Source: Promethearchaeota archaeon
Lineage (GTDB): Archaea; Asgardarchaeota; Lokiarchaeia; Sigyniarchaeales; SOKP01
Direction: 5' to 3'
Length of the DNA stretch: 64,000 bases
Assembly (NCBI GenBank): GCA_019058365.1
Contig: JAHPZE010000011.1
Coordinates: 1-64,000 of the forward strand
Shown piece by piece: positions 1-64,000 of this stretch. The notes beneath the pieces are model-generated. The model did no database searches. It saw only the letters and a list, made by a program, of their open reading frames with translations, and was not told where the DNA came from. A program made the position numbers and the translations under genes. Position 1 is the stretch's first letter; each line of letters opens with the position of its first letter.

Positions 1-617
1 TAAAAATTAAAGGTGAATAAAGATTTAGTGTATGAAGGGAAATTAAAAATTATCAAGAGTTCAAAGATTAAAAAAGCTGCATGACCTTCATTAAGATGAT
101 AAGTTTTTATGTTGTGATATCCAAGTTTTTCTAACATTCTATACCCACAAATACCAAGAATCATCTCTTGTGCTATTCGTTGAAAAGGATTTGCATCATA
201 TAAGATATGAGTTAATTTTCTTTGCCATGGCTCATTTTCATCAAGATCAGTATCTAATAATATAACTGGTATCTTATGACCATTTCTACCTATAATGTCA
301 TACTTCCAAGCTTCAACTGGAATTAATTTATCCTGTAATTCAAGAGTTACTTGTTGATCAATTTTTTCAAAATCATCACCAAAAGCCCATTCCATTTCTT
401 TTTCGACTTGATTGCCATTTGAATCAATTTGCTGATAGAAATAACCGGCATCATATGTCAAAGTGATCGCAATCATTGGCAAACCCATATCAGCTGCAGA
501 TCGAAGAGCATCTCCCGCTAATATTCCTAAACCTCCAGAATAAATAGGTAAACTACTTTCTAAAGCAATTTCCATAGAAAAATAAGCAATTTCTTGTTTT
601 TTTTCATAATCATTAAT
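1..617 (-). CDS. Alpha-glucan (glycogen/maltodextrin) phosphorylase, short type, N-terminal part, runs off left edge
   Basis: Minus-strand translation reads [54 protein letters not shown]...[21 protein letters not shown]...[10 protein letters not shown], typical of alpha-glucan phosphorylases lacking the long N-terminal domain. Start uncertain (ATT at 617 or ATG at 575). Confidence 0.85.
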   Translation of the reverse strand, partial: [205 protein letters not shown]

Positions 618-974
618 TTTTAAATTACACCTTTATAATGCTATTTAAATGATAAAGAGTAATATGAATCTTAAGGTTATAAGAATATCTCTTAAAAAAA
701 ATTAATTTTAAATAATTTTATTCAGCGAATCTTCAAGTCAAGATTTTTGAATTTAGTTTTGAATATAAATTACTAAAACGCTTAAAAGTGGATATTCTAT
801 TAAATTTATTATTTTCATAACCTTCTGATCAAATTTATTATATGGCTCAAAAATTAACTAATGTGTAAAAAGACCTATTTTTGGAGTAATTTTGCTTTAT
901 AAAATTTTATACATATCTTTAAAAGGGGAATTATCTGAAGAAAAGTTCAAATAAATTCAAGATTTTTTTTAATA

Positions 975-3044
975 ATGACTGAATATTTTAACTTACTTTA
1001 TGGGATTCTATTTTCTTTGGGAATTATACTTTCTATTTTAGGTCTATTTTATATTTTATGGATTATGAAAAAACTAAGACGTTTAGATAGCGGATCAGAA
1101 GAAATGGTAAAAATTCACAAATTAATAAAATTAGGTTCTAATACGTATTTAAGAAGACAATTTAAGACTATTAGTATAGTTCTATTAATTCTCTCTGTAA
1201 TACTTTTAATTGTTAACATTCCTTTAGCAGTTTCTTTTATAATTGGTGCAGTGACATCTCTGATTGCAAGTTATATTAGTATGGTTGCATCCACTCTATC
1301 AAATGTTAAAGTAACACAAGCATGTAAAAATGACTTAAATAACGCTTTGAAGATAGGATTTAATGCAGGAATGGTTATTGGAGTTTCGGTAATTTCTATT
1401 TCTTTACTAGGAATTAGTATTTTATACATTTCGTTTAATTTCAATATTCAAAATATTGTTGGTTTTGCCTTTGGAGCATCTTTCTCAGCACTCTTTGCGC
1501 AATTGGGGGGAGGAATATTTACTAAAGGTGCAGATATTGGAGCTGATCTAGTAGGAAAACTAGAACATGGTTTACCTGAAGATGATATAAGAAATCCCGC
1601 TGCTATAGCAGATAATGTTGGTGATAATGTCGGAGATTGTGCGGGTAGAGGAGCAGATCTCTATGAATCTTCTTCAGCAAATAACATCGCTGCGATGATA
1701 ATCGGAGTAACCTTAAGCACAGTTACAAGTAATCCATTATTCATTATTTTTTCCCTAGTTTCAAGAGCTCTAGGCAATGTTGCTGGTATATTGGGAGGTT
1801 TTTTTGTAAAGATTAAAGAAAAAGATAAATCACCCATCGCAGCATTTGCTAGAAGTCTTAGTGCTACAGCAATAATTAATATCATATTCTTTCTAATATT
1901 AACATTGATTTGTTTTCAAACAGGATGGCAGTTCTTATTCATCTCTTCCATTTTAGGAATAATGTTAGGTTTATCAACTTATTTTATAGTAGATTACTAC
2001 ACATCCTCAAGATATAGACCAGTAAAAAATATAATAAAAAGTTCAGAAACTGGAGCAGCTACCAACGTGATAAGTGGTTTTTCTTTAGGTTTAGAATCCC
2101 CTACAATTCCAGTAATCTCATTTGTGTTAGGAATTATTATTAGTTTTTTTCTTGGTGAGCAATTCGGTATAGCAAATAGTATAGACCCATACATAGGAGG
2201 AGTATTTGGTATAACTGTTGCAACAATGGGGTTATTGTCAATTACAACTATAATTTTAGCTTTTGATGGTTTTGGACCAGTATCCGATAATGCCGCAGGG
2301 ATAGCAGAGATGTCACACCAAGGAGAAGAAGTAAGATATAATTTAGATAAGCTAGATGCTGTTGGTAATACTACCAAAGCATTAGCAAAAGGTTTTGGCA
2401 TCACTTGTGCTGCTCTATCCGCTATAATATTATTTGAGGCCTATTTAGAAGAAATTAAAGCAATCGATGTTAATATCTATCATCCTATTGTTTTATGTTC
2501 CTTATTGATAGGAGCAGTCATTCCCTTTGTTTTTTCAGCATTAGCAATTAGATCTGCTGGAGTAGCAGCATATGCCATGATTAAAGAAATTCAGAAACAA
2601 TTTAAAGAAGATCCTGGAATACTTGAAAATAAGTCTTTACCAAACTATGAAAAATGTATTGATACTGGTACAAAAGTAGCATTAAAACAAATGATTTTCC
2701 CCGCATTACTACCCACATTAACACCCATTATTCTTGGATTTTTATTCGGTCCTGTTGCTCTCGCTGCATTTTTGATATCCGGAACTATATCTGGAATAAT
2801 ATTGGGATTTGTGTTAAATACAGGTGGAGGAGCTCTCGATAATACAAAAAAGGCAATTGAGGGAGGGCTTTTAGGGGGGAAAGGTTCTAAGGCACACGAT
2901 GCCTCTATAATTGGAGATACATTCGGTGATCCTTTAAAAGATACCGCAGGCCCCTCCCTCCATATCCTTGTTAAAGTAATAAATACTGTTTCAATAGCTT
3001 TTGCTCCTATTTTTATAGCTTTTGGGCCATTAATCATATTATAA
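975..3044 (+). CDS. hppA: Membrane-bound proton-translocating pyrophosphatase
   Basis: 689 aa, many TM segments, motif GADIGADLVGKLEHGLPEDDIRNPAAIADNVGDNVGDCAGRGADLYES, and GNTTKA (Lys at the K+-independence position). Confidence 0.96.
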   Translation: MTEYFNLLYGILFSLGIILSILGLFYILWIMKKLRRLDSGSEEMVKIHKLIKLGSNTYLRRQFKTISIVLLILSVILLIVNIPLAVSFIIGAVTSLIASYISMVASTLSNVKVTQACKNDLNNALKIGFNAGMVIGVSVISISLLGISILYISFNFNIQNIVGFAFGASFSALFAQLGGGIFTKGADIGADLVGKLEHGLPEDDIRNPAAIADNVGDNVGDCAGRGADLYESSSANNIAAMIIGVTLSTVTSNPLFIIFSLVSRALGNVAGILGGFFVKIKEKDKSPIAAFARSLSATAIINIIFFLILTLICFQTGWQFLFISSILGIMLGLSTYFIVDYYTSSRYRPVKNIIKSSETGAATNVISGFSLGLESPTIPVISFVLGIIISFFLGEQFGIANSIDPYIGGVFGITVATMGLLSITTIILAFDGFGPVSDNAAGIAEMSHQGEEVRYNLDKLDAVGNTTKALAKGFGITCAALSAIILFEAYLEEIKAIDVNIYHPIVLCSLLIGAVIPFVFSALAIRSAGVAAYAMIKEIQKQFKEDPGILENKSLPNYEKCIDTGTKVALKQMIFPALLPTLTPIILGFLFGPVALAAFLISGTISGIILGFVLNTGGGALDNTKKAIEGGLLGGKGSKAHDASIIGDTFGDPLKDTAGPSLHILVKVINTVSIAFAPIFIAFGPLIIL

Positions 3045-3117
3045 ATAAATTTTCCAAAATGAATTTTCTGATGAAAATAAAAAATATTTTAAAACTCTAT
3101 AATGGTGTTGATGTAAA

Positions 3118-3756
3118 ATGACTAGTAAAATTAAAGATCAATTAATTGAAATGCTTATTGAACATTCAAGAATTATGTATTCTATAATTAGCGATATGGG
3201 TGTTTTTTATGTAGCTTGGGCAGAAGCCTCAAAAACCAATCAAGATATATTAAAAAAAAAAGCAAGTAAATTGAATTTTGATATAGAAGAAGCAGCATTG
3301 ATAAAAAATCAAACAATTAAAGATTTTTCTGAAGCAATACCCTTAGGATCGGGAGATTGGGTCATATTAATTCAGAAAATGAATAATTTATCAAATCTAG
3401 CTTCAAAATTTATTGACTTATTAATGTACATTGAATTAAAAAACGTAGATTTAGAAATAAAAAAAATGTATCATAAATCAATCAATGAAATTTTAGAAAT
3501 GGCAACATTATTAAAAGAATCAATTAAATTGTTACGAGAAAACCCCAATAATGTAATTTTTAATATAAATAAGATTCATGAGATTGGTAACTCCACAGAT
3601 ATGCTATTCTATCAATTTCTTCATTATCTTTATAAAGATAAAGATTTGGAAATCAGAAATTTATTGATAATTCGAGATAGTGTTGTGACTTTAGAACAAT
3701 TTGTTGATAAAATTAATCATATAGCAGAGATCATTAGAGTTTTGCATTATGAATAA
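3118..3756 (+). CDS. DUF47/PhoU-like helical protein, divergent copy
   Basis: Clear paralogue of the 20284..20919 protein (MLIEHSRI.YS..SDM.VFY..WA; HEI...D..; LRDS...LEQ..D.I..IA..IR.L.Y). Confidence 0.7.
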   Translation: MTSKIKDQLIEMLIEHSRIMYSIISDMGVFYVAWAEASKTNQDILKKKASKLNFDIEEAALIKNQTIKDFSEAIPLGSGDWVILIQKMNNLSNLASKFIDLLMYIELKNVDLEIKKMYHKSINEILEMATLLKESIKLLRENPNNVIFNINKIHEIGNSTDMLFYQFLHYLYKDKDLEIRNLLIIRDSVVTLEQFVDKINHIAEIIRVLHYE

Positions 3757-3905
3757 AGATTTTATTGTAGGAAATTAGCAAGGAATTCTTGTTGCAACAG
3801 TTATCCCAAATACTCCTCCTAAGTATGGGTCTATACTGTTGCATTAAAAGTGATAGGAGATTGGATTTTAGAGCAAACTATGAATATAAAATTCAATTTT
3901 TCGGA

Positions 3906-4205
3906 TTAAATCTCTTTAAGAACTTCATTAAATAGAGATTTTTTTAACTGATCCTCTAAATATTTTATTTCCCTGGATTTTAAATCAAGACTATTAGTTA
4001 AACCTGCTTTTTCAGCTTCAATTTCATATGTTATGATAATCTCTTCTTCAAGTTCATATCCTTCTAATGCTTGTTCATATGCATTAAGGGGATCCATTCC
4101 TTTATCAATTTCTTTTTGTATTTTTCTCAGCAATTTTTCTTGGAGTATTTCAATTGTAGATTTTTTTATATCCTCTTCATTTTTTTTATTTAATTTGGAG
4201 ATCAT
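3906..4205 (-). CDS. Small charged helical protein of unknown function
   Basis: 99 aa intact ORF, Lys/Glu-rich, ATG start, plausible spacing. Confidence 0.5.
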   Translation of the reverse strand: MISKLNKKNEEDIKKSTIEILQEKLLRKIQKEIDKGMDPLNAYEQALEGYELEEEIIITYEIEAEKAGLTNSLDLKSREIKYLEDQLKKSLFNEVLKEI

Positions 4206-4344
4206 CCATCACCTTATATTTACAATAAAAAATTTAAGAAGGATATTTAAAAGCTATTATAATAATTCATAATTTTTATACAAAAAGATAATGATTAATT
4301 AAACAAATTAAATAATTTAAAAACATTAAAATGAGGCTTGACTT

Positions 4345-5226
4345 TTAACTATATTCAGTAAAAATCTTTAAAATTTTCTGAAAATCTTTTTGAAGTTGAA
4401 CTTGTTTTGTACTCTGAACTCTTTTAGAGATATTCTTAAAAATTTTCCTTATTTTTAAAGATTCCAGGTAATTAATCTCTCTTGTAATGAAAGCTATCAT
4501 ATAATCCTGTTCCCCTCCCCTCATTTTTTCGTTTTTATATGAATCAAAATAGATATATCCCTTTCTTTTAATATTTTCTATATCTACTAATATTCCTTGT
4601 GCATGATTCATTTTATCATGACCATAAATTGAGACAGATGCTTGGAACAATTGTCTTCCAATATCTTCCAAGGAATATGATAATTGTTCCCTTAATGAAA
4701 TAAAACTGGTTAATTTTGGTCCAATTTTATCATCCCATAACATAATTAATAGAACAGCACATTTGGTCTTCCTTTCATATTGGGGTTCTATCTCATCTTC
4801 AATCTCTTCAATTAATTCTTCTATTCTTTTATTGATTGAATCTATCTTTTCTTTTCTTCGTATTTTTCCATTAATGATAGCTAATAAATCCTCCTCTTCA
4901 AAAGGTTTAGTAACATAATCATCAACACCTAATATTTTTCCAAATCGTACATCTTCGCTTGAGGATTTTGCTGTTAAGAAGATAAATGGGATTCTACTCA
5001 ATTTTGGAGTAGATGATACCTTTACAAAGAAATCATACCCGTCTATACCAGGCATCATTATATCACTTATTATGAGATCTGGAATTTTTTCAAGGTTAGG
5101 CAATACATTTAAAGCATCCTGTCCATTGGATGATGTAATAACTTCAAAATTATTTTGTTCTAAAGCAATTCTAATGTTTAGTAAAATATCATCGTTATCA
5201 TCAACAACTAAAATCAACGGTTTCAT
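4345..5226 (-). CDS. Response regulator: receiver domain plus C-terminal domain of unknown class
   Basis: Receiver motifs ILVVDDNDD, LIISDIMMPGIDGYDF, FLTAKS, VDDYVTKPFEEEDLL; C-terminal part AVLLIMLWDDKIGPKLTSFISLREQL... is not a recognised DNA-binding domain. Confidence 0.9.
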   Translation of the reverse strand: MKPLILVVDDNDDILLNIRIALEQNNFEVITSSNGQDALNVLPNLEKIPDLIISDIMMPGIDGYDFFVKVSSTPKLSRIPFIFLTAKSSSEDVRFGKILGVDDYVTKPFEEEDLLAIINGKIRRKEKIDSINKRIEELIEEIEDEIEPQYERKTKCAVLLIMLWDDKIGPKLTSFISLREQLSYSLEDIGRQLFQASVSIYGHDKMNHAQGILVDIENIKRKGYIYFDSYKNEKMRGGEQDYMIAFITREINYLESLKIRKIFKNISKRVQSTKQVQLQKDFQKILKIFTEYS

Positions 5227-5317
5227 AATCTTTTAATACTAAAGCTATTGTAGAAATCTATATTGTTTTGAGATTAATATATAATAATTAAAAAAAAAAA
5301 TTAGAATTTTATGATTT

Positions 5318-7342
5318 TTAAAAATTCATTTTGGGGAAAAAAACTGAAATAGTTGTACTTTTTCCAAATTCACTGTCAACATAGATATTACCACCATGAA
5401 GTTTTATTAACTCTTCTGCTATAGAAAGACCTAAACCAGTTCCAGGAATCTCTGTAACGTCCTTAGATCTAAAAAATCTTTCAAAAAGGTGTTGTATATC
5501 TTTTTGTTTGATTCCAATACCATGATCAACTATTTGAAATAAAATACCCTCATCTTCTTTTGGATTATATTTACCTTGGTAATGATTAAAAGCGAATATT
5601 TCAATAGATGAGTTATTTTTAGAATATTTAATAGCATTATCAACAAAAATACGAAAGATTTGACTAAATCTTCTAGGATCTGCAACTAACTTTAAATTCT
5701 CATCAATATTTATTATAGTAGAAATATTTTTAGCTTTAATTTTTGGTTCCATTAGTTCTATTAAATTAAGAAATATTTTATAAATTGAAATTTCTTCTAA
5801 TTCTAAAACTTGAAGTTTCTCATCAATTCTAGAAATAATTAAAATATCATCGATTAATTCACTTAATAAATTAACATTGCGAACTACTGCATCAAAAATG
5901 TCCGATTTAAGGCCATCATCTAAATTTTCTTTATATTTATTCAAATTGTAAAGAGATTGTTTTAAAACTGTGATTGGTGTCCTCAATTCATGTGAAACAG
6001 ATGATATGAACTCTTCTAATTTTTTTTCTGCAGATACACGCGAACTAATATCTATAGTATTCACAATTACTTTTGACCAAGATTCTTCATAGCTAGGAAC
6101 TATTGATACTCTCTTTAACACATTTTTTTCATCATTTGTCAACGTATTGACTGTTGTCTCAAAATCTACAACTTTTTTACCCTCTGATAATGCATATAAT
6201 TCGTTTTTAAATGCGTTTAATGCCTCTTCAGTAAAAGTTTTTGTTAATTTATCAATTAAATCATCTTTATTATCAACTTTATATATGTCAAATGTTGCTT
6301 TATTAAAATTGAGTATTTTGATCAGTGAGATACAATTAAGTAAATCATCTTTATTTTTAGTGAAGTATTCTGAAAGGTTAGTAATACCTTTACTCTGCAA
6401 AAAATCTACATATTTTTTAATAGCGCTGAAATCATATTCACAAACAGAAATTGGTGAATTCTCAAATAGATTAAAATACCGAGCTGCTGACTCTCTCATT
6501 TTTTCCTTGCTGTGTTTGAGTTCTTTAAACAATATACCTACGGGGTTGTTAAACCCTACTAGAACTATTAATTTATATAGAATATAAAAAGCAATTATTT
6601 TTAGAATATGACCTAATTCGTTGAAGGGGCCATAAACGTTGTGATAGAGTGTAAAAGTAAATTCAGAAAATATAAAAAAAATTAAAATTATTAAAATAAG
6701 TTGATAAATTTGTTTGTTAAATTCATATTTGAAGTAATAAGTTATTAGAAATGTTATGGCAAATATGATTATGATAATATATTCACTAATTATTTTAAAT
6801 GGGGTTAATCCGACCCCATCAACAAAACATATGGGAAATAAATTAAGAAATATGAAGAGAAGTAATGTTAGACTAATTAATGAATAAAAAAATAACAATA
6901 TACTCTGTGAAACCTTTTTATTTCTCATTAATGTGGCAAATAAAAAAGAAAATGCTTGAATATAGCGCCCTGCAATCCATAATTGAGTTGATAAATTACC
7001 TCCATGCTCAGGAAAAATATTAAGACCTTCATATGCAAGGGTATGAATAAGATCAAAAATACCAACAAAAAGAGCAGAAATTCCTAAAATTAAGAAATAA
7101 GATTCATCTATATATTTACGAGAATTCCACCCTATTAAGAAAATTCCACCAGCAATTATTATACTAAAAACTTCTGCTAAACTATGAAATAACAAGTAAC
7201 TGAAGAAGGTAGTCGAGAATATAATAATTAGAATAAATGTAAAGGTGCTTATTTCAACCCACGTAAATAATTTTCCTTTTGAATTTTCTTTTTGCTCAAT
7301 TTCTTCACTATTAGCATATTGATTATTTTCTTTTTCTGTCAT
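5318..7342 (-). CDS. Membrane sensor histidine kinase with MASE3-like N-terminal domain
   Basis: N-terminal multi-TM region with FDLIHTLAYEGLNIFPEHGGNLSTQLWIAGRYIQAFSFLFA (MASE3-like), HisKA SSVSHELRTPITVLKQSL, HATPase N box VDNAIKYS, GTGLGLSIAEELIKLHGG. Confidence 0.92.
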   Translation of the reverse strand: MTEKENNQYANSEEIEQKENSKGKLFTWVEISTFTFILIIIFSTTFFSYLLFHSLAEVFSIIIAGGIFLIGWNSRKYIDESYFLILGISALFVGIFDLIHTLAYEGLNIFPEHGGNLSTQLWIAGRYIQAFSFLFATLMRNKKVSQSILLFFYSLISLTLLLFIFLNLFPICFVDGVGLTPFKIISEYIIIIIFAITFLITYYFKYEFNKQIYQLILIILIFFIFSEFTFTLYHNVYGPFNELGHILKIIAFYILYKLIVLVGFNNPVGILFKELKHSKEKMRESAARYFNLFENSPISVCEYDFSAIKKYVDFLQSKGITNLSEYFTKNKDDLLNCISLIKILNFNKATFDIYKVDNKDDLIDKLTKTFTEEALNAFKNELYALSEGKKVVDFETTVNTLTNDEKNVLKRVSIVPSYEESWSKVIVNTIDISSRVSAEKKLEEFISSVSHELRTPITVLKQSLYNLNKYKENLDDGLKSDIFDAVVRNVNLLSELIDDILIISRIDEKLQVLELEEISIYKIFLNLIELMEPKIKAKNISTIINIDENLKLVADPRRFSQIFRIFVDNAIKYSKNNSSIEIFAFNHYQGKYNPKEDEGILFQIVDHGIGIKQKDIQHLFERFFRSKDVTEIPGTGLGLSIAEELIKLHGGNIYVDSEFGKSTTISVFFPKMNF

Positions 7343-7374
7343 AGTTAATGAGTGAAAATTATTATTGTTTAAAG

Positions 7375-7929
7375 TTAGTAAACAAGAATCTTATCAAAAA
7401 TTGTATAGATTGTTGTTTTATAAATTTCAAAGAAAATCCCTTCTGGAATCAACTTTTTAACCTTTTGAATCAATTCCTGAATACTGTCTTCAGTAAGATC
7501 GGTGTGAATTTCCTTCAAATCAGGATCATATTTATGAAGAAAAATAGAAATATCTAAATCTAAATTCTTTTGTTGAATTTTTTTTAAAATATTTTCTAAG
7601 TATTTTAAAGCTAAGTCATATCGTTGGATATCTTGAATATCAATAACAAATATAATTTTAGAACATCCAGTAATATAGGGTTCAAAATTCTCTAAATATT
7701 CTTCTCTATAATTCTCTTGACCACCTAAATCCCAAATATTAAATTTTGAGTCAACAGATTCAAAGTCAATAATATTGGGACCAATAGTTGGCGTTAATGA
7801 CAAATAATTAAGTAAATTCATTTTACCAATAATACTAAGAATTATTGATGATTTTCCAGAATTATCGAGACCAGCAATTATAATTTTTTTATAAGGTTCT
7901 GAATTATTTTTACTTGTAAGATTTGACAA
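7375..7929 (-). CDS. Arf/Rag-like small GTPase
   Basis: G1 GLDNSGKSS, switch Thr in LTPTIGPN, G3 WDLGGQE, G4-like HKYDPD. Confidence 0.88.
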   Translation of the reverse strand: MSNLTSKNNSEPYKKIIIAGLDNSGKSSIILSIIGKMNLLNYLSLTPTIGPNIIDFESVDSKFNIWDLGGQENYREEYLENFEPYITGCSKIIFVIDIQDIQRYDLALKYLENILKKIQQKNLDLDISIFLHKYDPDLKEIHTDLTEDSIQELIQKVKKLIPEGIFFEIYKTTIYTIFDKILVY

Positions 7930-7941
7930 TAAAATTTCCTT

Positions 7942-8277
7942 TTACCGTAATTTATCTAAATTATCTGATTTAATCATTTTTTGAAATTTATTCCTTTGCA
8001 ACTCTAAAATATATGAATTTATCGTCGATAAGACTTTAAATATAGATTTATTTGCAATATAATAATATTTTATATTTCCATCTTTTCTAACATTTAATAT
8101 TCCTGCTTGCTTTAATATTTTCAATTCTTGTGAAGTATATGATTGACTAATCTTTAGTATATCTTGAATCTCTTTAGATATCATTTCATTATTTTTAAGA
8201 AGTCTAATTATTTCAATTGAATATGGATCACTCAAAATTTTTAAAAAATTAGCGACTTCTTTAGTTAGTTCGTCCAT
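7942..8277 (-). CDS. ArsR-family winged-helix regulator
   Basis: FLKILSDPYSIEIIRLLKNNEMISKEIQDILKISQSYTSQELKILKQAGILNVRKDGNIKYYYI. Confidence 0.85.
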   Translation of the reverse strand: MDELTKEVANFLKILSDPYSIEIIRLLKNNEMISKEIQDILKISQSYTSQELKILKQAGILNVRKDGNIKYYYIANKSIFKVLSTINSYILELQRNKFQKMIKSDNLDKLR

Positions 8278-8419
8278 TATTCTATTTTCCGTGCATTTAT
8301 ATTATTCAAATTTAAGATATAATTTATCTCAAATCATATTCAGATTGTCCTTTATTTAAATAAGATAATTTAGAAATTTAAATATTATGAAGTTATGATA
8401 TCGCAATATCACAAAATAG

Positions 8420-8435
8420 CAATATTTAAATATTG
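8420..8435. promoter_or_regulatory. Perfect 16-bp palindrome CAATATTTAAATATTG, candidate operator
   Basis: Lies between divergent ArsR- and Lrp-type regulator genes; a related half-site GCAATATCACAA is at 8403..8414. Confidence 0.45.
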
Positions 8436-8519
8436 TGATACCTTACTTTTGTAATATAATAGAAAAAGTTAAAAAAAATTTCATAAAAAATCTCTGAAAA
8501 AAGGACTTGATGTATAAAT

Positions 8520-9029
8520 ATGATTAATGGTGTAAATGTTTTAGATGATATCGATAAAAGGATTGTTAAATTTATCCAGATGGATCCAACTATCACCCAT
8601 ACACAAATAGCAAAAAAAGTTAATAGAAGCCAACCAACGGTAGGATCAAGGATAAAAAAACTCGAAGAGTCGGGAATATTAAAATTTCAAGCTGGTTTAA
8701 ATCTAAAGAATTTAGAATGTTATTACGCAAAAGTTGATATCCAAACGTCTGATCCTGAGGAAATTGTGAGTATAATTAATTCTTGTCCTTACATTATTCA
8801 TGGATATAGAGTGAGTGGAGTCACAAATTTTGTTATTATTATAGCATACTCAATATTGAAAGATTTAGATAAAATCGTTAATTATCATTTTAGAAATAAC
8901 CCTACTATAAAAGCAATCAAGACTGAGATAATTTCGGAAATAATTAAAGAATTTGTTATTCCATTTGATTTTGAAATTAAGCGTTGTAGTTGTATAGAGA
9001 AATTAAACAAAAATATACCGAAGAATTAA
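8520..9029 (+). CDS. Lrp/AsnC-family transcriptional regulator
   Basis: DDIDKRIVKFIQMDPTITHTQIAKKVNRSQPTVGSRIKKLEESGILKFQAGLNLK followed by a RAM-like C-terminus. Confidence 0.85.
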   Translation: MINGVNVLDDIDKRIVKFIQMDPTITHTQIAKKVNRSQPTVGSRIKKLEESGILKFQAGLNLKNLECYYAKVDIQTSDPEEIVSIINSCPYIIHGYRVSGVTNFVIIIAYSILKDLDKIVNYHFRNNPTIKAIKTEIISEIIKEFVIPFDFEIKRCSCIEKLNKNIPKN

Positions 9030-9060
9030 TAGAGAAGAGGTTTTTAGAATTAAAATTTTC

Positions 9061-9234
9061 ATGGAATTAGATAAAACAAAATCAAAAATCTTTATAGATT
9101 ACTTTATGGAAGATTTTAAAATTTTAGTAAAAGTTCCTCTAAAAAAGGATGATGAAAGAGACGATAACAGTCTTGTTGTAGATAAATTCGATATTTCAGA
9201 CAAAATTTACTTAACTCATATAATTGAATTCTAA
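9061..9234 (+). CDS. Short ORF, unknown
   Basis: 57 aa MELDKTKSKIFIDYFMEDFKILVKVPLKKDDERDD...; below the size cut of the supplied track. Confidence 0.2.
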   Translation: MELDKTKSKIFIDYFMEDFKILVKVPLKKDDERDDNSLVVDKFDISDKIYLTHIIEF

Positions 9235-9248
9235 ATTAAAAATAATGT

Positions 9249-10172
9249 ATGATAAAAATGGCATACTCAAAAAGATTCAAAAATTATGATGATGTTTTCA
9301 TAAAAGAACGCAAAGAAAATTGTTGCACCGTGCCAAACATCATATCTTCTAATGGGTATAATGTTTGTACGAATTGTGGAACAACGCAATCTAAGATTAT
9401 TTCTTATAAACCTAAAATGCAACCTTTTTTGAAAACAGATGTTAATCCAAATAATATTGAACCTGTACGTTCTCCAATAGGACCTCGTACAATCTTTAAA
9501 GGCAATCTAGATGGAAAAGGAAACTATTTATCCCCAAAAGCATTGATGCATTATAAGAGATTATCTAAAATAAACAGAGGATTAGTAAATGGACTTGAAA
9601 GGAATTTATGGATTGCAATAGCAAAATTAAACCAAATTAAAACGCAATTGAATCTCCCAAGTTATATTGCAGAAGACACTTTCAGGATTTATATTTCTGC
9701 TGCTAAAAAAAAACTAACATTAGGAAGAACAATTGATGGAATTCTTTGTGTCTCACTTTATTTTGCACTAAAATTTTATAGAAAACCAATAATTATTGAA
9801 GAATTACTTGCTGCATTTCAAATTTCTAAGAAAAAGTTTGTTTATTGCTATAAAGTAGTTGTAAATAATATTATTCCAAATTTAAATTTGAGTTCACATA
9901 ATTTTACACCTCAAGAATATATAAATAAATTCTATGACGAGTTGGATTTATCTGTAAATTGTCGGAATATTGCAATAAAAGTTGTCGAGGACAGCAAAAG
10001 GAAAGGATTAATTATTTCCGGTAGAGATCCTAAAGGAATTGCCGCAGCATCTCTGTATATTTCCTCAAAAAAAAATAATGAATCTCGCACCCAAAAACAG
10101 ATATGCAAAATTGCAAACGTTTCTGAAATTACTTTAAGAATGAGATTAAAAGAAATTAGTAGTTTAATTTGA
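9249..10172 (+). CDS. tfb: Transcription initiation factor IIB (TFB) paralogue
   Basis: N-terminal Cys cluster (NCCTVPN...VCTNCGT), then two cyclin-like repeats (ILCVSLYFALKFY; KGIAAASLYISSKKNNESRTQKQICKIANVSEITLRMRLKEI). Confidence 0.88.
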   Translation: MIKMAYSKRFKNYDDVFIKERKENCCTVPNIISSNGYNVCTNCGTTQSKIISYKPKMQPFLKTDVNPNNIEPVRSPIGPRTIFKGNLDGKGNYLSPKALMHYKRLSKINRGLVNGLERNLWIAIAKLNQIKTQLNLPSYIAEDTFRIYISAAKKKLTLGRTIDGILCVSLYFALKFYRKPIIIEELLAAFQISKKKFVYCYKVVVNNIIPNLNLSSHNFTPQEYINKFYDELDLSVNCRNIAIKVVEDSKRKGLIISGRDPKGIAAASLYISSKKNNESRTQKQICKIANVSEITLRMRLKEISSLI

Positions 10173-10314
10173 AAAATTATAGGAATACAATTTTTTTGCA
10201 TTTATTAGCATAAATGCAATTATACATTCTTATTTACTATTGTTAATTAATTTTTTTACCGTTATTTTGGCTTTAAATTCAAATTATTCTTTATTATTAT
10301 AGTTTTACTGATGA

Positions 10315-11229
10315 TTACTTATCTTTTTTGAAATCGCTAAGATGTTTGAACCTACCCCCTAATATATTTACCATATCTGACGGAACAATAATCCATGCCC
10401 CCTTTTCTTTCATGGATTCGTAAAGAATGTTCATTGCTCTTAAATTTAATGCAACTTCATCACTTTCATAGATATGAGCTGCATTAATAAATTTATTCGC
10501 AATTTGTTCCTCAGAACCTGCTAGTATAATCCTTGCTTGACGTTCTCTTTCCGCTTGTGCTTGTCGACTCATTGCATCTTGTAATGCCGTTGGAATTATA
10601 ACATCACGAATTTCAACTGAAATAGATTTAACACCCCATTCTTCAGTACGTTCGTCAATTATTCTTTCAAGATCATGCGATATTTCGTCTCTTCCCGCAA
10701 GCATCTGGCTCAATTCTGTCTTCCCAATTATATCCCTTAATGAAGTTTGAGCAGCCCATGAAATTGCAGTTTTATAATCTTGGACACGGAGTGATGCTTT
10801 ATACGAATCTACGACTTTCCAAAACAACACAGCATCAACATTAACAGGTACATTATCTTTTGTTAAAGTTTGTTCAGCAGAAAATGTGGTTGTAATAATT
10901 CGCATGTCGAGAGAAAATGGAATTTTAAAAATAAATGGAAAAAGCCACAAAACACCTGGTCCTCGCATCTTTTTAAACTTTCCTAATAATAAGGTAGGCA
11001 CTTTAATCCATTCGGGGATAATATATAATCCCATGAAAATAAATCCTATAAAAATCATTATAATAATTCCAATAAATACCAGCAAATTAAGCGGAATTCC
11101 AAAAAAATTTAATGCAATTATCATACCTAACAATATAATAATTCCCAAAAAGAAGAGGAAATAACCTAATCCTCTTATTATACCTCCACCGATTAAACTT
11201 GATTTATTATATAATGACATTTTTATCAA
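10315..11229 (-). CDS. SPFH/stomatin-like (slipin) membrane protein
   Basis: N-terminal TMs then RGPGVLWLFPFIFKIPFSLDMRI.TTTFSAEQTLTKDNVPVNVDAVLFWKVVD...RDIIGKTELSQMLAGRDEI...SRQAQAERERQARIILA. Confidence 0.93.
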   Translation of the reverse strand: MIKMSLYNKSSLIGGGIIRGLGYFLFFLGIIILLGMIIALNFFGIPLNLLVFIGIIIMIFIGFIFMGLYIIPEWIKVPTLLLGKFKKMRGPGVLWLFPFIFKIPFSLDMRIITTTFSAEQTLTKDNVPVNVDAVLFWKVVDSYKASLRVQDYKTAISWAAQTSLRDIIGKTELSQMLAGRDEISHDLERIIDERTEEWGVKSISVEIRDVIIPTALQDAMSRQAQAERERQARIILAGSEEQIANKFINAAHIYESDEVALNLRAMNILYESMKEKGAWIIVPSDMVNILGGRFKHLSDFKKDK

Positions 11230-11460
11230 TTCATATGAAAATGATTATAAATAAATAAATATTGGCTAAGAATTATAAGTAAATTCTAGATATTACCTAA
11301 GCTAATGGAGTATTAGTTTTTTTGCAACTGATAATTAACACAGATAAATCTATTATAATCAGCTAAGTTACTTAGAATTAGTAAATAATGATATTGATAC
11401 AATTATATTGACACTAAATAACTTTTTAATTTTCATTACTAAAATTAGGTATTAATTTAT

Positions 11461-12081
11461 TCACTTTATCAATGTTTGGGAAAGTTTAGATGTTAATTCC
11501 ATTATGTCATTTTGAATTGTGCTAACTTCTCTTTCTTTTTCATTTAATTCTTTTAAATGATGAGATAAAACTTTTTCTTCTTCTTTATAAAATGCTTTGA
11601 TTACAATTGCTTTTTCAGGTGATTTTTTTTGAACCGCTCTTATATATTTTAGTTGTAGTTTTCCCAATCTAATTCGAATGTTAGCAGCCTGTATTTTAGA
11701 CTTTGCTAATATTAATTTACTTTTGGCTAACTTTTCTTCAAACCTCGCTATTTCTTTATGATGTTGTGCTAACTCAAATTGATTTTCAGCGACTTTCTCA
11801 TGATAATTTATAAAATCTCTTTCATTTTTTATTACTTCCTCTGGAAATTTTAGTAATAACTTAGATTTTATCTTGTTCTCCAATAATTTATGATTACTTT
11901 CAACCAATTTCTTTCTTACTTGCGCTAATTTTATTTCTTTTTCAACAAACATCTCTCTCGTTTTTACTTTTTTTAAGAGATTTTTTGCTAATTTTTTTAA
12001 TTCTAAGGCAACTAATTTTTCTTTTTTAGCGATTATTATATTCTCATGTGCTTTCATATTAAGATTAAAAATTTTTTCCAT
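11461..12081 (-). CDS. Coiled-coil protein, unknown function
   Basis: 206 aa, almost entirely Lys/Glu/Leu helical. Confidence 0.65.
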   Translation of the reverse strand: MEKIFNLNMKAHENIIIAKKEKLVALELKKLAKNLLKKVKTREMFVEKEIKLAQVRKKLVESNHKLLENKIKSKLLLKFPEEVIKNERDFINYHEKVAENQFELAQHHKEIARFEEKLAKSKLILAKSKIQAANIRIRLGKLQLKYIRAVQKKSPEKAIVIKAFYKEEEKVLSHHLKELNEKEREVSTIQNDIMELTSKLSQTLIK

Positions 12082-12391
12082 GTGAAATTCACCTTAAATT
12101 TTATAATTATTTACAAAAAAGTATCTTTCACAATGTAGTAAACTAAACAATCGTTTTTAGACATTAAAAATTGTAAAAATACTTTTTAAATTTAGATTTT
12201 AATTATAACTTTTAATCAGAAAATTCTATTTTTAAAAGTATGGATAAAATTTCATAAGGTAGGGGACTTAAATTTTTTCATAAAAAATCACATTAATTAG
12301 TTCTATTTGAAAAATGAAAAATCATTTAAATTAGAACTCAACTAACTTGTATTTTTTAAGATTCTATCATTTATGGTTGAGAAATATTTTA

Positions 12392-13138
12392 TTAACCGTT
12401 ATGAACATTGATATTTTTTTTATAATAACATAACCAAATAAAATTTTCAATTATTTCTTTTCCAATCGTGATAGTTTTATTAGCTATTCTCTCATCAAAT
12501 AAGCTTGGATGAAAATAATAAGGATTATGAGTTTCTGGATGAAATTGCAGCGCAAAAATTGGTCTGTCGAGATGTTTCATATACTGTACCATTTTATATC
12601 CTAAAGTTCTAGATGTACTCATGATATTGAACTTTTTTTGAATATTACAATCATTTGGAGATACAAAATCAAGGTGATGGACGTTAACTGGAATACTTTT
12701 TTGAGTAACTAATTCATCTGTTTCTTTAAGTAAAATAAATATTATCCTTCCCCCTAATCCAAAAAGCCTCATCCTGCTTATTTGAGCACCGTACGCATAA
12801 GCAACTAAATGAAATCCAAAGCATAATGCAAGGATTGGTATTTGATTTGTTTGTTGAATCAATAATAATTGAGGCTTAAACTTTCTTTTTAATCTCTCGT
12901 CGTAGTAAAAACTTGAAACATCTAATTCAGAGCCTGAGAGAATAATCCCATTATAATTTTCTGCCATTTCTGTTTTAAATTGAGTAAAATGAATTGTTTT
13001 TAACTCTACTTCTGCTATACAGTTTTTTATAATTGTTTCTATTCTTGTTATTCTATCCGTCGTTAAACCTCGAGAATAATTATCTATAAGCAGTATTTGT
13101 GTAATTTTTTCATTTTTAAAAGAATTTTCTTCACTCAT
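12392..13138 (-). CDS. Class I glutamine amidotransferase-like / gamma-glutamyl hydrolase-like protein
   Basis: ILSGSELDVSSFYYDE, nucleophile elbow ILALCFGFHLVAYAYG, ALQFHPETH: Cys-His-Glu triad present. Confidence 0.82.
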   Translation of the reverse strand: MSEENSFKNEKITQILLIDNYSRGLTTDRITRIETIIKNCIAEVELKTIHFTQFKTEMAENYNGIILSGSELDVSSFYYDERLKRKFKPQLLLIQQTNQIPILALCFGFHLVAYAYGAQISRMRLFGLGGRIIFILLKETDELVTQKSIPVNVHHLDFVSPNDCNIQKKFNIMSTSRTLGYKMVQYMKHLDRPIFALQFHPETHNPYYFHPSLFDERIANKTITIGKEIIENFIWLCYYKKNINVHNG

Positions 13139-13155
13139 TAATAATCTCCAATGAA

Positions 13156-13521
13156 TTATGTGTAGTTTTTAATTAAAATCTCAGAGGGATAATATGTATA
13201 AGCATCAATATCACTATCATCTTCTAACTTTACTCTTACTAAAATTCTATGATATAATTTCCCTTCTCCTTCAATCATGTCGATTTGATTAAGGAGAGAT
13301 TTTCCAACACCATAGTATATCTCTCCATTAACACTAGAATTGTTATCATGAATGATAAATGGAAATCCCAAGGAATGTGGTTCCATCTTTCTATAATTTA
13401 ATAGTCTAGCTTTTTTATATTTTAATCCTCTAAGGATATAATTTCGGCTTTGTCCATGTTGTAAGGTACCATAGACGAAGAGTTTATCATAAATATAATT
13501 TTTATAATTGCCTTGTTCCAT
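13156..13521 (-). CDS. Gamma-glutamylcyclotransferase / AIG2-like protein
   Basis: LFVYGTLQHGQSRNYIL...GEIYYGVGKSLLNQIDMIEGEGKLYHRILVRV...AYTYY. Confidence 0.9.
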   Translation of the reverse strand: MEQGNYKNYIYDKLFVYGTLQHGQSRNYILRGLKYKKARLLNYRKMEPHSLGFPFIIHDNNSSVNGEIYYGVGKSLLNQIDMIEGEGKLYHRILVRVKLEDDSDIDAYTYYPSEILIKNYT

Positions 13522-13547
13522 TTTCTTAATAATTTTGTTAAATTTTA

Positions 13548-15011
13548 TTAGAATGAAACGTCACCAAACAATCTGTTTAATAATGAATCTGATTCAGATT
13601 GTCCTCTTAACACACGATCATTTTCTACTAATGGTATTTTAAGATTTTGCACTACAAGAGTATTAACAACTCGTATCCCCTTGAAATTAGTGACCATTCC
13701 ATCAACATCATCGTAAGAAAAACTATAGCTTGCTTCTAAATTACCTCGAACTTGAGTACCTGCAGTAATTTTATAACGATTTCCTCTCCGATCAGTGACA
13801 ATTCTTGGGTCTACTAATTCCATAACAACATAAGTTTTTCCTTGTTGTCTCAGTTTTTCAATTTTTCTTGTTTGATATTCTATATTTAGTTCTTTTTGAG
13901 GATAACCAATTATACGTTTTTTATCAGGTAAGTTTTTGATTTGAATGTCTAAATAATCTTGGTATATCTTAGTTTCGTTGATCCATCTTGTTGTGCTAGT
14001 TTCTAAGGATTCAATTACACCGTTTGGTCTCTTGAAAACAGCTTTAGTTCCATTTGCGATTGCATTTTCCACATTATTAGTATGATATGGGTCTTGTATA
14101 ATTTCTCCTGTTGATTGGAGATGTATAGCATGAAGTGTAGAAACACAACAAAGATAAGATAAATCAACTAAATCCTCAGTATTATATTGGACATCAACTA
14201 CACGGACTTCTATCCTATTTCTTGAGGGCAATTCATCGTTATCATCACTAATGTTAGTAAACGGACCTCTAGGGGTTATATCTACTAAACGATCTCCACG
14301 ATTATTAGTAATAACTTTTTTAGAGAACTCATCTTCTTCAAATCCTATTTTAAGTTTGTATCTCATCCGACCATAATATCGCATTGGAATCAAAGCTGGG
14401 CGATTTTCAGGTATCTGTATCAATGCAAATCCATTTGGTTTAAGGACAGTACTATTGGCACATCGATTACTAGCAATATTATTCCAATTTCCTCTATATA
14501 CATAAGAATTTGCTGAAATTCCAATTATTTCTGGAAGATAATCCCACAAATAATTATATACTATTTTCATTTCTTCAGGAGTCATTAGACCACCTTTTTT
14601 TTGGACAGAAACATTAATATGAGTTCCACAAATCGGATTTGGATCACTCTGCACTGGATGGAGACTTTGAGCAAGGATTTTAACTCCAAGTTGTTTTGCA
14701 GCTTCAGTTAATAATTTCCTTCCTTCTTTTACAGCCTGTTCCAGTGATGTAGGGGGTAGAGGTAGAGTAACATATTCAATTTGTGAAGGTGAAGGTTCGG
14801 CATCTAATCCCCGTATTCTGACTTGAAGTGAACTCAGAAAATTTTGATCTTTTTCAAGAATTTCAGCAGATTTTACCATTATATCATCTGCTACTTTTGC
14901 TAACCTTCCATTCTTATTAATAATAAGGAATTCCTCTTCGATACCACAAAGCACTTGGTAAGCCTTATAGATTTCTGAATCAAGTTCTTCTCTTTCTTCA
15001 TGAAATAGCAT
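13548..15011 (-). CDS. GCS2-family glutamate-cysteine ligase-like carboxylate-amine ligase
   Basis: CGIEEEFLI...LDAEPSPSQIEYVTLPLPPTSLEQAVKEGRKLL...GTHINVS; about 100-residue C-terminal extension. Confidence 0.85.
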   Translation of the reverse strand: MLFHEEREELDSEIYKAYQVLCGIEEEFLIINKNGRLAKVADDIMVKSAEILEKDQNFLSSLQVRIRGLDAEPSPSQIEYVTLPLPPTSLEQAVKEGRKLLTEAAKQLGVKILAQSLHPVQSDPNPICGTHINVSVQKKGGLMTPEEMKIVYNYLWDYLPEIIGISANSYVYRGNWNNIASNRCANSTVLKPNGFALIQIPENRPALIPMRYYGRMRYKLKIGFEEDEFSKKVITNNRGDRLVDITPRGPFTNISDDNDELPSRNRIEVRVVDVQYNTEDLVDLSYLCCVSTLHAIHLQSTGEIIQDPYHTNNVENAIANGTKAVFKRPNGVIESLETSTTRWINETKIYQDYLDIQIKNLPDKKRIIGYPQKELNIEYQTRKIEKLRQQGKTYVVMELVDPRIVTDRRGNRYKITAGTQVRGNLEASYSFSYDDVDGMVTNFKGIRVVNTLVVQNLKIPLVENDRVLRGQSESDSLLNRLFGDVSF

Positions 15012-15101
15012 GAGCTCTAGACACTAATCATTTAATTAATCTCTTGTTTAATAAAAAGAAATCATTATTTTAAAATTATTAAACCTACCTATTTTAAAAT
15101 A

Positions 15102-16460
15102 CTACTTAAACATTTCCATAAATGCACCTAAGCGAGTCTTAACTTGTTCTACATTCTCACCAATTTTATTAAAATTTAATGCTATACTGGGAATCTCCAG
15201 TTCTTGGCGAATTTTTTCCTTTAACATTGTGAAACAATTGGATATTGAATGACAGCCAAAAAGCTGAATGAAAACAAGACCATCAGCATTTAATTTTTTT
15301 GCTATCCTCATGTAAGAATCCGAAAGAATATCATTATCACATCCTATTCCATTTACAGTAGCATTCATTAAATAATGAGCATAAGCCTCAACGGGATCAG
15401 ATATTTTAGTAATAGGAATATCTTCTAATAATAATAACATATCCCAATCCGCATATAATGCCCGACCTCCTAATTCATATATTATTTCATGACTTTTTGG
15501 TTCCCACCCTCCAAACATAGGAGTAATTAAAATTCGGGGCATATTAGAAACATCCATACCGATTTTATTTCTGATTCTCTCTTTCATTTCCTTTACTAAT
15601 GATGCCATATTATCTCGATATCGAATTGCATTAGAATTATAATCTTGAAAACTATTGTTTAGTATCACTAATATTTCACTAAATGTAGCAGGATTACAAG
15701 GATAAAATTCAGATTTACTTATATCATAAAGGACAGTTTTATAAGAGTTTCTTATATCGTTAGCAACTTGAAAGTGATTTCGCATAATATTTCTATCAAA
15801 ATTATTTCCACTTACTTTTTCCAATTCTCTGATAGCATCATAAAGATTCTCTGTTAGTAATTCTAATGCATTCCCGATGTTTCTTGGTGGAACGTCTATC
15901 CAAATCTGCTTAATTGGATTTTGAATAGTTTTCAAGGATTCTAAGTATTTATTCCAGGCACTACATCGAATAGTATAATTTAATGTAGCTTCTACATTCT
16001 TTCCTTTACTTACATGCATTCCATAGAGAGATTTTATTCCATAACAAAAATCAGATGGAACTCCATTTTCTATTCCAAGCTCGTACATCTCATTATATTT
16101 TTTATTAACAGTATCTATTACATTTTCAATAATTTCATCTATAATTTTGTTTATATCTCCAATACCAAAATTTTTTATAAATCCTAAAAAATTTGATACA
16201 TTTTTCCAGCCAAAAATATTTGAGGCAGATCCTAAATAAGTTAAATATCTATGCATTTCAAAGTTATGCATTCTAATTGGAAATACGGGGACTAAACCAG
16301 GAAATCCATAAACTAAATCAGAAAAAGGCAACGCAACTGAAATTAATTTCTTTTTTTCTCGAAATTTCTTTCTTTTTAAATAGTCTCGCCCTGTTAAAAG
16401 GTTATATGAGATTCTAAGAACAGAACTGAACCGAACAATTTCATCCGCTATAAGACTCAT
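15102..16460 (-). CDS. 2-hydroxyacyl-CoA dehydratase (HgdB/BcrC-like) subunit
   Basis: Conserved architecture, Cys in SDFCYGIKS, IRCSAWNKYLE, FGCHSISN; adjacent to activator and second subunit. Confidence 0.78.
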   Translation of the reverse strand: MSLIADEIVRFSSVLRISYNLLTGRDYLKRKKFREKKKLISVALPFSDLVYGFPGLVPVFPIRMHNFEMHRYLTYLGSASNIFGWKNVSNFLGFIKNFGIGDINKIIDEIIENVIDTVNKKYNEMYELGIENGVPSDFCYGIKSLYGMHVSKGKNVEATLNYTIRCSAWNKYLESLKTIQNPIKQIWIDVPPRNIGNALELLTENLYDAIRELEKVSGNNFDRNIMRNHFQVANDIRNSYKTVLYDISKSEFYPCNPATFSEILVILNNSFQDYNSNAIRYRDNMASLVKEMKERIRNKIGMDVSNMPRILITPMFGGWEPKSHEIIYELGGRALYADWDMLLLLEDIPITKISDPVEAYAHYLMNATVNGIGCDNDILSDSYMRIAKKLNADGLVFIQLFGCHSISNCFTMLKEKIRQELEIPSIALNFNKIGENVEQVKTRLGAFMEMFK

Positions 16461-16463
16461 TTT

Positions 16464-17600
16464 TTAAATCATCTCCAAAAACGCTTCTATCCTAGTACTA
16501 AGTTGTCCTCGTATTGCTCTTGAATAATCTCTTTCTAAGTTTAATACTTGAATCTCTTTTTCCTGTAATCTATTTTTCAAATGTGTTGACATAATAGAAA
16601 TATGATCACAGAACTTTATAATATGATTTATAATCCCTAATTTTCTACCTGTCTTCTTTTTATGGTCTAGATAAATTTTTTCAATTTGGAGAATCTTGTT
16701 TTCTAAAAAATTTGGTACAGAATGATCTCCAAAAATATTGTTTTTAAATCGCTGAACTAATAAATCATAGGGATTCTCCATTGAATCCAAGACGTTGTCT
16801 CCAAAAATTTGAGAATAATAATTATTTCCAATCCAAGTGTCTAAGTAGATAATATTTCCCCCTCCCTCTTCGATTAAATCAATCAGATGATCATCAATAA
16901 AGATAGAACCGCCTGTTAATAAAATATCTTTTAGACCATTAGATGATTGAATTTGATTATCTATGAATTCTTTAATATAAAATTCTAATTTAGGAAGAAA
17001 TGAAGGTCCATAGAGCATAGCATATTGAAGTACTTTTAGTTTTTCGGATCCTTTAATGTTTATAAGGCTAAACTCTAATAACTTTTTTTTGAAGGAATTA
17101 TACTTTCTAATACTCTTCTTAAATTCCTCATCTTGTACTTTATAACCATTAATATTTTCTAATTGTTTTTTTAATTCAAATAGTTCCAATTTGAAATATT
17201 TCAAACTATTCTCATTTTTAGTATATGAAGTATAAAAATTTAAACGAGAAATATTAAAATATTTAGATATTATTTCAGAGGCACAAATATCAGAAACGCA
17301 ATGATTGGAAACTATAAAATAATCAATTAGTTCTAAAAATTTATATTGGTTAGGCTTTAGCGAAAACAAACCAATACACGACTGGGCAAATGCACAAGTA
17401 GAAGGAGGTAAATAATCTACGCTAGCATCCATTAAGTCATCATTTCCCGCAAACATTAATCTTAAAGGAATAAAACCAGCAGCGTCTATTAATTCTTCAG
17501 GGATATTGTCGTGAGAGATAAATCCTACTACTTTTTTTCCCTCCTCTTTTTTTTCTCTTAAAAATGTTGCGTAATCTGATAATAGCTCTAAATTATCCAT
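16464..17600 (-). CDS. 2-hydroxyacyl-CoA dehydratase second subunit-like
   Basis: VVGFISHDNIPEELIDAAGFIPLRL...STCAFAQSCIGLF...SNHCVSDICASE; LLTGGSIFIDDHLIDLIEEGGGNIIYLDTW. Confidence 0.78.
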   Translation of the reverse strand: MDNLELLSDYATFLREKKEEGKKVVGFISHDNIPEELIDAAGFIPLRLMFAGNDDLMDASVDYLPPSTCAFAQSCIGLFSLKPNQYKFLELIDYFIVSNHCVSDICASEIISKYFNISRLNFYTSYTKNENSLKYFKLELFELKKQLENINGYKVQDEEFKKSIRKYNSFKKKLLEFSLINIKGSEKLKVLQYAMLYGPSFLPKLEFYIKEFIDNQIQSSNGLKDILLTGGSIFIDDHLIDLIEEGGGNIIYLDTWIGNNYYSQIFGDNVLDSMENPYDLLVQRFKNNIFGDHSVPNFLENKILQIEKIYLDHKKKTGRKLGIINHIIKFCDHISIMSTHLKNRLQEKEIQVLNLERDYSRAIRGQLSTRIEAFLEMI

Positions 17601-17707
17601 TTTAGTTTTTTACATCTTTGAATTATTAATCAAAAAAGAGTTAATTATTCATAAAATTTATTATAATGAACTAAAACATAATTTATCAAAAAAAATTGAA
17701 AAAAAAA

Positions 17708-18531
17708 TTAACTATTGTTCTGATCTTGTGCGATTAGAGCGGCTCCAATAGCACCCGTTAGCTGAGCGCTACTTTTTCCATTAAGCATGGGTATAACAAT
17801 CTCAAATCCCAATTCTTGCTCCAGGAAATTCTTAACTCCAACATTTTTAGCAACACCTCCACAGAAAACTAAGACAGGTGCAACACCTATTCGTTTAGCC
17901 ATTCCAGCAACCCTTCTTGCAATTGATTTATGAATTCCCGCAGCGATATCTTCTTTTTTCGTTCCTTTAGCAAAAAGAGATATAACTTCAGATTCAGCAA
18001 AAACTGTACATGTTGAACTAATTGATGCTGGGTTGTTAGATTTAAGTGCTAATTCTCCAATATCCTGGATAGGAACTTCAAGAGCTCCAGCCATCACTTC
18101 AATAAAGCGACCCGTTCCAGCAGCGCATTTTGACTATGCTAAAAAAAGTTTTTATGCATTTTATCATTCATTTGGAAATCAATAACGCTACCAGTTTTTT
18201 TAGAAATTACAATCGCCTTACTATCTTGTCCCCCAATATCTATAACAGAATGGGCTTCTGGAAAGAAGTATTGTACTCCTCGAGCATGTGCTGTGATCTC
18301 TGTAATGCGATCATCAGCAAACGATACAGTATTCCTCCCGTATCCAGTACTCATAACAAAAACATCACTTTTTTTCAGTTTATGTTGTTCTAAAATATCA
18401 TTGAATAAATTACTACCTACACGTTTAAAATCAAATGTAGACCGTCCAACCCGATAGTCAACGATATTCTTATCATCGAGTAACACTACTTTTGTTTCTA
18501 ATGATCCAATGTCAACTCCACATGTTTTCAA
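17708..18531 (-). pseudogene. 2-hydroxyacyl-CoA dehydratase activator ATPase (HgdC-like), interrupted by 32 extra nucleotides
   Basis: MKTCGVDIGSLETKVVLLDD...DIGGQDSKAIVI...DFQMNDK in one frame (18139..18531); CAAGTGRFIEVMAGALEVP...CGGVAKNVGV in another. The two halves are separated by ATGCATAAAAACTTTTTTTAGCATAGTCAAAA. Confidence 0.85.
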
Positions 18532-18608
18532 TTTTTATAACACCTAATAGTAAATTATCTTGCTGAGATGCAAAATGAATGTCAAAAATTAAAATTTATC
18601 ATATTAAT

Positions 18609-19322
18609 TTAACGTAATAAAAAGATAGAGATTAAAAGAGTTATAAAAAAGGCGAATGTCATCTGAAGTATATTTTTAATAATAGATTCTTTTGAAACTA
18701 CTCCTAAAAAGATACCAAGCAAAATAATGCAAGAGAGAATTAAAAGAAATGATATAATAAAAACTAAAAATGTAGCAGATGGTACAAATAAAAAAGGGAT
18801 TAAAGGTATGATACCTCCTAAAAATGGCGAACCCCCATTTATACAAGAAACAATTATACTAGCAAAATTCTCCGCTTTTTTTTGAAGTGTTTTTTTTTTT
18901 TTCCTCTCTTTTCTCCTACTGATTTTAATTTTTGGATAGACATTCTGATTTATTTTAATCAACATAGCTTTTTCAATTTCTTTTATCTCAACAGAATCAT
19001 CATCAATTGAATCTTCTTCCTCACTTGTTACTATCACCATTGCTTTTTTCAATTCTTCTTTTACTTTTTTTTGTTCAGCTTTTTCCGAAAGATATGATCC
19101 AGTCAAACCTGAAATGAGCATAGATATAGAACTCCCAAACCCTGTTAAAATAACAAGATGGCTGCTTATTGAAACTTGATTTTCATTAACAATTAATGCA
19201 AAAAAACCTAATAGAATCCCTAAGACCGTTAACATTCCATCATAAAAGTTATTTACAAAATAGCGTCTAGCGATTGTCCATAACTTTGTAATTTTTGCGT
19301 ATGTTCGGAATTTTTCCAACAT
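18609..19322 (-). CDS. VIT1/CCC1-family transporter-like protein, copy 1
   Basis: RRYFVNNFYDGMLTVLGILLGF...GFGSSISMLISGLTGSYLSEKAE...ASIIVSCINGGSPFLGGIIPLIPF. Confidence 0.78.
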   Translation of the reverse strand: MLEKFRTYAKITKLWTIARRYFVNNFYDGMLTVLGILLGFFALIVNENQVSISSHLVILTGFGSSISMLISGLTGSYLSEKAEQKKVKEELKKAMVIVTSEEEDSIDDDSVEIKEIEKAMLIKINQNVYPKIKISRRKERKKKKTLQKKAENFASIIVSCINGGSPFLGGIIPLIPFLFVPSATFLVFIISFLLILSCIILLGIFLGVVSKESIIKNILQMTFAFFITLLISIFLLR

Positions 19323-19418
19323 TTTATTTATTATTTTAAAACCTAATTGGGATAGAAATTCTCATTAATTCTATTCACATTTCATTATTCTATTAATTTT
19401 GCTTCACACCTTATTGTT

Positions 19419-20078
19419 TCAAAGAAAACCTAGCAAGATGGACACACTTAAAGTTATAACTCCGGCAGTAATTAGATGTAAGGCATATCTTAAACGTCCT
19501 CCACCGGAAATCTGACCGAGGAAAATTCCTAAATAAATAAGTAAACCAGCAAGTATAATATAAGAGAAAATAAAGTGTATAACACTTAGAGAGGTTCCAA
19601 AGAAGAAGGGAATTAAAGGAAGAGAACTTCCAAGAACTGGAGCACCTCCATCTACTAAGGACGCTACAATTGTCGCATACTTTTCAGCTCGTTCTAACAA
19701 TGTTTTAGATTTCTTTTTTTTCTTATATTTATTTTCGTTGTTTTTCAACTCAGGATTTTCATCTTCTTCTTCAACAATCGCCATATCCTTCTTCATGTCT
19801 AAGACTTTTTTCTTTCGTTCAGCTTCTTCGGAAAGAAATGCACCCCATAAACCACTAATTCCTATTGCTAAAGCTGTTGCAAACCCAGTTAGGAGAATAT
19901 CTTTCGGTTCAAATGTAGTGGGCTCTGCTAGAAATATTATAAAAATCCCGCTTACAATTCCTGCACAAGTTAACACGCCATCAAAAGCATTGTTAAAGAA
20001 CTTTCTCCTAGCAATAATTCCTAAATCAGATAATTTTGAATATTCTTTCCATTGTTGGATAGTTTTCTTAATTCTCAT
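19419..20078 (-). CDS. VIT1/CCC1-family transporter-like protein, copy 2
   Basis: ARRKFFNNAFDGVLTCAGIVSGIF...GFATALAIGISGLWGAFLSEEAERKK...VASLVDGGAPVLGSSLPLIPFFF. Confidence 0.8.
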   Translation of the reverse strand: MRIKKTIQQWKEYSKLSDLGIIARRKFFNNAFDGVLTCAGIVSGIFIIFLAEPTTFEPKDILLTGFATALAIGISGLWGAFLSEEAERKKKVLDMKKDMAIVEEEDENPELKNNENKYKKKKKSKTLLERAEKYATIVASLVDGGAPVLGSSLPLIPFFFGTSLSVIHFIFSYIILAGLLIYLGIFLGQISGGGRLRYALHLITAGVITLSVSILLGFL

Positions 20079-20283
20079 TTAGTTGTTTTTTCACCTTTCT
20101 TGCTAAATTATTAAGCCTAAATCGAATAATTCTTGACAAAATTAATACTTTGATAAGATCTTTATTTTAGAATTTACTTATAAATTAAATAAAGAACATA
20201 TTAAAATTTCTTTAAATACTTAATTTTTTATTGTTCTAATATTTATATTTATAAGAGCTCATTAAATATTTACAGGGATTTTT

Positions 20284-20919
20284 ATGAATAAAATAAAGGA
20301 AGAAATTGTCTCAATGCTTATAGAACATTCCAGAATTATTTATTCTGTTCTTAGTGATATGGCTGTTTTTTACAATAGATGGGCTAAAGATTATGAGAAG
20401 AATAAAGCCTCACTTGAAAAGAAAAAGAGTAAAATGCAATTATATGAAGAAGACGCAGATGGTATAAAAATTCAGTTAATTCAAAATTTTTCTGAATCAG
20501 GAGCAGGCTTAGGAAATTTTGTTTCCCTCATTCTAAAGATGGATAATGTGATCAATTATCCCCTCGAGTTTGTAGATATGTTACCAAAAATTCAATTAGA
20601 TACAAAGAGTAATCAAGAGATAAATAATAGATATGAGAAATTAATTAATAAAACGATTGAAATGGCTGATGTTTTGAAATCAACAATTAAAAGCCTAAGA
20701 GACAATCCAGATGCAGTGTTTAAAAATACAACAACAATGCATGAGATTGAAAATGAAGTCGATAATATCTATAGGCAATTTCTTGAATATTTATACTCCA
20801 ATCAAGATTTAGATATAAGAATGCTTTTACGTTTAAGAGATAGTATAGTATTATTGGAGCAGTTATGTGATCGCATTCATGATATAGCAGATGAAATTAG
20901 AATTTTATTGTATCAATAA
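20284..20919 (+). CDS. DUF47/PhoU-like phosphate-related protein
   Basis: Acidic motifs MHEIENEVDNIYRQF and CDRIHDIADEIRILLY typical of DUF47/PhoU helices. Confidence 0.8.
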   Translation: MNKIKEEIVSMLIEHSRIIYSVLSDMAVFYNRWAKDYEKNKASLEKKKSKMQLYEEDADGIKIQLIQNFSESGAGLGNFVSLILKMDNVINYPLEFVDMLPKIQLDTKSNQEINNRYEKLINKTIEMADVLKSTIKSLRDNPDAVFKNTTTMHEIENEVDNIYRQFLEYLYSNQDLDIRMLLRLRDSIVLLEQLCDRIHDIADEIRILLYQ

Positions 20920-20941
20920 TATTAAATTTCTTTTTTTTAAA

Positions 20942-22420
20942 TTATTGAATTGTTTCTCCACTAATTCTGTTTACTTTTAAATGGCGAAATCTTGTTTTTA
21001 TTCGAGCAATTTCTTCACTAACTAATATTTTGTTCACTACCGGTTCTGGAAATAAATACTTTGCGAGATGTATAATCATCTCTTTAGTTTCTATACAGTT
21101 AAATAATTTTAAGCTCTCGCAAGAGTAAAATAATTCGCTTATCAAATCATAATTTGTATCTATTGAAAAATCAAGAAGTTCTAAATTTCTATATATTCTC
21201 TGTATAACATTATTTAAAAAATCATAATCTTTTAACCTTTCAAGAGTATTTCTCATATAATTAATAAAAAGAACATAGTACGTAGCTTCTGATGTTATAA
21301 ATCCTTCTCGGTTTTGTTTTACACCTTCAGGAGTAATTCGTGTTTCAATTTCATCTATTAATGCTTTAATTTCATCTTCTATCCCACTTATTCCTAATTG
21401 TCTATATAGTTTTAATATTACTACTAACTCCGATGTCTCAAGGTTCTGTAGATAGCTAGTCTCAAAAAATTTTGGATAAATTTTCATTATGTTATTTATT
21501 TGTTCATGACTTAGCCAGAATTCCATTAATTCAGTTGACTTAAAAAAATAGTAAGCTCCATCTGTAGCTTCTATTATTGGAGACTCATATCTGTTTATTG
21601 CTTCATCGTATAAAAGCAATAAAAATTCTGTAATTTTTCTTTTGTCAAGCTTTACCTTTAAGGATTTTGCTAAATAAATTCCGCAAAAATAAACATCTGG
21701 ATTTGTTAGTGAAACTAATGGAACATCTATTAACCATTCATCTTTATTTTCTTCCAAATATGTTTTTATGTGAGAAAAATTAAATGTTTTTTGTAGATGA
21801 AAGAAATCAATGATTCTATAAATCAGATAAATTAATTGAAGTTTATAATAAGGTTCTTCTAAATCTTCTAAATATTCGATTTTTTGTTTATTTTTTCTTA
21901 ATTTATTGATTATATTTTCTTGAATATGAATATATTTTTTTAGATTTTCAATTTTCTCTGGAAATCTTTCAAAAAGTGTTTTTAGGTTTCTCAATTCTAT
22001 AATAAATTCAATCGGGAGAAATCCAAGATCCTTAAATTTTAACATTAGAGGTGCTAATTCAACATCAAAAAGGTAATTAATGATTTTTTCTAAAAAAATC
22101 TCATATACTAATGGAGCAATTTTATTTTCATAAAGATCTATTACTACTGAGATATTCTCTTTATCAACCCTTTTTAATTCTAAAATAGGATCCGAAAATT
22201 TATTATCAATTTCAGTTTGTTTAAACCCTAATTCTATTAAATGATTTATGAGAAATGAACATAACTTTTCTAAAATTACATTTTGATCTTTTCTTTCTAT
22301 TGTACTATTTCCAAATGAATTTATGATTTGAGTTTGGAAATAATTATCTATATTGCTATAAAACAATTCGATATTACTAAAATATAAATCTAAAATATTA
22401 AATAAGCCTTGAAGTATCAT
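20942..22420 (-). CDS. Large helical protein, possibly alpha/alpha-toroid repeat fold
   Basis: Intact 492 aa ORF; C-terminal half has repeat-like segments (TDGAYYFFKSTELMEFW; EGFITSEATYYVLFINYM). Confidence 0.55.
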   Translation of the reverse strand: MILQGLFNILDLYFSNIELFYSNIDNYFQTQIINSFGNSTIERKDQNVILEKLCSFLINHLIELGFKQTEIDNKFSDPILELKRVDKENISVVIDLYENKIAPLVYEIFLEKIINYLFDVELAPLMLKFKDLGFLPIEFIIELRNLKTLFERFPEKIENLKKYIHIQENIINKLRKNKQKIEYLEDLEEPYYKLQLIYLIYRIIDFFHLQKTFNFSHIKTYLEENKDEWLIDVPLVSLTNPDVYFCGIYLAKSLKVKLDKRKITEFLLLLYDEAINRYESPIIEATDGAYYFFKSTELMEFWLSHEQINNIMKIYPKFFETSYLQNLETSELVVILKLYRQLGISGIEDEIKALIDEIETRITPEGVKQNREGFITSEATYYVLFINYMRNTLERLKDYDFLNNVIQRIYRNLELLDFSIDTNYDLISELFYSCESLKLFNCIETKEMIIHLAKYLFPEPVVNKILVSEEIARIKTRFRHLKVNRISGETIQ

Positions 22421-22995
22421 TCTGAAAAAAAACTTTAAACAAATTTTGTTTAATTATTTAATAAATATAATAATTAAAAAAATAATTAGTTTATCATTCT
22501 GAGTTAAAATTCAATATTTCTAAAAAATAAGAGAATCATTTAATATGAATCCATTATTTCATTGTCTCTCTAGGATCTCTTTTCAATATCTCTTAATCTA
22601 TTTTCTAGACCTTAATTATAATGCAGAAAAACTGATTAATCCCATAATTTATTAATTCAAATTTATATTAGTGATTTTACGAACGTAAAAAGTTGAAAGA
22701 GTTTAAATTTAAAGAGATACGTAAATTTCCTAATTACTCATTATGAGTAAGTAAATATTAATATCTTAAATTTTTCTATTAAAAGCATTAAATTTAGGAA
22801 AATACCTCCGTCATTATTACATTAGAATATTTATAATATCCATAATTCCTTATTAAAAACAATTATTCAATGTTTAAAATTAGCTAAAAAATTAAATATA
22901 TGCAAATTAATGCCTAATTATAATTGAGGGTAATTACTATTATTATGTTGTCTAATACAAATTGACTATCTTCCTAAATGATGCTTTTTAGTTAT

Positions 22996-23018
22996 TTTTT
23001 CTATTTAAAATAGAAAAA
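22996..23018. promoter_or_regulatory. Perfect inverted repeat TTTTTCTATTT-A-AAATAGAAAAA upstream of the ATPase operon
   Basis: 11+1+11 bp, followed immediately by TTTATAC (TATA-like), about 70 nt before atpK. Confidence 0.4.
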
Positions 23019-23090
23019 TTTATACACTTGATTTGATTTTAATACTTTAAAATTATATATTTATTAAAAATTTATTATGATGCGAATAAT

Positions 23091-23459
23091 ATGAATGGAA
23101 AGCAGAAATTTTATATATTACTTATCAGTTTTCAATTTGTTTTGATTTTTATTGTAATCTTTTCGGTTGATGGGATTATAACATTTGTTTCTGCTCAAAC
23201 AACAGCAAGTTCTTTTGATTATTATAATTCAACAACTGCGGCAGCATTAGCAATTGGAGCTGGAATCTCAGTTGGATTTGCGGTATTAGGGAGTGGTATG
23301 GCATTAAAAACAGTTGGTACTGCTGCAATTTCTTCCCTAACAGAGCGAGAGGAAACTTTTTTCAAAGCATTTTTAGTTGCTGCATTTTGTGAAGCGTTAG
23401 CGATATATGGATTGATAGTTGCTATACTTTTATGGACAAAGATTCCTAATCTTCCGTAA
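23091..23459 (+). CDS. atpK: A-type ATPase proteolipid subunit K (c ring), with N-terminal extension
   Basis: Helical hairpin AALAIGAGISVGFAVLGSGMALKTVGTAAISSLTEREETFFKAFLVAAFCEALAIYGLIVAILLW with ion-binding Glu. Confidence 0.9.
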   Translation: MNGKQKFYILLISFQFVLIFIVIFSVDGIITFVSAQTTASSFDYYNSTTAAALAIGAGISVGFAVLGSGMALKTVGTAAISSLTEREETFFKAFLVAAFCEALAIYGLIVAILLWTKIPNLP

Positions 23460-23595
23460 AATTAGTTTATTTATATCAATTTTTTTATCTTTTTTGAAAT
23501 GTGGTGATTAATTTACGAGTGCAATCGTTCCCTCCTATGCTTATACCTTTATCAAAGTTACGATTTTAAAGAAGCTAATTATTGATGACTTTTCT

Positions 23596-24573
23596 ATGCA
23601 TAATATAGAAAAAATTCATGAGATTAATGCACTTTTGGAATCTATTAGCCCCTTCTACCCAGATTTAGATATTAAAGAAAAAACTATTGAAAATATTGAA
23701 ATGGCTCTCTATCACAATTATATCATGATGGTTGGTAAAATTATGCGCTACTCACCATCAAATATGAATTTATTTCTAAAAAATTATCTCTTAAAATTTG
23801 AAATAATAAATATTAAGCGAATTATTATTGGTTCAATTTTAGGATTAAAAACTAAAAAGAAGAAAAAAATGGTTAATTTTTTAGTAGAAGAATATTTAGA
23901 TAACACAGAATTTATTGAAGATCTACTTAAAATCACATCTTTAGATGAAATTCAATTATTTATGAAAAAAACAAGATATAATATACCCATAAGTGAAGGA
24001 ATTTCATATTTTAAAAATTATAGAGAAATATTTGTTTTAGAAGCTTTTCTGGATAAATTCTACTATGAAAATATGATAGTTCAATTAAATAATTTGAGAA
24101 CTGAAGAAAAAAAAATTATTGAGCCATTTGTAAAATATAAAACAGAAATTTATAATATAAATGTTATATATAGAGGTTTAAAGAATGGTATTGAAAAAGA
24201 ATTAATATCTCAATTTATAATAGACTTTTATTTATTTTTAGATATGAGTAAGATTAATTATTTATTAAATATTGAGGATTCCAACGTTTTAATCTCTTTA
24301 ATTGAAGATTACATTAAAAATATTAATGAATTGAAAAGATTATATAAAGAGAATGTAATTAATAAGGAGCATTTAATTGATTCAATTGAAGAAATATATC
24401 TTAGGTATTACTTTGTAAAAATTAAATTTAGTCTTGGTGAAATTGATTTAATTACGATTTTCAGGATTTTAGAACTAATTATCAAAAAAGAAAAAGAAAT
24501 TCGATTTACCATTATTCCAAAAGTTGTAGAAATAATTAATGAAGAATTTGAAAAATTGCAATCAGTAGATTAA
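23596..24573 (+). CDS. atpC: A-type ATPase subunit C
   Basis: Operon position and length; LLKFEIINIKRIIIGSILGLK and C-terminal YYFVKIKFSLGEIDLITIFRILELIIKKEKEIRFTIIPKV. Confidence 0.78.
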   Translation: MHNIEKIHEINALLESISPFYPDLDIKEKTIENIEMALYHNYIMMVGKIMRYSPSNMNLFLKNYLLKFEIINIKRIIIGSILGLKTKKKKKMVNFLVEEYLDNTEFIEDLLKITSLDEIQLFMKKTRYNIPISEGISYFKNYREIFVLEAFLDKFYYENMIVQLNNLRTEEKKIIEPFVKYKTEIYNINVIYRGLKNGIEKELISQFIIDFYLFLDMSKINYLLNIEDSNVLISLIEDYIKNINELKRLYKENVINKEHLIDSIEEIYLRYYFVKIKFSLGEIDLITIFRILELIIKKEKEIRFTIIPKVVEIINEEFEKLQSVD

Positions 24574-24600
24574 TAATAAGAAGATTTAAAGGTTATAGTA

Positions 24601-24912
24601 ATGGAAATTTTCGAATGGGTTAAGGATGTTGAGAAAATTTATGAAGACTTGATTGAAAAAGCTAAAAATGAAAACTTAGATGAATTGGAAAATCTGAGAA
24701 CTGAACAGGAAAGTATTATGGAAAAAAAAATTGTAACTTTTCGAGAATTAGTTGGTTCAGCTTTAGAGTCTTTATCAAAAAGTTTAGAAAATGAAAATCT
24801 CTTTATAAAAAAGAAATTAAAAGATTTTAAGAAAAAAATGGAAAACAGTTATAATGATAATAAAGAAAACTTAATTAAATTAATTATAAAAGATATTGGT
24901 TTTGACTTTTAA
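24601..24912 (+). CDS. A-type ATPase peripheral-stalk subunit H/G-like coiled coil
   Basis: 103 aa coiled coil inside the ATPase operon. Confidence 0.6.
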   Translation: MEIFEWVKDVEKIYEDLIEKAKNENLDELENLRTEQESIMEKKIVTFRELVGSALESLSKSLENENLFIKKKLKDFKKKMENSYNDNKENLIKLIIKDIGFDF

Positions 24913-25232
24913 TGCCAAATCAGAAAATTCATGTATTAGGTAAAGAAGAATTCGTTTTAATATTCAATCTTTTAGGAATAGATGGTACTATAATTGAAAA
25001 TAGTGAAGATTTTCTAAAGACATTTGATATTTTGATTAATGAACCCTCAATTGGAATGATAATTATATTTATGGAATTACCAAGTGATATTATTGATTTT
25101 ATTCTAGAATTCAAGATAAGTAATAGGAGTCCATTTATTTTTTTTGTGCCTAATATATTTCAACCAGATATAGAGAATCGAGATATCTTTTTTAATAAAA
25201 TTTTTGAATCTATTGAAAAAATTATAACTTAA
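24912..25232 (+). CDS. atpF: A-type ATPase subunit F
   Basis: 106 aa, GKEEFVLIFNLLGIDGTII...NEPSIGMIIIFMELPSDI...PFIFFVPN; operon context. Confidence 0.78.
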   Translation: MPNQKIHVLGKEEFVLIFNLLGIDGTIIENSEDFLKTFDILINEPSIGMIIIFMELPSDIIDFILEFKISNRSPFIFFVPNIFQPDIENRDIFFNKIFESIEKIIT

Positions 25233-25235
25233 GAG

Positions 25236-25973
25236 ATGTAGAAAATATCAGAAATTAACGTATTAAGAGAAAGATTTGGAAAATTAGGTTTATATCTAAT
25301 TGAAAAGGCTAAAAATGAAATTAAAACGATCGATCAACAGACCCTATTTCAAATAGCTGAGAGTAAAAAGAAGTATAGAGAACGAATAGCAGATAGTTCT
25401 TTAAAAATTAAAAATAATTTTATTGATACTTATAATAAACAAATTAATAATTCATTATCTTCGACTCTTTTAAAAATTAAGCAAGAAACATTAAATGTTA
25501 AAAATGAATTAATTTCAAACCTAATTAAAGATTTAAATTTACTATTAGAAAAAAAAATTACAGAGAATTATTCAAATTATATTAAATTTCTTTTAGAAAC
25601 ATTAAAAAAAATTAAATCCTTAATAGATAAGCCTCCAGAAATTGTTATAAACTTAAATTCTAAAGATTATGAATACTTTCTTGACAATTTTGAAAGAATA
25701 CAAAGCATTTTCAAAAATAGAGTGATATTAAATCCAACACAAAACGAGTTTATTGGGGGATTTAGAATTTTACAGGCTGAACTGAATATTTCTTATGATT
25801 TTTCAATCATAAATTTAATAAATAAAAAAAGATCTGGAATTGAAATTGAATTCTCAAAAATCTTTTCAGATGCTTATTTAGAGATTAATGAAATAATTCA
25901 AAATTATGAAAAATTCATTCAAAATCAAAAATTGGTTATAAAAGATTATTTAAAAAATTATGACAAAATCTAA
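25236..25973 (+). CDS. atpE: A-type ATPase subunit E (start codon problem: ATG followed directly by in-frame TAG)
   Basis: Open frame 25242..25973 reads KISEINVLRERFGKLGLYLIEKAKNEIKTIDQQTLFQIAESKKKYRERIADSSL...FIGGFRILQAELNISYDFSIINLINKKRSGIEIEFSKIF, typical of E. The supplied track shows only an internal GTG ORF at 25722. Confidence 0.72.
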
Positions 25974-27810
25974 TAAAACGGTTTATGAGAAATTTAATTT
26001 TGGGTACATATCCTCAATAAATGGAACATTAATAGAAATAAAAGGATTTGAAAGCCAAGTTCGCATTCATGACTTAATAAGAGTATCGGAACAAAATATT
26101 TTAGGGGAAGTGATTCAAATTTATCAGGATCATGCAACTGCTCAATGTTTCGAGAGTACTTATAACTTGAAACTAGGTGAAAAAGTAATCAACTTAAGAG
26201 AACCATTATCAATGGAATTAGGTCCCGGATTGTTAGGTAATGTTTTCGATGGTATTCAAAGACCAGTTGATATAACCTTTAATAATACTCATAAAGGTTT
26301 TTTAGAGAGAGGAAATGACTTACCATCATTATCAAGGATTAAAAAATGGCATTTTAAACCAAAAAAAGAAATTAATGACATTGTAAGTAGTGGTGATATA
26401 ATTGGTACTGTACAGGAAACTCTATTAATTGAACATAAAATAATGATTCCTATTGGAATCCGTGGAAAGTTGAGCTTTATTGCTAAAGAAGGAGATTATA
26501 CGATTAAGGATGAAATCTTTCATGTGAAGACCGGAAAAGGTGAAGAATCTTTTACTATGTTGCAAAAATGGCCAATCACTAAAAGTAGACCTTATAAAAA
26601 ACGCGAGACTCCTATTGAGCCATTAATTACAGGCATGCGTGTAATAGATTTATTATTCCCAATCGTAAAGGGAGGTACTGTTGCGGTACCAGGAGGGTTT
26701 GGAACTGGTAAAACTGTTATTCAACAATCATTAGCTAAATGGTGTAATGCTGATGTAATTATTTTTGTCGGATGTGGAGAACGTGGAAATGAAATTGCAG
26801 ATGTTTTAAAACAATTTACTGAAATAATTGATCCAAAAAGTGGAAATCCCTTGTTAAATCGAATTGTTCTAATTGCTAATACGTCAAATATGCCAGTTTC
26901 AGCTCGTGAAGCAAGTATCTTTTCAGGAGTTACAATTGGGGAATATTATCGAGATATGGGGTATGATGTTGCAGTTCTCGCAGATAGTACTTCAAGATGG
27001 GCAGAATCACTACGGGAAATTTCCGGGTTATTAGAAGAAATGCCAGCTGAAGAAGGATATCCTGCATATTTACCATCAAGAATTTCTAGCTTCTATGAGA
27101 GAGCAGGTGTTGTAAATCTTTTAGGGGAAGAGACAATGAACAAAGAAAGATATGGATCTTTAACAATAATCGGTTCTGTATCCCCTCCTTCTGGAGATTT
27201 TAGTGAACCTGTAACAGCAACCACCAAACGTTTCGTACAAGCTTTTTGGGCATTAGATGCTAGTTTAGCTTACTCTAAGCATTATCCAGCAATAAACTGG
27301 CTTAATTCTTATTCAAATTATCCTGATTATATTGCTGACTGGTGGTCTGACAGGGACATATTTTGGCCTGAGATAAATCTTGATTGGTATGAATGTCGAA
27401 ATCACGTAAATAATTTACTTTCACAAGAAAATGAGTTAAGAAATATAATGCAACTAGTTGGTGAGGAAAATTTACCTGAAGACCAGCAATTAATTCTTTT
27501 TATTGCAAAATTAATAAAAGAAAGTTATTTAATTCAAAATGCCTTTGACGATATTGATAATTTCACTGATACTAAGAAATTAATTGGTCAAATTAAACTA
27601 ATTCTTTTATTATATAAAGAAGGGAAGGAATTATTGAACTCAGGTTATTTAATTGAAGATATTAAAGATCTTAATGTAATCAATGAAATCTTAAGAATTA
27701 GTTATTCAATTTCTAATGATCAATTTTCAAGAATAGAAAATTTAAAGAAAAGGTTAAATAATGAGATAGAATCATTAAAATTATCATATGGAGTTTCTAA
27801 AGAGAAATGA
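25960..27810 (+). CDS. atpA: A-type ATPase catalytic subunit A (copy 1)
   Basis: P-loop [66 protein letters not shown]. Confidence 0.96.
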
Positions 27811-29198
27811 GTGTACTCTATGGTAAAATTAAGCAAATTGTTGGCCCATTATTGTTCTTAAATAATGAACATAACGTACAATATGGAGAGATCGTTAAAA
27901 TTTATACTGATACTACAATTGAACGTACTGGTCAAGTTGTAAAAATTGATGAAGACACAATTGTTATTGAAGTATTTGAAGATACAGCGGGTTTGTCTTC
28001 AGAGAATTCTAAAATTCTTTTTACAGAGGATTCTTTTAAAGTTAAAATCTCAAATGACATGCTTGGTAGAACATTCAATTCCATTGGGAAACCTATTGAT
28101 ATTAATACTAAGAATGTTTTGGACTCTGAAATTATAACAGAAATAGAACGCGACATTAATGGTGCACCTATTAATCCATATGCAAGAGAATACCCCTCCG
28201 AAGTAATACAGACAGGCATATCCGTTATTGATGGACTCTTTACACTAATAAGAGGACAGAAACTCCCTATATTTAGTGGACAAGGTATGCCACATAATGC
28301 ATTAGCTGCTCAAATTGTAACACAGGCTAAAGTGTTAACAGAAGAACCATTTTTAATAATTTTTTGTGGTATAGGAATTGTCCAAGATGAAGCAATTTAT
28401 TTTTTAAATAGATTTCGAGAAAGTGGAAATATACAAAACATCATTTCCTTTATAAATTTTGCAGATGATCCTATAATGGAGCGTTTAATAATTACAAGAG
28501 TTGCCTTGACTACTGCAGAATATTTTGCTTTTAATAAGGATATGCATGTTCTTGTCATTTTAATAGATATGACTAACTATGCTGAAGCATTAAGAGAACT
28601 TAGTTCAGCAAAAGAAGAGATTCCCAGTAGAAAAGGTTATCCGGGATATCTCTATACTGATTTTGCTTCAATTTATGAACGAACTGGTAAAATTAAAGGC
28701 AAAAAAGGGACAATAACCCAAATACCTATTCTAACAATGCCAAATGACGATATATCTCATCCAATTCCAGATACAACAGGATATATAACTGAGGGGCAAT
28801 TAGTCCTTAGTAGAAATTTGCATAAAAGGGGGATATTTCCACCCTTTGAAGTTTTAGCTTCTATATCACGACTTATGAAGGATTCGATTGGTGAAAATAC
28901 AACAAGGGAAGATCACAAGGATATAAGTTCTCAATTATTAGCTTCTTATTCTAGTGCTCTTGAAGTTAGAGATCTTATTTCAATAGTTGGTGAAGATGGA
29001 TTAAACCTTAATCAGAAAGCTATATTAAAATTTGGAGAAATCTTCGAAAACGAGTTTTTAAATCAGGGATTAGATGAAAATCGAGACTTTACAACAACCT
29101 TTGATATAGCATGGAGAGCTTTATCTGCTTTACCAAAAACTCAATTATATAGAATTCATCAAGAACTTATAAATAAATATTATAAAGAACAGGTGTAA
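27807..29198 (+). CDS. atpB: A-type ATPase subunit B
   Basis: [47 protein letters not shown]...[23 protein letters not shown]. Confidence 0.96.
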
Positions 29199-29244
29199 CA
29201 ATACCATTAGTTTTAGAGAATTTAAGCCCACAAAGACAAACCTA

Positions 29245-29856
29245 ATGAATTTACAGAAAAGATTAAACTTTGCTGTAAAAGGTAAGAGTTTTTTAGAATT
29301 TAAACAAGAACAATTGATATTTGAAATTAAAAATTTATGGAGTGACTATAAAAAACAACGTAAAAAATTCCTAAATCTATTAAAAGAAGTTATGATTAAC
29401 TTGCACCAGACTTATAAGGAAATGGGAAAAAATAATGTTAAAATGATTGGTAGTTTGAGCAAGATCCAGTTTAAACCAACGATTGATGTTACCTACATTA
29501 AGAAGATTGGGAATTTAGTTCCAGATATAGACTTCGAACTGATAAAAGAAGAGACACTACCCGCTTATTCTTTTGAATATACCAGTCATTACCTTGACGA
29601 TTTGATAATAAAATTAACCGATCTTTTTAAAATAATTATTAATTTAGCACAAATTGAAGATATTATGTTAAAACATTCGCTTAGTTTTAAAAAAATAACA
29701 CGAAGAATCCATGGATTAAACAACATTATTATCCCCGCTCTTAGTCAAGAAATTAAAAAAATAAAAGATATATTAGAAGAAGTTCAGCGAGAGAATTTTG
29801 TAAGATTAAAAAATACAAAAGATTTAATTTATAAAAAAAAGTTTATTGAAACGTGA
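29245..29856 (+). CDS. atpD: A-type ATPase subunit D
   Basis: LKHSLSFKKITRRIHGLNNIIIPALSQEIKKIKDILEEVQRENFVRLKNTKDLI; operon context. Confidence 0.9.
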   Translation: MNLQKRLNFAVKGKSFLEFKQEQLIFEIKNLWSDYKKQRKKFLNLLKEVMINLHQTYKEMGKNNVKMIGSLSKIQFKPTIDVTYIKKIGNLVPDIDFELIKEETLPAYSFEYTSHYLDDLIIKLTDLFKIIINLAQIEDIMLKHSLSFKKITRRIHGLNNIIIPALSQEIKKIKDILEEVQRENFVRLKNTKDLIYKKKFIET

Positions 29857-29861
29857 TTTAG

Positions 29862-32144
29862 ATGGCTACAAAGACAATGATGTGTTTATTTGATATAAAT
29901 ATACATAATAAGTATAAGGATTTTCTATTACAAGAGTTAGCTCAAATAAATGAAGTTCATATTAAACCAAAACAACAAATAAGTGGAAGTGTAGAAAAAG
30001 GAGAATTAACAATTGAAAAAATAAAAAAATTAAGAATTGAGTTAGAAGGATTATTCAAAATGCTTAAAATTACAGATACTGACATACACAAATTAACTAT
30101 TAAAAAAAATGAAAGAAAAGAATTTGTAGTGAAAAACATCATTGAATTAATAGACTATATTTTAGAGGAAACTAATTTTTATAGTAATCGTGTAACAGAA
30201 TTAGGAAAGTTTATCGCAAAAGTTGAAATTGAACTAAATAAAATGAAAACAATTGAAGAAAGTTATAAATTTTTAGAAAAAATAAATTTTTCTCGAGATA
30301 ATTTATCAGGCTTAAAACAATTTTCCTTTAAAGTCTTCACAACTTTTTCAAAAAACTTGATTAATATAACAAATCTTTTCGATTTCCCGAATTTTCCAAA
30401 TTTTTATGAAACACAAGAAATTTCAGAAGATAGAATAATATTTTTCACAATTTATCCTAAGGATAAAGAAGAAGATTTAAAAGAAAGAGTTCGCGTTACG
30501 TATGCTGAAGAAGTGCCCATCTTAAGAAAATATTTACTTCCCGATGGTATAAACTTTACTAGGATAGCAAGTGAGATTAATTTTATTAATAGTACTTTAA
30601 TTAAGTATGAGAAGGAATTAGAGAGACTCAGAGATGATAATATCGTTTTATTTGCTGCTATGTTCGAAATAGTTCAAAATGTTGAAGAATATAATTGGGC
30701 TGAACGGCAATTCGAAGAAATATCATCAAAAGTTTCAAAACTTCAATTCTTTGTTCCTGTGGATAAAAAGGAAGAAGTTCAACGAACATTAATAGAAAAT
30801 TTTAAAGATAAGATAACTATTCATTCAGTAGAAATATCAAAAAAAAAATTTAATAAAACAAAAGAATTAGAAAAGGATGCTCATTTAAAAGAATTATCTA
30901 ATTCTAAACTTAAATCTAAAATGGAAGAAGTTGTCTCTACCGAATTAGATACAGAAGAAGATTTGGCAGATGAAACTCCACGGATTATGAAAAATAACTT
31001 TTTTGTAAGACCTTTCGAAACGTTAACAAGAATGTATGGTACTCCCTCCTATTCTGAAATTGATCCAACACCCTTTTTAGCTATTATTTTTCCTCTTTTA
31101 TTTGGCTTGATGTTCGGTGATATTGGTCACGGGATAGTTTTAATAGTAGCAGGTTTAATCGGAGCAATTCTCTTCAGAAATAAAAAAGGAACTGATTTTT
31201 TAAATTTTTGTTGGATAATTTTTTATTGTGGTGTGGGGTCAATTTTATTTGGGCTCTTATATGGTGAATTTTTTGGAATGGAGGATATAATAATTGGGGG
31301 GCAAGTAATTCTACATTTAAGTCCAATAACGATTCCTTTTATAAATGTTACATTACATAATCCTTTAGGAAATATTATGACGATTTTCATATTTGCAATT
31401 TTAATTGGAGTCATTCATATTAATTTAGGTTGGTCTATACAATTTTTAAATTATTGGAGACAATCAAGGAGATATTTAGCATTTTCAGATTCTATAGTTA
31501 AAATAATATTATTGGTTGGAGGAACAATTTTAATTTTTACTTATCAATTTAATTTTTATGCATGGTTCGCACCACCATATCCAATTTTATTACCTTTAAT
31601 TCCAGGTATATTATTACTTATTCTAAAACCTCTTGGAAAAGTATTTGGAATAACATATATGAAAGCTGAATCATATAAAGACCTAGTAAGTGAAGGATCA
31701 ATGGAAACATTTGAAACGTTATTATCAATAATAAGTAATGTTGCATCTTATATACGATTATTAGCTTTAGCCCTAGCTCATATCTCCTTAATGATAGCCA
31801 TTCAAGCAATGGCTGATTTAATCCAAGGAGAAGGCATTCTTGTTGAAATAGTAAAAATAATAGGTTTAACTTTTGGTAATATAGTAGTCATTGCTATAGA
31901 AGGATTATTGGTTTTTATAAATGCTTTAAGGTTGAATTTTTATGAATTTTTCTTCAAATTTTATAGTGGAACAGGAACTAAATTTTATCCTTTTTATTTA
32001 GACAATAATTTTTCAATCATAAACTTTAAATTAAGTGCTGAAAAGGATATTATCTCAGAAGAAATAGAAAAGGAAATTGAATCTAAGAGAATTCATGAGG
32101 ATATTGTTGAGGCAACAAAAGTAATTTCTAAAAAATATTTTTAA
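29862..32144 (+). CDS. atpI: A-type ATPase membrane subunit I (a)
   Basis: 760 aa; DPTPFLAIIFPLLFGLMFGDIGHGIVL...GLLYGEFFG...SIISNVASYIRLLALALAHISLM...EGLLVFINALRLNFYEFFFKFYSGTGTKFYPF. Confidence 0.95.
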   Translation: MATKTMMCLFDINIHNKYKDFLLQELAQINEVHIKPKQQISGSVEKGELTIEKIKKLRIELEGLFKMLKITDTDIHKLTIKKNERKEFVVKNIIELIDYILEETNFYSNRVTELGKFIAKVEIELNKMKTIEESYKFLEKINFSRDNLSGLKQFSFKVFTTFSKNLINITNLFDFPNFPNFYETQEISEDRIIFFTIYPKDKEEDLKERVRVTYAEEVPILRKYLLPDGINFTRIASEINFINSTLIKYEKELERLRDDNIVLFAAMFEIVQNVEEYNWAERQFEEISSKVSKLQFFVPVDKKEEVQRTLIENFKDKITIHSVEISKKKFNKTKELEKDAHLKELSNSKLKSKMEEVVSTELDTEEDLADETPRIMKNNFFVRPFETLTRMYGTPSYSEIDPTPFLAIIFPLLFGLMFGDIGHGIVLIVAGLIGAILFRNKKGTDFLNFCWIIFYCGVGSILFGLLYGEFFGMEDIIIGGQVILHLSPITIPFINVTLHNPLGNIMTIFIFAILIGVIHINLGWSIQFLNYWRQSRRYLAFSDSIVKIILLVGGTILIFTYQFNFYAWFAPPYPILLPLIPGILLLILKPLGKVFGITYMKAESYKDLVSEGSMETFETLLSIISNVASYIRLLALALAHISLMIAIQAMADLIQGEGILVEIVKIIGLTFGNIVVIAIEGLLVFINALRLNFYEFFFKFYSGTGTKFYPFYLDNNFSIINFKLSAEKDIISEEIEKEIESKRIHEDIVEATKVISKKYF

Positions 32145-32171
32145 CTTACATTATTGATTGATTAATGAATT

Positions 32172-32591
32172 ATGGAAAATGTTAACAAAAAAACTGCCAA
32201 GAAGGATGGCATTCGTAAATCTATTAGTTTGATCTTTCTGTTAGTTATACTTTTAACTCTTTATTATATTTTAATTAAATTCAGAACAAATCTAATAATT
32301 ATCATTCTAGTTATGAGTTTTATTCTTTTAACCTTTTTAGGGCTTATCTTTAAAAATCGGAGAAAAAGATTCTATTCCAGATTGTTCCCCGATAAAGATA
32401 AAAGAAAAAATCAAACTTATCGCCAAAGGGAAGAGTTTAAACTAGAAGTAGAACCTCACATACAAAAACTATCAGATATACATCTTAATTTCAAATATCG
32501 TAAACCTCTAATTAATAAATGTATTAAGTGCGGAATGATTCTACCGAGTTATGTAAAAAAATGTCCAATATGTGGTACTCCAAATAAGTAA
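32172..32591 (+). CDS. Two-TM protein with C-terminal zinc ribbon
   Basis: Hydrophobic segments, then CIKCGMILPSYVKKCPICG. Confidence 0.65.
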   Translation: MENVNKKTAKKDGIRKSISLIFLLVILLTLYYILIKFRTNLIIIILVMSFILLTFLGLIFKNRRKRFYSRLFPDKDKRKNQTYRQREEFKLEVEPHIQKLSDIHLNFKYRKPLINKCIKCGMILPSYVKKCPICGTPNK

Positions 32592-32638
32592 TTTAAATGT
32601 TAATGAAAAATGAGAAAAATTAGAGAACTGGAAGTTAA

Positions 32639-34459
32639 TTGATGACATTAGAGGATTCTTCAAAATTTGGTGTAATTACAGCAATTAAAGGTTCATTAAT
32701 TGAAGTAAAAGGATTAGAAGATAATATAAAACTTCATGATTTAATTAAAATTACTAAGTATAATATACTAAGTGAAGTTATTCAAATATATTCTAATTAC
32801 ATTGTTGCTCAATGTTATGACAATACGCATAAATTAAAACTAAATGATAAAGTTATTAATCTTCAGAGACCATTATCCATGGAGTTAGGTCCTGGATTAA
32901 TGGCAAATGTTTTTGATGGGATCCAAAGACCTTTAGATACGATTTTTCAACATTTCAAAGAAGGACAATTAGAGAGGGGAATTGAATTCTCACCATTATC
33001 ACAAACAAAAAAATGGCATTTTATTCCATTAAGAAAGCCAGGTGAAGATGTAAGCAGTGGAGATATTATTGGAACTGTTCAAGAAACTCAAATTATTAAT
33101 CACAAGATAATGATACCACCAGGAATTTTTGGAAAATTATCTTTTATCGTAGAAGAAGGAGATTACTCTATCATTGATGAAATTTATTGCGTAAAAGAAA
33201 ATGATGAAGAAAAATCATATTCTTTAATGCAAAAGTGGGCAATTACTAAAAGGAGGCCCTTCAGTGAGAGAATTAAACCTTATGAACCTCTATTAACGGG
33301 AACACGTATAATTGATTTGCTATTTCCAATAGCAAAAGGAGGAACTTTAGCTATTCCTGGGGGATTTGGAACTGGAAAAACAGTTATTTTACAAACAATT
33401 GCTAAATTTTGTAATGCGGACATCATCGTATATATCGGTTGTGGCGAGCCTGGAAACGAAATTGCTAATCTTTTAAAACAATTCAAAGAAACTTATGATG
33501 CTAAAAATAGAAGACCATTGTTAGAACGCACAATTATTATTGCCAATACTTCAAATATGCCTGTTTCTGCTCGTGATGCAAGTCTTTTTTCAGGAGTAAC
33601 TATTGCAGAGTATTATAGAGATATGGGATATGATGTTGCAGTTCTCGCGGATAGTACCTCAAGATGGGCTGAATCCTTAAGAGAAATCTCCGGATTATTA
33701 GAAGAAATGCCTGCCGAACAAGGATATCCTGCATATTTACCAACAAGACTTTCGAGTTTTTACGAACGAGCTGGAGTTATTAAAACTTTAGGACAAGATC
33801 ATTCTGGAAAAGGAAATATTGGTTCTATAACAATTATAGGATCAATATCACCCCCCGCGGGAGATTTTAATGAACCAGTTACTACAGCTACTATACGGGT
33901 TGTACAAGCATTATTAGCATTAGATAATACTCTATCGTATCAAAAACAATACCCTGCTATTAATTGGTTGAAATCTTATTCAAATTATCCTGATTACATC
34001 TCAGAATGGTGGATCAATACCGATATTTATTGGTCAGAGATAGATATTGATTGGTTAGAATGTCGAAGACAAGTAGATGAAATATTATCAAAAGAAAATG
34101 ATTTAAAATTTATAATTCAATTGATTGGAAAAAAAAATTTGCCAGATGATCAAAAACTTGATCTTTTTATGGCAAAATTAATTCAAAATAGCTTGTTAAT
34201 CCAAAATGCATTTGTAGAAATTGACAATTTTACTGAATATAAAAAATTAATAGGATTAATTAAGATAATTCTTTTATTTTTCAAAGAAGGTAAAATTCTG
34301 TTAAAAAAAGGTTTTAAATTTAATGAGATTAAAGAAGAGGAAGTCTTGAATAGTATTATGAGACTCACACATTCTGTACCAAATGAAGATTTTAACCAAA
34401 TTGAACAATTTAAAAATAGGATGCTAAGTGATTTAATAAAATTGGTTTTTGTAAAATAA
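32639..34459 (+). CDS. Second A-type ATPase catalytic A subunit paralogue
   Basis: 606 aa, collinear with copy 1; P-loop [42 protein letters not shown], but GCGEPGNE in place of GCGERGNE. Confidence 0.95.
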   Translation: MMTLEDSSKFGVITAIKGSLIEVKGLEDNIKLHDLIKITKYNILSEVIQIYSNYIVAQCYDNTHKLKLNDKVINLQRPLSMELGPGLMANVFDGIQRPLDTIFQHFKEGQLERGIEFSPLSQTKKWHFIPLRKPGEDVSSGDIIGTVQETQIINHKIMIPPGIFGKLSFIVEEGDYSIIDEIYCVKENDEEKSYSLMQKWAITKRRPFSERIKPYEPLLTGTRIIDLLFPIAKGGTLAIPGGFGTGKTVILQTIAKFCNADIIVYIGCGEPGNEIANLLKQFKETYDAKNRRPLLERTIIIANTSNMPVSARDASLFSGVTIAEYYRDMGYDVAVLADSTSRWAESLREISGLLEEMPAEQGYPAYLPTRLSSFYERAGVIKTLGQDHSGKGNIGSITIIGSISPPAGDFNEPVTTATIRVVQALLALDNTLSYQKQYPAINWLKSYSNYPDYISEWWINTDIYWSEIDIDWLECRRQVDEILSKENDLKFIIQLIGKKNLPDDQKLDLFMAKLIQNSLLIQNAFVEIDNFTEYKKLIGLIKIILLFFKEGKILLKKGFKFNEIKEEEVLNSIMRLTHSVPNEDFNQIEQFKNRMLSDLIKLVFVK

Positions 34460-34715
34460 CCTAAAAAATGAAAAATAGGAAATCAGAATTTGTTTTGGAA
34501 ATAAATTCTTATAATTCTTATGAAATTAAAAATCTCCTTAAACAAGAATCATAAATTGATGGTATTTTTAACACTATTCTTCTAGTTTTAAATTAAGAAA
34601 TAAGATATAATGTTTTAAAGAAATCATTTCAAAACTTTTAGATGAAAACGGACATATAGAAAAATTTAGAATCTCTTATATATAAATCAATAAGTTAGTA
34701 TTGTTATATATTATT

Positions 34716-35312
34716 TTATGGTTTAAACCACTCAAAGAAATAATAGCTACATGTAAGAGGATTAGCTATTACAAATTTTTTTCTAACAGATGTAGCTAAG
34801 CGACCAGCTCTTACCATATCAATAGCAGTAATTTCAGAATCATGGGGTAAGACATGAACCATGAAAAGGGAATGTTCAAGGCCAGGTCCTTTTTTATATA
34901 CTACAAAATCAGCCCCAAATTTAAGTCCAGGTCTAGGTATGTATCCTTTTTCTCTTAAATCTTTATAAATTACATATTTTTCTTTAAATTTATGATGAAT
35001 CTTAATCGCAATTTCATAAAATGTCTCGGAATTTAAGAATCTTTTATCTTTTATATCATAAATAGTGATTCCATCCTTTTCCAATAAATAATATGCTTCT
35101 ATTAATGATAATTCGCTTGGTTTAGAAAAATATTCTAATCTAGGCTTACTTATTCCTAATGGGGAGCCAAAAAATCCTTTCTTTACATATAAATATGAAG
35201 CATACAAGGGATTAAAAACAACTACTCTTGAATTGACAAATTTAGTAGGGATTTTATCTGGTACTTCGATATCATCAAGAGAGATTTCATCATCCTTTAC
35301 TTGGTTCATCAT
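34716..35312 (-). CDS. endA: tRNA-splicing endonuclease
   Basis: YKDLREKGYIPRPGLKFGADFVVYKKGPGLEHSLFMVHV...VRAGRLATSVRKKFVIA: Tyr/His/Lys triad context. Confidence 0.9.
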   Translation of the reverse strand: MMNQVKDDEISLDDIEVPDKIPTKFVNSRVVVFNPLYASYLYVKKGFFGSPLGISKPRLEYFSKPSELSLIEAYYLLEKDGITIYDIKDKRFLNSETFYEIAIKIHHKFKEKYVIYKDLREKGYIPRPGLKFGADFVVYKKGPGLEHSLFMVHVLPHDSEITAIDMVRAGRLATSVRKKFVIANPLTCSYYFFEWFKP

Positions 35313-35431
35313 TAAAGAGGTATTAAAACTAACTTAATAATTCTTTTAAATTTACAATTAGTAGATGACATTATATAATTTTCAATATTAATAATTTTAA
35401 TAGTATAACAAAAAATACGCGTGTTAAAAAA

Positions 35432-36316
35432 ATGGTTATTAGACGAGCTGCTGTTGCGGGTAGCTTTTACCCCCGCTATAAACCAGATTTAATTAATATA
35501 TTAAAAGAATCTTTTACAAATACGGAGTTTGGACCGGGTCAAGAACCAAAGACTTTAAATCAAGAGCAAAGATCTATAATAGGCGGAGTATCTCCTCATG
35601 CTGGATATCTCTACTCAGGGTGTGCTGCAGCATTTACTTTTCTAAATTTGTTCTTAGAAAGAATACCCGATACTGTTATAGTTTTAGGTACAGATCATAT
35701 TGGTTATGGAAAAGTCGCGTTAATGGATGAGGGAGAGTGGGAGACACCTCTAGGAAATATGCATATTGATAAAGAATTATCTGAGAAAATAATAGATAAT
35801 AGTAAAATAATTATTAATGATGAGTCAGCATTCATTGGACATCCTTTTGGAAGAGAACATAATATAGAAGTACAATTACCATTTATTAAATACTGTGCTC
35901 AAGAAAAAGAAGTTAAATTTATTCCAATAATAGTATCTGTTAAAGATTTTAATAAATTGAGCAAATTATCAAACGATATTGCAAAAGCAATTAAATCTTA
36001 TGACAAGGATGTTGTAATTGTTGCTTCTTCTGATATGACTCATAAAGAGGTCTATGATTCAAAACAATTAGAAAAATTCAAGGAAATAGATCAACAAGTT
36101 ATTGATGCTTTTATTGCATTTAATCCAGAAAAAACACTTGAGGCTGCTTCAAAAACAACAGTATGTGGTTCTCAAACAATAACTTCTTTAATGATGATAG
36201 CTAAAAACTTAAATGCACGTAAAGGGAAATTATTGAAATATTATACAAGTGCTGAAAAAACTGGAAACATAAGTGGGTATTGTGTCGGTTATTTTTCAGG
36301 AGTGTTAATGAAATAA
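35432..36316 (+). CDS. MEMO1-family protein
   Basis: RRAAVAGSFYPRYK...GGVSPHAGYLYSGCAAA...GTDHIGYG...GREHNIEVQLPFI...SSDMTH. Confidence 0.93.
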   Translation: MVIRRAAVAGSFYPRYKPDLINILKESFTNTEFGPGQEPKTLNQEQRSIIGGVSPHAGYLYSGCAAAFTFLNLFLERIPDTVIVLGTDHIGYGKVALMDEGEWETPLGNMHIDKELSEKIIDNSKIIINDESAFIGHPFGREHNIEVQLPFIKYCAQEKEVKFIPIIVSVKDFNKLSKLSNDIAKAIKSYDKDVVIVASSDMTHKEVYDSKQLEKFKEIDQQVIDAFIAFNPEKTLEAASKTTVCGSQTITSLMMIAKNLNARKGKLLKYYTSAEKTGNISGYCVGYFSGVLMK

Positions 36317-36364
36317 ATCACATAAACAATACAAAAATTAGAGTAAAAAAAGTTTTGAAGTAAA

Positions 36365-37492
36365 ATGCCAGAAAATAATGAAAAGGTTGAGGATTTCATA
36401 AGCTTGTGGAGAAAAAAGATGGAAAGTGAAATCAAAAAACCTAGTGCCATCGGAGAAACAATAGATAGAATTAAGGAAATAGAAGAAGAGAATGAACAAC
36501 TGAGAAATAAAATTAAAGAGAATATAAATTTAATAAGTAAAACAGAAAAAATTGTTAAAAATACTATTGATGAGAACGCGAGACTGAAAGAACAGTTAAA
36601 ACAAGTAGGGATGAGCGGTGGAATAAATATAGGTGATATTCAACAAGAAAATATTAAACTTAATAATCAAATAATCAGATTAGAAAAAAACCTCACTGAA
36701 AAAGAAGTAGAATTAAGAGCAAGAAATCATGAAATTACTGAATTAAAAACTAAATTAGAAGTAGCCTTAAAGACATCTCAATCTATTAGCATTTCTACCC
36801 CTGAAACCGATTCTACAGTAACCACAGAGTTGATTGATAATTTGAAATCCGAATTATCGAAAAAGAAATCTCAAATTGATGAATTAGATAAGAAAATTGA
36901 TGAATTAATACAAGAAAATGACGCATTAAATGAACAATTGATAGAAAAAATGAAAACATTACCGATAGATTATGTTGTTCCAGTAGAGCCACCAAAATCA
37001 TCGGTGATAAAACCTCAATCGGACCAGCCCTCATCGCAAACATTAGAAACTTTATGTCAAGATCTTCAATCAGATTTAACCAAGTATAAGCGAATGGTGG
37101 ACAAATTAAGTAAAGAAAAATCTGAACTTCAAGTAGCAATTGAAAGTGGAGGATTCAAATTAGAGCCAGATGAGATAAAAGAACTTAAGAGTGAGAATGA
37201 GGAACTAAAAAATGAACTTTCTCAAATACAAAAATCTCTGAGAGAGAAATCAGAGGAATCTGCTTTAACACCCCAGATGAATGAACTTGAAAAAAAAATC
37301 TCTGAAATTCGAGAGCAATTAAATCAGAAGGATCACTTGATAGCAGAATTAAAAGCAATGGAGAAACCACTACCGATAATTCACAAAGGACCTATGTCGG
37401 ATTTAGTAGAAGATTTGCAAAATAAAATAAATAAGTTAAAAATAACAATAGATGAAAAAGATAAAATAATTGAACAATTAAAATCATCATAA
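36365..37492 (+). CDS. Coiled-coil protein
   Basis: 375 aa long heptad-rich protein, overlaps/abuts the downstream kinase. Confidence 0.65.
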   Translation: MPENNEKVEDFISLWRKKMESEIKKPSAIGETIDRIKEIEEENEQLRNKIKENINLISKTEKIVKNTIDENARLKEQLKQVGMSGGINIGDIQQENIKLNNQIIRLEKNLTEKEVELRARNHEITELKTKLEVALKTSQSISISTPETDSTVTTELIDNLKSELSKKKSQIDELDKKIDELIQENDALNEQLIEKMKTLPIDYVVPVEPPKSSVIKPQSDQPSSQTLETLCQDLQSDLTKYKRMVDKLSKEKSELQVAIESGGFKLEPDEIKELKSENEELKNELSQIQKSLREKSEESALTPQMNELEKKISEIREQLNQKDHLIAELKAMEKPLPIIHKGPMSDLVEDLQNKINKLKITIDEKDKIIEQLKSS

Positions 37493-38476
37493 ATGAAAAC
37501 CTATAATAAAAATCATCCCTCCATAATTTTTGCTGGCTCTTTCTCGATTGATCATATAATACGTTTTAAACGCTTGAATAAGCCCAGTCTTGGAGGAAGC
37601 GTATCATACTGCTCCTTAGCACTTAGTTATTATACCCAAGATGCTAAAATTGGCATAATTTCACATATAGGCAAAATAAATTTAAAAAATTCCCTATTAG
37701 ATAAAATACAGAATAAAAATATTGATTTAAAAGGAATTAAATACTCTCATGTAAAAAATACGAATTTCGTATTAGATTATTTTGATCATGCAAGAACATT
37801 AACGCTAAAATCTAAAAGCCCCAATCTTAAGTTTAGCGATATTCCATCAGAATATCTTAAATATCCTCCAGATGTATTTGTACTTGTTCCATTATGTAAT
37901 GAAATTTCAATTGAATATGTGACTCAAATTTTAAAAAAATTTCCCGATACTTATATCGGTATAGATTTACAAGGTTTTATTAGAAAAATTGATGAAAATG
38001 GCAAAGTGGCATATATTCATGACAATGAAATCATCTCTAATATGAAAAGAATTATTAATATAATTGGAGACAAGTTGATATTGAAAGGTTCAGAGGAAGA
38101 AATGAGTCTACTTGCCGGAATTTGTAATAATTTTGATAAGGTTATGACTCACTGTAATGAATATAATAATAACGGAATTTACATTATGACATTAGGAGAA
38201 AAAGGGTCTATGCTCACTAAAAAAGGAGAAAAAATCTTAAAAATTCCTGCATTTAAACCCCGGAGAGTTATAGATGAAACTGGGGCAGGAGATGTGTACC
38301 TTTCAATCTTTTTATTTGAATTTATGCATTCTGATAAATCTTGGAAATCTGTCGAAAAAGCTGCTTATTTTGCATCAGCAGCAGCTTCCTTTTTAGTAGA
38401 AAAAAAAGGACCCTCTGGTTTTGAAACGAAAAAAGCAGTTTTGAAAAGGTTAGAGAAAAAAAGATATATCAATTAA
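37493..38476 (+). CDS. PfkB-family carbohydrate/nucleoside kinase
   Basis: N-terminal GGSVSYCSLAL..Y and C-terminal DETGAGDVYLSIFLFE anion-hole/catalytic motif. Confidence 0.88.
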   Translation: MKTYNKNHPSIIFAGSFSIDHIIRFKRLNKPSLGGSVSYCSLALSYYTQDAKIGIISHIGKINLKNSLLDKIQNKNIDLKGIKYSHVKNTNFVLDYFDHARTLTLKSKSPNLKFSDIPSEYLKYPPDVFVLVPLCNEISIEYVTQILKKFPDTYIGIDLQGFIRKIDENGKVAYIHDNEIISNMKRIINIIGDKLILKGSEEEMSLLAGICNNFDKVMTHCNEYNNNGIYIMTLGEKGSMLTKKGEKILKIPAFKPRRVIDETGAGDVYLSIFLFEFMHSDKSWKSVEKAAYFASAAASFLVEKKGPSGFETKKAVLKRLEKKRYIN

Positions 38477-38503
38477 ATAATAAACTCTAATTAATAATGT
38501 ATT

Positions 38504-39097
38504 ATGCATATTAATAGTCATTTTTCAATAGGAGTGATATTTGCTTCGATTCTAAACTATTATTTCAATTTTAATTTACTTGATTTTTCAATTATTATTT
38601 TATTTTCATTTATATGTGATTTCGATGTATTTTTTTCGAAATACGCAAAAGATTACAATCATAGACTTTTAATTAGTCACTCAATAATTCCAAGTATAAT
38701 AATAATACTTTTGGGATATTTAATGAATTGGATAGTACTAATTATTGGTGGTATTAATTATTTTATTCATATAATTATTGATACTATTGATTGGGGCACA
38801 AATTTATTTTATTTTCAAAAAAAACAAATTGGTTTAAAATTATTACTTACTAAGGAAGAAAATAAAAATTTGCCTAAATATTTAGCCAGATATAAAGATC
38901 CTGCATCATTTTTCGATGAAAAATATTATAATAGTAAGATATGCTTAACAATAGAAGTTATTCTATTTATTTTGATGGTAGTATTTATCTTCTTATTCGC
39001 TGTCCAATATAGTTTTATGCTCCTATTATATTTTCTTGGTTTATATTTTCATTTAAATCGTCATTTTACCTTAAAAAAAAATGAGAAAAATAATTAA
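38504..39097 (+). CDS. Membrane-bound metal-dependent hydrolase-like (YdjM/DUF457-like)
   Basis: N-terminal HINSHFSIGVIFASIL, DFDVFFSKYAKDYNHRLLISHSI, HIIIDTIDWGTN. Confidence 0.6.
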   Translation: MHINSHFSIGVIFASILNYYFNFNLLDFSIIILFSFICDFDVFFSKYAKDYNHRLLISHSIIPSIIIILLGYLMNWIVLIIGGINYFIHIIIDTIDWGTNLFYFQKKQIGLKLLLTKEENKNLPKYLARYKDPASFFDEKYYNSKICLTIEVILFILMVVFIFLFAVQYSFMLLLYFLGLYFHLNRHFTLKKNEKNN

Positions 39098-39194
39098 AAA
39101 TCTAACTTTTAATTGATAACTAAAAGATTTTTGTAAAACATTTAATTATTTACTCTAAAGTAGATAAAAATTATCGTCTTTTAAGCTGATACTG

Positions 39195-39710
39195 TTGAAT
39201 GAGAATGAGACAAAAATATTTAATTGTGATTTAAATGATACTAATTTATTTAATTGTATTCTTGAAGAATTAAATGAAGAGGATCTGAACATCTTATCAA
39301 CTAACGCTCCAATAGTACATGATAAGAAACTTATTAATTGTTTAAACGCAACTTTAGTTAATTGTTTAAGAAACAATCGAGAAGAATTAGAATTCCCGCA
39401 AGTTCAATTACACATTGTAAAAAATAAAAGTAATGATTGGATAATTGATCAAATTAATATTATAGTTAATAAGCTATTTGATGATGCTATAATTTATCAA
39501 AAAGTGAACCAATGCCTAAAATTCGTTAAAAATGCTTGCAAAATCGATGAATCTATTCAATTCTCTATTATTCAATCAGAAATTAAGGAAGAACTAAAGT
39601 TTTATAAAATTAAATTAACTGAAATAGATCAATTACTTCATGAACTTAAAGATGATAATTCAAAGCAAGAGAAATTATTCTCACTTTTTAAAAATATGAA
39701 TACTAAATAA
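39195..39710 (+). CDS. Divergent OsmC-like protein
   Basis: Alignable by eye with the next two genes (KIFNCDL..., INCLNATLVNCLRNN, ...QCLKFVKNACKIDESIQFSIIQS). Confidence 0.45.
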   Translation: MNENETKIFNCDLNDTNLFNCILEELNEEDLNILSTNAPIVHDKKLINCLNATLVNCLRNNREELEFPQVQLHIVKNKSNDWIIDQINIIVNKLFDDAIIYQKVNQCLKFVKNACKIDESIQFSIIQSEIKEELKFYKIKLTEIDQLLHELKDDNSKQEKLFSLFKNMNTK

Positions 39711-39722
39711 TTTATTAACCCG

Positions 39723-40199
39723 ATGTTGATTGTTTTGGATGAAATGAAAACTAAAGTTGGATTAAAATTAGATGAATTTGAGTCTCAAATGATCTTTAAA
39801 TGTGATTTAGGTATTATGAAAGTTAAAGATTGTTATATTGATGAGGAACATCATAAGGAAGTTGATATGTTGGGACCTAATCCATCAAGGATGCTAGCAA
39901 TAGCTGTGTTAGGTTGTTTGAGTGCAAGTTTTATATTTTGTTTAAAAAAAAGAGACTTTAAGGTCGATGACTTTAAAGCTGAAGCAGAGGTTACAATTGC
40001 CAGAAATGAAAAAGGTTTCTTGAGAATTCAAAAAATTGATGTTAACATTGAACCAAAAATAGAAGATCCAGAAACACTTAAAAGAGCAAAACAATGTTTA
40101 AAATCTGCGAAAGATGGAGTAAGTTTTTTTGAACAATATTGTTTAGTAACACAGTCCGTACGTGCTGGTATCGAAGTAAATGTTAATATTGATATTTAA
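39723..40199 (+). CDS. OsmC-family protein
   Basis: LGPNPSRMLAIAVLGCLSASFIFCLKKRDFKVDDFKAEAEVTIARNEKGFLRIQKIDVNI. Confidence 0.72.
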   Translation: MLIVLDEMKTKVGLKLDEFESQMIFKCDLGIMKVKDCYIDEEHHKEVDMLGPNPSRMLAIAVLGCLSASFIFCLKKRDFKVDDFKAEAEVTIARNEKGFLRIQKIDVNIEPKIEDPETLKRAKQCLKSAKDGVSFFEQYCLVTQSVRAGIEVNVNIDI

Positions 40200-40230
40200 T
40201 CAAATTTTTTTTTTCTTATGGTGATAAAAA

Positions 40231-40668
40231 TTGTCAAATGAATATATATCTGAAGTTGGCATAAAACTAGAAGAAGGAATGATATTTAAGTGCGATCTTG
40301 GTAAAATTAAGATGAATGATCTATTTATTGATGATCAAAATAAAAAATCAATTGACAAAATTGGACCCAATCCATCAAAGTTACTAGCATTATCTGTTTT
40401 GGGGTGTTTAGCTGGTAGTTTTACGTTTTGTTTACAAAAGAAAAACATTTCATTATCCGATATCGAAGGTAAGGCAATTATTACTAGTAAACGGAATGAA
40501 AAAGGATTTTGGAGACTTAAGAAAATCGATATTATATTAAACCCAAATATTGATAATCCTCAAATGCGTAAAAGAGCAGATCAATGTCAAAAAAGCTTTG
40601 AGCAGTTTTGTGTCATCTCAGAGTCTATACGAGAAGGCATTGACATAAATATTAATATTAATTATTAA
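40231..40668 (+). CDS. OsmC-family protein (paralogue; TTG start)
   Basis: IGPNPSKLLALSVLGCLAGSFTFCLQKKNISLSDIEGKAIITSKRNEKGFWRLKKIDI. Confidence 0.72.
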   Translation: MSNEYISEVGIKLEEGMIFKCDLGKIKMNDLFIDDQNKKSIDKIGPNPSKLLALSVLGCLAGSFTFCLQKKNISLSDIEGKAIITSKRNEKGFWRLKKIDIILNPNIDNPQMRKRADQCQKSFEQFCVISESIREGIDINININY

Positions 40669-40681
40669 TCTTCTATAGAAA

Positions 40682-41680
40682 TTAATCTCTTATACCATCC
40701 TCCGTAATCGAAAATATTGTATCACTTTCAGGAATATTTGGCGCGTCTACCACTTTAGCTACCCTTTGTTCACCTTTTCCTTTTCTCAAGAATATTCTTA
40801 TCGTCGCACCATGCGCAACAACGTGTCCCCCCGTATGCGTTAAAGGATTACCATAAAATACATCTGGTTTAGCAGATACCTGATTTGTAAATACTACTGC
40901 TAACTCATCATAAATTTCAGTTAATCTTAATAAATCGTGTATATGCGTATTTATAATTTGTTGACGCTCTGCTAGAGTTCCTCTACCAATATATTCACTA
41001 CGAAAGTGGCCAATAAGTGAATCAACTATAATTAATTTTATATTTCTTTCTCCTATGATTTTTGGAGCTTCTTTAGCTAATAAAATTTGATGATTACTAT
41101 TATAAGCTCTCCCAATGGTCACATTTTTCAAAATTAAATTATGATCTAAATCTTTTGCAACTGCCATTTGAATTAATCTTTCTGGTCTAAAGGTTCCTTC
41201 TGTGTCAATATATAAAGCTCCACCTTCCAGACCTCCTTCTTCATAAGATAATTGTACATTAACACATAACTGATGAGCTAACTGTGTTTTTCCAGTTCGA
41301 TATTCCCCAAAAAGTTCTGTAACTGCTCCTGGTTCGATTCCCCCCATCAATAAATCATCAAAATTTTGACTACCAGTGGTTAATTTATTTAATGTTTTCC
41401 TTTTTTCCCATATTATGTCAGCAGATTTAAATCCCATTTTTTCAATATCTTGCGCTACTTTAATTATTTTTTCTGCAGTCTTTTCACCAATTCCTACTTC
41501 ATCCATTAATTTTTTCAATGGATACATCGCTAGAGTTCTAATTGATAAAATTCCTGCTTCTAACAATTTTTTTACTGTTGCGTCACCGACACCCGGTAAA
41601 TCTTTTAAGCCATAGGAAGGTTTTGATTCAAAACTTTCATTTTCCTTTGGATTATCGGATTGATCTTTCTTTTTTGCCAT
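40682..41680 (-). CDS. radA: DNA repair and recombination protein RadA
   Basis: HhH DLPGVGDATVKKLLEAG, Walker A GEYRTGKTQLAHQLCV, ALYIDTEGTFRPERL, VVFTNQVSAKPD, GGHVVAHGATIR. Confidence 0.97.
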   Translation of the reverse strand: MAKKKDQSDNPKENESFESKPSYGLKDLPGVGDATVKKLLEAGILSIRTLAMYPLKKLMDEVGIGEKTAEKIIKVAQDIEKMGFKSADIIWEKRKTLNKLTTGSQNFDDLLMGGIEPGAVTELFGEYRTGKTQLAHQLCVNVQLSYEEGGLEGGALYIDTEGTFRPERLIQMAVAKDLDHNLILKNVTIGRAYNSNHQILLAKEAPKIIGERNIKLIIVDSLIGHFRSEYIGRGTLAERQQIINTHIHDLLRLTEIYDELAVVFTNQVSAKPDVFYGNPLTHTGGHVVAHGATIRIFLRKGKGEQRVAKVVDAPNIPESDTIFSITEDGIRD

Positions 41681-41779
41681 TATATTATCCTAAATCTAAA
41701 ATCTTATATGAATTCCTTATAATACAGATATAAAAATAATAATAAAAAGTTATTAGAAGAATAAAAAATTTGAGTTATT

Positions 41780-42442
41780 TTATTTTGTCTCCTTTCCGCG
41801 AGTAATTAAAAGCATAATAATAAATAAGATCACTGAAAATAAAAATGTCAATAACCCTACAGGGGTGGTAGTACCCCCAATCCACACGTAATCCAAATAA
41901 AGAAAGGGAACAACGAATATAGCAATAAATACGATAATAATAGGCAATGGGATCTCTTCATCTTTAATATCTAAGATTAAGGGAACGATTACTAAAGATA
42001 TTAATATCGTGGCAACTATTTTAAAAGCTAAAGCCATTGATGGTTCTGCTAAATGAACATTAGGTAACCAGAAAAACCAAAATTTTTGAATAGGAAGTGC
42101 CTGTAAGGAAGTGTTAGTTTCTGGGATAATTGCACTTATAATCAATTGTATTAAAACTCCAAGAGCGAGATACAATAATATTTCGTTTATTTCTTTATCT
42201 TTTTTACGGTATACCCCTATTGTATCACGAAGTATTGTGACTATCCATAGAATAAAAAGAAGGATATAAGCGAAAACTGGGTCCCCTCCTATCGCCCAAA
42301 AATAATTAACCGGTATCACAGCCACAATATAAGCTAAATAACCGTAATTCTCATTTCTACCGAATAAATCAAAAACTAAAAATATTAGATATATAATACT
42401 TAATGTTATCAAAATTATTATAGTGCTTAAGTCAAACGCCAT
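41780..42442 (-). CDS. Polytopic membrane protein, unknown
   Basis: 220 aa, about 6-7 hydrophobic segments. Confidence 0.6.
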   Translation of the reverse strand: MAFDLSTIIILITLSIIYLIFLVFDLFGRNENYGYLAYIVAVIPVNYFWAIGGDPVFAYILLFILWIVTILRDTIGVYRKKDKEINEILLYLALGVLIQLIISAIIPETNTSLQALPIQKFWFFWLPNVHLAEPSMALAFKIVATILISLVIVPLILDIKDEEIPLPIIIVFIAIFVVPFLYLDYVWIGGTTTPVGLLTFLFSVILFIIMLLITRGKETK

Positions 42443-42547
42443 GATTATATCAACTTTTTTTTTGCTTCTAAAGTTATTTTTATATTATTATATAATTGAT
42501 TCTATTTATTTTAAATTTTAATTCCTTATTAGACATAAAATATAATT

Positions 42548-43936
42548 CTAAAGTTTGGATATAATTTCTTCTAATTCAATAATCATTTTTTGAGCTTTCT
42601 CTTTATCTGGTGATTCAGCAGATAGAAGTAATGCATTTCTATATAATGCTACTTTAACAGTTGTATATGTATCTTCATTGATTATCTTTAATTCATTTAT
42701 TATGTCGTGATATTTATAACCATTTTCGTCTGCCATTTCTCTTAGTCGATTATGAATATTATCAATCAACTCTGATGAAACTGGAATTGTTTTATTAATT
42801 TTTGTACCTTTTGGAAATCCCCTTGTTAGTGAACTAAGAAGGTCGTTCTGAGCAGTCATAATTTCAAGGATCTTAAGTAGAATGAAATTACCATCTGAAA
42901 AGGGAGAATATTCAACAAAATAAAACTTTAATGTATCCGCGGCCGCAAAACATGCACGTTCCTCTCTTATTTGTCTTGAAATCTCCCCGGGGTAGTTTTC
43001 AACTTGTTTTATTGGAAAACCACTATCTTCGATAAAATTTTTTACAATAGGAGATATTGAAGGTGTTGTAATAATGGTATTACCTTTCGATCTTTGTATT
43101 CTTTTGTCAAATGTAATAAAAAGCATTAATAAGTCTTCGAAGCCTATCTCAAGCCCATTCTCATCTACCACCAATATTCTGGAACCATCCACATCAAAAC
43201 ACACTCCAAGATGGCTATTTGATGCCTTCACAATATCAGCAGTGTTTCGAATTGTATTAATGCTAGGTACTGGATTTGATGCTCTTTCACGATAATGTGT
43301 GTTCAAAGCAATAACTTCAACTCCAATTTCATTAATCAAAAGTGGTGTTATTTTACCTGTAGGTCCGTAAGAACAATCTACTACGATCTTTAAATTCGCT
43401 TTCTTTATCTTTTTTTTATCCACAAATTGTTGAAGAGATTTGATATAAACGTCTGTAGTCTGAGGTATTGCTGTTATTTGTCCTATCTCATTTGGATCCA
43501 CTCTCCTCACCTGTCGAGGGTACGTATTGTAAGACTCAATTATTCTCTGAATTTCTGATTGTGGTAACTCAATTCCTCCCGCATCCAAGAATCTAATTCC
43601 AACATCTTCACTATATAAATGACCTCCTGAGAAATAAACCCCTCCACTCGCCCCAAAGCGCCTAATTGTGAATTGTAATAATGGAAAAGTGCAATCCGAA
43701 AGATTTAGAAGATTTATCCCTGTAGACATCAAACCTGATGTGTAAGCTCTTTTTAACATCCGACTATCGTTATGATAATCTCTCCCCAGCACAACAGATT
43801 CATTTTGTTTGAACAGGCTACCATGAATAGATCCTATCGAGCTCGAAATCTCTGGGGTAAATACATAATTTGCTTTCCCTATAATTCTTCCGTCCTTTTT
43901 TAACTCATTAAGATTTGTTATTGGAATATGACTCAT
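42548..43936 (-). CDS. Phosphohexomutase-fold protein with degraded active-site loops (probable pseudoenzyme)
   Basis: Global alpha-D-phosphohexomutase layout (KANYVFTPEISSSIGSIHGS, VVLGRDYHNDSRMLKRAYTSGLMSTGINLLNLSDCTFPLLQF, GVCFDVDGSRILVVDENG, SPFSDGNFILLKILEIM) but lacking TASHNP, DGDADR, GExSGH and RPSGTEP. Confidence 0.8.
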   Translation of the reverse strand: MSHIPITNLNELKKDGRIIGKANYVFTPEISSSIGSIHGSLFKQNESVVLGRDYHNDSRMLKRAYTSGLMSTGINLLNLSDCTFPLLQFTIRRFGASGGVYFSGGHLYSEDVGIRFLDAGGIELPQSEIQRIIESYNTYPRQVRRVDPNEIGQITAIPQTTDVYIKSLQQFVDKKKIKKANLKIVVDCSYGPTGKITPLLINEIGVEVIALNTHYRERASNPVPSINTIRNTADIVKASNSHLGVCFDVDGSRILVVDENGLEIGFEDLLMLFITFDKRIQRSKGNTIITTPSISPIVKNFIEDSGFPIKQVENYPGEISRQIREERACFAAADTLKFYFVEYSPFSDGNFILLKILEIMTAQNDLLSSLTRGFPKGTKINKTIPVSSELIDNIHNRLREMADENGYKYHDIINELKIINEDTYTTVKVALYRNALLLSAESPDKEKAQKMIIELEEIISKL

Positions 43937-44125
43937 TAAGAATTACTTTTTAAAATCTCGATATTATTTTAATTGGAAACTATATATGATTTAAAGCTAA
44001 ATGAGAATATATAACTTTAACGATTTTCGAATATTTAAGATTCTCTTTAATATTTAAGAAATGAAAAATTATATAACAATAACAAATTTCGATTAATTAA
44101 ACTTTCATTAGATATGGTATAGATT

Positions 44126-45841
44126 ATGACTGAAATTTTAGGATCTTTTTGTTTAGTACTTCATTCTCACCTACCTTGGGTTTTAGGTCATGGTGTATGG
44201 CCTCATGGAATGGATTGGGTTAATGAAGCGGCTGCAGAAACATATATCCCGCTTTTAATAGAATTATATAAATTAGTTGATGATGGATATCATCCAAAGA
44301 TGACTATAGGTCTCACACCCGTATTATGTGAAATGCTTCGTAATCCTAAATTTGTTGAGGGATTTTTAGGCTATTTAGAAGAAAAATATAATGCTGCTTT
44401 ATTCGATTTTGAGGATTTTACAAAAAATAAATATGAAGAAGGGAGAATCAGATTAACAAAGTGGTGGCAGGAGTTCTATAACCGAGTTAGAGATAATTTC
44501 TTAAATAGATATAATAGAGATATTGTGGGAGCATATAAAAAGCTGCAAGATATGGGACTTGTTGATATCATCACTTGTGGGGCAACGCATGGTTATGCTC
44601 CATTGCTTTCCAAAGATTCATCTATAGATGCTCAATTTAAAACAGGTGTTGATAATTATCAAAAACATTTTGGGAGAGCTCCTACTGGTGTTTGGTTACC
44701 TGAATGTGCATATCGCCCAGGATATCGTTGGAAAAACCCAATCAGTGGTGAAGAGTTTAATCGCCCAGGTGTAGAATATTTTCTTGCTAAAAATGGTTTG
44801 AAATATTTTTTTATTGATACAGCCTTACTTTTAGGAGGAAAATCACAAGGTGTCTATGCTGCTCGGTTTCCTTTGCTTGCTGAACTCTGGAAACAATTCG
44901 AATCACAATATGAAGAAATTCCAACTTCTTTTGAAAAATCTCAATATGAACCATATTTAGTGTCTACTGATCCCAGTACTCCAGGCCCTGTTGGATTTTT
45001 TACTAGAGATGAAAAAACAGGAATTGTAGTATGGAGCGGAGAACATGGATATCCTGGTTGTGCTGAATATCTTGATTTTCATAAAAAACATTATCCAGGT
45101 GGACTGAGATATTGGAAAGTCACAGAAGCAAAACTAGACTTAGGAAAGAAAATGTTATATTGGCCAGATGATATACCTGGTAAATTAGATGAAAATGCAG
45201 GTCATTATCTAAATCTTATTAAAGATATTCTACGAGATTACAACAATAAAAATGGCAGAAAAGGAATTATAATAGCACCCTATGACGCAGAATTATTTGG
45301 ACATTGGTGGTTTGAGGGAAATTGGTGGTTGGCTAGAGTTCTTCGGTGGGTAGAGGATGACCCAGAAGTAGAATTGACGAATACTAGAATATATTTAGAA
45401 AATAATCCTCCTAATAAGGTTGTTCAGATTATTGAGGGGTCATGGGGTCAAGCCAGTTCTCATTGGGTGTGGCTTAATGAGTGGACAACTTGGACGTGGG
45501 AGAGAATATACGAATGTGAAGCAAAAAGTGAAGAGATTATTGCTAAATATAAAGATTCGCATGATCCTAACCTAATAAAGATCCTTAAACAGATGGCTCG
45601 AGAACTCCTACTCTTAGAAAGTAGTGATTGGCAGTTTTTAATAACAACTTGGTCTGCTCGAGATTATGCAGAGAATAGAGTTGCTCTGCATTATGATAAT
45701 TTTAATAGGCTTTATAATATGGCTTCGAAATATGGATCTGGTCAGAATGTCGAAGAAGGAGAATGGCACTTTTTAGGAACAATTGAAGCTGTAGATGACT
45801 TATTTAAAACCTTAGATCTTGAACCTTTTGCTAAGAAATAA
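44126..45841 (+). CDS. GH57-family 1,4-alpha-glucan branching enzyme
   Basis: SFCLVLHSHLPWVLGHGVWPHG, GVWLPECAYRPGY (nucleophile Glu), APYDAELFGHWWFEG (acid/base Asp). Confidence 0.93.
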   Translation: MTEILGSFCLVLHSHLPWVLGHGVWPHGMDWVNEAAAETYIPLLIELYKLVDDGYHPKMTIGLTPVLCEMLRNPKFVEGFLGYLEEKYNAALFDFEDFTKNKYEEGRIRLTKWWQEFYNRVRDNFLNRYNRDIVGAYKKLQDMGLVDIITCGATHGYAPLLSKDSSIDAQFKTGVDNYQKHFGRAPTGVWLPECAYRPGYRWKNPISGEEFNRPGVEYFLAKNGLKYFFIDTALLLGGKSQGVYAARFPLLAELWKQFESQYEEIPTSFEKSQYEPYLVSTDPSTPGPVGFFTRDEKTGIVVWSGEHGYPGCAEYLDFHKKHYPGGLRYWKVTEAKLDLGKKMLYWPDDIPGKLDENAGHYLNLIKDILRDYNNKNGRKGIIIAPYDAELFGHWWFEGNWWLARVLRWVEDDPEVELTNTRIYLENNPPNKVVQIIEGSWGQASSHWVWLNEWTTWTWERIYECEAKSEEIIAKYKDSHDPNLIKILKQMARELLLLESSDWQFLITTWSARDYAENRVALHYDNFNRLYNMASKYGSGQNVEEGEWHFLGTIEAVDDLFKTLDLEPFAKK

Positions 45842-45926
45842 TTTTTTTTAATTCTCTTTTTAGTATAAATTATAACTTTCAAATTAAAAAGTAATTAATG
45901 ATTGAGGGTTTAAACAAGTAATAGTA

Positions 45927-46340
45927 TTATGCTTCAGCTAAATCAAATTCTTTCTTAATTATTATTGGCAATCTATCTAAAGATTCCTCAATTTTATTAG
46001 CTCTTTCTTTAAGAACTTCTTTTAATTCAGAAATGCATTCTTTGAAGGCATTCCTATATTTATTTAAAAGAGGATCTTGAATTTTAGCAGTTTCTTCTCT
46101 TTTTATTCTTGCAATAGCATCCTCTTGAAATGTAATACCATTTTTCTTTATATTATGATATAATCCTTTTAGCATTTTGATTTCACATTTGAGAAAATTG
46201 ATTTCTCTAAGGATTTCTTCATTAACTTTATTTTCTTCTTCCGATTGTTTAATTTTAAAACAAGTTCCACCAAATCCTCTTTTTTTACTTATTGGATTTG
46301 TTAACTTTCTTCCACATCGTAAACAATGATCATAACTCAT
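45927..46340 (-). CDS. Small zinc-ribbon/coiled-coil protein (DUF6011-like)
   Basis: N-terminal CLRCGRKLTNPISKKRGFGGTC then coiled coil. Confidence 0.55.
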   Translation of the reverse strand: MSYDHCLRCGRKLTNPISKKRGFGGTCFKIKQSEEENKVNEEILREINFLKCEIKMLKGLYHNIKKNGITFQEDAIARIKREETAKIQDPLLNKYRNAFKECISELKEVLKERANKIEESLDRLPIIIKKEFDLAEA

Positions 46341-46879
46341 TTTGCTAATTATAAATTCTATTATCTCTTTAACTTATTTTATGCATATAACTATTTATTA
46401 ACCACTTTAATATAAAAATAGAGAAAATTCATCTTATAATAATTTTGTATATTTTATTATGGTCATACTTTAATATTTAATATGCAACATTAGTAAGATT
46501 AGAGAATTCCTTTAAATCAAAACAAAATTGAGTTAAAAATAATTAAAAAGCTTGAGTTCTCTCAGCAAATATAATATACCTGTTAAGAAATCTGATATTT
46601 TAACAACCTCATGAAATGTTCCATTTACATTCAAGCGGTTTCAGTTTTTAAAATAAGAACAAAAATTCATATTTAAAAAAAAACTATCCTTACTTATTGG
46701 GATAATTGTTACTTAAATTAAATCAACTTTATAATTAAATTTCAAAATATAGATATTATTCATCTTTAGATTATACAACCTTAATTTTTCAATCAAATTT
46801 TTTTATATTTTGTAAAGCTTATCCTTATCAACGTTATTTTCTATTTATTGAGTAAGAAAGTATCTTGAGGTGATTTGTT

Positions 46880-47335
46880 ATTTATAAAAAAATATTAGTT
46901 GGTGTTGATGAATCACAGGATGCCATGAATGCTGTAGAAAAAGCATTAGATTTTAAAAAAAGAGAAAATAGTGAAGTTGTTGTATTTCATTCCGTTATGC
47001 ACCATATATATGAATTAATTCCTAATATTACATTTTCTGGGGTTTCAAAATCATCAATTTCTTTATCTATTCATGAAGATTATATTAATCTCGCTAGAAA
47101 AACTCTAAAAGAAGTCGAAAAACGTTTTAAAGATGAGGATGAGAAAGTTGAAACTAGATTAATCTTTGATATTTCTCCTGAGGACTATATTAAAAAGGTA
47201 ATTGCAGAAGAAAACTTCGATTTGGTAATATTAGGATGTAAGGGAAAACATTCAAAATTAAGACAAGTAATTTTAGGAACAATTCCAGATAGAGTAATTA
47301 ACAGTGCTTCCTGTGATGTATTAATTGTAAGGTAA
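46880..47335 (+). CDS. Universal stress protein (UspA family), apparent ATT start
   Basis: IYKKILVGVDESQDAMNAVEKALDFKK...ENFDLVILGCKGKHSKLRQVILGTIPDRVINSASCDVLIVR; GAGGTGA Shine-Dalgarno at 46867..46873, 6 nt before ATT at 46880. Confidence 0.85.
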   Translation: MYKKILVGVDESQDAMNAVEKALDFKKRENSEVVVFHSVMHHIYELIPNITFSGVSKSSISLSIHEDYINLARKTLKEVEKRFKDEDEKVETRLIFDISPEDYIKKVIAEENFDLVILGCKGKHSKLRQVILGTIPDRVINSASCDVLIVR

Positions 47336-47464
47336 TTATCTAAACTAAGAATTTGAATAATAAAAAATTAGTTTAGGTTCTTACTTTACAATAAATTAGT
47401 ATTTTCGTTGTTTTTTTGATACAAAAATAAAAAACATTTGATAAAATTTTTGAGGGATAATAAT

Positions 47465-47602
47465 ATGACAAAGACGGAAAAGTTAAAATTTTGTTTCTAT
47501 TGTGGGAGACTATTAAAAGACTACAAAGTTGGAGAATTTACTAGATGCCCTTATTGCGGAGTTAAATTAAATTACATAAGTAACAAAATATCAAAAAAAT
47601 AA
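47465..47602 (+). CDS. 45-aa zinc-ribbon miniprotein
   Basis: MTKTEKLKFCFYCGRLLKDYKVGEFTRCPYCGVKLNYISNKISKK; two CxxC pairs; missed by the ORF length cutoff. Confidence 0.6.
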   Translation: MTKTEKLKFCFYCGRLLKDYKVGEFTRCPYCGVKLNYISNKISKK

Positions 47603-47823
47603 AAAATCTTAATTAAGAATTTGAGAAACCATACTTAAAGTTTATAATATATTTTTGTACAATCAAATTAAGTCTTTTCCTATTGAAGCAGAAAGCAAAT
47701 ATTTGGGTATTTTACCCAAAATCTTAAGAAGTCTTAAACAACATTTATTTAAAATTCCACAAAACAAAAATGATATAAACAACAAAATAGATGAAAAAAT
47801 AAAAAACAAAGAAACTGATTAGA

Positions 47824-49218
47824 ATGAATGACAAATTTGATCAACTCCAGAAGATAATTGTGAAACTTATGCGGAAATTCAAGGTTCCGGGTTTAGCAAT
47901 TAGTATTGTACAAAATGATACCAGTCTATACGAAAAGGGATTTGGTGCTCGTAACCTTGAGGAGAATCTACCAATGACACCAAATACCTTAATAGGGATC
48001 GGTAGTATCTCAAAATCATTTACTGCTTTTTTGATATTAAAATTACGCGAAAAAGGTCAACTAAACTTAGATGATTCGGTTAGTAAATTTTTAGAAATTG
48101 AACCCTTTTTGAGTCATCCAGATATTATAATTGCTCATCTCTTATCACATAGCAGTGGAATACCTTCAGTTGATGCGCAATGGCTCCCTATTGCGATCAC
48201 ATATGGTGACTATCAACGTATTTATCCAATAGGTTCTCTTGATGACTATCTTTATCATTTGTCCGAAACTAAAGATGAGATCTTCTTTAAATCAGGAGAA
48301 AAATTCTTCTATAATAATGATATGTTTACTCTTTTGGGATTACTAATAGAAAAGATTACTGGAAAAACCTTTGAAGAAGTTTTAAATGAAGAAATATTGA
48401 AACCCTTAGAAATGACGCGTGCTACGGTCAATCGAGAACAACTTGAAAAGGATCCAATGAAAGATTATATTACGGGTTATATTCATAAAGGCTCAGAAGA
48501 AAAATTGCAATTTGACAAGCCTAAGTTACCTTTTTCGAAATTTCTTCAAGCACCTGGTGGTTTATATACATCTATGCATGAAATGTTAAATTATGCTGAT
48601 TGTTTATTACAGAAAGGTATTTTTAAGAACAAGCGAATAATTGAATCAGAGTCTATTGAATTGCTCTGGAGTCCTAGAATTAAATCACCATATGGGTATG
48701 GAAAAGATCCTAAATACTGCTTAGGTTGGGTTCGGGAGGAAGATTTTCTGAATAACACCCTAATTCATCATGGAGGGGGGTTGGGTGTAAGTACTTCCTT
48801 TTTTGGATTAATCCCAGAGTTAAATATTGCTGTTAGCGTTGCTGAAAATGATGACAGTGGAATTTGCGGTATAGTTGGAATATGTGCTTTAACTATGATG
48901 GTTGGAAAAAATCCTGAACAAATTAATGAAAAACTAAAAATAATTGAAATTTATGATAAAATTGCTGGCAGTTATAAATCATCCCTAGGTTTGTATAAAT
49001 TAGAAGTATCTTTTAAAGCTATGTCCATTCATATTAAAGTTGAATCGGATGATGGAATCTTTAATTTTCCCCTTATTATTGAAAATTTCGATGATTTAAC
49101 TTTTAGATTATTTTCGACAATTCCCTCAAATCTTCAAAAAGTTAAATTTTATCAAGATTCTAAGACGGGAAAAGTGGAATATGTAACATATGATAGGTAT
49201 CTTTACCATAAACTATAA
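47824..49218 (+). CDS. Serine beta-lactamase-like / class C penicillin-binding-fold hydrolase
   Basis: SxxK GIGSISKSFTA, YxN FFYNNDMFTLLG, HHGGGLGVST. Confidence 0.9.
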   Translation: MNDKFDQLQKIIVKLMRKFKVPGLAISIVQNDTSLYEKGFGARNLEENLPMTPNTLIGIGSISKSFTAFLILKLREKGQLNLDDSVSKFLEIEPFLSHPDIIIAHLLSHSSGIPSVDAQWLPIAITYGDYQRIYPIGSLDDYLYHLSETKDEIFFKSGEKFFYNNDMFTLLGLLIEKITGKTFEEVLNEEILKPLEMTRATVNREQLEKDPMKDYITGYIHKGSEEKLQFDKPKLPFSKFLQAPGGLYTSMHEMLNYADCLLQKGIFKNKRIIESESIELLWSPRIKSPYGYGKDPKYCLGWVREEDFLNNTLIHHGGGLGVSTSFFGLIPELNIAVSVAENDDSGICGIVGICALTMMVGKNPEQINEKLKIIEIYDKIAGSYKSSLGLYKLEVSFKAMSIHIKVESDDGIFNFPLIIENFDDLTFRLFSTIPSNLQKVKFYQDSKTGKVEYVTYDRYLYHKL

Positions 49219-49357
49219 TTTTATACCCTAAAACATTTTCTTAAATTAATAGAAATTATCAATGATTGGTCTATAAAAATTATTTATAGCAATTTTAATT
49301 CATTTAGCTTAGAAAATAATTAAGTTTATATTAATTTTAAAGGGTTGAGGTATTTTA

Positions 49358-49609
49358 ATGAAAGTTAGTATTAGATATCATGAAATTTTAGAAGAATTTT
49401 TAGAAAAAGAATTGGATTGGTTAAAAGAAGAATTTGAGATTTTATTTAATTCAAAAATAGAAAATTATACTAAAAATGATAAAAAGCTCGCAAATGATAT
49501 CTTAGATTATATTTTAGAAAATACCTATGTTTATGATAATATTATATTAATTAATTTGTTGAATCAAGCTCTGGAAAGTATTGAAAAAAAGTATGTTAAT
49601 CTATTTTAA
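49358..49609 (+). CDS. Small hypothetical protein
   Basis: 83 aa intact ORF with upstream purine-rich AGGGTTGAGG. Confidence 0.5.
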   Translation: MKVSIRYHEILEEFLEKELDWLKEEFEILFNSKIENYTKNDKKLANDILDYILENTYVYDNIILINLLNQALESIEKKYVNLF

Positions 49610-49622
49610 TTGATTATTTACA

Positions 49623-49728
49623 ACGCATTAAATAAATTTGAATATTCATCAAAAATTTCATAATGAAAGCCAAATCATCTTTCCAAAAAATTAAGATCAG
49701 ATAAGTTATGACAAGATGTTTAGTGCGT
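49623..49728 (-). repeat. MITE-like repeat copy A (106 bp)
   Basis: ACGCATTAAATAAATTTGAATATTCATCAAAAA...CCAAATCATCTTTCCAAAAAATTAAGATCAGAT...GATGTTTAGTGCGT: near-identical, in opposite orientation, to 50424..50530; degenerate right terminal repeat. Confidence 0.75.
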
Positions 49729-49851
49729 AATAAATATTTACAATATAAATATGAATCATAGAGTGTTTTTATATGAGAATACATTTGGATACTCATCACT
49801 ATACGTTCGTATTTATTCATATTATTGAACATATAAATATTAAAGTGATAG

Positions 49852-50424
49852 TTGTTTAAAATGAAACCTGATATCGTAGATCAAGAATTTTCTCCCTACA
49901 CTATGGCTAGTGTCATTATTGGAACGAAAGTAGAACAAAAACCCAACTTTATGGTGTGTACTTGGGTAAGTCGAGTCAATCGTAATCCTCCCATGTGGAT
50001 GGCTTCTGTCAATAACAAGCATTATTCGTTAGAAGGAATTAAGACAAATCAATCATTCTCAATGAATTTTCCTTCAACATCCCAAGTAAAAGAAACTGAT
50101 TATGTTGGAATCACTTCGGGTAGAAAGGTGGACAAATCAAAAGTTTTTGAAATATTTTATGGTGAGACTGATGTTCCCTTAATAAAAACTTGCCCGTTTT
50201 CAATTGAACTGACTTTAACCCATTCTATTCGAATGCAAGACCATACATTACTTGTGGGAACTGCCCAAAATTCATATTTAGGAAGAGAATATTATACAGA
50301 TGGGCTCCCAGATATGTCTAAAATGGATTTAATGATTTATACTGGGATCCCTGCCACTTATTGGTCCCTGGGTAAAATTGTTGGCAAAGCTTTTTCAGTA
50401 GGACAAGATTTCAACTATCTATAA
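49852..50424 (+). CDS. Flavin reductase-like FMN-binding protein
   Basis: ASVIIGTKVEQKPNFMVCTWVSRVNRNPPMWMASVNNKHYSLEGIKTNQSFSMNFPS...DYVGITSGRKVDKSK. Confidence 0.85.
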   Translation: MFKMKPDIVDQEFSPYTMASVIIGTKVEQKPNFMVCTWVSRVNRNPPMWMASVNNKHYSLEGIKTNQSFSMNFPSTSQVKETDYVGITSGRKVDKSKVFEIFYGETDVPLIKTCPFSIELTLTHSIRMQDHTLLVGTAQNSYLGREYYTDGLPDMSKMDLMIYTGIPATYWSLGKIVGKAFSVGQDFNYL

Positions 50425-50532
50425 CGCATTAAATAATATGTTATAGCTACATCTGGTTTTAATTTTTTGGAAAGATGATTTGTCTCTCAATATGTTTTTT
50501 TTGATGTATATTCAAATTTATTTAATGCGTTA
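50422..50532 (+). repeat. MITE-like repeat copy B (about 107-111 bp) with perfect 15-bp terminal inverted repeats
   Basis: TAACGCATTAAATAA ... TTATTTAATGCGTTA; flanking TA on both sides of ACGC...GCGT. Overlaps the stop codon of the flavin reductase gene. Confidence 0.8.
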
Positions 50533-50852
50533 CAAATAAATACTTTGATTTTCAGAAAAATATTTAGAAATACCATTAAATTTTTATTTGTAAATATGTA
50601 ATTGAAAATTACATATAACATTGTGAAGTCTTTTTTATAATTATGGCAACTTTGCAAACTTTTGGTTGGCAGTGGCCTTGGTGTTGGCAATAAAGCCAAT
50701 TGCAAAGGATTCTATGTAATATTATTTTTTCGTTTTAATATTTTTCTTAATATTAAAATCTCTTTCTAAATGCGCATTAAACATATTGAATTCCAGTATT
50801 TTGATGACACACATCATAAGATGTGAAAAAATGAATATCAAAGGTAATTAGA

Positions 50853-52256
50853 ATGATAGATAATTTTAATGGAAGAATATTACTACAACCAAATGAAATT
50901 CCAAAGAATTGGATAAATATTTTACCAGATTTACCCTCTTCTATGACGCCCTTAATTAATCCGATGGATGGGAAACCCATTCCTCCTGAAATGGCATTTG
51001 CTATATTTCCAAAAGAATGTGTAATGCAAGAGTTCTCTTTAGAACCTTTTATTCCCATCCCTAAGGATTTGAGGGAAATTTTTGCCCGTACTTATCGACC
51101 AAGTCCACTACATCGTGCTTTAGGCTTAGAGAGAGACTTAGGTATAGAAGGAGATAGAATTAAAATATTTTATAAAAATGAGTCTTGTTCTCCAACGGGG
51201 TCACATAAACCTAATACTGCCATAACCCAAGCATACTATGCAAAAAAAGAAGGTACTGAAGAATTGGTTACGGAAACAGGTGCTGGACAGTGGGGATCAG
51301 CTTTGGCATATGGCTGCAATTTATATAGACTTAAATGCATCGTATACATGGTAAGAGCAAGTTTCATCCAAAAACCAGGCAGAACTATTTTAATGAGAGC
51401 TTTTAATGCTGAAGTACATGCTAGTCCTTCAAATCTCACTGAATCAGGAAATAAATTTTTACAAAAAGATCCCAAACACCCAGGTAGTCTAGGAATCGCG
51501 ATTTCTGAAGCATTAGAACATAGTATGAGAAGTGATAAAGCACGATATTCTCTTGGAAGTGTAGTTAATTTTGTGCTTTTACATCAAACAATTATAGGAC
51601 AAGAAGCTAAAATACAACTAGCGAAAGTGGGTATTAAAAAACCAGATATAATTATCGGGTGCATGGGAGGTGGTTCTAATTTTGGAGGCTTGATGATTCC
51701 GTTTATGAAAGATAAACTTAACGGAACAACTCCAGATATGGAATTTATTGGTGTAGAACCTCGAGCATGCCCTAGTGTTTGTAAAGGAGAGTATAGATGG
51801 GATTTTGGAGATTCTTCGATGAAAGGGCCGATAGTGAAGATGTATACTCTAGGGCATACTTTCGTGCCAAGCCCAATTCATGCGGGAGGATTAAGATATC
51901 ATGGAATGGCTCCTATTATTTCAATTCTATACAAAAACAAATTTCTCAACACAGTTATGCATCATCAAACTGAAGTAATTAACGCCGGTATTCAGTTCGC
52001 TAGAGCTGAAGGTATACTTCCTGCTCCAGAAACTGCGCATGCCATACAAGAAACAATTAATCAGGCATTGAAAGCTAAAGAAAACAATGAGAAAAAGGTA
52101 ATCTTGTTCAATTTTAGTGGTCATGGATTTTTTGATCTATTAGCTTATAAGGAGTTTATGGCTGGAAATTTAAAAGAATTTGAATTACCTACTAATGAGA
52201 TTCAAAGAAATTTAGATTCTGAAGAAATGCCCATAATCGATGAAACCAAATTTTAA
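50853..52256 (+). CDS. trpB2: Tryptophan synthase beta-like (TrpB2 type)
   Basis: YRPSPLHRALGLERDLGIEGDRIKIFYKNESCSPTGSHKPNTAITQAYYAKKEGTEELVTETGAGQWGSALA; GCMGGGSNFGGL. Confidence 0.93.
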   Translation: MIDNFNGRILLQPNEIPKNWINILPDLPSSMTPLINPMDGKPIPPEMAFAIFPKECVMQEFSLEPFIPIPKDLREIFARTYRPSPLHRALGLERDLGIEGDRIKIFYKNESCSPTGSHKPNTAITQAYYAKKEGTEELVTETGAGQWGSALAYGCNLYRLKCIVYMVRASFIQKPGRTILMRAFNAEVHASPSNLTESGNKFLQKDPKHPGSLGIAISEALEHSMRSDKARYSLGSVVNFVLLHQTIIGQEAKIQLAKVGIKKPDIIIGCMGGGSNFGGLMIPFMKDKLNGTTPDMEFIGVEPRACPSVCKGEYRWDFGDSSMKGPIVKMYTLGHTFVPSPIHAGGLRYHGMAPIISILYKNKFLNTVMHHQTEVINAGIQFARAEGILPAPETAHAIQETINQALKAKENNEKKVILFNFSGHGFFDLLAYKEFMAGNLKEFELPTNEIQRNLDSEEMPIIDETKF

Positions 52257-52333
52257 CAAATAATTTTTTTTTTAAAAATACTTGTTTTTTTAATCGATTA
52301 ATTAAAACTGAATTTGTATTAAAACTGATTACT

Positions 52334-53578
52334 TCATGGAAATAACCGAGCTATATGTCTATCGTAAATGTTTTCGATAATATTTGGAGTTATTATATAT
52401 TCATATTTTTTTAGGACTTCTATATATCGAGATCCCATTTCCCCAGCAATTTTATATCCAATATGCAGAAATTGACGAAAATTTGGATTAAAATCTTTAC
52501 AAGCTTCATCATGTTGTAAAACTTTAGCAAATTCTTCGCCAGTCCAATTGTTAACCAAGCTTGGATGAGGCAATTTATCTTTTTTGATATTTATCACAGT
52601 TCTATAAGGAAGATATAGCTCATCAAACCGAATATAAGCTTTATTATAAATTTCTTTAGCGATTTTCAGACATTCACCTCCAACAATGGCTAAAGTAGCT
52701 ATTTCTTCTAACCATGTAGTTCCAGACGTCTTTAAATGAACTCCAGTGTTAAATTTTTTAATAACATTATTAATAATTTCATAAATTGAGAATTTATCAC
52801 TTCCGGAATGAATGCTTAACTTTAAATTATTTGGCAAAGAGAACTCCTTTATCGAAAACTGAATAATCTCTATTAAATTCTCAAAATTTTTCGCAAACTG
52901 CTGAATGTTTCCCTGATAATCAATTCCCTTATAAAAGCTACCACAAAATCTAGGAGCAAATGTCTGAACGGGGATTTTTTCATCGGCTATAGCAGCTAAT
53001 ATAAAAAGTACTTCTATAGGTGTTTGAGGTTTACTCGATTCATCCATAGAGATTTCAATTATAAAGTTATTCTTACCCTTTTTTTCCTCAATTTTACGAT
53101 AAATCTTCCCAGCTTCTTTTATTGCGAGGAGATATTCTTCAGCAATAGAATATACCTGCTTTTCGTTAACATTTAAAGACTCTTTGATATTTAGAATTGA
53201 TATTTTTCTAATGTATTTTTCATATTTATCAGTAAAAGCTTTTAAGTCATCATTCGACGCTTTTTTTCCTATAAACTCTGCTACATCCAGTGTAAAAAAA
53301 TTACATGAATCAACATACGAATCCACATTAGAAAATCCTATGTGATCAGCATCAATATAATATTTACCCTTCCATTTTAATTCCTTTACGGCCTTTTGAG
53401 CTTCATTTAAAACATCTAGAGGTGTTGTTTTGGTAATTAAATGTTCTCTATGAGATTTGTTCCACACAGCAGCAAGGTCTACACCATTTTCTTCTGCTTT
53501 TATTATTGCTTTTAGTAGAGCTTTCCCTTGGCATCCAAATCGATCCCCTATGCCAATTGAATATTTTTGTAATTTCAT
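52334..53578 (-). CDS. Tagaturonate/fructuronate epimerase (UxaE)-like protein
   Basis: GIGDRFGCQGKALLKAI, YYIDADHIGFSNVDSYV, IEISMDESSKPQTPIEV, SIHSGSDKFSIYEII, HLKTSGTTWLEEI. Confidence 0.72.
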   Translation of the reverse strand: MKLQKYSIGIGDRFGCQGKALLKAIIKAEENGVDLAAVWNKSHREHLITKTTPLDVLNEAQKAVKELKWKGKYYIDADHIGFSNVDSYVDSCNFFTLDVAEFIGKKASNDDLKAFTDKYEKYIRKISILNIKESLNVNEKQVYSIAEEYLLAIKEAGKIYRKIEEKKGKNNFIIEISMDESSKPQTPIEVLFILAAIADEKIPVQTFAPRFCGSFYKGIDYQGNIQQFAKNFENLIEIIQFSIKEFSLPNNLKLSIHSGSDKFSIYEIINNVIKKFNTGVHLKTSGTTWLEEIATLAIVGGECLKIAKEIYNKAYIRFDELYLPYRTVINIKKDKLPHPSLVNNWTGEEFAKVLQHDEACKDFNPNFRQFLHIGYKIAGEMGSRYIEVLKKYEYIITPNIIENIYDRHIARLFP

Positions 53579-53620
53579 ATCAATTTGATAGGTAGTTAAT
53601 TTTTTTAAATGTTTACTCTT

Positions 53621-54259
53621 TCATGTAGTAAGAGCAATTTTACTTAATTTGTGATCTCTTTTTTCTTTTAATCTGTAAGAAAACCTTTCAAGATTTATAA
53701 GAATATTTTTTAAATTATATTTTTCCATTCTTTCTCTAATTGCACAAAATCCAGTACAATTTCCCCAATCAAACGGGGATTCACATTTATAACAAGTTTT
53801 TAAAAAACCATAAACATGATATAAATTTAACGAGGTTAATAAGAAATTTAAAATGATAAAACCAATTAGTAAGTTTGTTTTTCTTGAGTTTGGAAGTTCC
53901 ATTATCCAATAAAATAATAATGCCGCTCCAATCCCAATAATAAATTTCTGTAAAATCTTTAATCTTTTTCCCTTTATTAAATTTAAAGGACTTAGAAAAA
54001 ATGTTGTTAAAAAAATGAGACTTATTATAATAATACTATTAGAAGAAATTATATTGCTAATGTTTAAAATTCTAAATATCATGAATGCCAGAAATGCTGT
54101 AGGATATCCAATGAAACATCCGATACATAATCCTTGGTTTCCACATTTAATTACGTGGTTTTTAAATTTTTCACATTCTGGATGATGACTTAAAAAGAAA
54201 GGTAAAAAACTTTTTCCATATAATATTAATTTTTTCAATTTTCCTCGGTTTTTGCTCAA
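53621..54259 (-). CDS. Cys-rich polytopic membrane protein, unknown
   Basis: HHPECEKFKNHVIKCGNQGLCIGCFIGYPTAF... and C-terminal CYKCESPFDWGNCTGFCAIRERM. Confidence 0.55.
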   Translation of the reverse strand: MSKNRGKLKKLILYGKSFLPFFLSHHPECEKFKNHVIKCGNQGLCIGCFIGYPTAFLAFMIFRILNISNIISSNSIIIISLIFLTTFFLSPLNLIKGKRLKILQKFIIGIGAALLFYWIMELPNSRKTNLLIGFIILNFLLTSLNLYHVYGFLKTCYKCESPFDWGNCTGFCAIRERMEKYNLKNILINLERFSYRLKEKRDHKLSKIALTT

Positions 54260-54399
54260 ATTTTTTACTCCCTTTTAAATTAACAGCATCTATTTGCTCT
54301 CTTTTATAATTAAAATTAACTTATTTCATCTTTAATTCTATGTATTTTTTAAGAAAGTCTTTCCGAAAAATAAAGATTAATAAAAATATATATACCTTA

Positions 54400-54834
54400 C
54401 TAGAGATAGTTAAACCAATTAAACCAATTAAACCATTGAAAGAACAAGAAATAAAATAACAGGAAACAAACGAAATCAAATATCCCTAAAACTATTCCTA
54501 TCATTGCTATTGCATTATTCTCATCTCTGCCTATTCCAAGACCACCTAAAATTATTGCAGCTATTCCTAAAACAGGAGCGATATAAAAAGCACCACAAAA
54601 GATACCAATTAATGCGGAAATTACTGCTGCTATTCCATAATTATTATCTCCGCTGGAACTAAATGGTCGTTGATATGGCCGTGTTTGAATTGTCTGAGGC
54701 AGTCTCGTTATCTGTGGTTGCTGTAGAGGCTGTGATTGTGGAATTTCTGTTTCTTTTAGAATCTTTCCGCAATTTGGACATGCATTCCATAATTCTTCTA
54801 CTTCACTACCACAATTTGTACAATACGGACTCAT
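54400..54834 (-). CDS. Zinc-ribbon protein with hydrophobic C-terminus
   Basis: YCTNCGSEVEELWNACPNCGK, then TM segments; C-terminal FFQWFNWFNWFNYL. Confidence 0.7.
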   Translation of the reverse strand: MSPYCTNCGSEVEELWNACPNCGKILKETEIPQSQPLQQPQITRLPQTIQTRPYQRPFSSSGDNNYGIAAVISALIGIFCGAFYIAPVLGIAAIILGGLGIGRDENNAIAMIGIVLGIFDFVCFLLFYFLFFQWFNWFNWFNYL

Positions 54835-54943
54835 AATATTCTATTTTTTTGTTATTCTGAATATTAATATCTTGTTTTTTTATAATTAAATATTTAACTT
54901 CAAGAAAAGTTTTTCTAATAGAATGATTTAAAATTTGTATTAT

Positions 54944-56095
54944 TTACATTTCATGTCCTAACTCTAAAGTTTTATCTCTAATTTGAGAATTACTACTAAT
55001 TTTACAATTAGGTGCTATAATTGCTCTCTCTAGGACAACATTATCTCCAATTTCACAATTATTACAAATAATACTTTCTTTTATTAAACAACCCGCACCA
55101 ATTTTAATTTCATCCCAGATGACACTTTTCTCAATTACCGAATCTTCACCTATGGTTACATTATTTCCTATTGATGTTAATTCTTTAATTTTTACTCGGT
55201 TCTCTAACTGGACAAACTCTCCAAAACAAGCGGGTTTTTCAATCATAATGTTTTGTCCAGAGTTTATAATACCCATCACATAAATTCCATCATAATCAAC
55301 ACCGTTAGGTAAAATAGGCCATACATATTTACGTAATAAGTCCCAATTTGCCCATAAATAAGTAGTTGAATTTCCAGCATCCATCCAATAATAATTTTCA
55401 ACAAATCCATATAGATCATATTTATTTTCGAGGAGGTACGGAAAAACTTCGCTTCCAAAATCCATTAATCCTGTTTCATGAAGGATATTTCCAATGTCTT
55501 TACTAAAACAATAAATGCCCGTATTAATTATGTTGGTATGTAAAAAGAGATCTTCTCGTTGAGCCATACTACTTAAGTATAATTCCATGGGTGCTGGTTT
55601 TTCTAAGAAAAGATATATTTTTCGATTTTTATCTAACAATACAACACCATATTGAGAAATATGACTCTCAACAGTTTTCATTGAAATTGTTGCTAGCCCT
55701 CCTTTTTCAGAATGGAATTCCATGAACCGCTTCATGGGGAGATTTGTTACGATGTCTGCCATCGATACGACAAATTTTTCAGAATCGATTCGATCAGTTA
55801 AAAGCCTATACGCATCTGCGGTACCTCTACTCTCTTGAATCTCATATTCTAATTCTACATCTCCTAATCTGTCTGGAGTCCAAGTTTTTTTGATATATTC
55901 TCTCATTTCCTTTCCCTTGTAAGCTAATGCTAGTACAATGTGCTTAATATCTGCGTATACTAAATGTGCAATCGCATAATCAACCATAGGAACATTTGTA
56001 ACTTTTACAAGCGGTTTTGGAATTAAAGATGTCAAAGGCATTAATCGATTACCTTTACCTCCTGCTAAAACTATTGCAGACCATTCACGAGTCAT
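54944..56095 (-). CDS. Sugar-1-phosphate nucleotidyltransferase with C-terminal left-handed beta-helix
   Basis: AIVLAGGKGNRLMPLTSLIPKPLVKVTNVPMVDYAI; hexapeptide-type C-terminus (IGNNVTIGEDSVIEKSVIWDEIKIGAGCLI). Confidence 0.9.
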   Translation of the reverse strand: MTREWSAIVLAGGKGNRLMPLTSLIPKPLVKVTNVPMVDYAIAHLVYADIKHIVLALAYKGKEMREYIKKTWTPDRLGDVELEYEIQESRGTADAYRLLTDRIDSEKFVVSMADIVTNLPMKRFMEFHSEKGGLATISMKTVESHISQYGVVLLDKNRKIYLFLEKPAPMELYLSSMAQREDLFLHTNIINTGIYCFSKDIGNILHETGLMDFGSEVFPYLLENKYDLYGFVENYYWMDAGNSTTYLWANWDLLRKYVWPILPNGVDYDGIYVMGIINSGQNIMIEKPACFGEFVQLENRVKIKELTSIGNNVTIGEDSVIEKSVIWDEIKIGAGCLIKESIICNNCEIGDNVVLERAIIAPNCKISSNSQIRDKTLELGHEM

Positions 56096-56243
56096 ATTAC
56101 TCTAGTTTAAAAATTTATAAAGGAAAAATATGATTTTATCACAAAATTATTCATAATTAATAACATAATCAATAGATTTAAATCTAATTTTATTTGATTT
56201 AAAAAAGTTATTAATTTAGAGTATAAAGAACCATTGTTAATTT

Positions 56244-57476
56244 TTATTTAAGATACTTTTCTAATGATTCTCTGATTTCTTTTGCTGCTATATGAGGTAA
56301 TTTTCTTGCAACTCGCATATCATCAGCTAATTCAGCACCACCAATTACCTCATGAGGAATTATATCCGCAAACAAATGAAAATTAGCATCGTAACCATAT
56401 GGGCAGCTGTTAAACAAAATATTACGATTTTTATCGATTTCAATATCATCTAATGCTTGGAAAATTAATTTTAAACAATGAGCTAAATCTTGAATTTGAT
56501 TACTCTTCAATTGTGAAAATCTTCTTATATGTTCATTTGGATGAAATCGAATATGATAATTTCTCACAGGACTACCTGTAGTGTAAAATGTCCAGAATTC
56601 CGTTTCCAATATGATTCGATCAGAACCACCATGAGTAGTTTCACATAAATGGCATCTATCTCCCATTTCTTTAAAGGCCTCGAGATATCCTTCTAATCTG
56701 CTTCCATGACCATCCATATTTAAATCAATATAAACTTGGCTATGTATTCTTGGTTGAGAACCACCAACTTTAGTACCTATGTTGAAAAAGGGCATAACGG
56801 GAATATCATAATAATCTTTATTAATAGATTCTTCAATACAATATAGAATTGCTGCTTTCATTGAGAGAAAAATACCTGCTAACACATCCTCGGGTATTAA
56901 CTTGAAACATAATGAAGGATAAAAATTACGCGAAATAGTAACTAAATTAATTCCTTCTGATAATTTTATATGTGGAGGTAGGTTTTTCATTATATGCGCT
57001 TCAATATCTCGATCTATAATCCGTGCCATTGAAGGGTATCTATTTATTAGAGTTATTGCTTTACACGTATCTGGAATTCTTTCTATTCGATGTGGAGTTT
57101 CTGAGAAGGGATCATCTCGTTTTAATTCATCTTCAGTTATAATCATTGTAAATCCATCTCCAATAGGCATTCCCCAATCATCATGAGCAATCTTACCTTC
57201 AATTATTGAAGAAAAAACATCCTTAAATTTTGATACTGCTTTCTCTAAGCAATTATAAAATTGTTCTTCCTGTTCATCACTTTTAAATCCTTTTGGTCTT
57301 AAACCTCTAATTGGAGATATATAGGAATAATGACCATAAAATCTCATATGTTCTTTTCGAAGACCAAAAGCTTCTGATGTAATTTTTACTGTAGAAAGAG
57401 GATCCCATCGTTTAACTGGACAATCATATGTTGTTTTATCCTCAAAATTTTCTTTATTTATAATACCCCACTCCAT
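56244..57476 (-). CDS. Galactose-1-phosphate uridylyltransferase-like (HIT superfamily)
   Basis: Two GalT-like halves; GGSQPRIHSQVYIDLNMDG, CHLCETTHGGSDRIILETEFWTFYT, RNYHIRFHPNEHIRRFSQL. Confidence 0.72.
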   Translation of the reverse strand: MEWGIINKENFEDKTTYDCPVKRWDPLSTVKITSEAFGLRKEHMRFYGHYSYISPIRGLRPKGFKSDEQEEQFYNCLEKAVSKFKDVFSSIIEGKIAHDDWGMPIGDGFTMIITEDELKRDDPFSETPHRIERIPDTCKAITLINRYPSMARIIDRDIEAHIMKNLPPHIKLSEGINLVTISRNFYPSLCFKLIPEDVLAGIFLSMKAAILYCIEESINKDYYDIPVMPFFNIGTKVGGSQPRIHSQVYIDLNMDGHGSRLEGYLEAFKEMGDRCHLCETTHGGSDRIILETEFWTFYTTGSPVRNYHIRFHPNEHIRRFSQLKSNQIQDLAHCLKLIFQALDDIEIDKNRNILFNSCPYGYDANFHLFADIIPHEVIGGAELADDMRVARKLPHIAAKEIRESLEKYLK

Positions 57477-57701
57477 AAACTTGGGGTTGTAATGATCTGG
57501 GTTTTTTTTTTCTTCAGAAATTGAAACCTACCTCTTTACTTTTTTCAATTAGATTTTATAAAATATATTTCAATGGTATTTATTTTTTACTTAATTCCAT
57601 AATTATTAGGACACATATAACTAAAAAAAAATAAAAAAAAGAAAAGAGCTTTGTTTAGCTATATTATGTTAAATTTAACAAAGCCATAAATTGAAAAATT
57701 C

Positions 57702-57992
57702 TTAATATTCTAGTTTCTTAATGATCTTATATGTTTTAAATTCTCGAACGGGCTCATCCTTTTCATTTAGACGCTCAACTGGAACTCTAACATAATTTTC
57801 ATCATCAAATTCTTCAATTTCAGCTTCCTTATATTTAGCCATATTATCAGCTAGTTTCAACTCTCTAAGCAAGAAGTCTCTTACAGCTACTCTAATTAGT
57901 TCTGATCTAGAGGGATATAACCCATTTTCACCCACTAATTTTTCAATACTATCAATATACGATTCTGGAATGTTAACAGTAACAATTTTCAT
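57702..57992 (-). CDS. Ribbon-helix-helix (CopG/NikR-type) regulator
   Basis: MKIVTVNIPESYIDSIEKLVGENGLYPSRSELIRVAVRDFLLREL. Confidence 0.88.
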   Translation of the reverse strand: MKIVTVNIPESYIDSIEKLVGENGLYPSRSELIRVAVRDFLLRELKLADNMAKYKEAEIEEFDDENYVRVPVERLNEKDEPVREFKTYKIIKKLEY

Positions 57993-58400
57993 TTTTATAC
58001 ACCTTATAATATCTTAGATATGCCAAATTTAAAAATCGGCAAAATGACTAAAGCTTTTTTTAAACCAAACGCCTTAAACCACAATTTTTTTTATATTGTA
58101 TTGTATTACACATTAATATTTAAATGTTTTTTTTTATCGGATTAATATGTTTTAAGAAAGACTAATTTGTCATGTCTTAAATATTCCAAATATTATATCA
58201 ATGTATTAATTTTTAAAATATTTCTATACTCCTCAGATTTAAAGTCATTTTTGAATTTCATTTTCATATATAAAGGTGGTTAAAAAAATTTTATTTACTT
58301 TCAAATTAATAGAAAAAAACTAAAAAACCAAGCAATTTATTAAACAATTTTTATTTATTTAAATATTCATTAAAATTTCCTCAATTTAAATAACAAAATA

Positions 58401-58422
58401 TTTGAACAAATTTTTGTTCAAA
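58401..58422. repeat. Inverted repeat TTTGAACAAA-TT-TTTGTTCAAA
   Basis: Perfect 10+2+10 bp arms in a 700-bp AT-rich intergenic region. Confidence 0.5.
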
Positions 58423-58619
58423 CATATTTTAAACGAATATTGTAAATATTCTCTTACTTATTCAGGCAATAATAGAAATAAAACATACAGTAATACTTTT
58501 ATCTAACAAAATTTCTTGATAATCCAACTATTTCATAGTTTTTAGAATGTTATGATATTCTTAGCAAAATAAAAGAACGCCTTTAACTTTATTTCAAACA
58601 AATAATCTTAATTCAAATA

Positions 58620-58632
58620 AATTTTTATATAC
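58620..58632 (+). promoter_or_regulatory. Candidate archaeal TATA element (TTTTTATATA) upstream of 58697 gene
   Basis: AAATTTTTATATACAATCC about 65-75 nt before the TTG start. Confidence 0.3.
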
Positions 58633-58696
58633 AATCCATTGATATATTTATAATTGTCTATGAATCAAAATTATTAACTATAAAAAGGGAAAGATA

Positions 58697-60109
58697 TTGT
58701 CAGAACAGAAATTATTTCAAGTTTTCGTTAATAAAATAGAATTTGATCCCGCTGAATACTTAGTATCAAGCAAAGAGCATGAGCTTACTGATTTTCAGAA
58801 AAAAACGATCGAAAGTGCTACTTCTATAATGAAAGAAAATATAATTGGAGAAATTCAATCATTTGGAGGAAATCTCAAAACAAATGAAGAGAAGGTAAAA
58901 GAACTCGAAAATAAGGTTAACGAAGAATTAAAAAACGAGGAATATGAAGATTTAAAGAAAGATTTGAAGAATTACAGTAAATTATTACGGGAAATAATTG
59001 AAAAGACTTGTGTCGTAATAATTCCTGTAAAAGAAATGCCTTGGGTTAATGTATTATTTCGGACAATTCCTCGAATAATTTTTAACAAGAGATTAGAGCT
59101 TTTAGATAATGCAATTGCTTATTACGGTGAAATCAAATGTGTTATTTCACGCCCAACAATCTTTGGAAAAATGAAAGACGAAAAACCATTATTCGCACCA
59201 ATTATGGGACCTATTGATTTAGGGGGGTATAAACTGGATAAATCTCAAACAGATCCTAAATCTCAAATCTACTCTTATATAAGCGCAATAATTAATTCTT
59301 TTGATTCAATAATAACAAAAAACCATCTCGCAAAATATCATGAAGGTTATCAAAGACATGGTGATCCTATTTGTGATTTTTTAATGAAAAATAATGAATT
59401 AATGAATTCAATGGAAAAAGTCACTTCTGGTATCGAATCAAATCGACTTTCATCAGATATTGCTATCTTTAGCATAGCAATCCCTCACACTAATGAAAAG
59501 ACTACTTTATTATTAGTTACAGATGAAGGTAAAGATCCAAGTAAATATTCAAGGTGTTTTGAAGCGCTCTTAAGATTTTCTGCTGAAAGCTGTAATGTCC
59601 CAGCTCAACAACCCCAAACGCCTGGACAAGTAATTCCTCCCTCCCCTGGAGCAGTTAGAACTCCTGGGGGACAAGAACTTAAAACTTGGACAGCTAAAGA
59701 GTTAACAGAAGAAGCAGAAAAAAGAATGTCCTCTCAGCCAGATATTCCTACTTGGACTGAAGATGATTTAACAAAATTCGCAGGTGAGAGAGGAACAGGA
59801 TTACCTGAAGGAATGGAGTTCTGGACTGAGGAAGAATTGCAAGAATTATCAAAAAAGCGACAAGGGGGTTTAGATATACCTGAATGGAAATTAGATGATA
59901 ACATGAGAGAATGTACTAAATGTGGTTATAGTTTAAGACCTGGATGGAGCAGATGTCCTGTTTGCGAGACTCCAGTAGGTGCTAAGCCAGAATCAGAACC
60001 CATTGAGCAGCCCATTCCAGAACTAAGTGAAGATTCAGAAGAACAGCCTGTTGAAAAGACAGAAGAAGATCTTTCACAGGATAATGAGGACGAAAAAGTG
60101 GATCAATAA
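58697..60109 (+). CDS. Multidomain protein with repeated WTxEEL linker motifs and C-terminal zinc ribbon (TTG start)
   Basis: N-terminal helical domain; linker TWTAKELTEE / TWTEDDLTKF / FWTEEELQEL; CTKCGYSLRPGWSRCPVCETPVG; acidic tail. Confidence 0.7.
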   Translation: MSEQKLFQVFVNKIEFDPAEYLVSSKEHELTDFQKKTIESATSIMKENIIGEIQSFGGNLKTNEEKVKELENKVNEELKNEEYEDLKKDLKNYSKLLREIIEKTCVVIIPVKEMPWVNVLFRTIPRIIFNKRLELLDNAIAYYGEIKCVISRPTIFGKMKDEKPLFAPIMGPIDLGGYKLDKSQTDPKSQIYSYISAIINSFDSIITKNHLAKYHEGYQRHGDPICDFLMKNNELMNSMEKVTSGIESNRLSSDIAIFSIAIPHTNEKTTLLLVTDEGKDPSKYSRCFEALLRFSAESCNVPAQQPQTPGQVIPPSPGAVRTPGGQELKTWTAKELTEEAEKRMSSQPDIPTWTEDDLTKFAGERGTGLPEGMEFWTEEELQELSKKRQGGLDIPEWKLDDNMRECTKCGYSLRPGWSRCPVCETPVGAKPESEPIEQPIPELSEDSEEQPVEKTEEDLSQDNEDEKVDQ

Positions 60110-60274
60110 TATCATTTATACTTTTTTGTTTACTTACTCAATAGCAAAAGATTGATTGCCTTTCATATTTTAAACCAAAAACTTTAAAAGTAATTAGAAT
60201 CAGCAAGATTCCAAACTTTTTTTAAGGTAGTTTTATTTTCAAACTTATAGGAATTAAGAATTCGAGAAATTTAA

Positions 60275-61273
60275 TTGTTACATAACATCTTTTTATTCAA
60301 AGGAAATGAAATTCAAGATTTAGAAGATCTAAATATTTATTGTTATCCTAATGAAATTATTAGTTTTGATAATAAAATTCTTGTTAATAAAATTATAAAA
60401 GAACATAACAATGTAGATGTTATTCAGCAATCACCATCAAATCATTTTAAAATTGATGAGCCTATTGCTCAATTTATCGATGATTTAAACATATATACGT
60501 CCTGTGTTAATAGAAAAATTATAATTGGCTTAATTTTTGATAATGAAGATAACCCTTACGATTATAAGGATATATTTAAGGAATTATTGAACGAATTATT
60601 AAACAATGGCAATGGATATTCCTTTAATGAAGAAATTGAAGTTGAAAATTTATTAATTTCTATATTTATTGATATTCGTAGGTTTTATGATGAGGTTATT
60701 GAAAAACCTCCAGAAATTGAATATTATTATCAAAGGGACGCATTTTTCAAAGTCTTCCTCTTCGGTATTGATGAAGTTGGAAAATCTAGCTTAGTAAGAC
60801 GGTTAAAAACGGGCAAGTTTAACGATAATTTCTTTACTCCAACACGGAAATTCAATATTGAATATATACCTGCAGAAGAAAAAGGATTATTTGCTGTATG
60901 GGACATGCCGGGGCAAAAAACTTTCAGATCAAAATGGTTAAAAGGGCTTCAAGATTCTAACATTATTATTTATATGATTGATATTGCTAATCAAAGAAGA
61001 TTTGAGGAATCTAAAAAAGAGTTTTGGAATGTCATAAATAATAATGAATTAAGAGCAATCCCATTACTATTAGTATGTAATAAAACTGATTTAGTCATAA
61101 ATGCTAGGGAATCGTATAAAAAAGAATTTCACAACTTAAAGAAACAACTTTCAGAATTTTTTAATTTAAATAAAATAAAAGATCGAAGGTGGAAATTCTT
61201 ATTTACTTCAGTAAAAACCAATTATAATATCGATAATATAATTCCAGCGATTTTAACTTTGTTATCTCCCTAG
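60275..61273 (+). CDS. Arf-like small GTPase with about 150-residue N-terminal, possibly longin-like, domain (TTG start)
   Basis: G1 GIDEVGKSSL, TPTRKF, G3 WDMPGQK, G4 CNKTDL, G5 FTSVKT. Confidence 0.85.
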   Translation: MLHNIFLFKGNEIQDLEDLNIYCYPNEIISFDNKILVNKIIKEHNNVDVIQQSPSNHFKIDEPIAQFIDDLNIYTSCVNRKIIIGLIFDNEDNPYDYKDIFKELLNELLNNGNGYSFNEEIEVENLLISIFIDIRRFYDEVIEKPPEIEYYYQRDAFFKVFLFGIDEVGKSSLVRRLKTGKFNDNFFTPTRKFNIEYIPAEEKGLFAVWDMPGQKTFRSKWLKGLQDSNIIIYMIDIANQRRFEESKKEFWNVINNNELRAIPLLLVCNKTDLVINARESYKKEFHNLKKQLSEFFNLNKIKDRRWKFLFTSVKTNYNIDNIIPAILTLLSP

Positions 61274-61436
61274 ATTGCTAATTAAAAAGCATTATTTGAA
61301 TAAAAAATTCTTAATTCTAATAATTTTAGTGTTTTGATGAAGTAAACATTAAATTTAAATATCTCGCCGTTTAAATTTCTATTATTGAAATAAAAACTTA
61401 ATATTTCTCTTATTAACGGTTAACTCGTGATAAAGC

Positions 61437-62030
61437 ATGTCTAAAAGACTTAAAAAAGAATTACAAATTATGATTGATGAGAAAGTAGGGCAATTATTTT
61501 TTGGTGATAAAAAGAAAGATTTACGTTTACTTATGTTAAGACCTATTGATTTAATTGAATTCTCCGAATTCGCTGGTGCAAATGCAGATGACATACTTAT
61601 TTGGGTAGGGAAAACTCTTGGAAGGGCATATATGGAAAAATTCTTCTACAATAAAGATTGGAGTTCAGAAAATCTAGCAATAAAAAAAGATGTTATTCTT
61701 GGAAACCTTGAAGCGTTAGAACTTATGGGTTATGGAGGAATAACAGGAGTGTTTAAAAAAGATTATGTGTTAATTAAAGTTTCAGATTCACTAGCAAAAG
61801 AAGAATCTGATAACATTATGGCTAAAAATCTTTGTCTACTTTATCAAGGGATTTTTCTAGCATTGTTTGAGACTTTGTTAATTGATGTTAATGGCGAGGA
61901 GATCGAATGTGTTTTACTAGGACATGAAAAATGCGTGTTCAAATTTAATTTTATTGGAAAAGAATTAGATGAAAGCCTTATAGATGAGGAATCCGAAGAA
62001 ACAGTTTCAGAATTTTTATCTACCCTTTAA
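61437..62030 (+). CDS. V4R-domain protein
   Basis: LELMGYGGITGVFKKDYVLIKVSDSLAKEES...NLCLLYQGIFLALFETLLIDVNGEEIECVLLGHEKCVFKF. Confidence 0.7.
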   Translation: MSKRLKKELQIMIDEKVGQLFFGDKKKDLRLLMLRPIDLIEFSEFAGANADDILIWVGKTLGRAYMEKFFYNKDWSSENLAIKKDVILGNLEALELMGYGGITGVFKKDYVLIKVSDSLAKEESDNIMAKNLCLLYQGIFLALFETLLIDVNGEEIECVLLGHEKCVFKFNFIGKELDESLIDEESEETVSEFLSTL

Positions 62031-62206
62031 AGTATAATTCTCTCTATTTTTTAAATTATACAACATTGAGTGAAATTTCACACTTTTTTCAATTAATATA
62101 GATTAGATTTTGAGTTTTGGAATATAATAATTAAAATAAAATCTAATATAACTCTAATTATAATTAAATATTAAAAAATCAAACTATAAATAATGTGAAT
62201 TGAAAT

Positions 62207-64000
62207 ATGGAAAAAAGAGGAGCTAGAGTCAAAATAGATGAATACAAAGGTCCTCTCGGTACAATCAAAGGATTTGAACTTACTACTGGGAAAGTATCAT
62301 ATGGAGATGAGACGGAATGGGAACCTATGGGACCAACCCCAATGCCACATATCCCTACATTACGTAATTGGTTTTTCAAACTAATGGAAAGATATCGACC
62401 TTTTTATATGCCAATCTGTGATATGTGCTGTCTCTGCACCTTTGGCAAATGTAACCTTTCTAAAGGCAGAACTGGTGCATGTGGAATAAATATGGAGACA
62501 CAACAAGCAAGAATAGTAGAAATAGCCTGTTGTATCGGAGCTAGTTGTCATTCAGCTCATGGTGATCATCTGCTTCATTGGCTAAAAGAAAAATATGGAA
62601 ATGTCCCAATTGCTTATGGTAATAATATTGAAGTTGAGATGCCTTGTACACGTTTAATTGTTGGTATGAAACCGGAAACTTTGGAAGATCTAGAGACTGC
62701 AATGGAATGGGTGCATTATACGATAACACATTTACTAGCTGCGGGACATACAGGTCAAGAATCAAGCCATTTAGATTATGAAGCTAAGGCTTTTTTAGCA
62801 GGACTAGCTGATGCTGTGGGAATGGAAATTTCTGATGCTGCACAAATTGCAGCCTATGGTTTTCCAATGGGAGAAGCTAATGTTCCACTTATTGAATTAG
62901 GAATGGGTACACTAGATACTAAAAACAAAGCAACGATTTTGATGATTGGACACAATGTAGCACCAGGTATCGAACTAGTTGATTATATGAGGGAAAAAGG
63001 TTATGACGATAAGTTAGATGTGGGAGCGATATGTTGTACGGCAATAGATTTAACAAGATATTATGATGGTGCGAAAATTGTTGGTTCACTAGCTAGACAG
63101 ATGTTTTACATTCGTTCTGGATTAGCTGATGTTGTTATGGTAGATGAACAATGCGTTAATTTACGTAGTTATGAACAAGCAAAGCTCGTAAATGCTCCGT
63201 TTATAGCGACTAATGAAAAAAATATGGGAGGTTTACCTAATAGAACAGATGACCCTCCAGAAGAAATTATTGATGATTTAGTCAGTGGAAAAGTTGATGG
63301 AGTACTAATATTAGATCCAATAAAAGCAGGAAAAGTAGCTGTTGAGACGGCTATTAAGGTAAAACCAATTAGAAAAGCTAAAAGTGCAGTTCCTGATGAA
63401 CAAGGATGTATTGATATGGCAATGAACTGCAATGGATGTGGTAACTGTCAAAGAAATTGTCCAAATGATTTACCATTAGTAGAAGGAGTAAAAAGGGTAA
63501 AAGATGGTGATTTTTCAGTATTAACTGACATTTTTGATCAATGCTTAGATTGCGGACGATGTGAATCAGATTGTATGAAAAATGTCTCACCACTTACTCT
63601 CATAATGTACGCTGGACGTGAAAAGATTAGAAATGAAAAATTTAATATGAGAGCGGGTCGTGGGCCTATTCAAGATGTAGAAATAAGAAATGTTGGAGCA
63701 CCTGTAGTCTTAGGAGAAATTCCTGGAGTCATAGCAATTATTGGTTGTGCTAATTATGCTAAAGAAATACAAGAATTATATTTAATGGCTGAAGAGTTTT
63801 GTAAAAGAAATTACATTGTGGTTGTATCTGGTTGTGGTGCTATGGATATTGGTCTTGTAAAGGATGAAGATGGTAAAACACTTTACGACAAATATCCCGG
63901 TGATTTTGATAGAGGCGGGTTAATAAATGTTGGTTCATGTGTTTCAAATCCACATATTAATGGAGCAGCCATTAAAATTGCAAATATTTTTGCAAGACGC
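62207..64000 (+). CDS. cdhA: CO dehydrogenase/acetyl-CoA decarbonylase-synthase complex alpha subunit, 3' truncated by window
   Basis: CDMCCLCTFGKCNLSKGRTGACGI, CCIGASCHSAHGDHLLHWLKEKYG, 4Fe-4S motifs CNGCGNCQRNCPNDLP and CLDCGRCESDCMKN, IGCANYAKE. Frame open to 64000. Confidence 0.96.
   Translation, partial: MEKRGARVKIDEYKGPLGTIKGFELTTGKVSYGDETEWEPMGPTPMPHIPTLRNWFFKLMERYRPFYMPICDMCCLCTFGKCNLSKGRTGACGINMETQQARIVEIACCIGASCHSAHGDHLLHWLKEKYGNVPIAYGNNIEVEMPCTRLIVGMKPETLEDLETAMEWVHYTITHLLAAGHTGQESSHLDYEAKAFLAGLADAVGMEISDAAQIAAYGFPMGEANVPLIELGMGTLDTKNKATILMIGHNVAPGIELVDYMREKGYDDKLDVGAICCTAIDLTRYYDGAKIVGSLARQMFYIRSGLADVVMVDEQCVNLRSYEQAKLVNAPFIATNEKNMGGLPNRTDDPPEEIIDDLVSGKVDGVLILDPIKAGKVAVETAIKVKPIRKAKSAVPDEQGCIDMAMNCNGCGNCQRNCPNDLPLVEGVKRVKDGDFSVLTDIFDQCLDCGRCESDCMKNVSPLTLIMYAGREKIRNEKFNMRAGRGPIQDVEIRNVGAPVVLGEIPGVIAIIGCANYAKEIQELYLMAEEFCKRNYIVVVSGCGAMDIGLVKDEDGKTLYDKYPGDFDRGGLINVGSCVSNPHINGAAIKIANIFARR

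What the first reader, a model, noticed from the sequence alone, without database searches (positions are those of the whole stretch)
58697..62030. Candidate trafficking-like cluster: zinc-ribbon scaffold, Arf-like GTPase with N-terminal domain, V4R protein
Three same-strand genes: a 470-aa unknown with zinc ribbon, an Arf-like GTPase fused to a roughly 150-aa N-terminal domain with a longin-like feel (CVNRKIIIGLIFDNEDNPYDYKDIFKELLNELL), and a V4R-domain protein. V4R is structurally related to TRAPP Bet3, a core part of a small-GTPase exchange complex in eukaryotes. Co-localisation with an Arf-like GTPase could be a prokaryotic precursor of a GTPase-platform system.
Basis: partly seen in the sequence, partly recalled or inferred. 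Interest (0 to 1): 0.62.

Follow-up and report, generated by a model that had tools for sequence, protein, structure and literature searches.

The report
Lokiarchaeal longin-GTPase and V4R gene trio
In Lokiarchaeia, archaeal cousins of complex cells, three genes stay together (an Arf-like switch fused to a longin-type domain, a relative of the TRAPP subunit Bet3, and a possible scaffold protein), which offers a concrete, testable candidate for an early relative of eukaryotic membrane-trafficking switches, although no biochemical function has been shown.

Summary
In detail: three same-strand genes lie exactly at the stated coordinates in a Lokiarchaeia genome. The 332-aa protein has an intact Arf-type G domain (Pfam Arf 1.5e-28; best solved folds Arl8b and Asgard ArfR). 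Its 150-aa N-terminal domain has no sequence hits, but the AlphaFold model gives the longin topology (b-b-a-b-b-b-a-a). The 197-aa protein is V4R/TRAPPC3-like. The 470-aa protein has an ordered N-terminal region without any solved-structure match, three Trp-helix repeats and a C4 zinc ribbon. The order is kept in about 45 Lokiarchaeia loci (down to ~40% identity), survives changed flanks, and is lost as a block. It is probably not one operon: each gene has its own conserved promoter-like block. In sister families the V4R orthologue sits beside other small GTPases with roadblock domains (MglA-like plus roadblock; roadblock-Rab fusion). This recurrence is the strongest evidence for a GTPase-V4R partnership. 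The putative scaffold has an older partnership with an RHH regulator, a VWA-RING protein and a TPR protein. Trafficking and exchange-factor activity remain unproven. It is not a TRAPP complex.

The parts
58697..60109 (+). ZR: 470-aa putative scaffold/adaptor (TTG start)
   Evidence: orthologues; one full-length copy in each family-f1 genome that has it
58697..59596 (+). ZR residues 1-300: ordered domain with no significant fold match in the PDB
   Evidence: AlphaFold pLDDT 75-94 by ten-residue block over this stretch; Foldseek PDB: no match at E<=0.001; no Pfam family beyond the zinc ribbon
59687..59896 (+). ZR residues 331-400: three W-[ST]-x-[ED]-[ED]-L-type helix repeats plus a fourth Trp, all four Trp invariant
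   Evidence: alignment A2: W331, W353, W376, W397 invariant; short helices 333-344, 355-364, 378-387
59912..59965 (+). ZR C4 zinc ribbon C-x2-C-x10-C-x2-C
   Evidence: C406, C409, C420, C423 invariant; weak Pfam zinc-ribbon hits in 24-26 of 27 members; small RanBP2/NZF-like zinc fingers as weak fold matches
60275..61273 (+). longin::Arf-like GTPase, 332 aa (TTG start)
60275..60700 (+). N-terminal longin-type domain (residues 1-142)
   Evidence: AlphaFold order E2-9 E20-24 H34-42 E64-68 E71-78 E82-88 H94-110 H120-142; no sequence hits
60737..61264 (+). Arf-type G domain (residues 155-330): GIDEVGKSS, switch-I T190, DMPGQ, NKTD, TSVKT
   Evidence: Pfam Arf 1.5e-28; Foldseek Arl8b 8jc5 E 2.5e-14, HodArfR1 8ouk E 1.8e-12; G169, K170, P212, G213, Q214, N269, K270, D272 invariant
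61437..62030 (+). V4R/TRAPPC3-like protein, 197 aa
   Evidence: Pfam V4R 2.9e-7; family profile hits 2osd, TRAPPC3 chains, 7yh3
61833..61934 (+). V4R putative zinc quartet C133, E155, C158, C166
   Evidence: C133, E155, C158 invariant and C166 nearly so in 22 orthologues; three Cys plus one Glu coordinate zinc in V4R sensors (PMC10715001)
61959..62027 (+). V4R C-terminal acidic tail ending in conserved FLSTL
   Evidence: alignment A3; absent in L028/L029 and in the sister-family orthologues
58610..58632 (+). conserved promoter-like block upstream of ZR
   Evidence: AATTCAAATAAATTTTTATAT conserved in most genus members
60170..60226 (+). conserved BRE/TATA-like block plus near-invariant GCAAGATTCCAAACTTTTTTTAAG upstream of the GTPase
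   Evidence: alignment of 15 genus members; one exact copy in the genome
61348..61385 (+). conserved promoter-like block upstream of V4R
   Evidence: alignment of 15 genus members; unique in the window
57702..57992 (-). RHH transcription factor, divergent neighbour of ZR (CdrS-like, below cut-off)
   Evidence: RHH_1 1.4e-7; CdrS 3.5e-10, 39.7 bits against cut-off 100; kept next to ZR in sister family f2
62207..64000 (+). cdhA, CO dehydrogenase/acetyl-CoA synthase alpha subunit (continues past the window); frequent downstream neighbour
   Evidence: TIGR00314 8e-247; near V4R in 26 of 32 loci with room

Best explanation
A small-GTPase regulatory module of Lokiarchaeia. The GTPase is a nucleotide-dependent switch carrying its own longin-type domain. 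The V4R protein, expected to be a zinc-stabilised TRAPPC3-like homodimer with a ligand pocket, is its dedicated regulator or ligand-sensing partner, working through the longin/roadblock surface. The 470-aa protein is an adaptor whose repeated Trp helices and zinc ribbon gather other proteins. Shown here: gene identities, intact G motifs, conserved linkage, separate promoter-like blocks, and recurrence of the V4R orthologue beside other roadblock-equipped GTPases. Predicted: the longin fold. Inferred: the physical V4R-longin-GTPase contact, the direction of regulation (exchange, activation or ligand gating), the scaffold role, and any membrane role.
For: Linkage: ZR->GTPase 40/41 and GTPase->V4R 35/37 loci with room on the contig, reverse 41/41 and 43/43, against V4R->cdhA 26/32. 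Order kept with altered flanks (L083, L088, L099, L100, L103, L109). Block loss with one flank kept in two genomes (L160 upstream, L158 downstream). Recurrence: in f2 the V4R orthologue (36-39% identity) neighbours an MglA-like GTPase plus roadblock gene (L162, L163; a divergent V4R pair in inverted arrangement in L182); in f4 the V4R pair is followed by a roadblock::Rab-like fusion (L164, L165). Longin topology, competent G domain, TRAPPC3-like V4R. Asgard GTPase-longin and longin-TRAPPC3 fusions are reported elsewhere (PMC10933270).
Against: The flanks are largely conserved too, so part of the linkage is shared descent. Separate promoter-like blocks argue against a single transcript. V4R has moved away from the GTPase in two genomes (L153, L154). 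ZR occurs without the other two beside it in sister families, and divergent GTPase orthologues stand alone there. Small GTPases are dense in these genomes (4 of 99 ORFs in 104 kb), so a GTPase neighbour is not rare. No complex could be modelled. The longin assignment rests on one model with pTM 0.53 and no solved-structure match for that domain.
Confidence: 0.48

Rival explanations
1. Two systems lie side by side. ZR belongs to an older set with the RHH regulator, the VWA-RING protein, the TPR/SNAP-like protein, a RagA-like GTPase and, in some lineages, proteasome alpha; the longin-GTPase and V4R are a separate pair that inserted beside it in one family.
For: In f2 and f3 ZR lies with VWA-RING genes and, in most, TPR, RHH or RagA-like genes, but without longin-GTPase or V4R (L146, L150, L151, L152); VWA-RING and TPR orthologues are near ZR in many f1 genomes too; proteasome alpha near ZR in f2, f4 and genus g7.
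Against: ZR and the longin-GTPase occur in exactly the same 29 of 37 family-f1 genomes, though contig breaks inflate this; ZR-GTPase adjacency is as faithfully kept as GTPase-V4R adjacency.
Confidence: 0.25
2. The trio is only inherited synteny of unrelated genes with no functional link.
For: Neighbouring galT-like/nucleotidyltransferase/RHH/cdhA genes are also conserved, and each gene has its own promoter-like block.
Against: Divergence down to about 40% identity with order kept, retention when flanks change, block loss, and independent V4R-GTPase-roadblock neighbourhoods in f2 and f4.
Confidence: 0.15
3. V4R is a ligand or redox sensor serving metabolism (MsvR-like) and is tied to CO dehydrogenase; the GTPase would be an accessory of that control.
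For: Weak MsvR match (28.5 bits against cut-off 220); MetOD1 match; cdhA next door in most loci.
Against: No DNA-binding domain; cdhA is absent next to V4R in several loci that keep the trio; in f2 and f4 no cdhA was seen beside V4R.
Confidence: 0.06
4. The V4R proteins regulate a pilus-like or polarity machine through MglA-type GTPases, and the Lokiarchaeial V4R-longin-GTPase pair is a derivative controlling cell polarity or surface structures.
For: In f2 the V4R pair lies between an MglA-like GTPase with roadblock gene and a T2SSE-type ATPase locus; the V4Rb paralogue stays with T2SSE-type genes in family f1; MglA/MglB control type IV pili in Myxococcus (PMC9481161, abstract).
Against: No pilus-like genes were recognised near the trio or near the f4 V4R pair.
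Confidence: 0.06

Closest known systems
Eukaryotic TRAPP core (Bet3/TRAPPC3, longin subunits, Rab GTPase)
   Same: V4R/Bet3-type protein, longin-type domain and small GTPase are the same three ingredients; V4R is the likely ancestor of Bet3 (PMC2253512).
   Different: Here the longin-type domain is fused to the GTPase, the G domain is Arf-like not Rab-like, there is no separate longin heterodimer, and no exchange activity is known.
Asgard longin::GTPase and roadblock::GTPase fusions and Thorarchaeal TRAPPC3 (PMC10933270)
   Same: Same domain classes in Asgard archaea; the reported MK-D1 architectures include GTPase fused to longin.
   Different: That paper states that MK-D1 GTPase genes do not generally lie in operons with roadblock, longin or TRAPPC3 genes; here a V4R-GTPase neighbourhood is conserved and recurs.
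MglA/MglB (Ras-like GTPase with roadblock regulator)
   Same: PGQ-type switch II as in MglA (from memory), GTPase together with a roadblock/longin-superfamily domain; the f2 V4R pair sits beside an MglA-like/roadblock set.
   Different: The trio's domain is longin-type, fused to the GTPase, with an added V4R and ZR.
Asgard Arf-related GTPases (HodArfR1 8ouk, GerdArfR1 8oum)
   Same: G-domain fold matches.
   Different: The N-terminus here is a 150-aa domain, not an Arf amphipathic helix.
Eukaryotic Rag-Ragulator
   Same: A RagA-like GTPase is encoded about 3 kb downstream of V4R in the same genome.
   Different: No Ragulator-like subunits shown; linkage only.

Membership tests
Arf/Arl GTPases | Ras-type G domain with Arf-type sequence and fold | tested here: met
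   Pfam Arf 1.5e-28; top Foldseek hits Arl8b, Arl10B, Arl3
Arf/Arl GTPases | N-terminal amphipathic helix, usually with myristoylated Gly2, directly before the G domain | tested here: not met
   a conserved 150-aa domain precedes the G domain; so an Arf-like G domain, not an Arf
Longin domain | b-b-a-b-b-b-a-a order without an N-terminal helix | tested here: met
   DSSP order on the AlphaFold model
Longin domain | sequence or fold match to a known longin | tested here: inconclusive
   no longin Pfam match and no PDB sequence match; hhalign to Asgard longin proteins negative; Foldseek list occupied by GTPases
V4R/TRAPPC3 (Bet3) superfamily | sequence-profile match to V4R or TRAPPC3 | tested here: inconclusive
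   V4R 30.9 bits against 31.0; family profile to MJ1460 0.0046 and eukaryotic TRAPPC3 chains 0.008-0.07; probable member
V4R/TRAPPC3 (Bet3) superfamily | zinc-site residues (three Cys and one Glu in V4R sensors; four Cys in Thor-TRAPPC3) | tested here: met
   C133, E155, C158 invariant, C166 nearly so in the f1 family; lost in f2/f4 orthologues; metal binding itself not tested
TRAPP complex | separate longin heterodimer flanked by Bet3-type subunits | tested here: not met
   no separate longin genes in the trio; the one longin-type domain is fused to an Arf-like GTPase
TRAPP complex | guanine-nucleotide exchange activity on a Rab GTPase | not testable with these tools
   needs purified proteins
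MglA/MglB | separate roadblock protein beside the GTPase | tested here: not met
   not in the trio; present beside the f2 V4R pair
RanBP2/NZF zinc fingers (for ZR) | fold match and W-x-C-x2-4-C...C-x2-C signature | tested here: inconclusive
   weak fold hits E 0.6-3; spacing fits but the leading Trp is lacking

The most novel reading that the evidence does not exclude
V4R/TRAPPC3-like proteins of Asgard archaea are dedicated regulators of small GTPases acting through a longin or roadblock surface, with the GTPase exchanged between lineages (longin-Arf, MglA-like with roadblock, roadblock-Rab): a pre-eukaryotic TRAPP-like exchange principle, here with a new Trp-repeat scaffold.
Probability: 0.25. 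Interest if true: 0.85.

Novelty: new variant of a known kind. Interest (0 to 1): 0.55.

Why it matters
Which Asgard GTPase works with which regulator cannot usually be read from the genome; the one structural study held here states that these genes are generally not co-located (PMC10933270). A conserved trio, plus V4R beside roadblock-equipped GTPases in two sister families, names specific protein pairs to test for TRAPP-like or Mgl-like regulation before eukaryotes.

Tried and rejected
Sequence profiles did not link the N-terminal domain to longins. Rfam gave nothing credible. Missing trio genes in G007 and G023 are explained by V4R lying at contig ends, and broken contigs also affect G005 and G029, so these were not counted as losses. 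G030 lacks all three but also the flank orthologues tested, so it was not counted either. The conserved element upstream of the GTPase was tested as a regulon signal: only one exact genomic copy. Single-operon organisation was judged unlikely because each gene has its own conserved promoter-like block. A CODH-linked role was considered and ranked low. The paper search for MopR zinc residues was unproductive. The third fold search was not used.

Full report
OBSERVATION. The three frames exist exactly as described. G000 is the window's own genome (contig C26, 4.74 Mb); relatives carrying ZR are all named Candidatus Lokiarchaeota/Lokiarchaeia. Families f1-f4 and genera g1-g23 below are the anonymous labels of the genome search. 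ZR and the longin-GTPase begin with TTG, V4R with ATG; the start sites are supported by conserved N-termini in alignments A1 and A2.

THE GTPASE. Residues 155-330 are an Arf-type G domain (Pfam Arf 1.5e-28; Ras 8.6e-16) with the G motifs kept across 31 orthologues: GxDxxGK[ST], switch-I T190 (nearly invariant), D-x-PGQ, NKxD and the G5 serine. The AlphaFold model (mean pLDDT 80, pTM 0.53) matches Arl8b, Arl10B, Arl3 and the Asgard HodArfR1 and GerdArfR1 structures. Residues 1-142 are modelled as b-b-a-b-b-b-a-a, the longin order (relative to roadblock, a longin lacks the N-terminal helix and has an extra C-terminal one; PMC10933270). No sequence method reached longins, and Foldseek could not test the domain apart from the G domain, so this assignment is a prediction, about 75% likely in my judgement. 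In one f2 genome (G050) the domain and the G domain are read as two adjacent frames (L039).

V4R. Pfam V4R at 30.9 bits (cut-off 31.0). A broader family profile ranks archaeal V4R MJ1460 first, then a block of TRAPPC3 chains including Thorarchaeal TRAPPC3 (E 0.005-0.3): consistent, individually weak. C133, E155, C158 and C166 are conserved in the f1 family and fit the three-Cys-plus-Glu zinc site of V4R sensors (PMC10715001); the sister-family orthologues have lost it. Most f1 proteins carry an acidic C-terminal tail ending in FLSTL or a variant.

ZR. Residues 1-300 are modelled with good confidence, but no solved structure matches at E<=0.001. A linker with three Trp-helix repeats follows (W331, W353, W376, then W397, all invariant in 27 orthologues), then one C4 zinc ribbon and an acidic disordered tail. 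A multivalent adaptor is the natural reading, but it is inference.

LINKAGE. In a set of 50 loci (the window plus 49), counted only where the contig leaves room: ZR->GTPase 40/41, GTPase->ZR 41/41, GTPase->V4R 35/37, V4R->GTPase 43/43, V4R->cdhA 26/32. Many of these loci are close relatives, so the counts are not independent; nine genera of family f1 carry ZR and GTPase orthologues in the 58-genome searches, with identities down to about 40%. The trio stays together where upstream or downstream genes differ (L100, L109, L083, L088, L099, L103). Two genomes keep one flank but lack all three genes (L160 keeps the upstream flank, L158 the downstream one). V4R has moved in G026 and G012 (L153, L154).

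NOT ONE OPERON. Gaps are 96-204 nt (ZR-GTPase) and 89-178 nt (GTPase-V4R). In the genus, each gap contains a strongly conserved BRE/TATA-like block, and ZR has its own. The reading as archaeal promoters is from general knowledge of the consensus, not from transcript data.

RECURRENCE OF V4R WITH GTPASES. This was looked at after the linkage was found, so it is a fair, if small, test. In f2 (L162, L163) the V4R orthologue and a tandem paralogue follow a roadblock protein (Pfam Robl_LC7 1.7e-7), a 308-aa protein and an MglA-like GTPase; in L182 a divergent V4R pair faces the same GTPase set in inverted arrangement. In f4 (L164, L165) the V4R pair is followed, after about 35-60 nt, by a roadblock::Rab-like fusion (L164: Robl_LC7 1.6e-6, Ras 7e-49). 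With about 4% of ORFs being recognisable small GTPases near the window, an adjacent GTPase by chance is roughly 8% per context; f1, f2 and f4 are three contexts. This estimate is rough.

ZR'S OLDER PARTNERS. In f2 and f3 ZR lies near the VWA-RING gene and, in most cases, the TPR/SNAP-like gene, with the RHH regulator (f2) or RagA-like GTPases (L146, L152), without the longin-GTPase or V4R (L146, L150, L151, L152; families). In the window's own genome these genes follow cdhA beyond the window end: RagA-like GTPase 65181-66389 (-), VWA-RING 66612-67817 (+), TPR 69458-70621 (+). So the biological unit may be larger than the trio, or two units may abut.

MECHANISM. Best reading: the longin-type domain acts in cis, or as a dimer, as the docking surface of the GTPase; the V4R homodimer, perhaps ligand-bound, contacts it and sets the nucleotide state; ZR gathers effectors. 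Steps shown: gene content, conservation, linkage, recurrence. Predicted: folds. Not shown: binding, exchange, membranes.

NOVELTY. The ingredients are known in Asgard archaea (PMC10933270; PMC2253512 for V4R as Bet3's likely ancestor). What I did not find in the papers searched is a conserved V4R-longin-GTPase gene neighbourhood, its recurrence with roadblock GTPases, or the Trp-repeat zinc-ribbon protein. The library lacks most subscription papers, so absence is not proof.

Noticed in passing
57702-57992 (-): Ribbon-helix-helix protein, best NCBIfam match CdrS (haloarchaeal cell-division regulator) below cut-off, also weakly aCcr1; kept as divergent neighbour of ZR even in f2.
   Followed up: partly
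G000:C26 65181-70621 (L059, beyond the window): RagA-like GTPase, VWA plus RING-like protein, and TPR/SNAP-like protein form a conserved neighbourhood with ZR across several families.
   Followed up: partly
60203-60226: 24-nt near-invariant non-coding element GCAAGATTCCAAACTTTTTTTAAG upstream of the GTPase, one exact genomic copy; function unknown.
   Followed up: partly
L179:6910-7398 (G000:C35) and L180, L181, L187, L188: A second V4R paralogue (V4Rb) in Lokiarchaeia sits near a T2SSE-type ATPase and membrane/pilin-like genes.
   Followed up: partly
L106, L108, L189; L146, L148-L150: Proteasome alpha subunit gene near ZR in genus g7 and in families f2 and f4; in g7 also a Rab-like GTPase and a 289-aa protein that looks longin-like by eye.
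   Followed up: no
62207-64555: cdhA (CODH/ACS alpha) is the usual downstream neighbour of V4R in Lokiarchaeia.
   Followed up: partly
7375-7929 (-): Another small Rag/Arf-like GTPase of 184 aa in the window.
   Followed up: no
54400-54834 (-): Small, probably membrane protein with an N-terminal zinc ribbon (Zn_Ribbon_1, weak DUF4190), also found upstream in several related loci.
   Followed up: no
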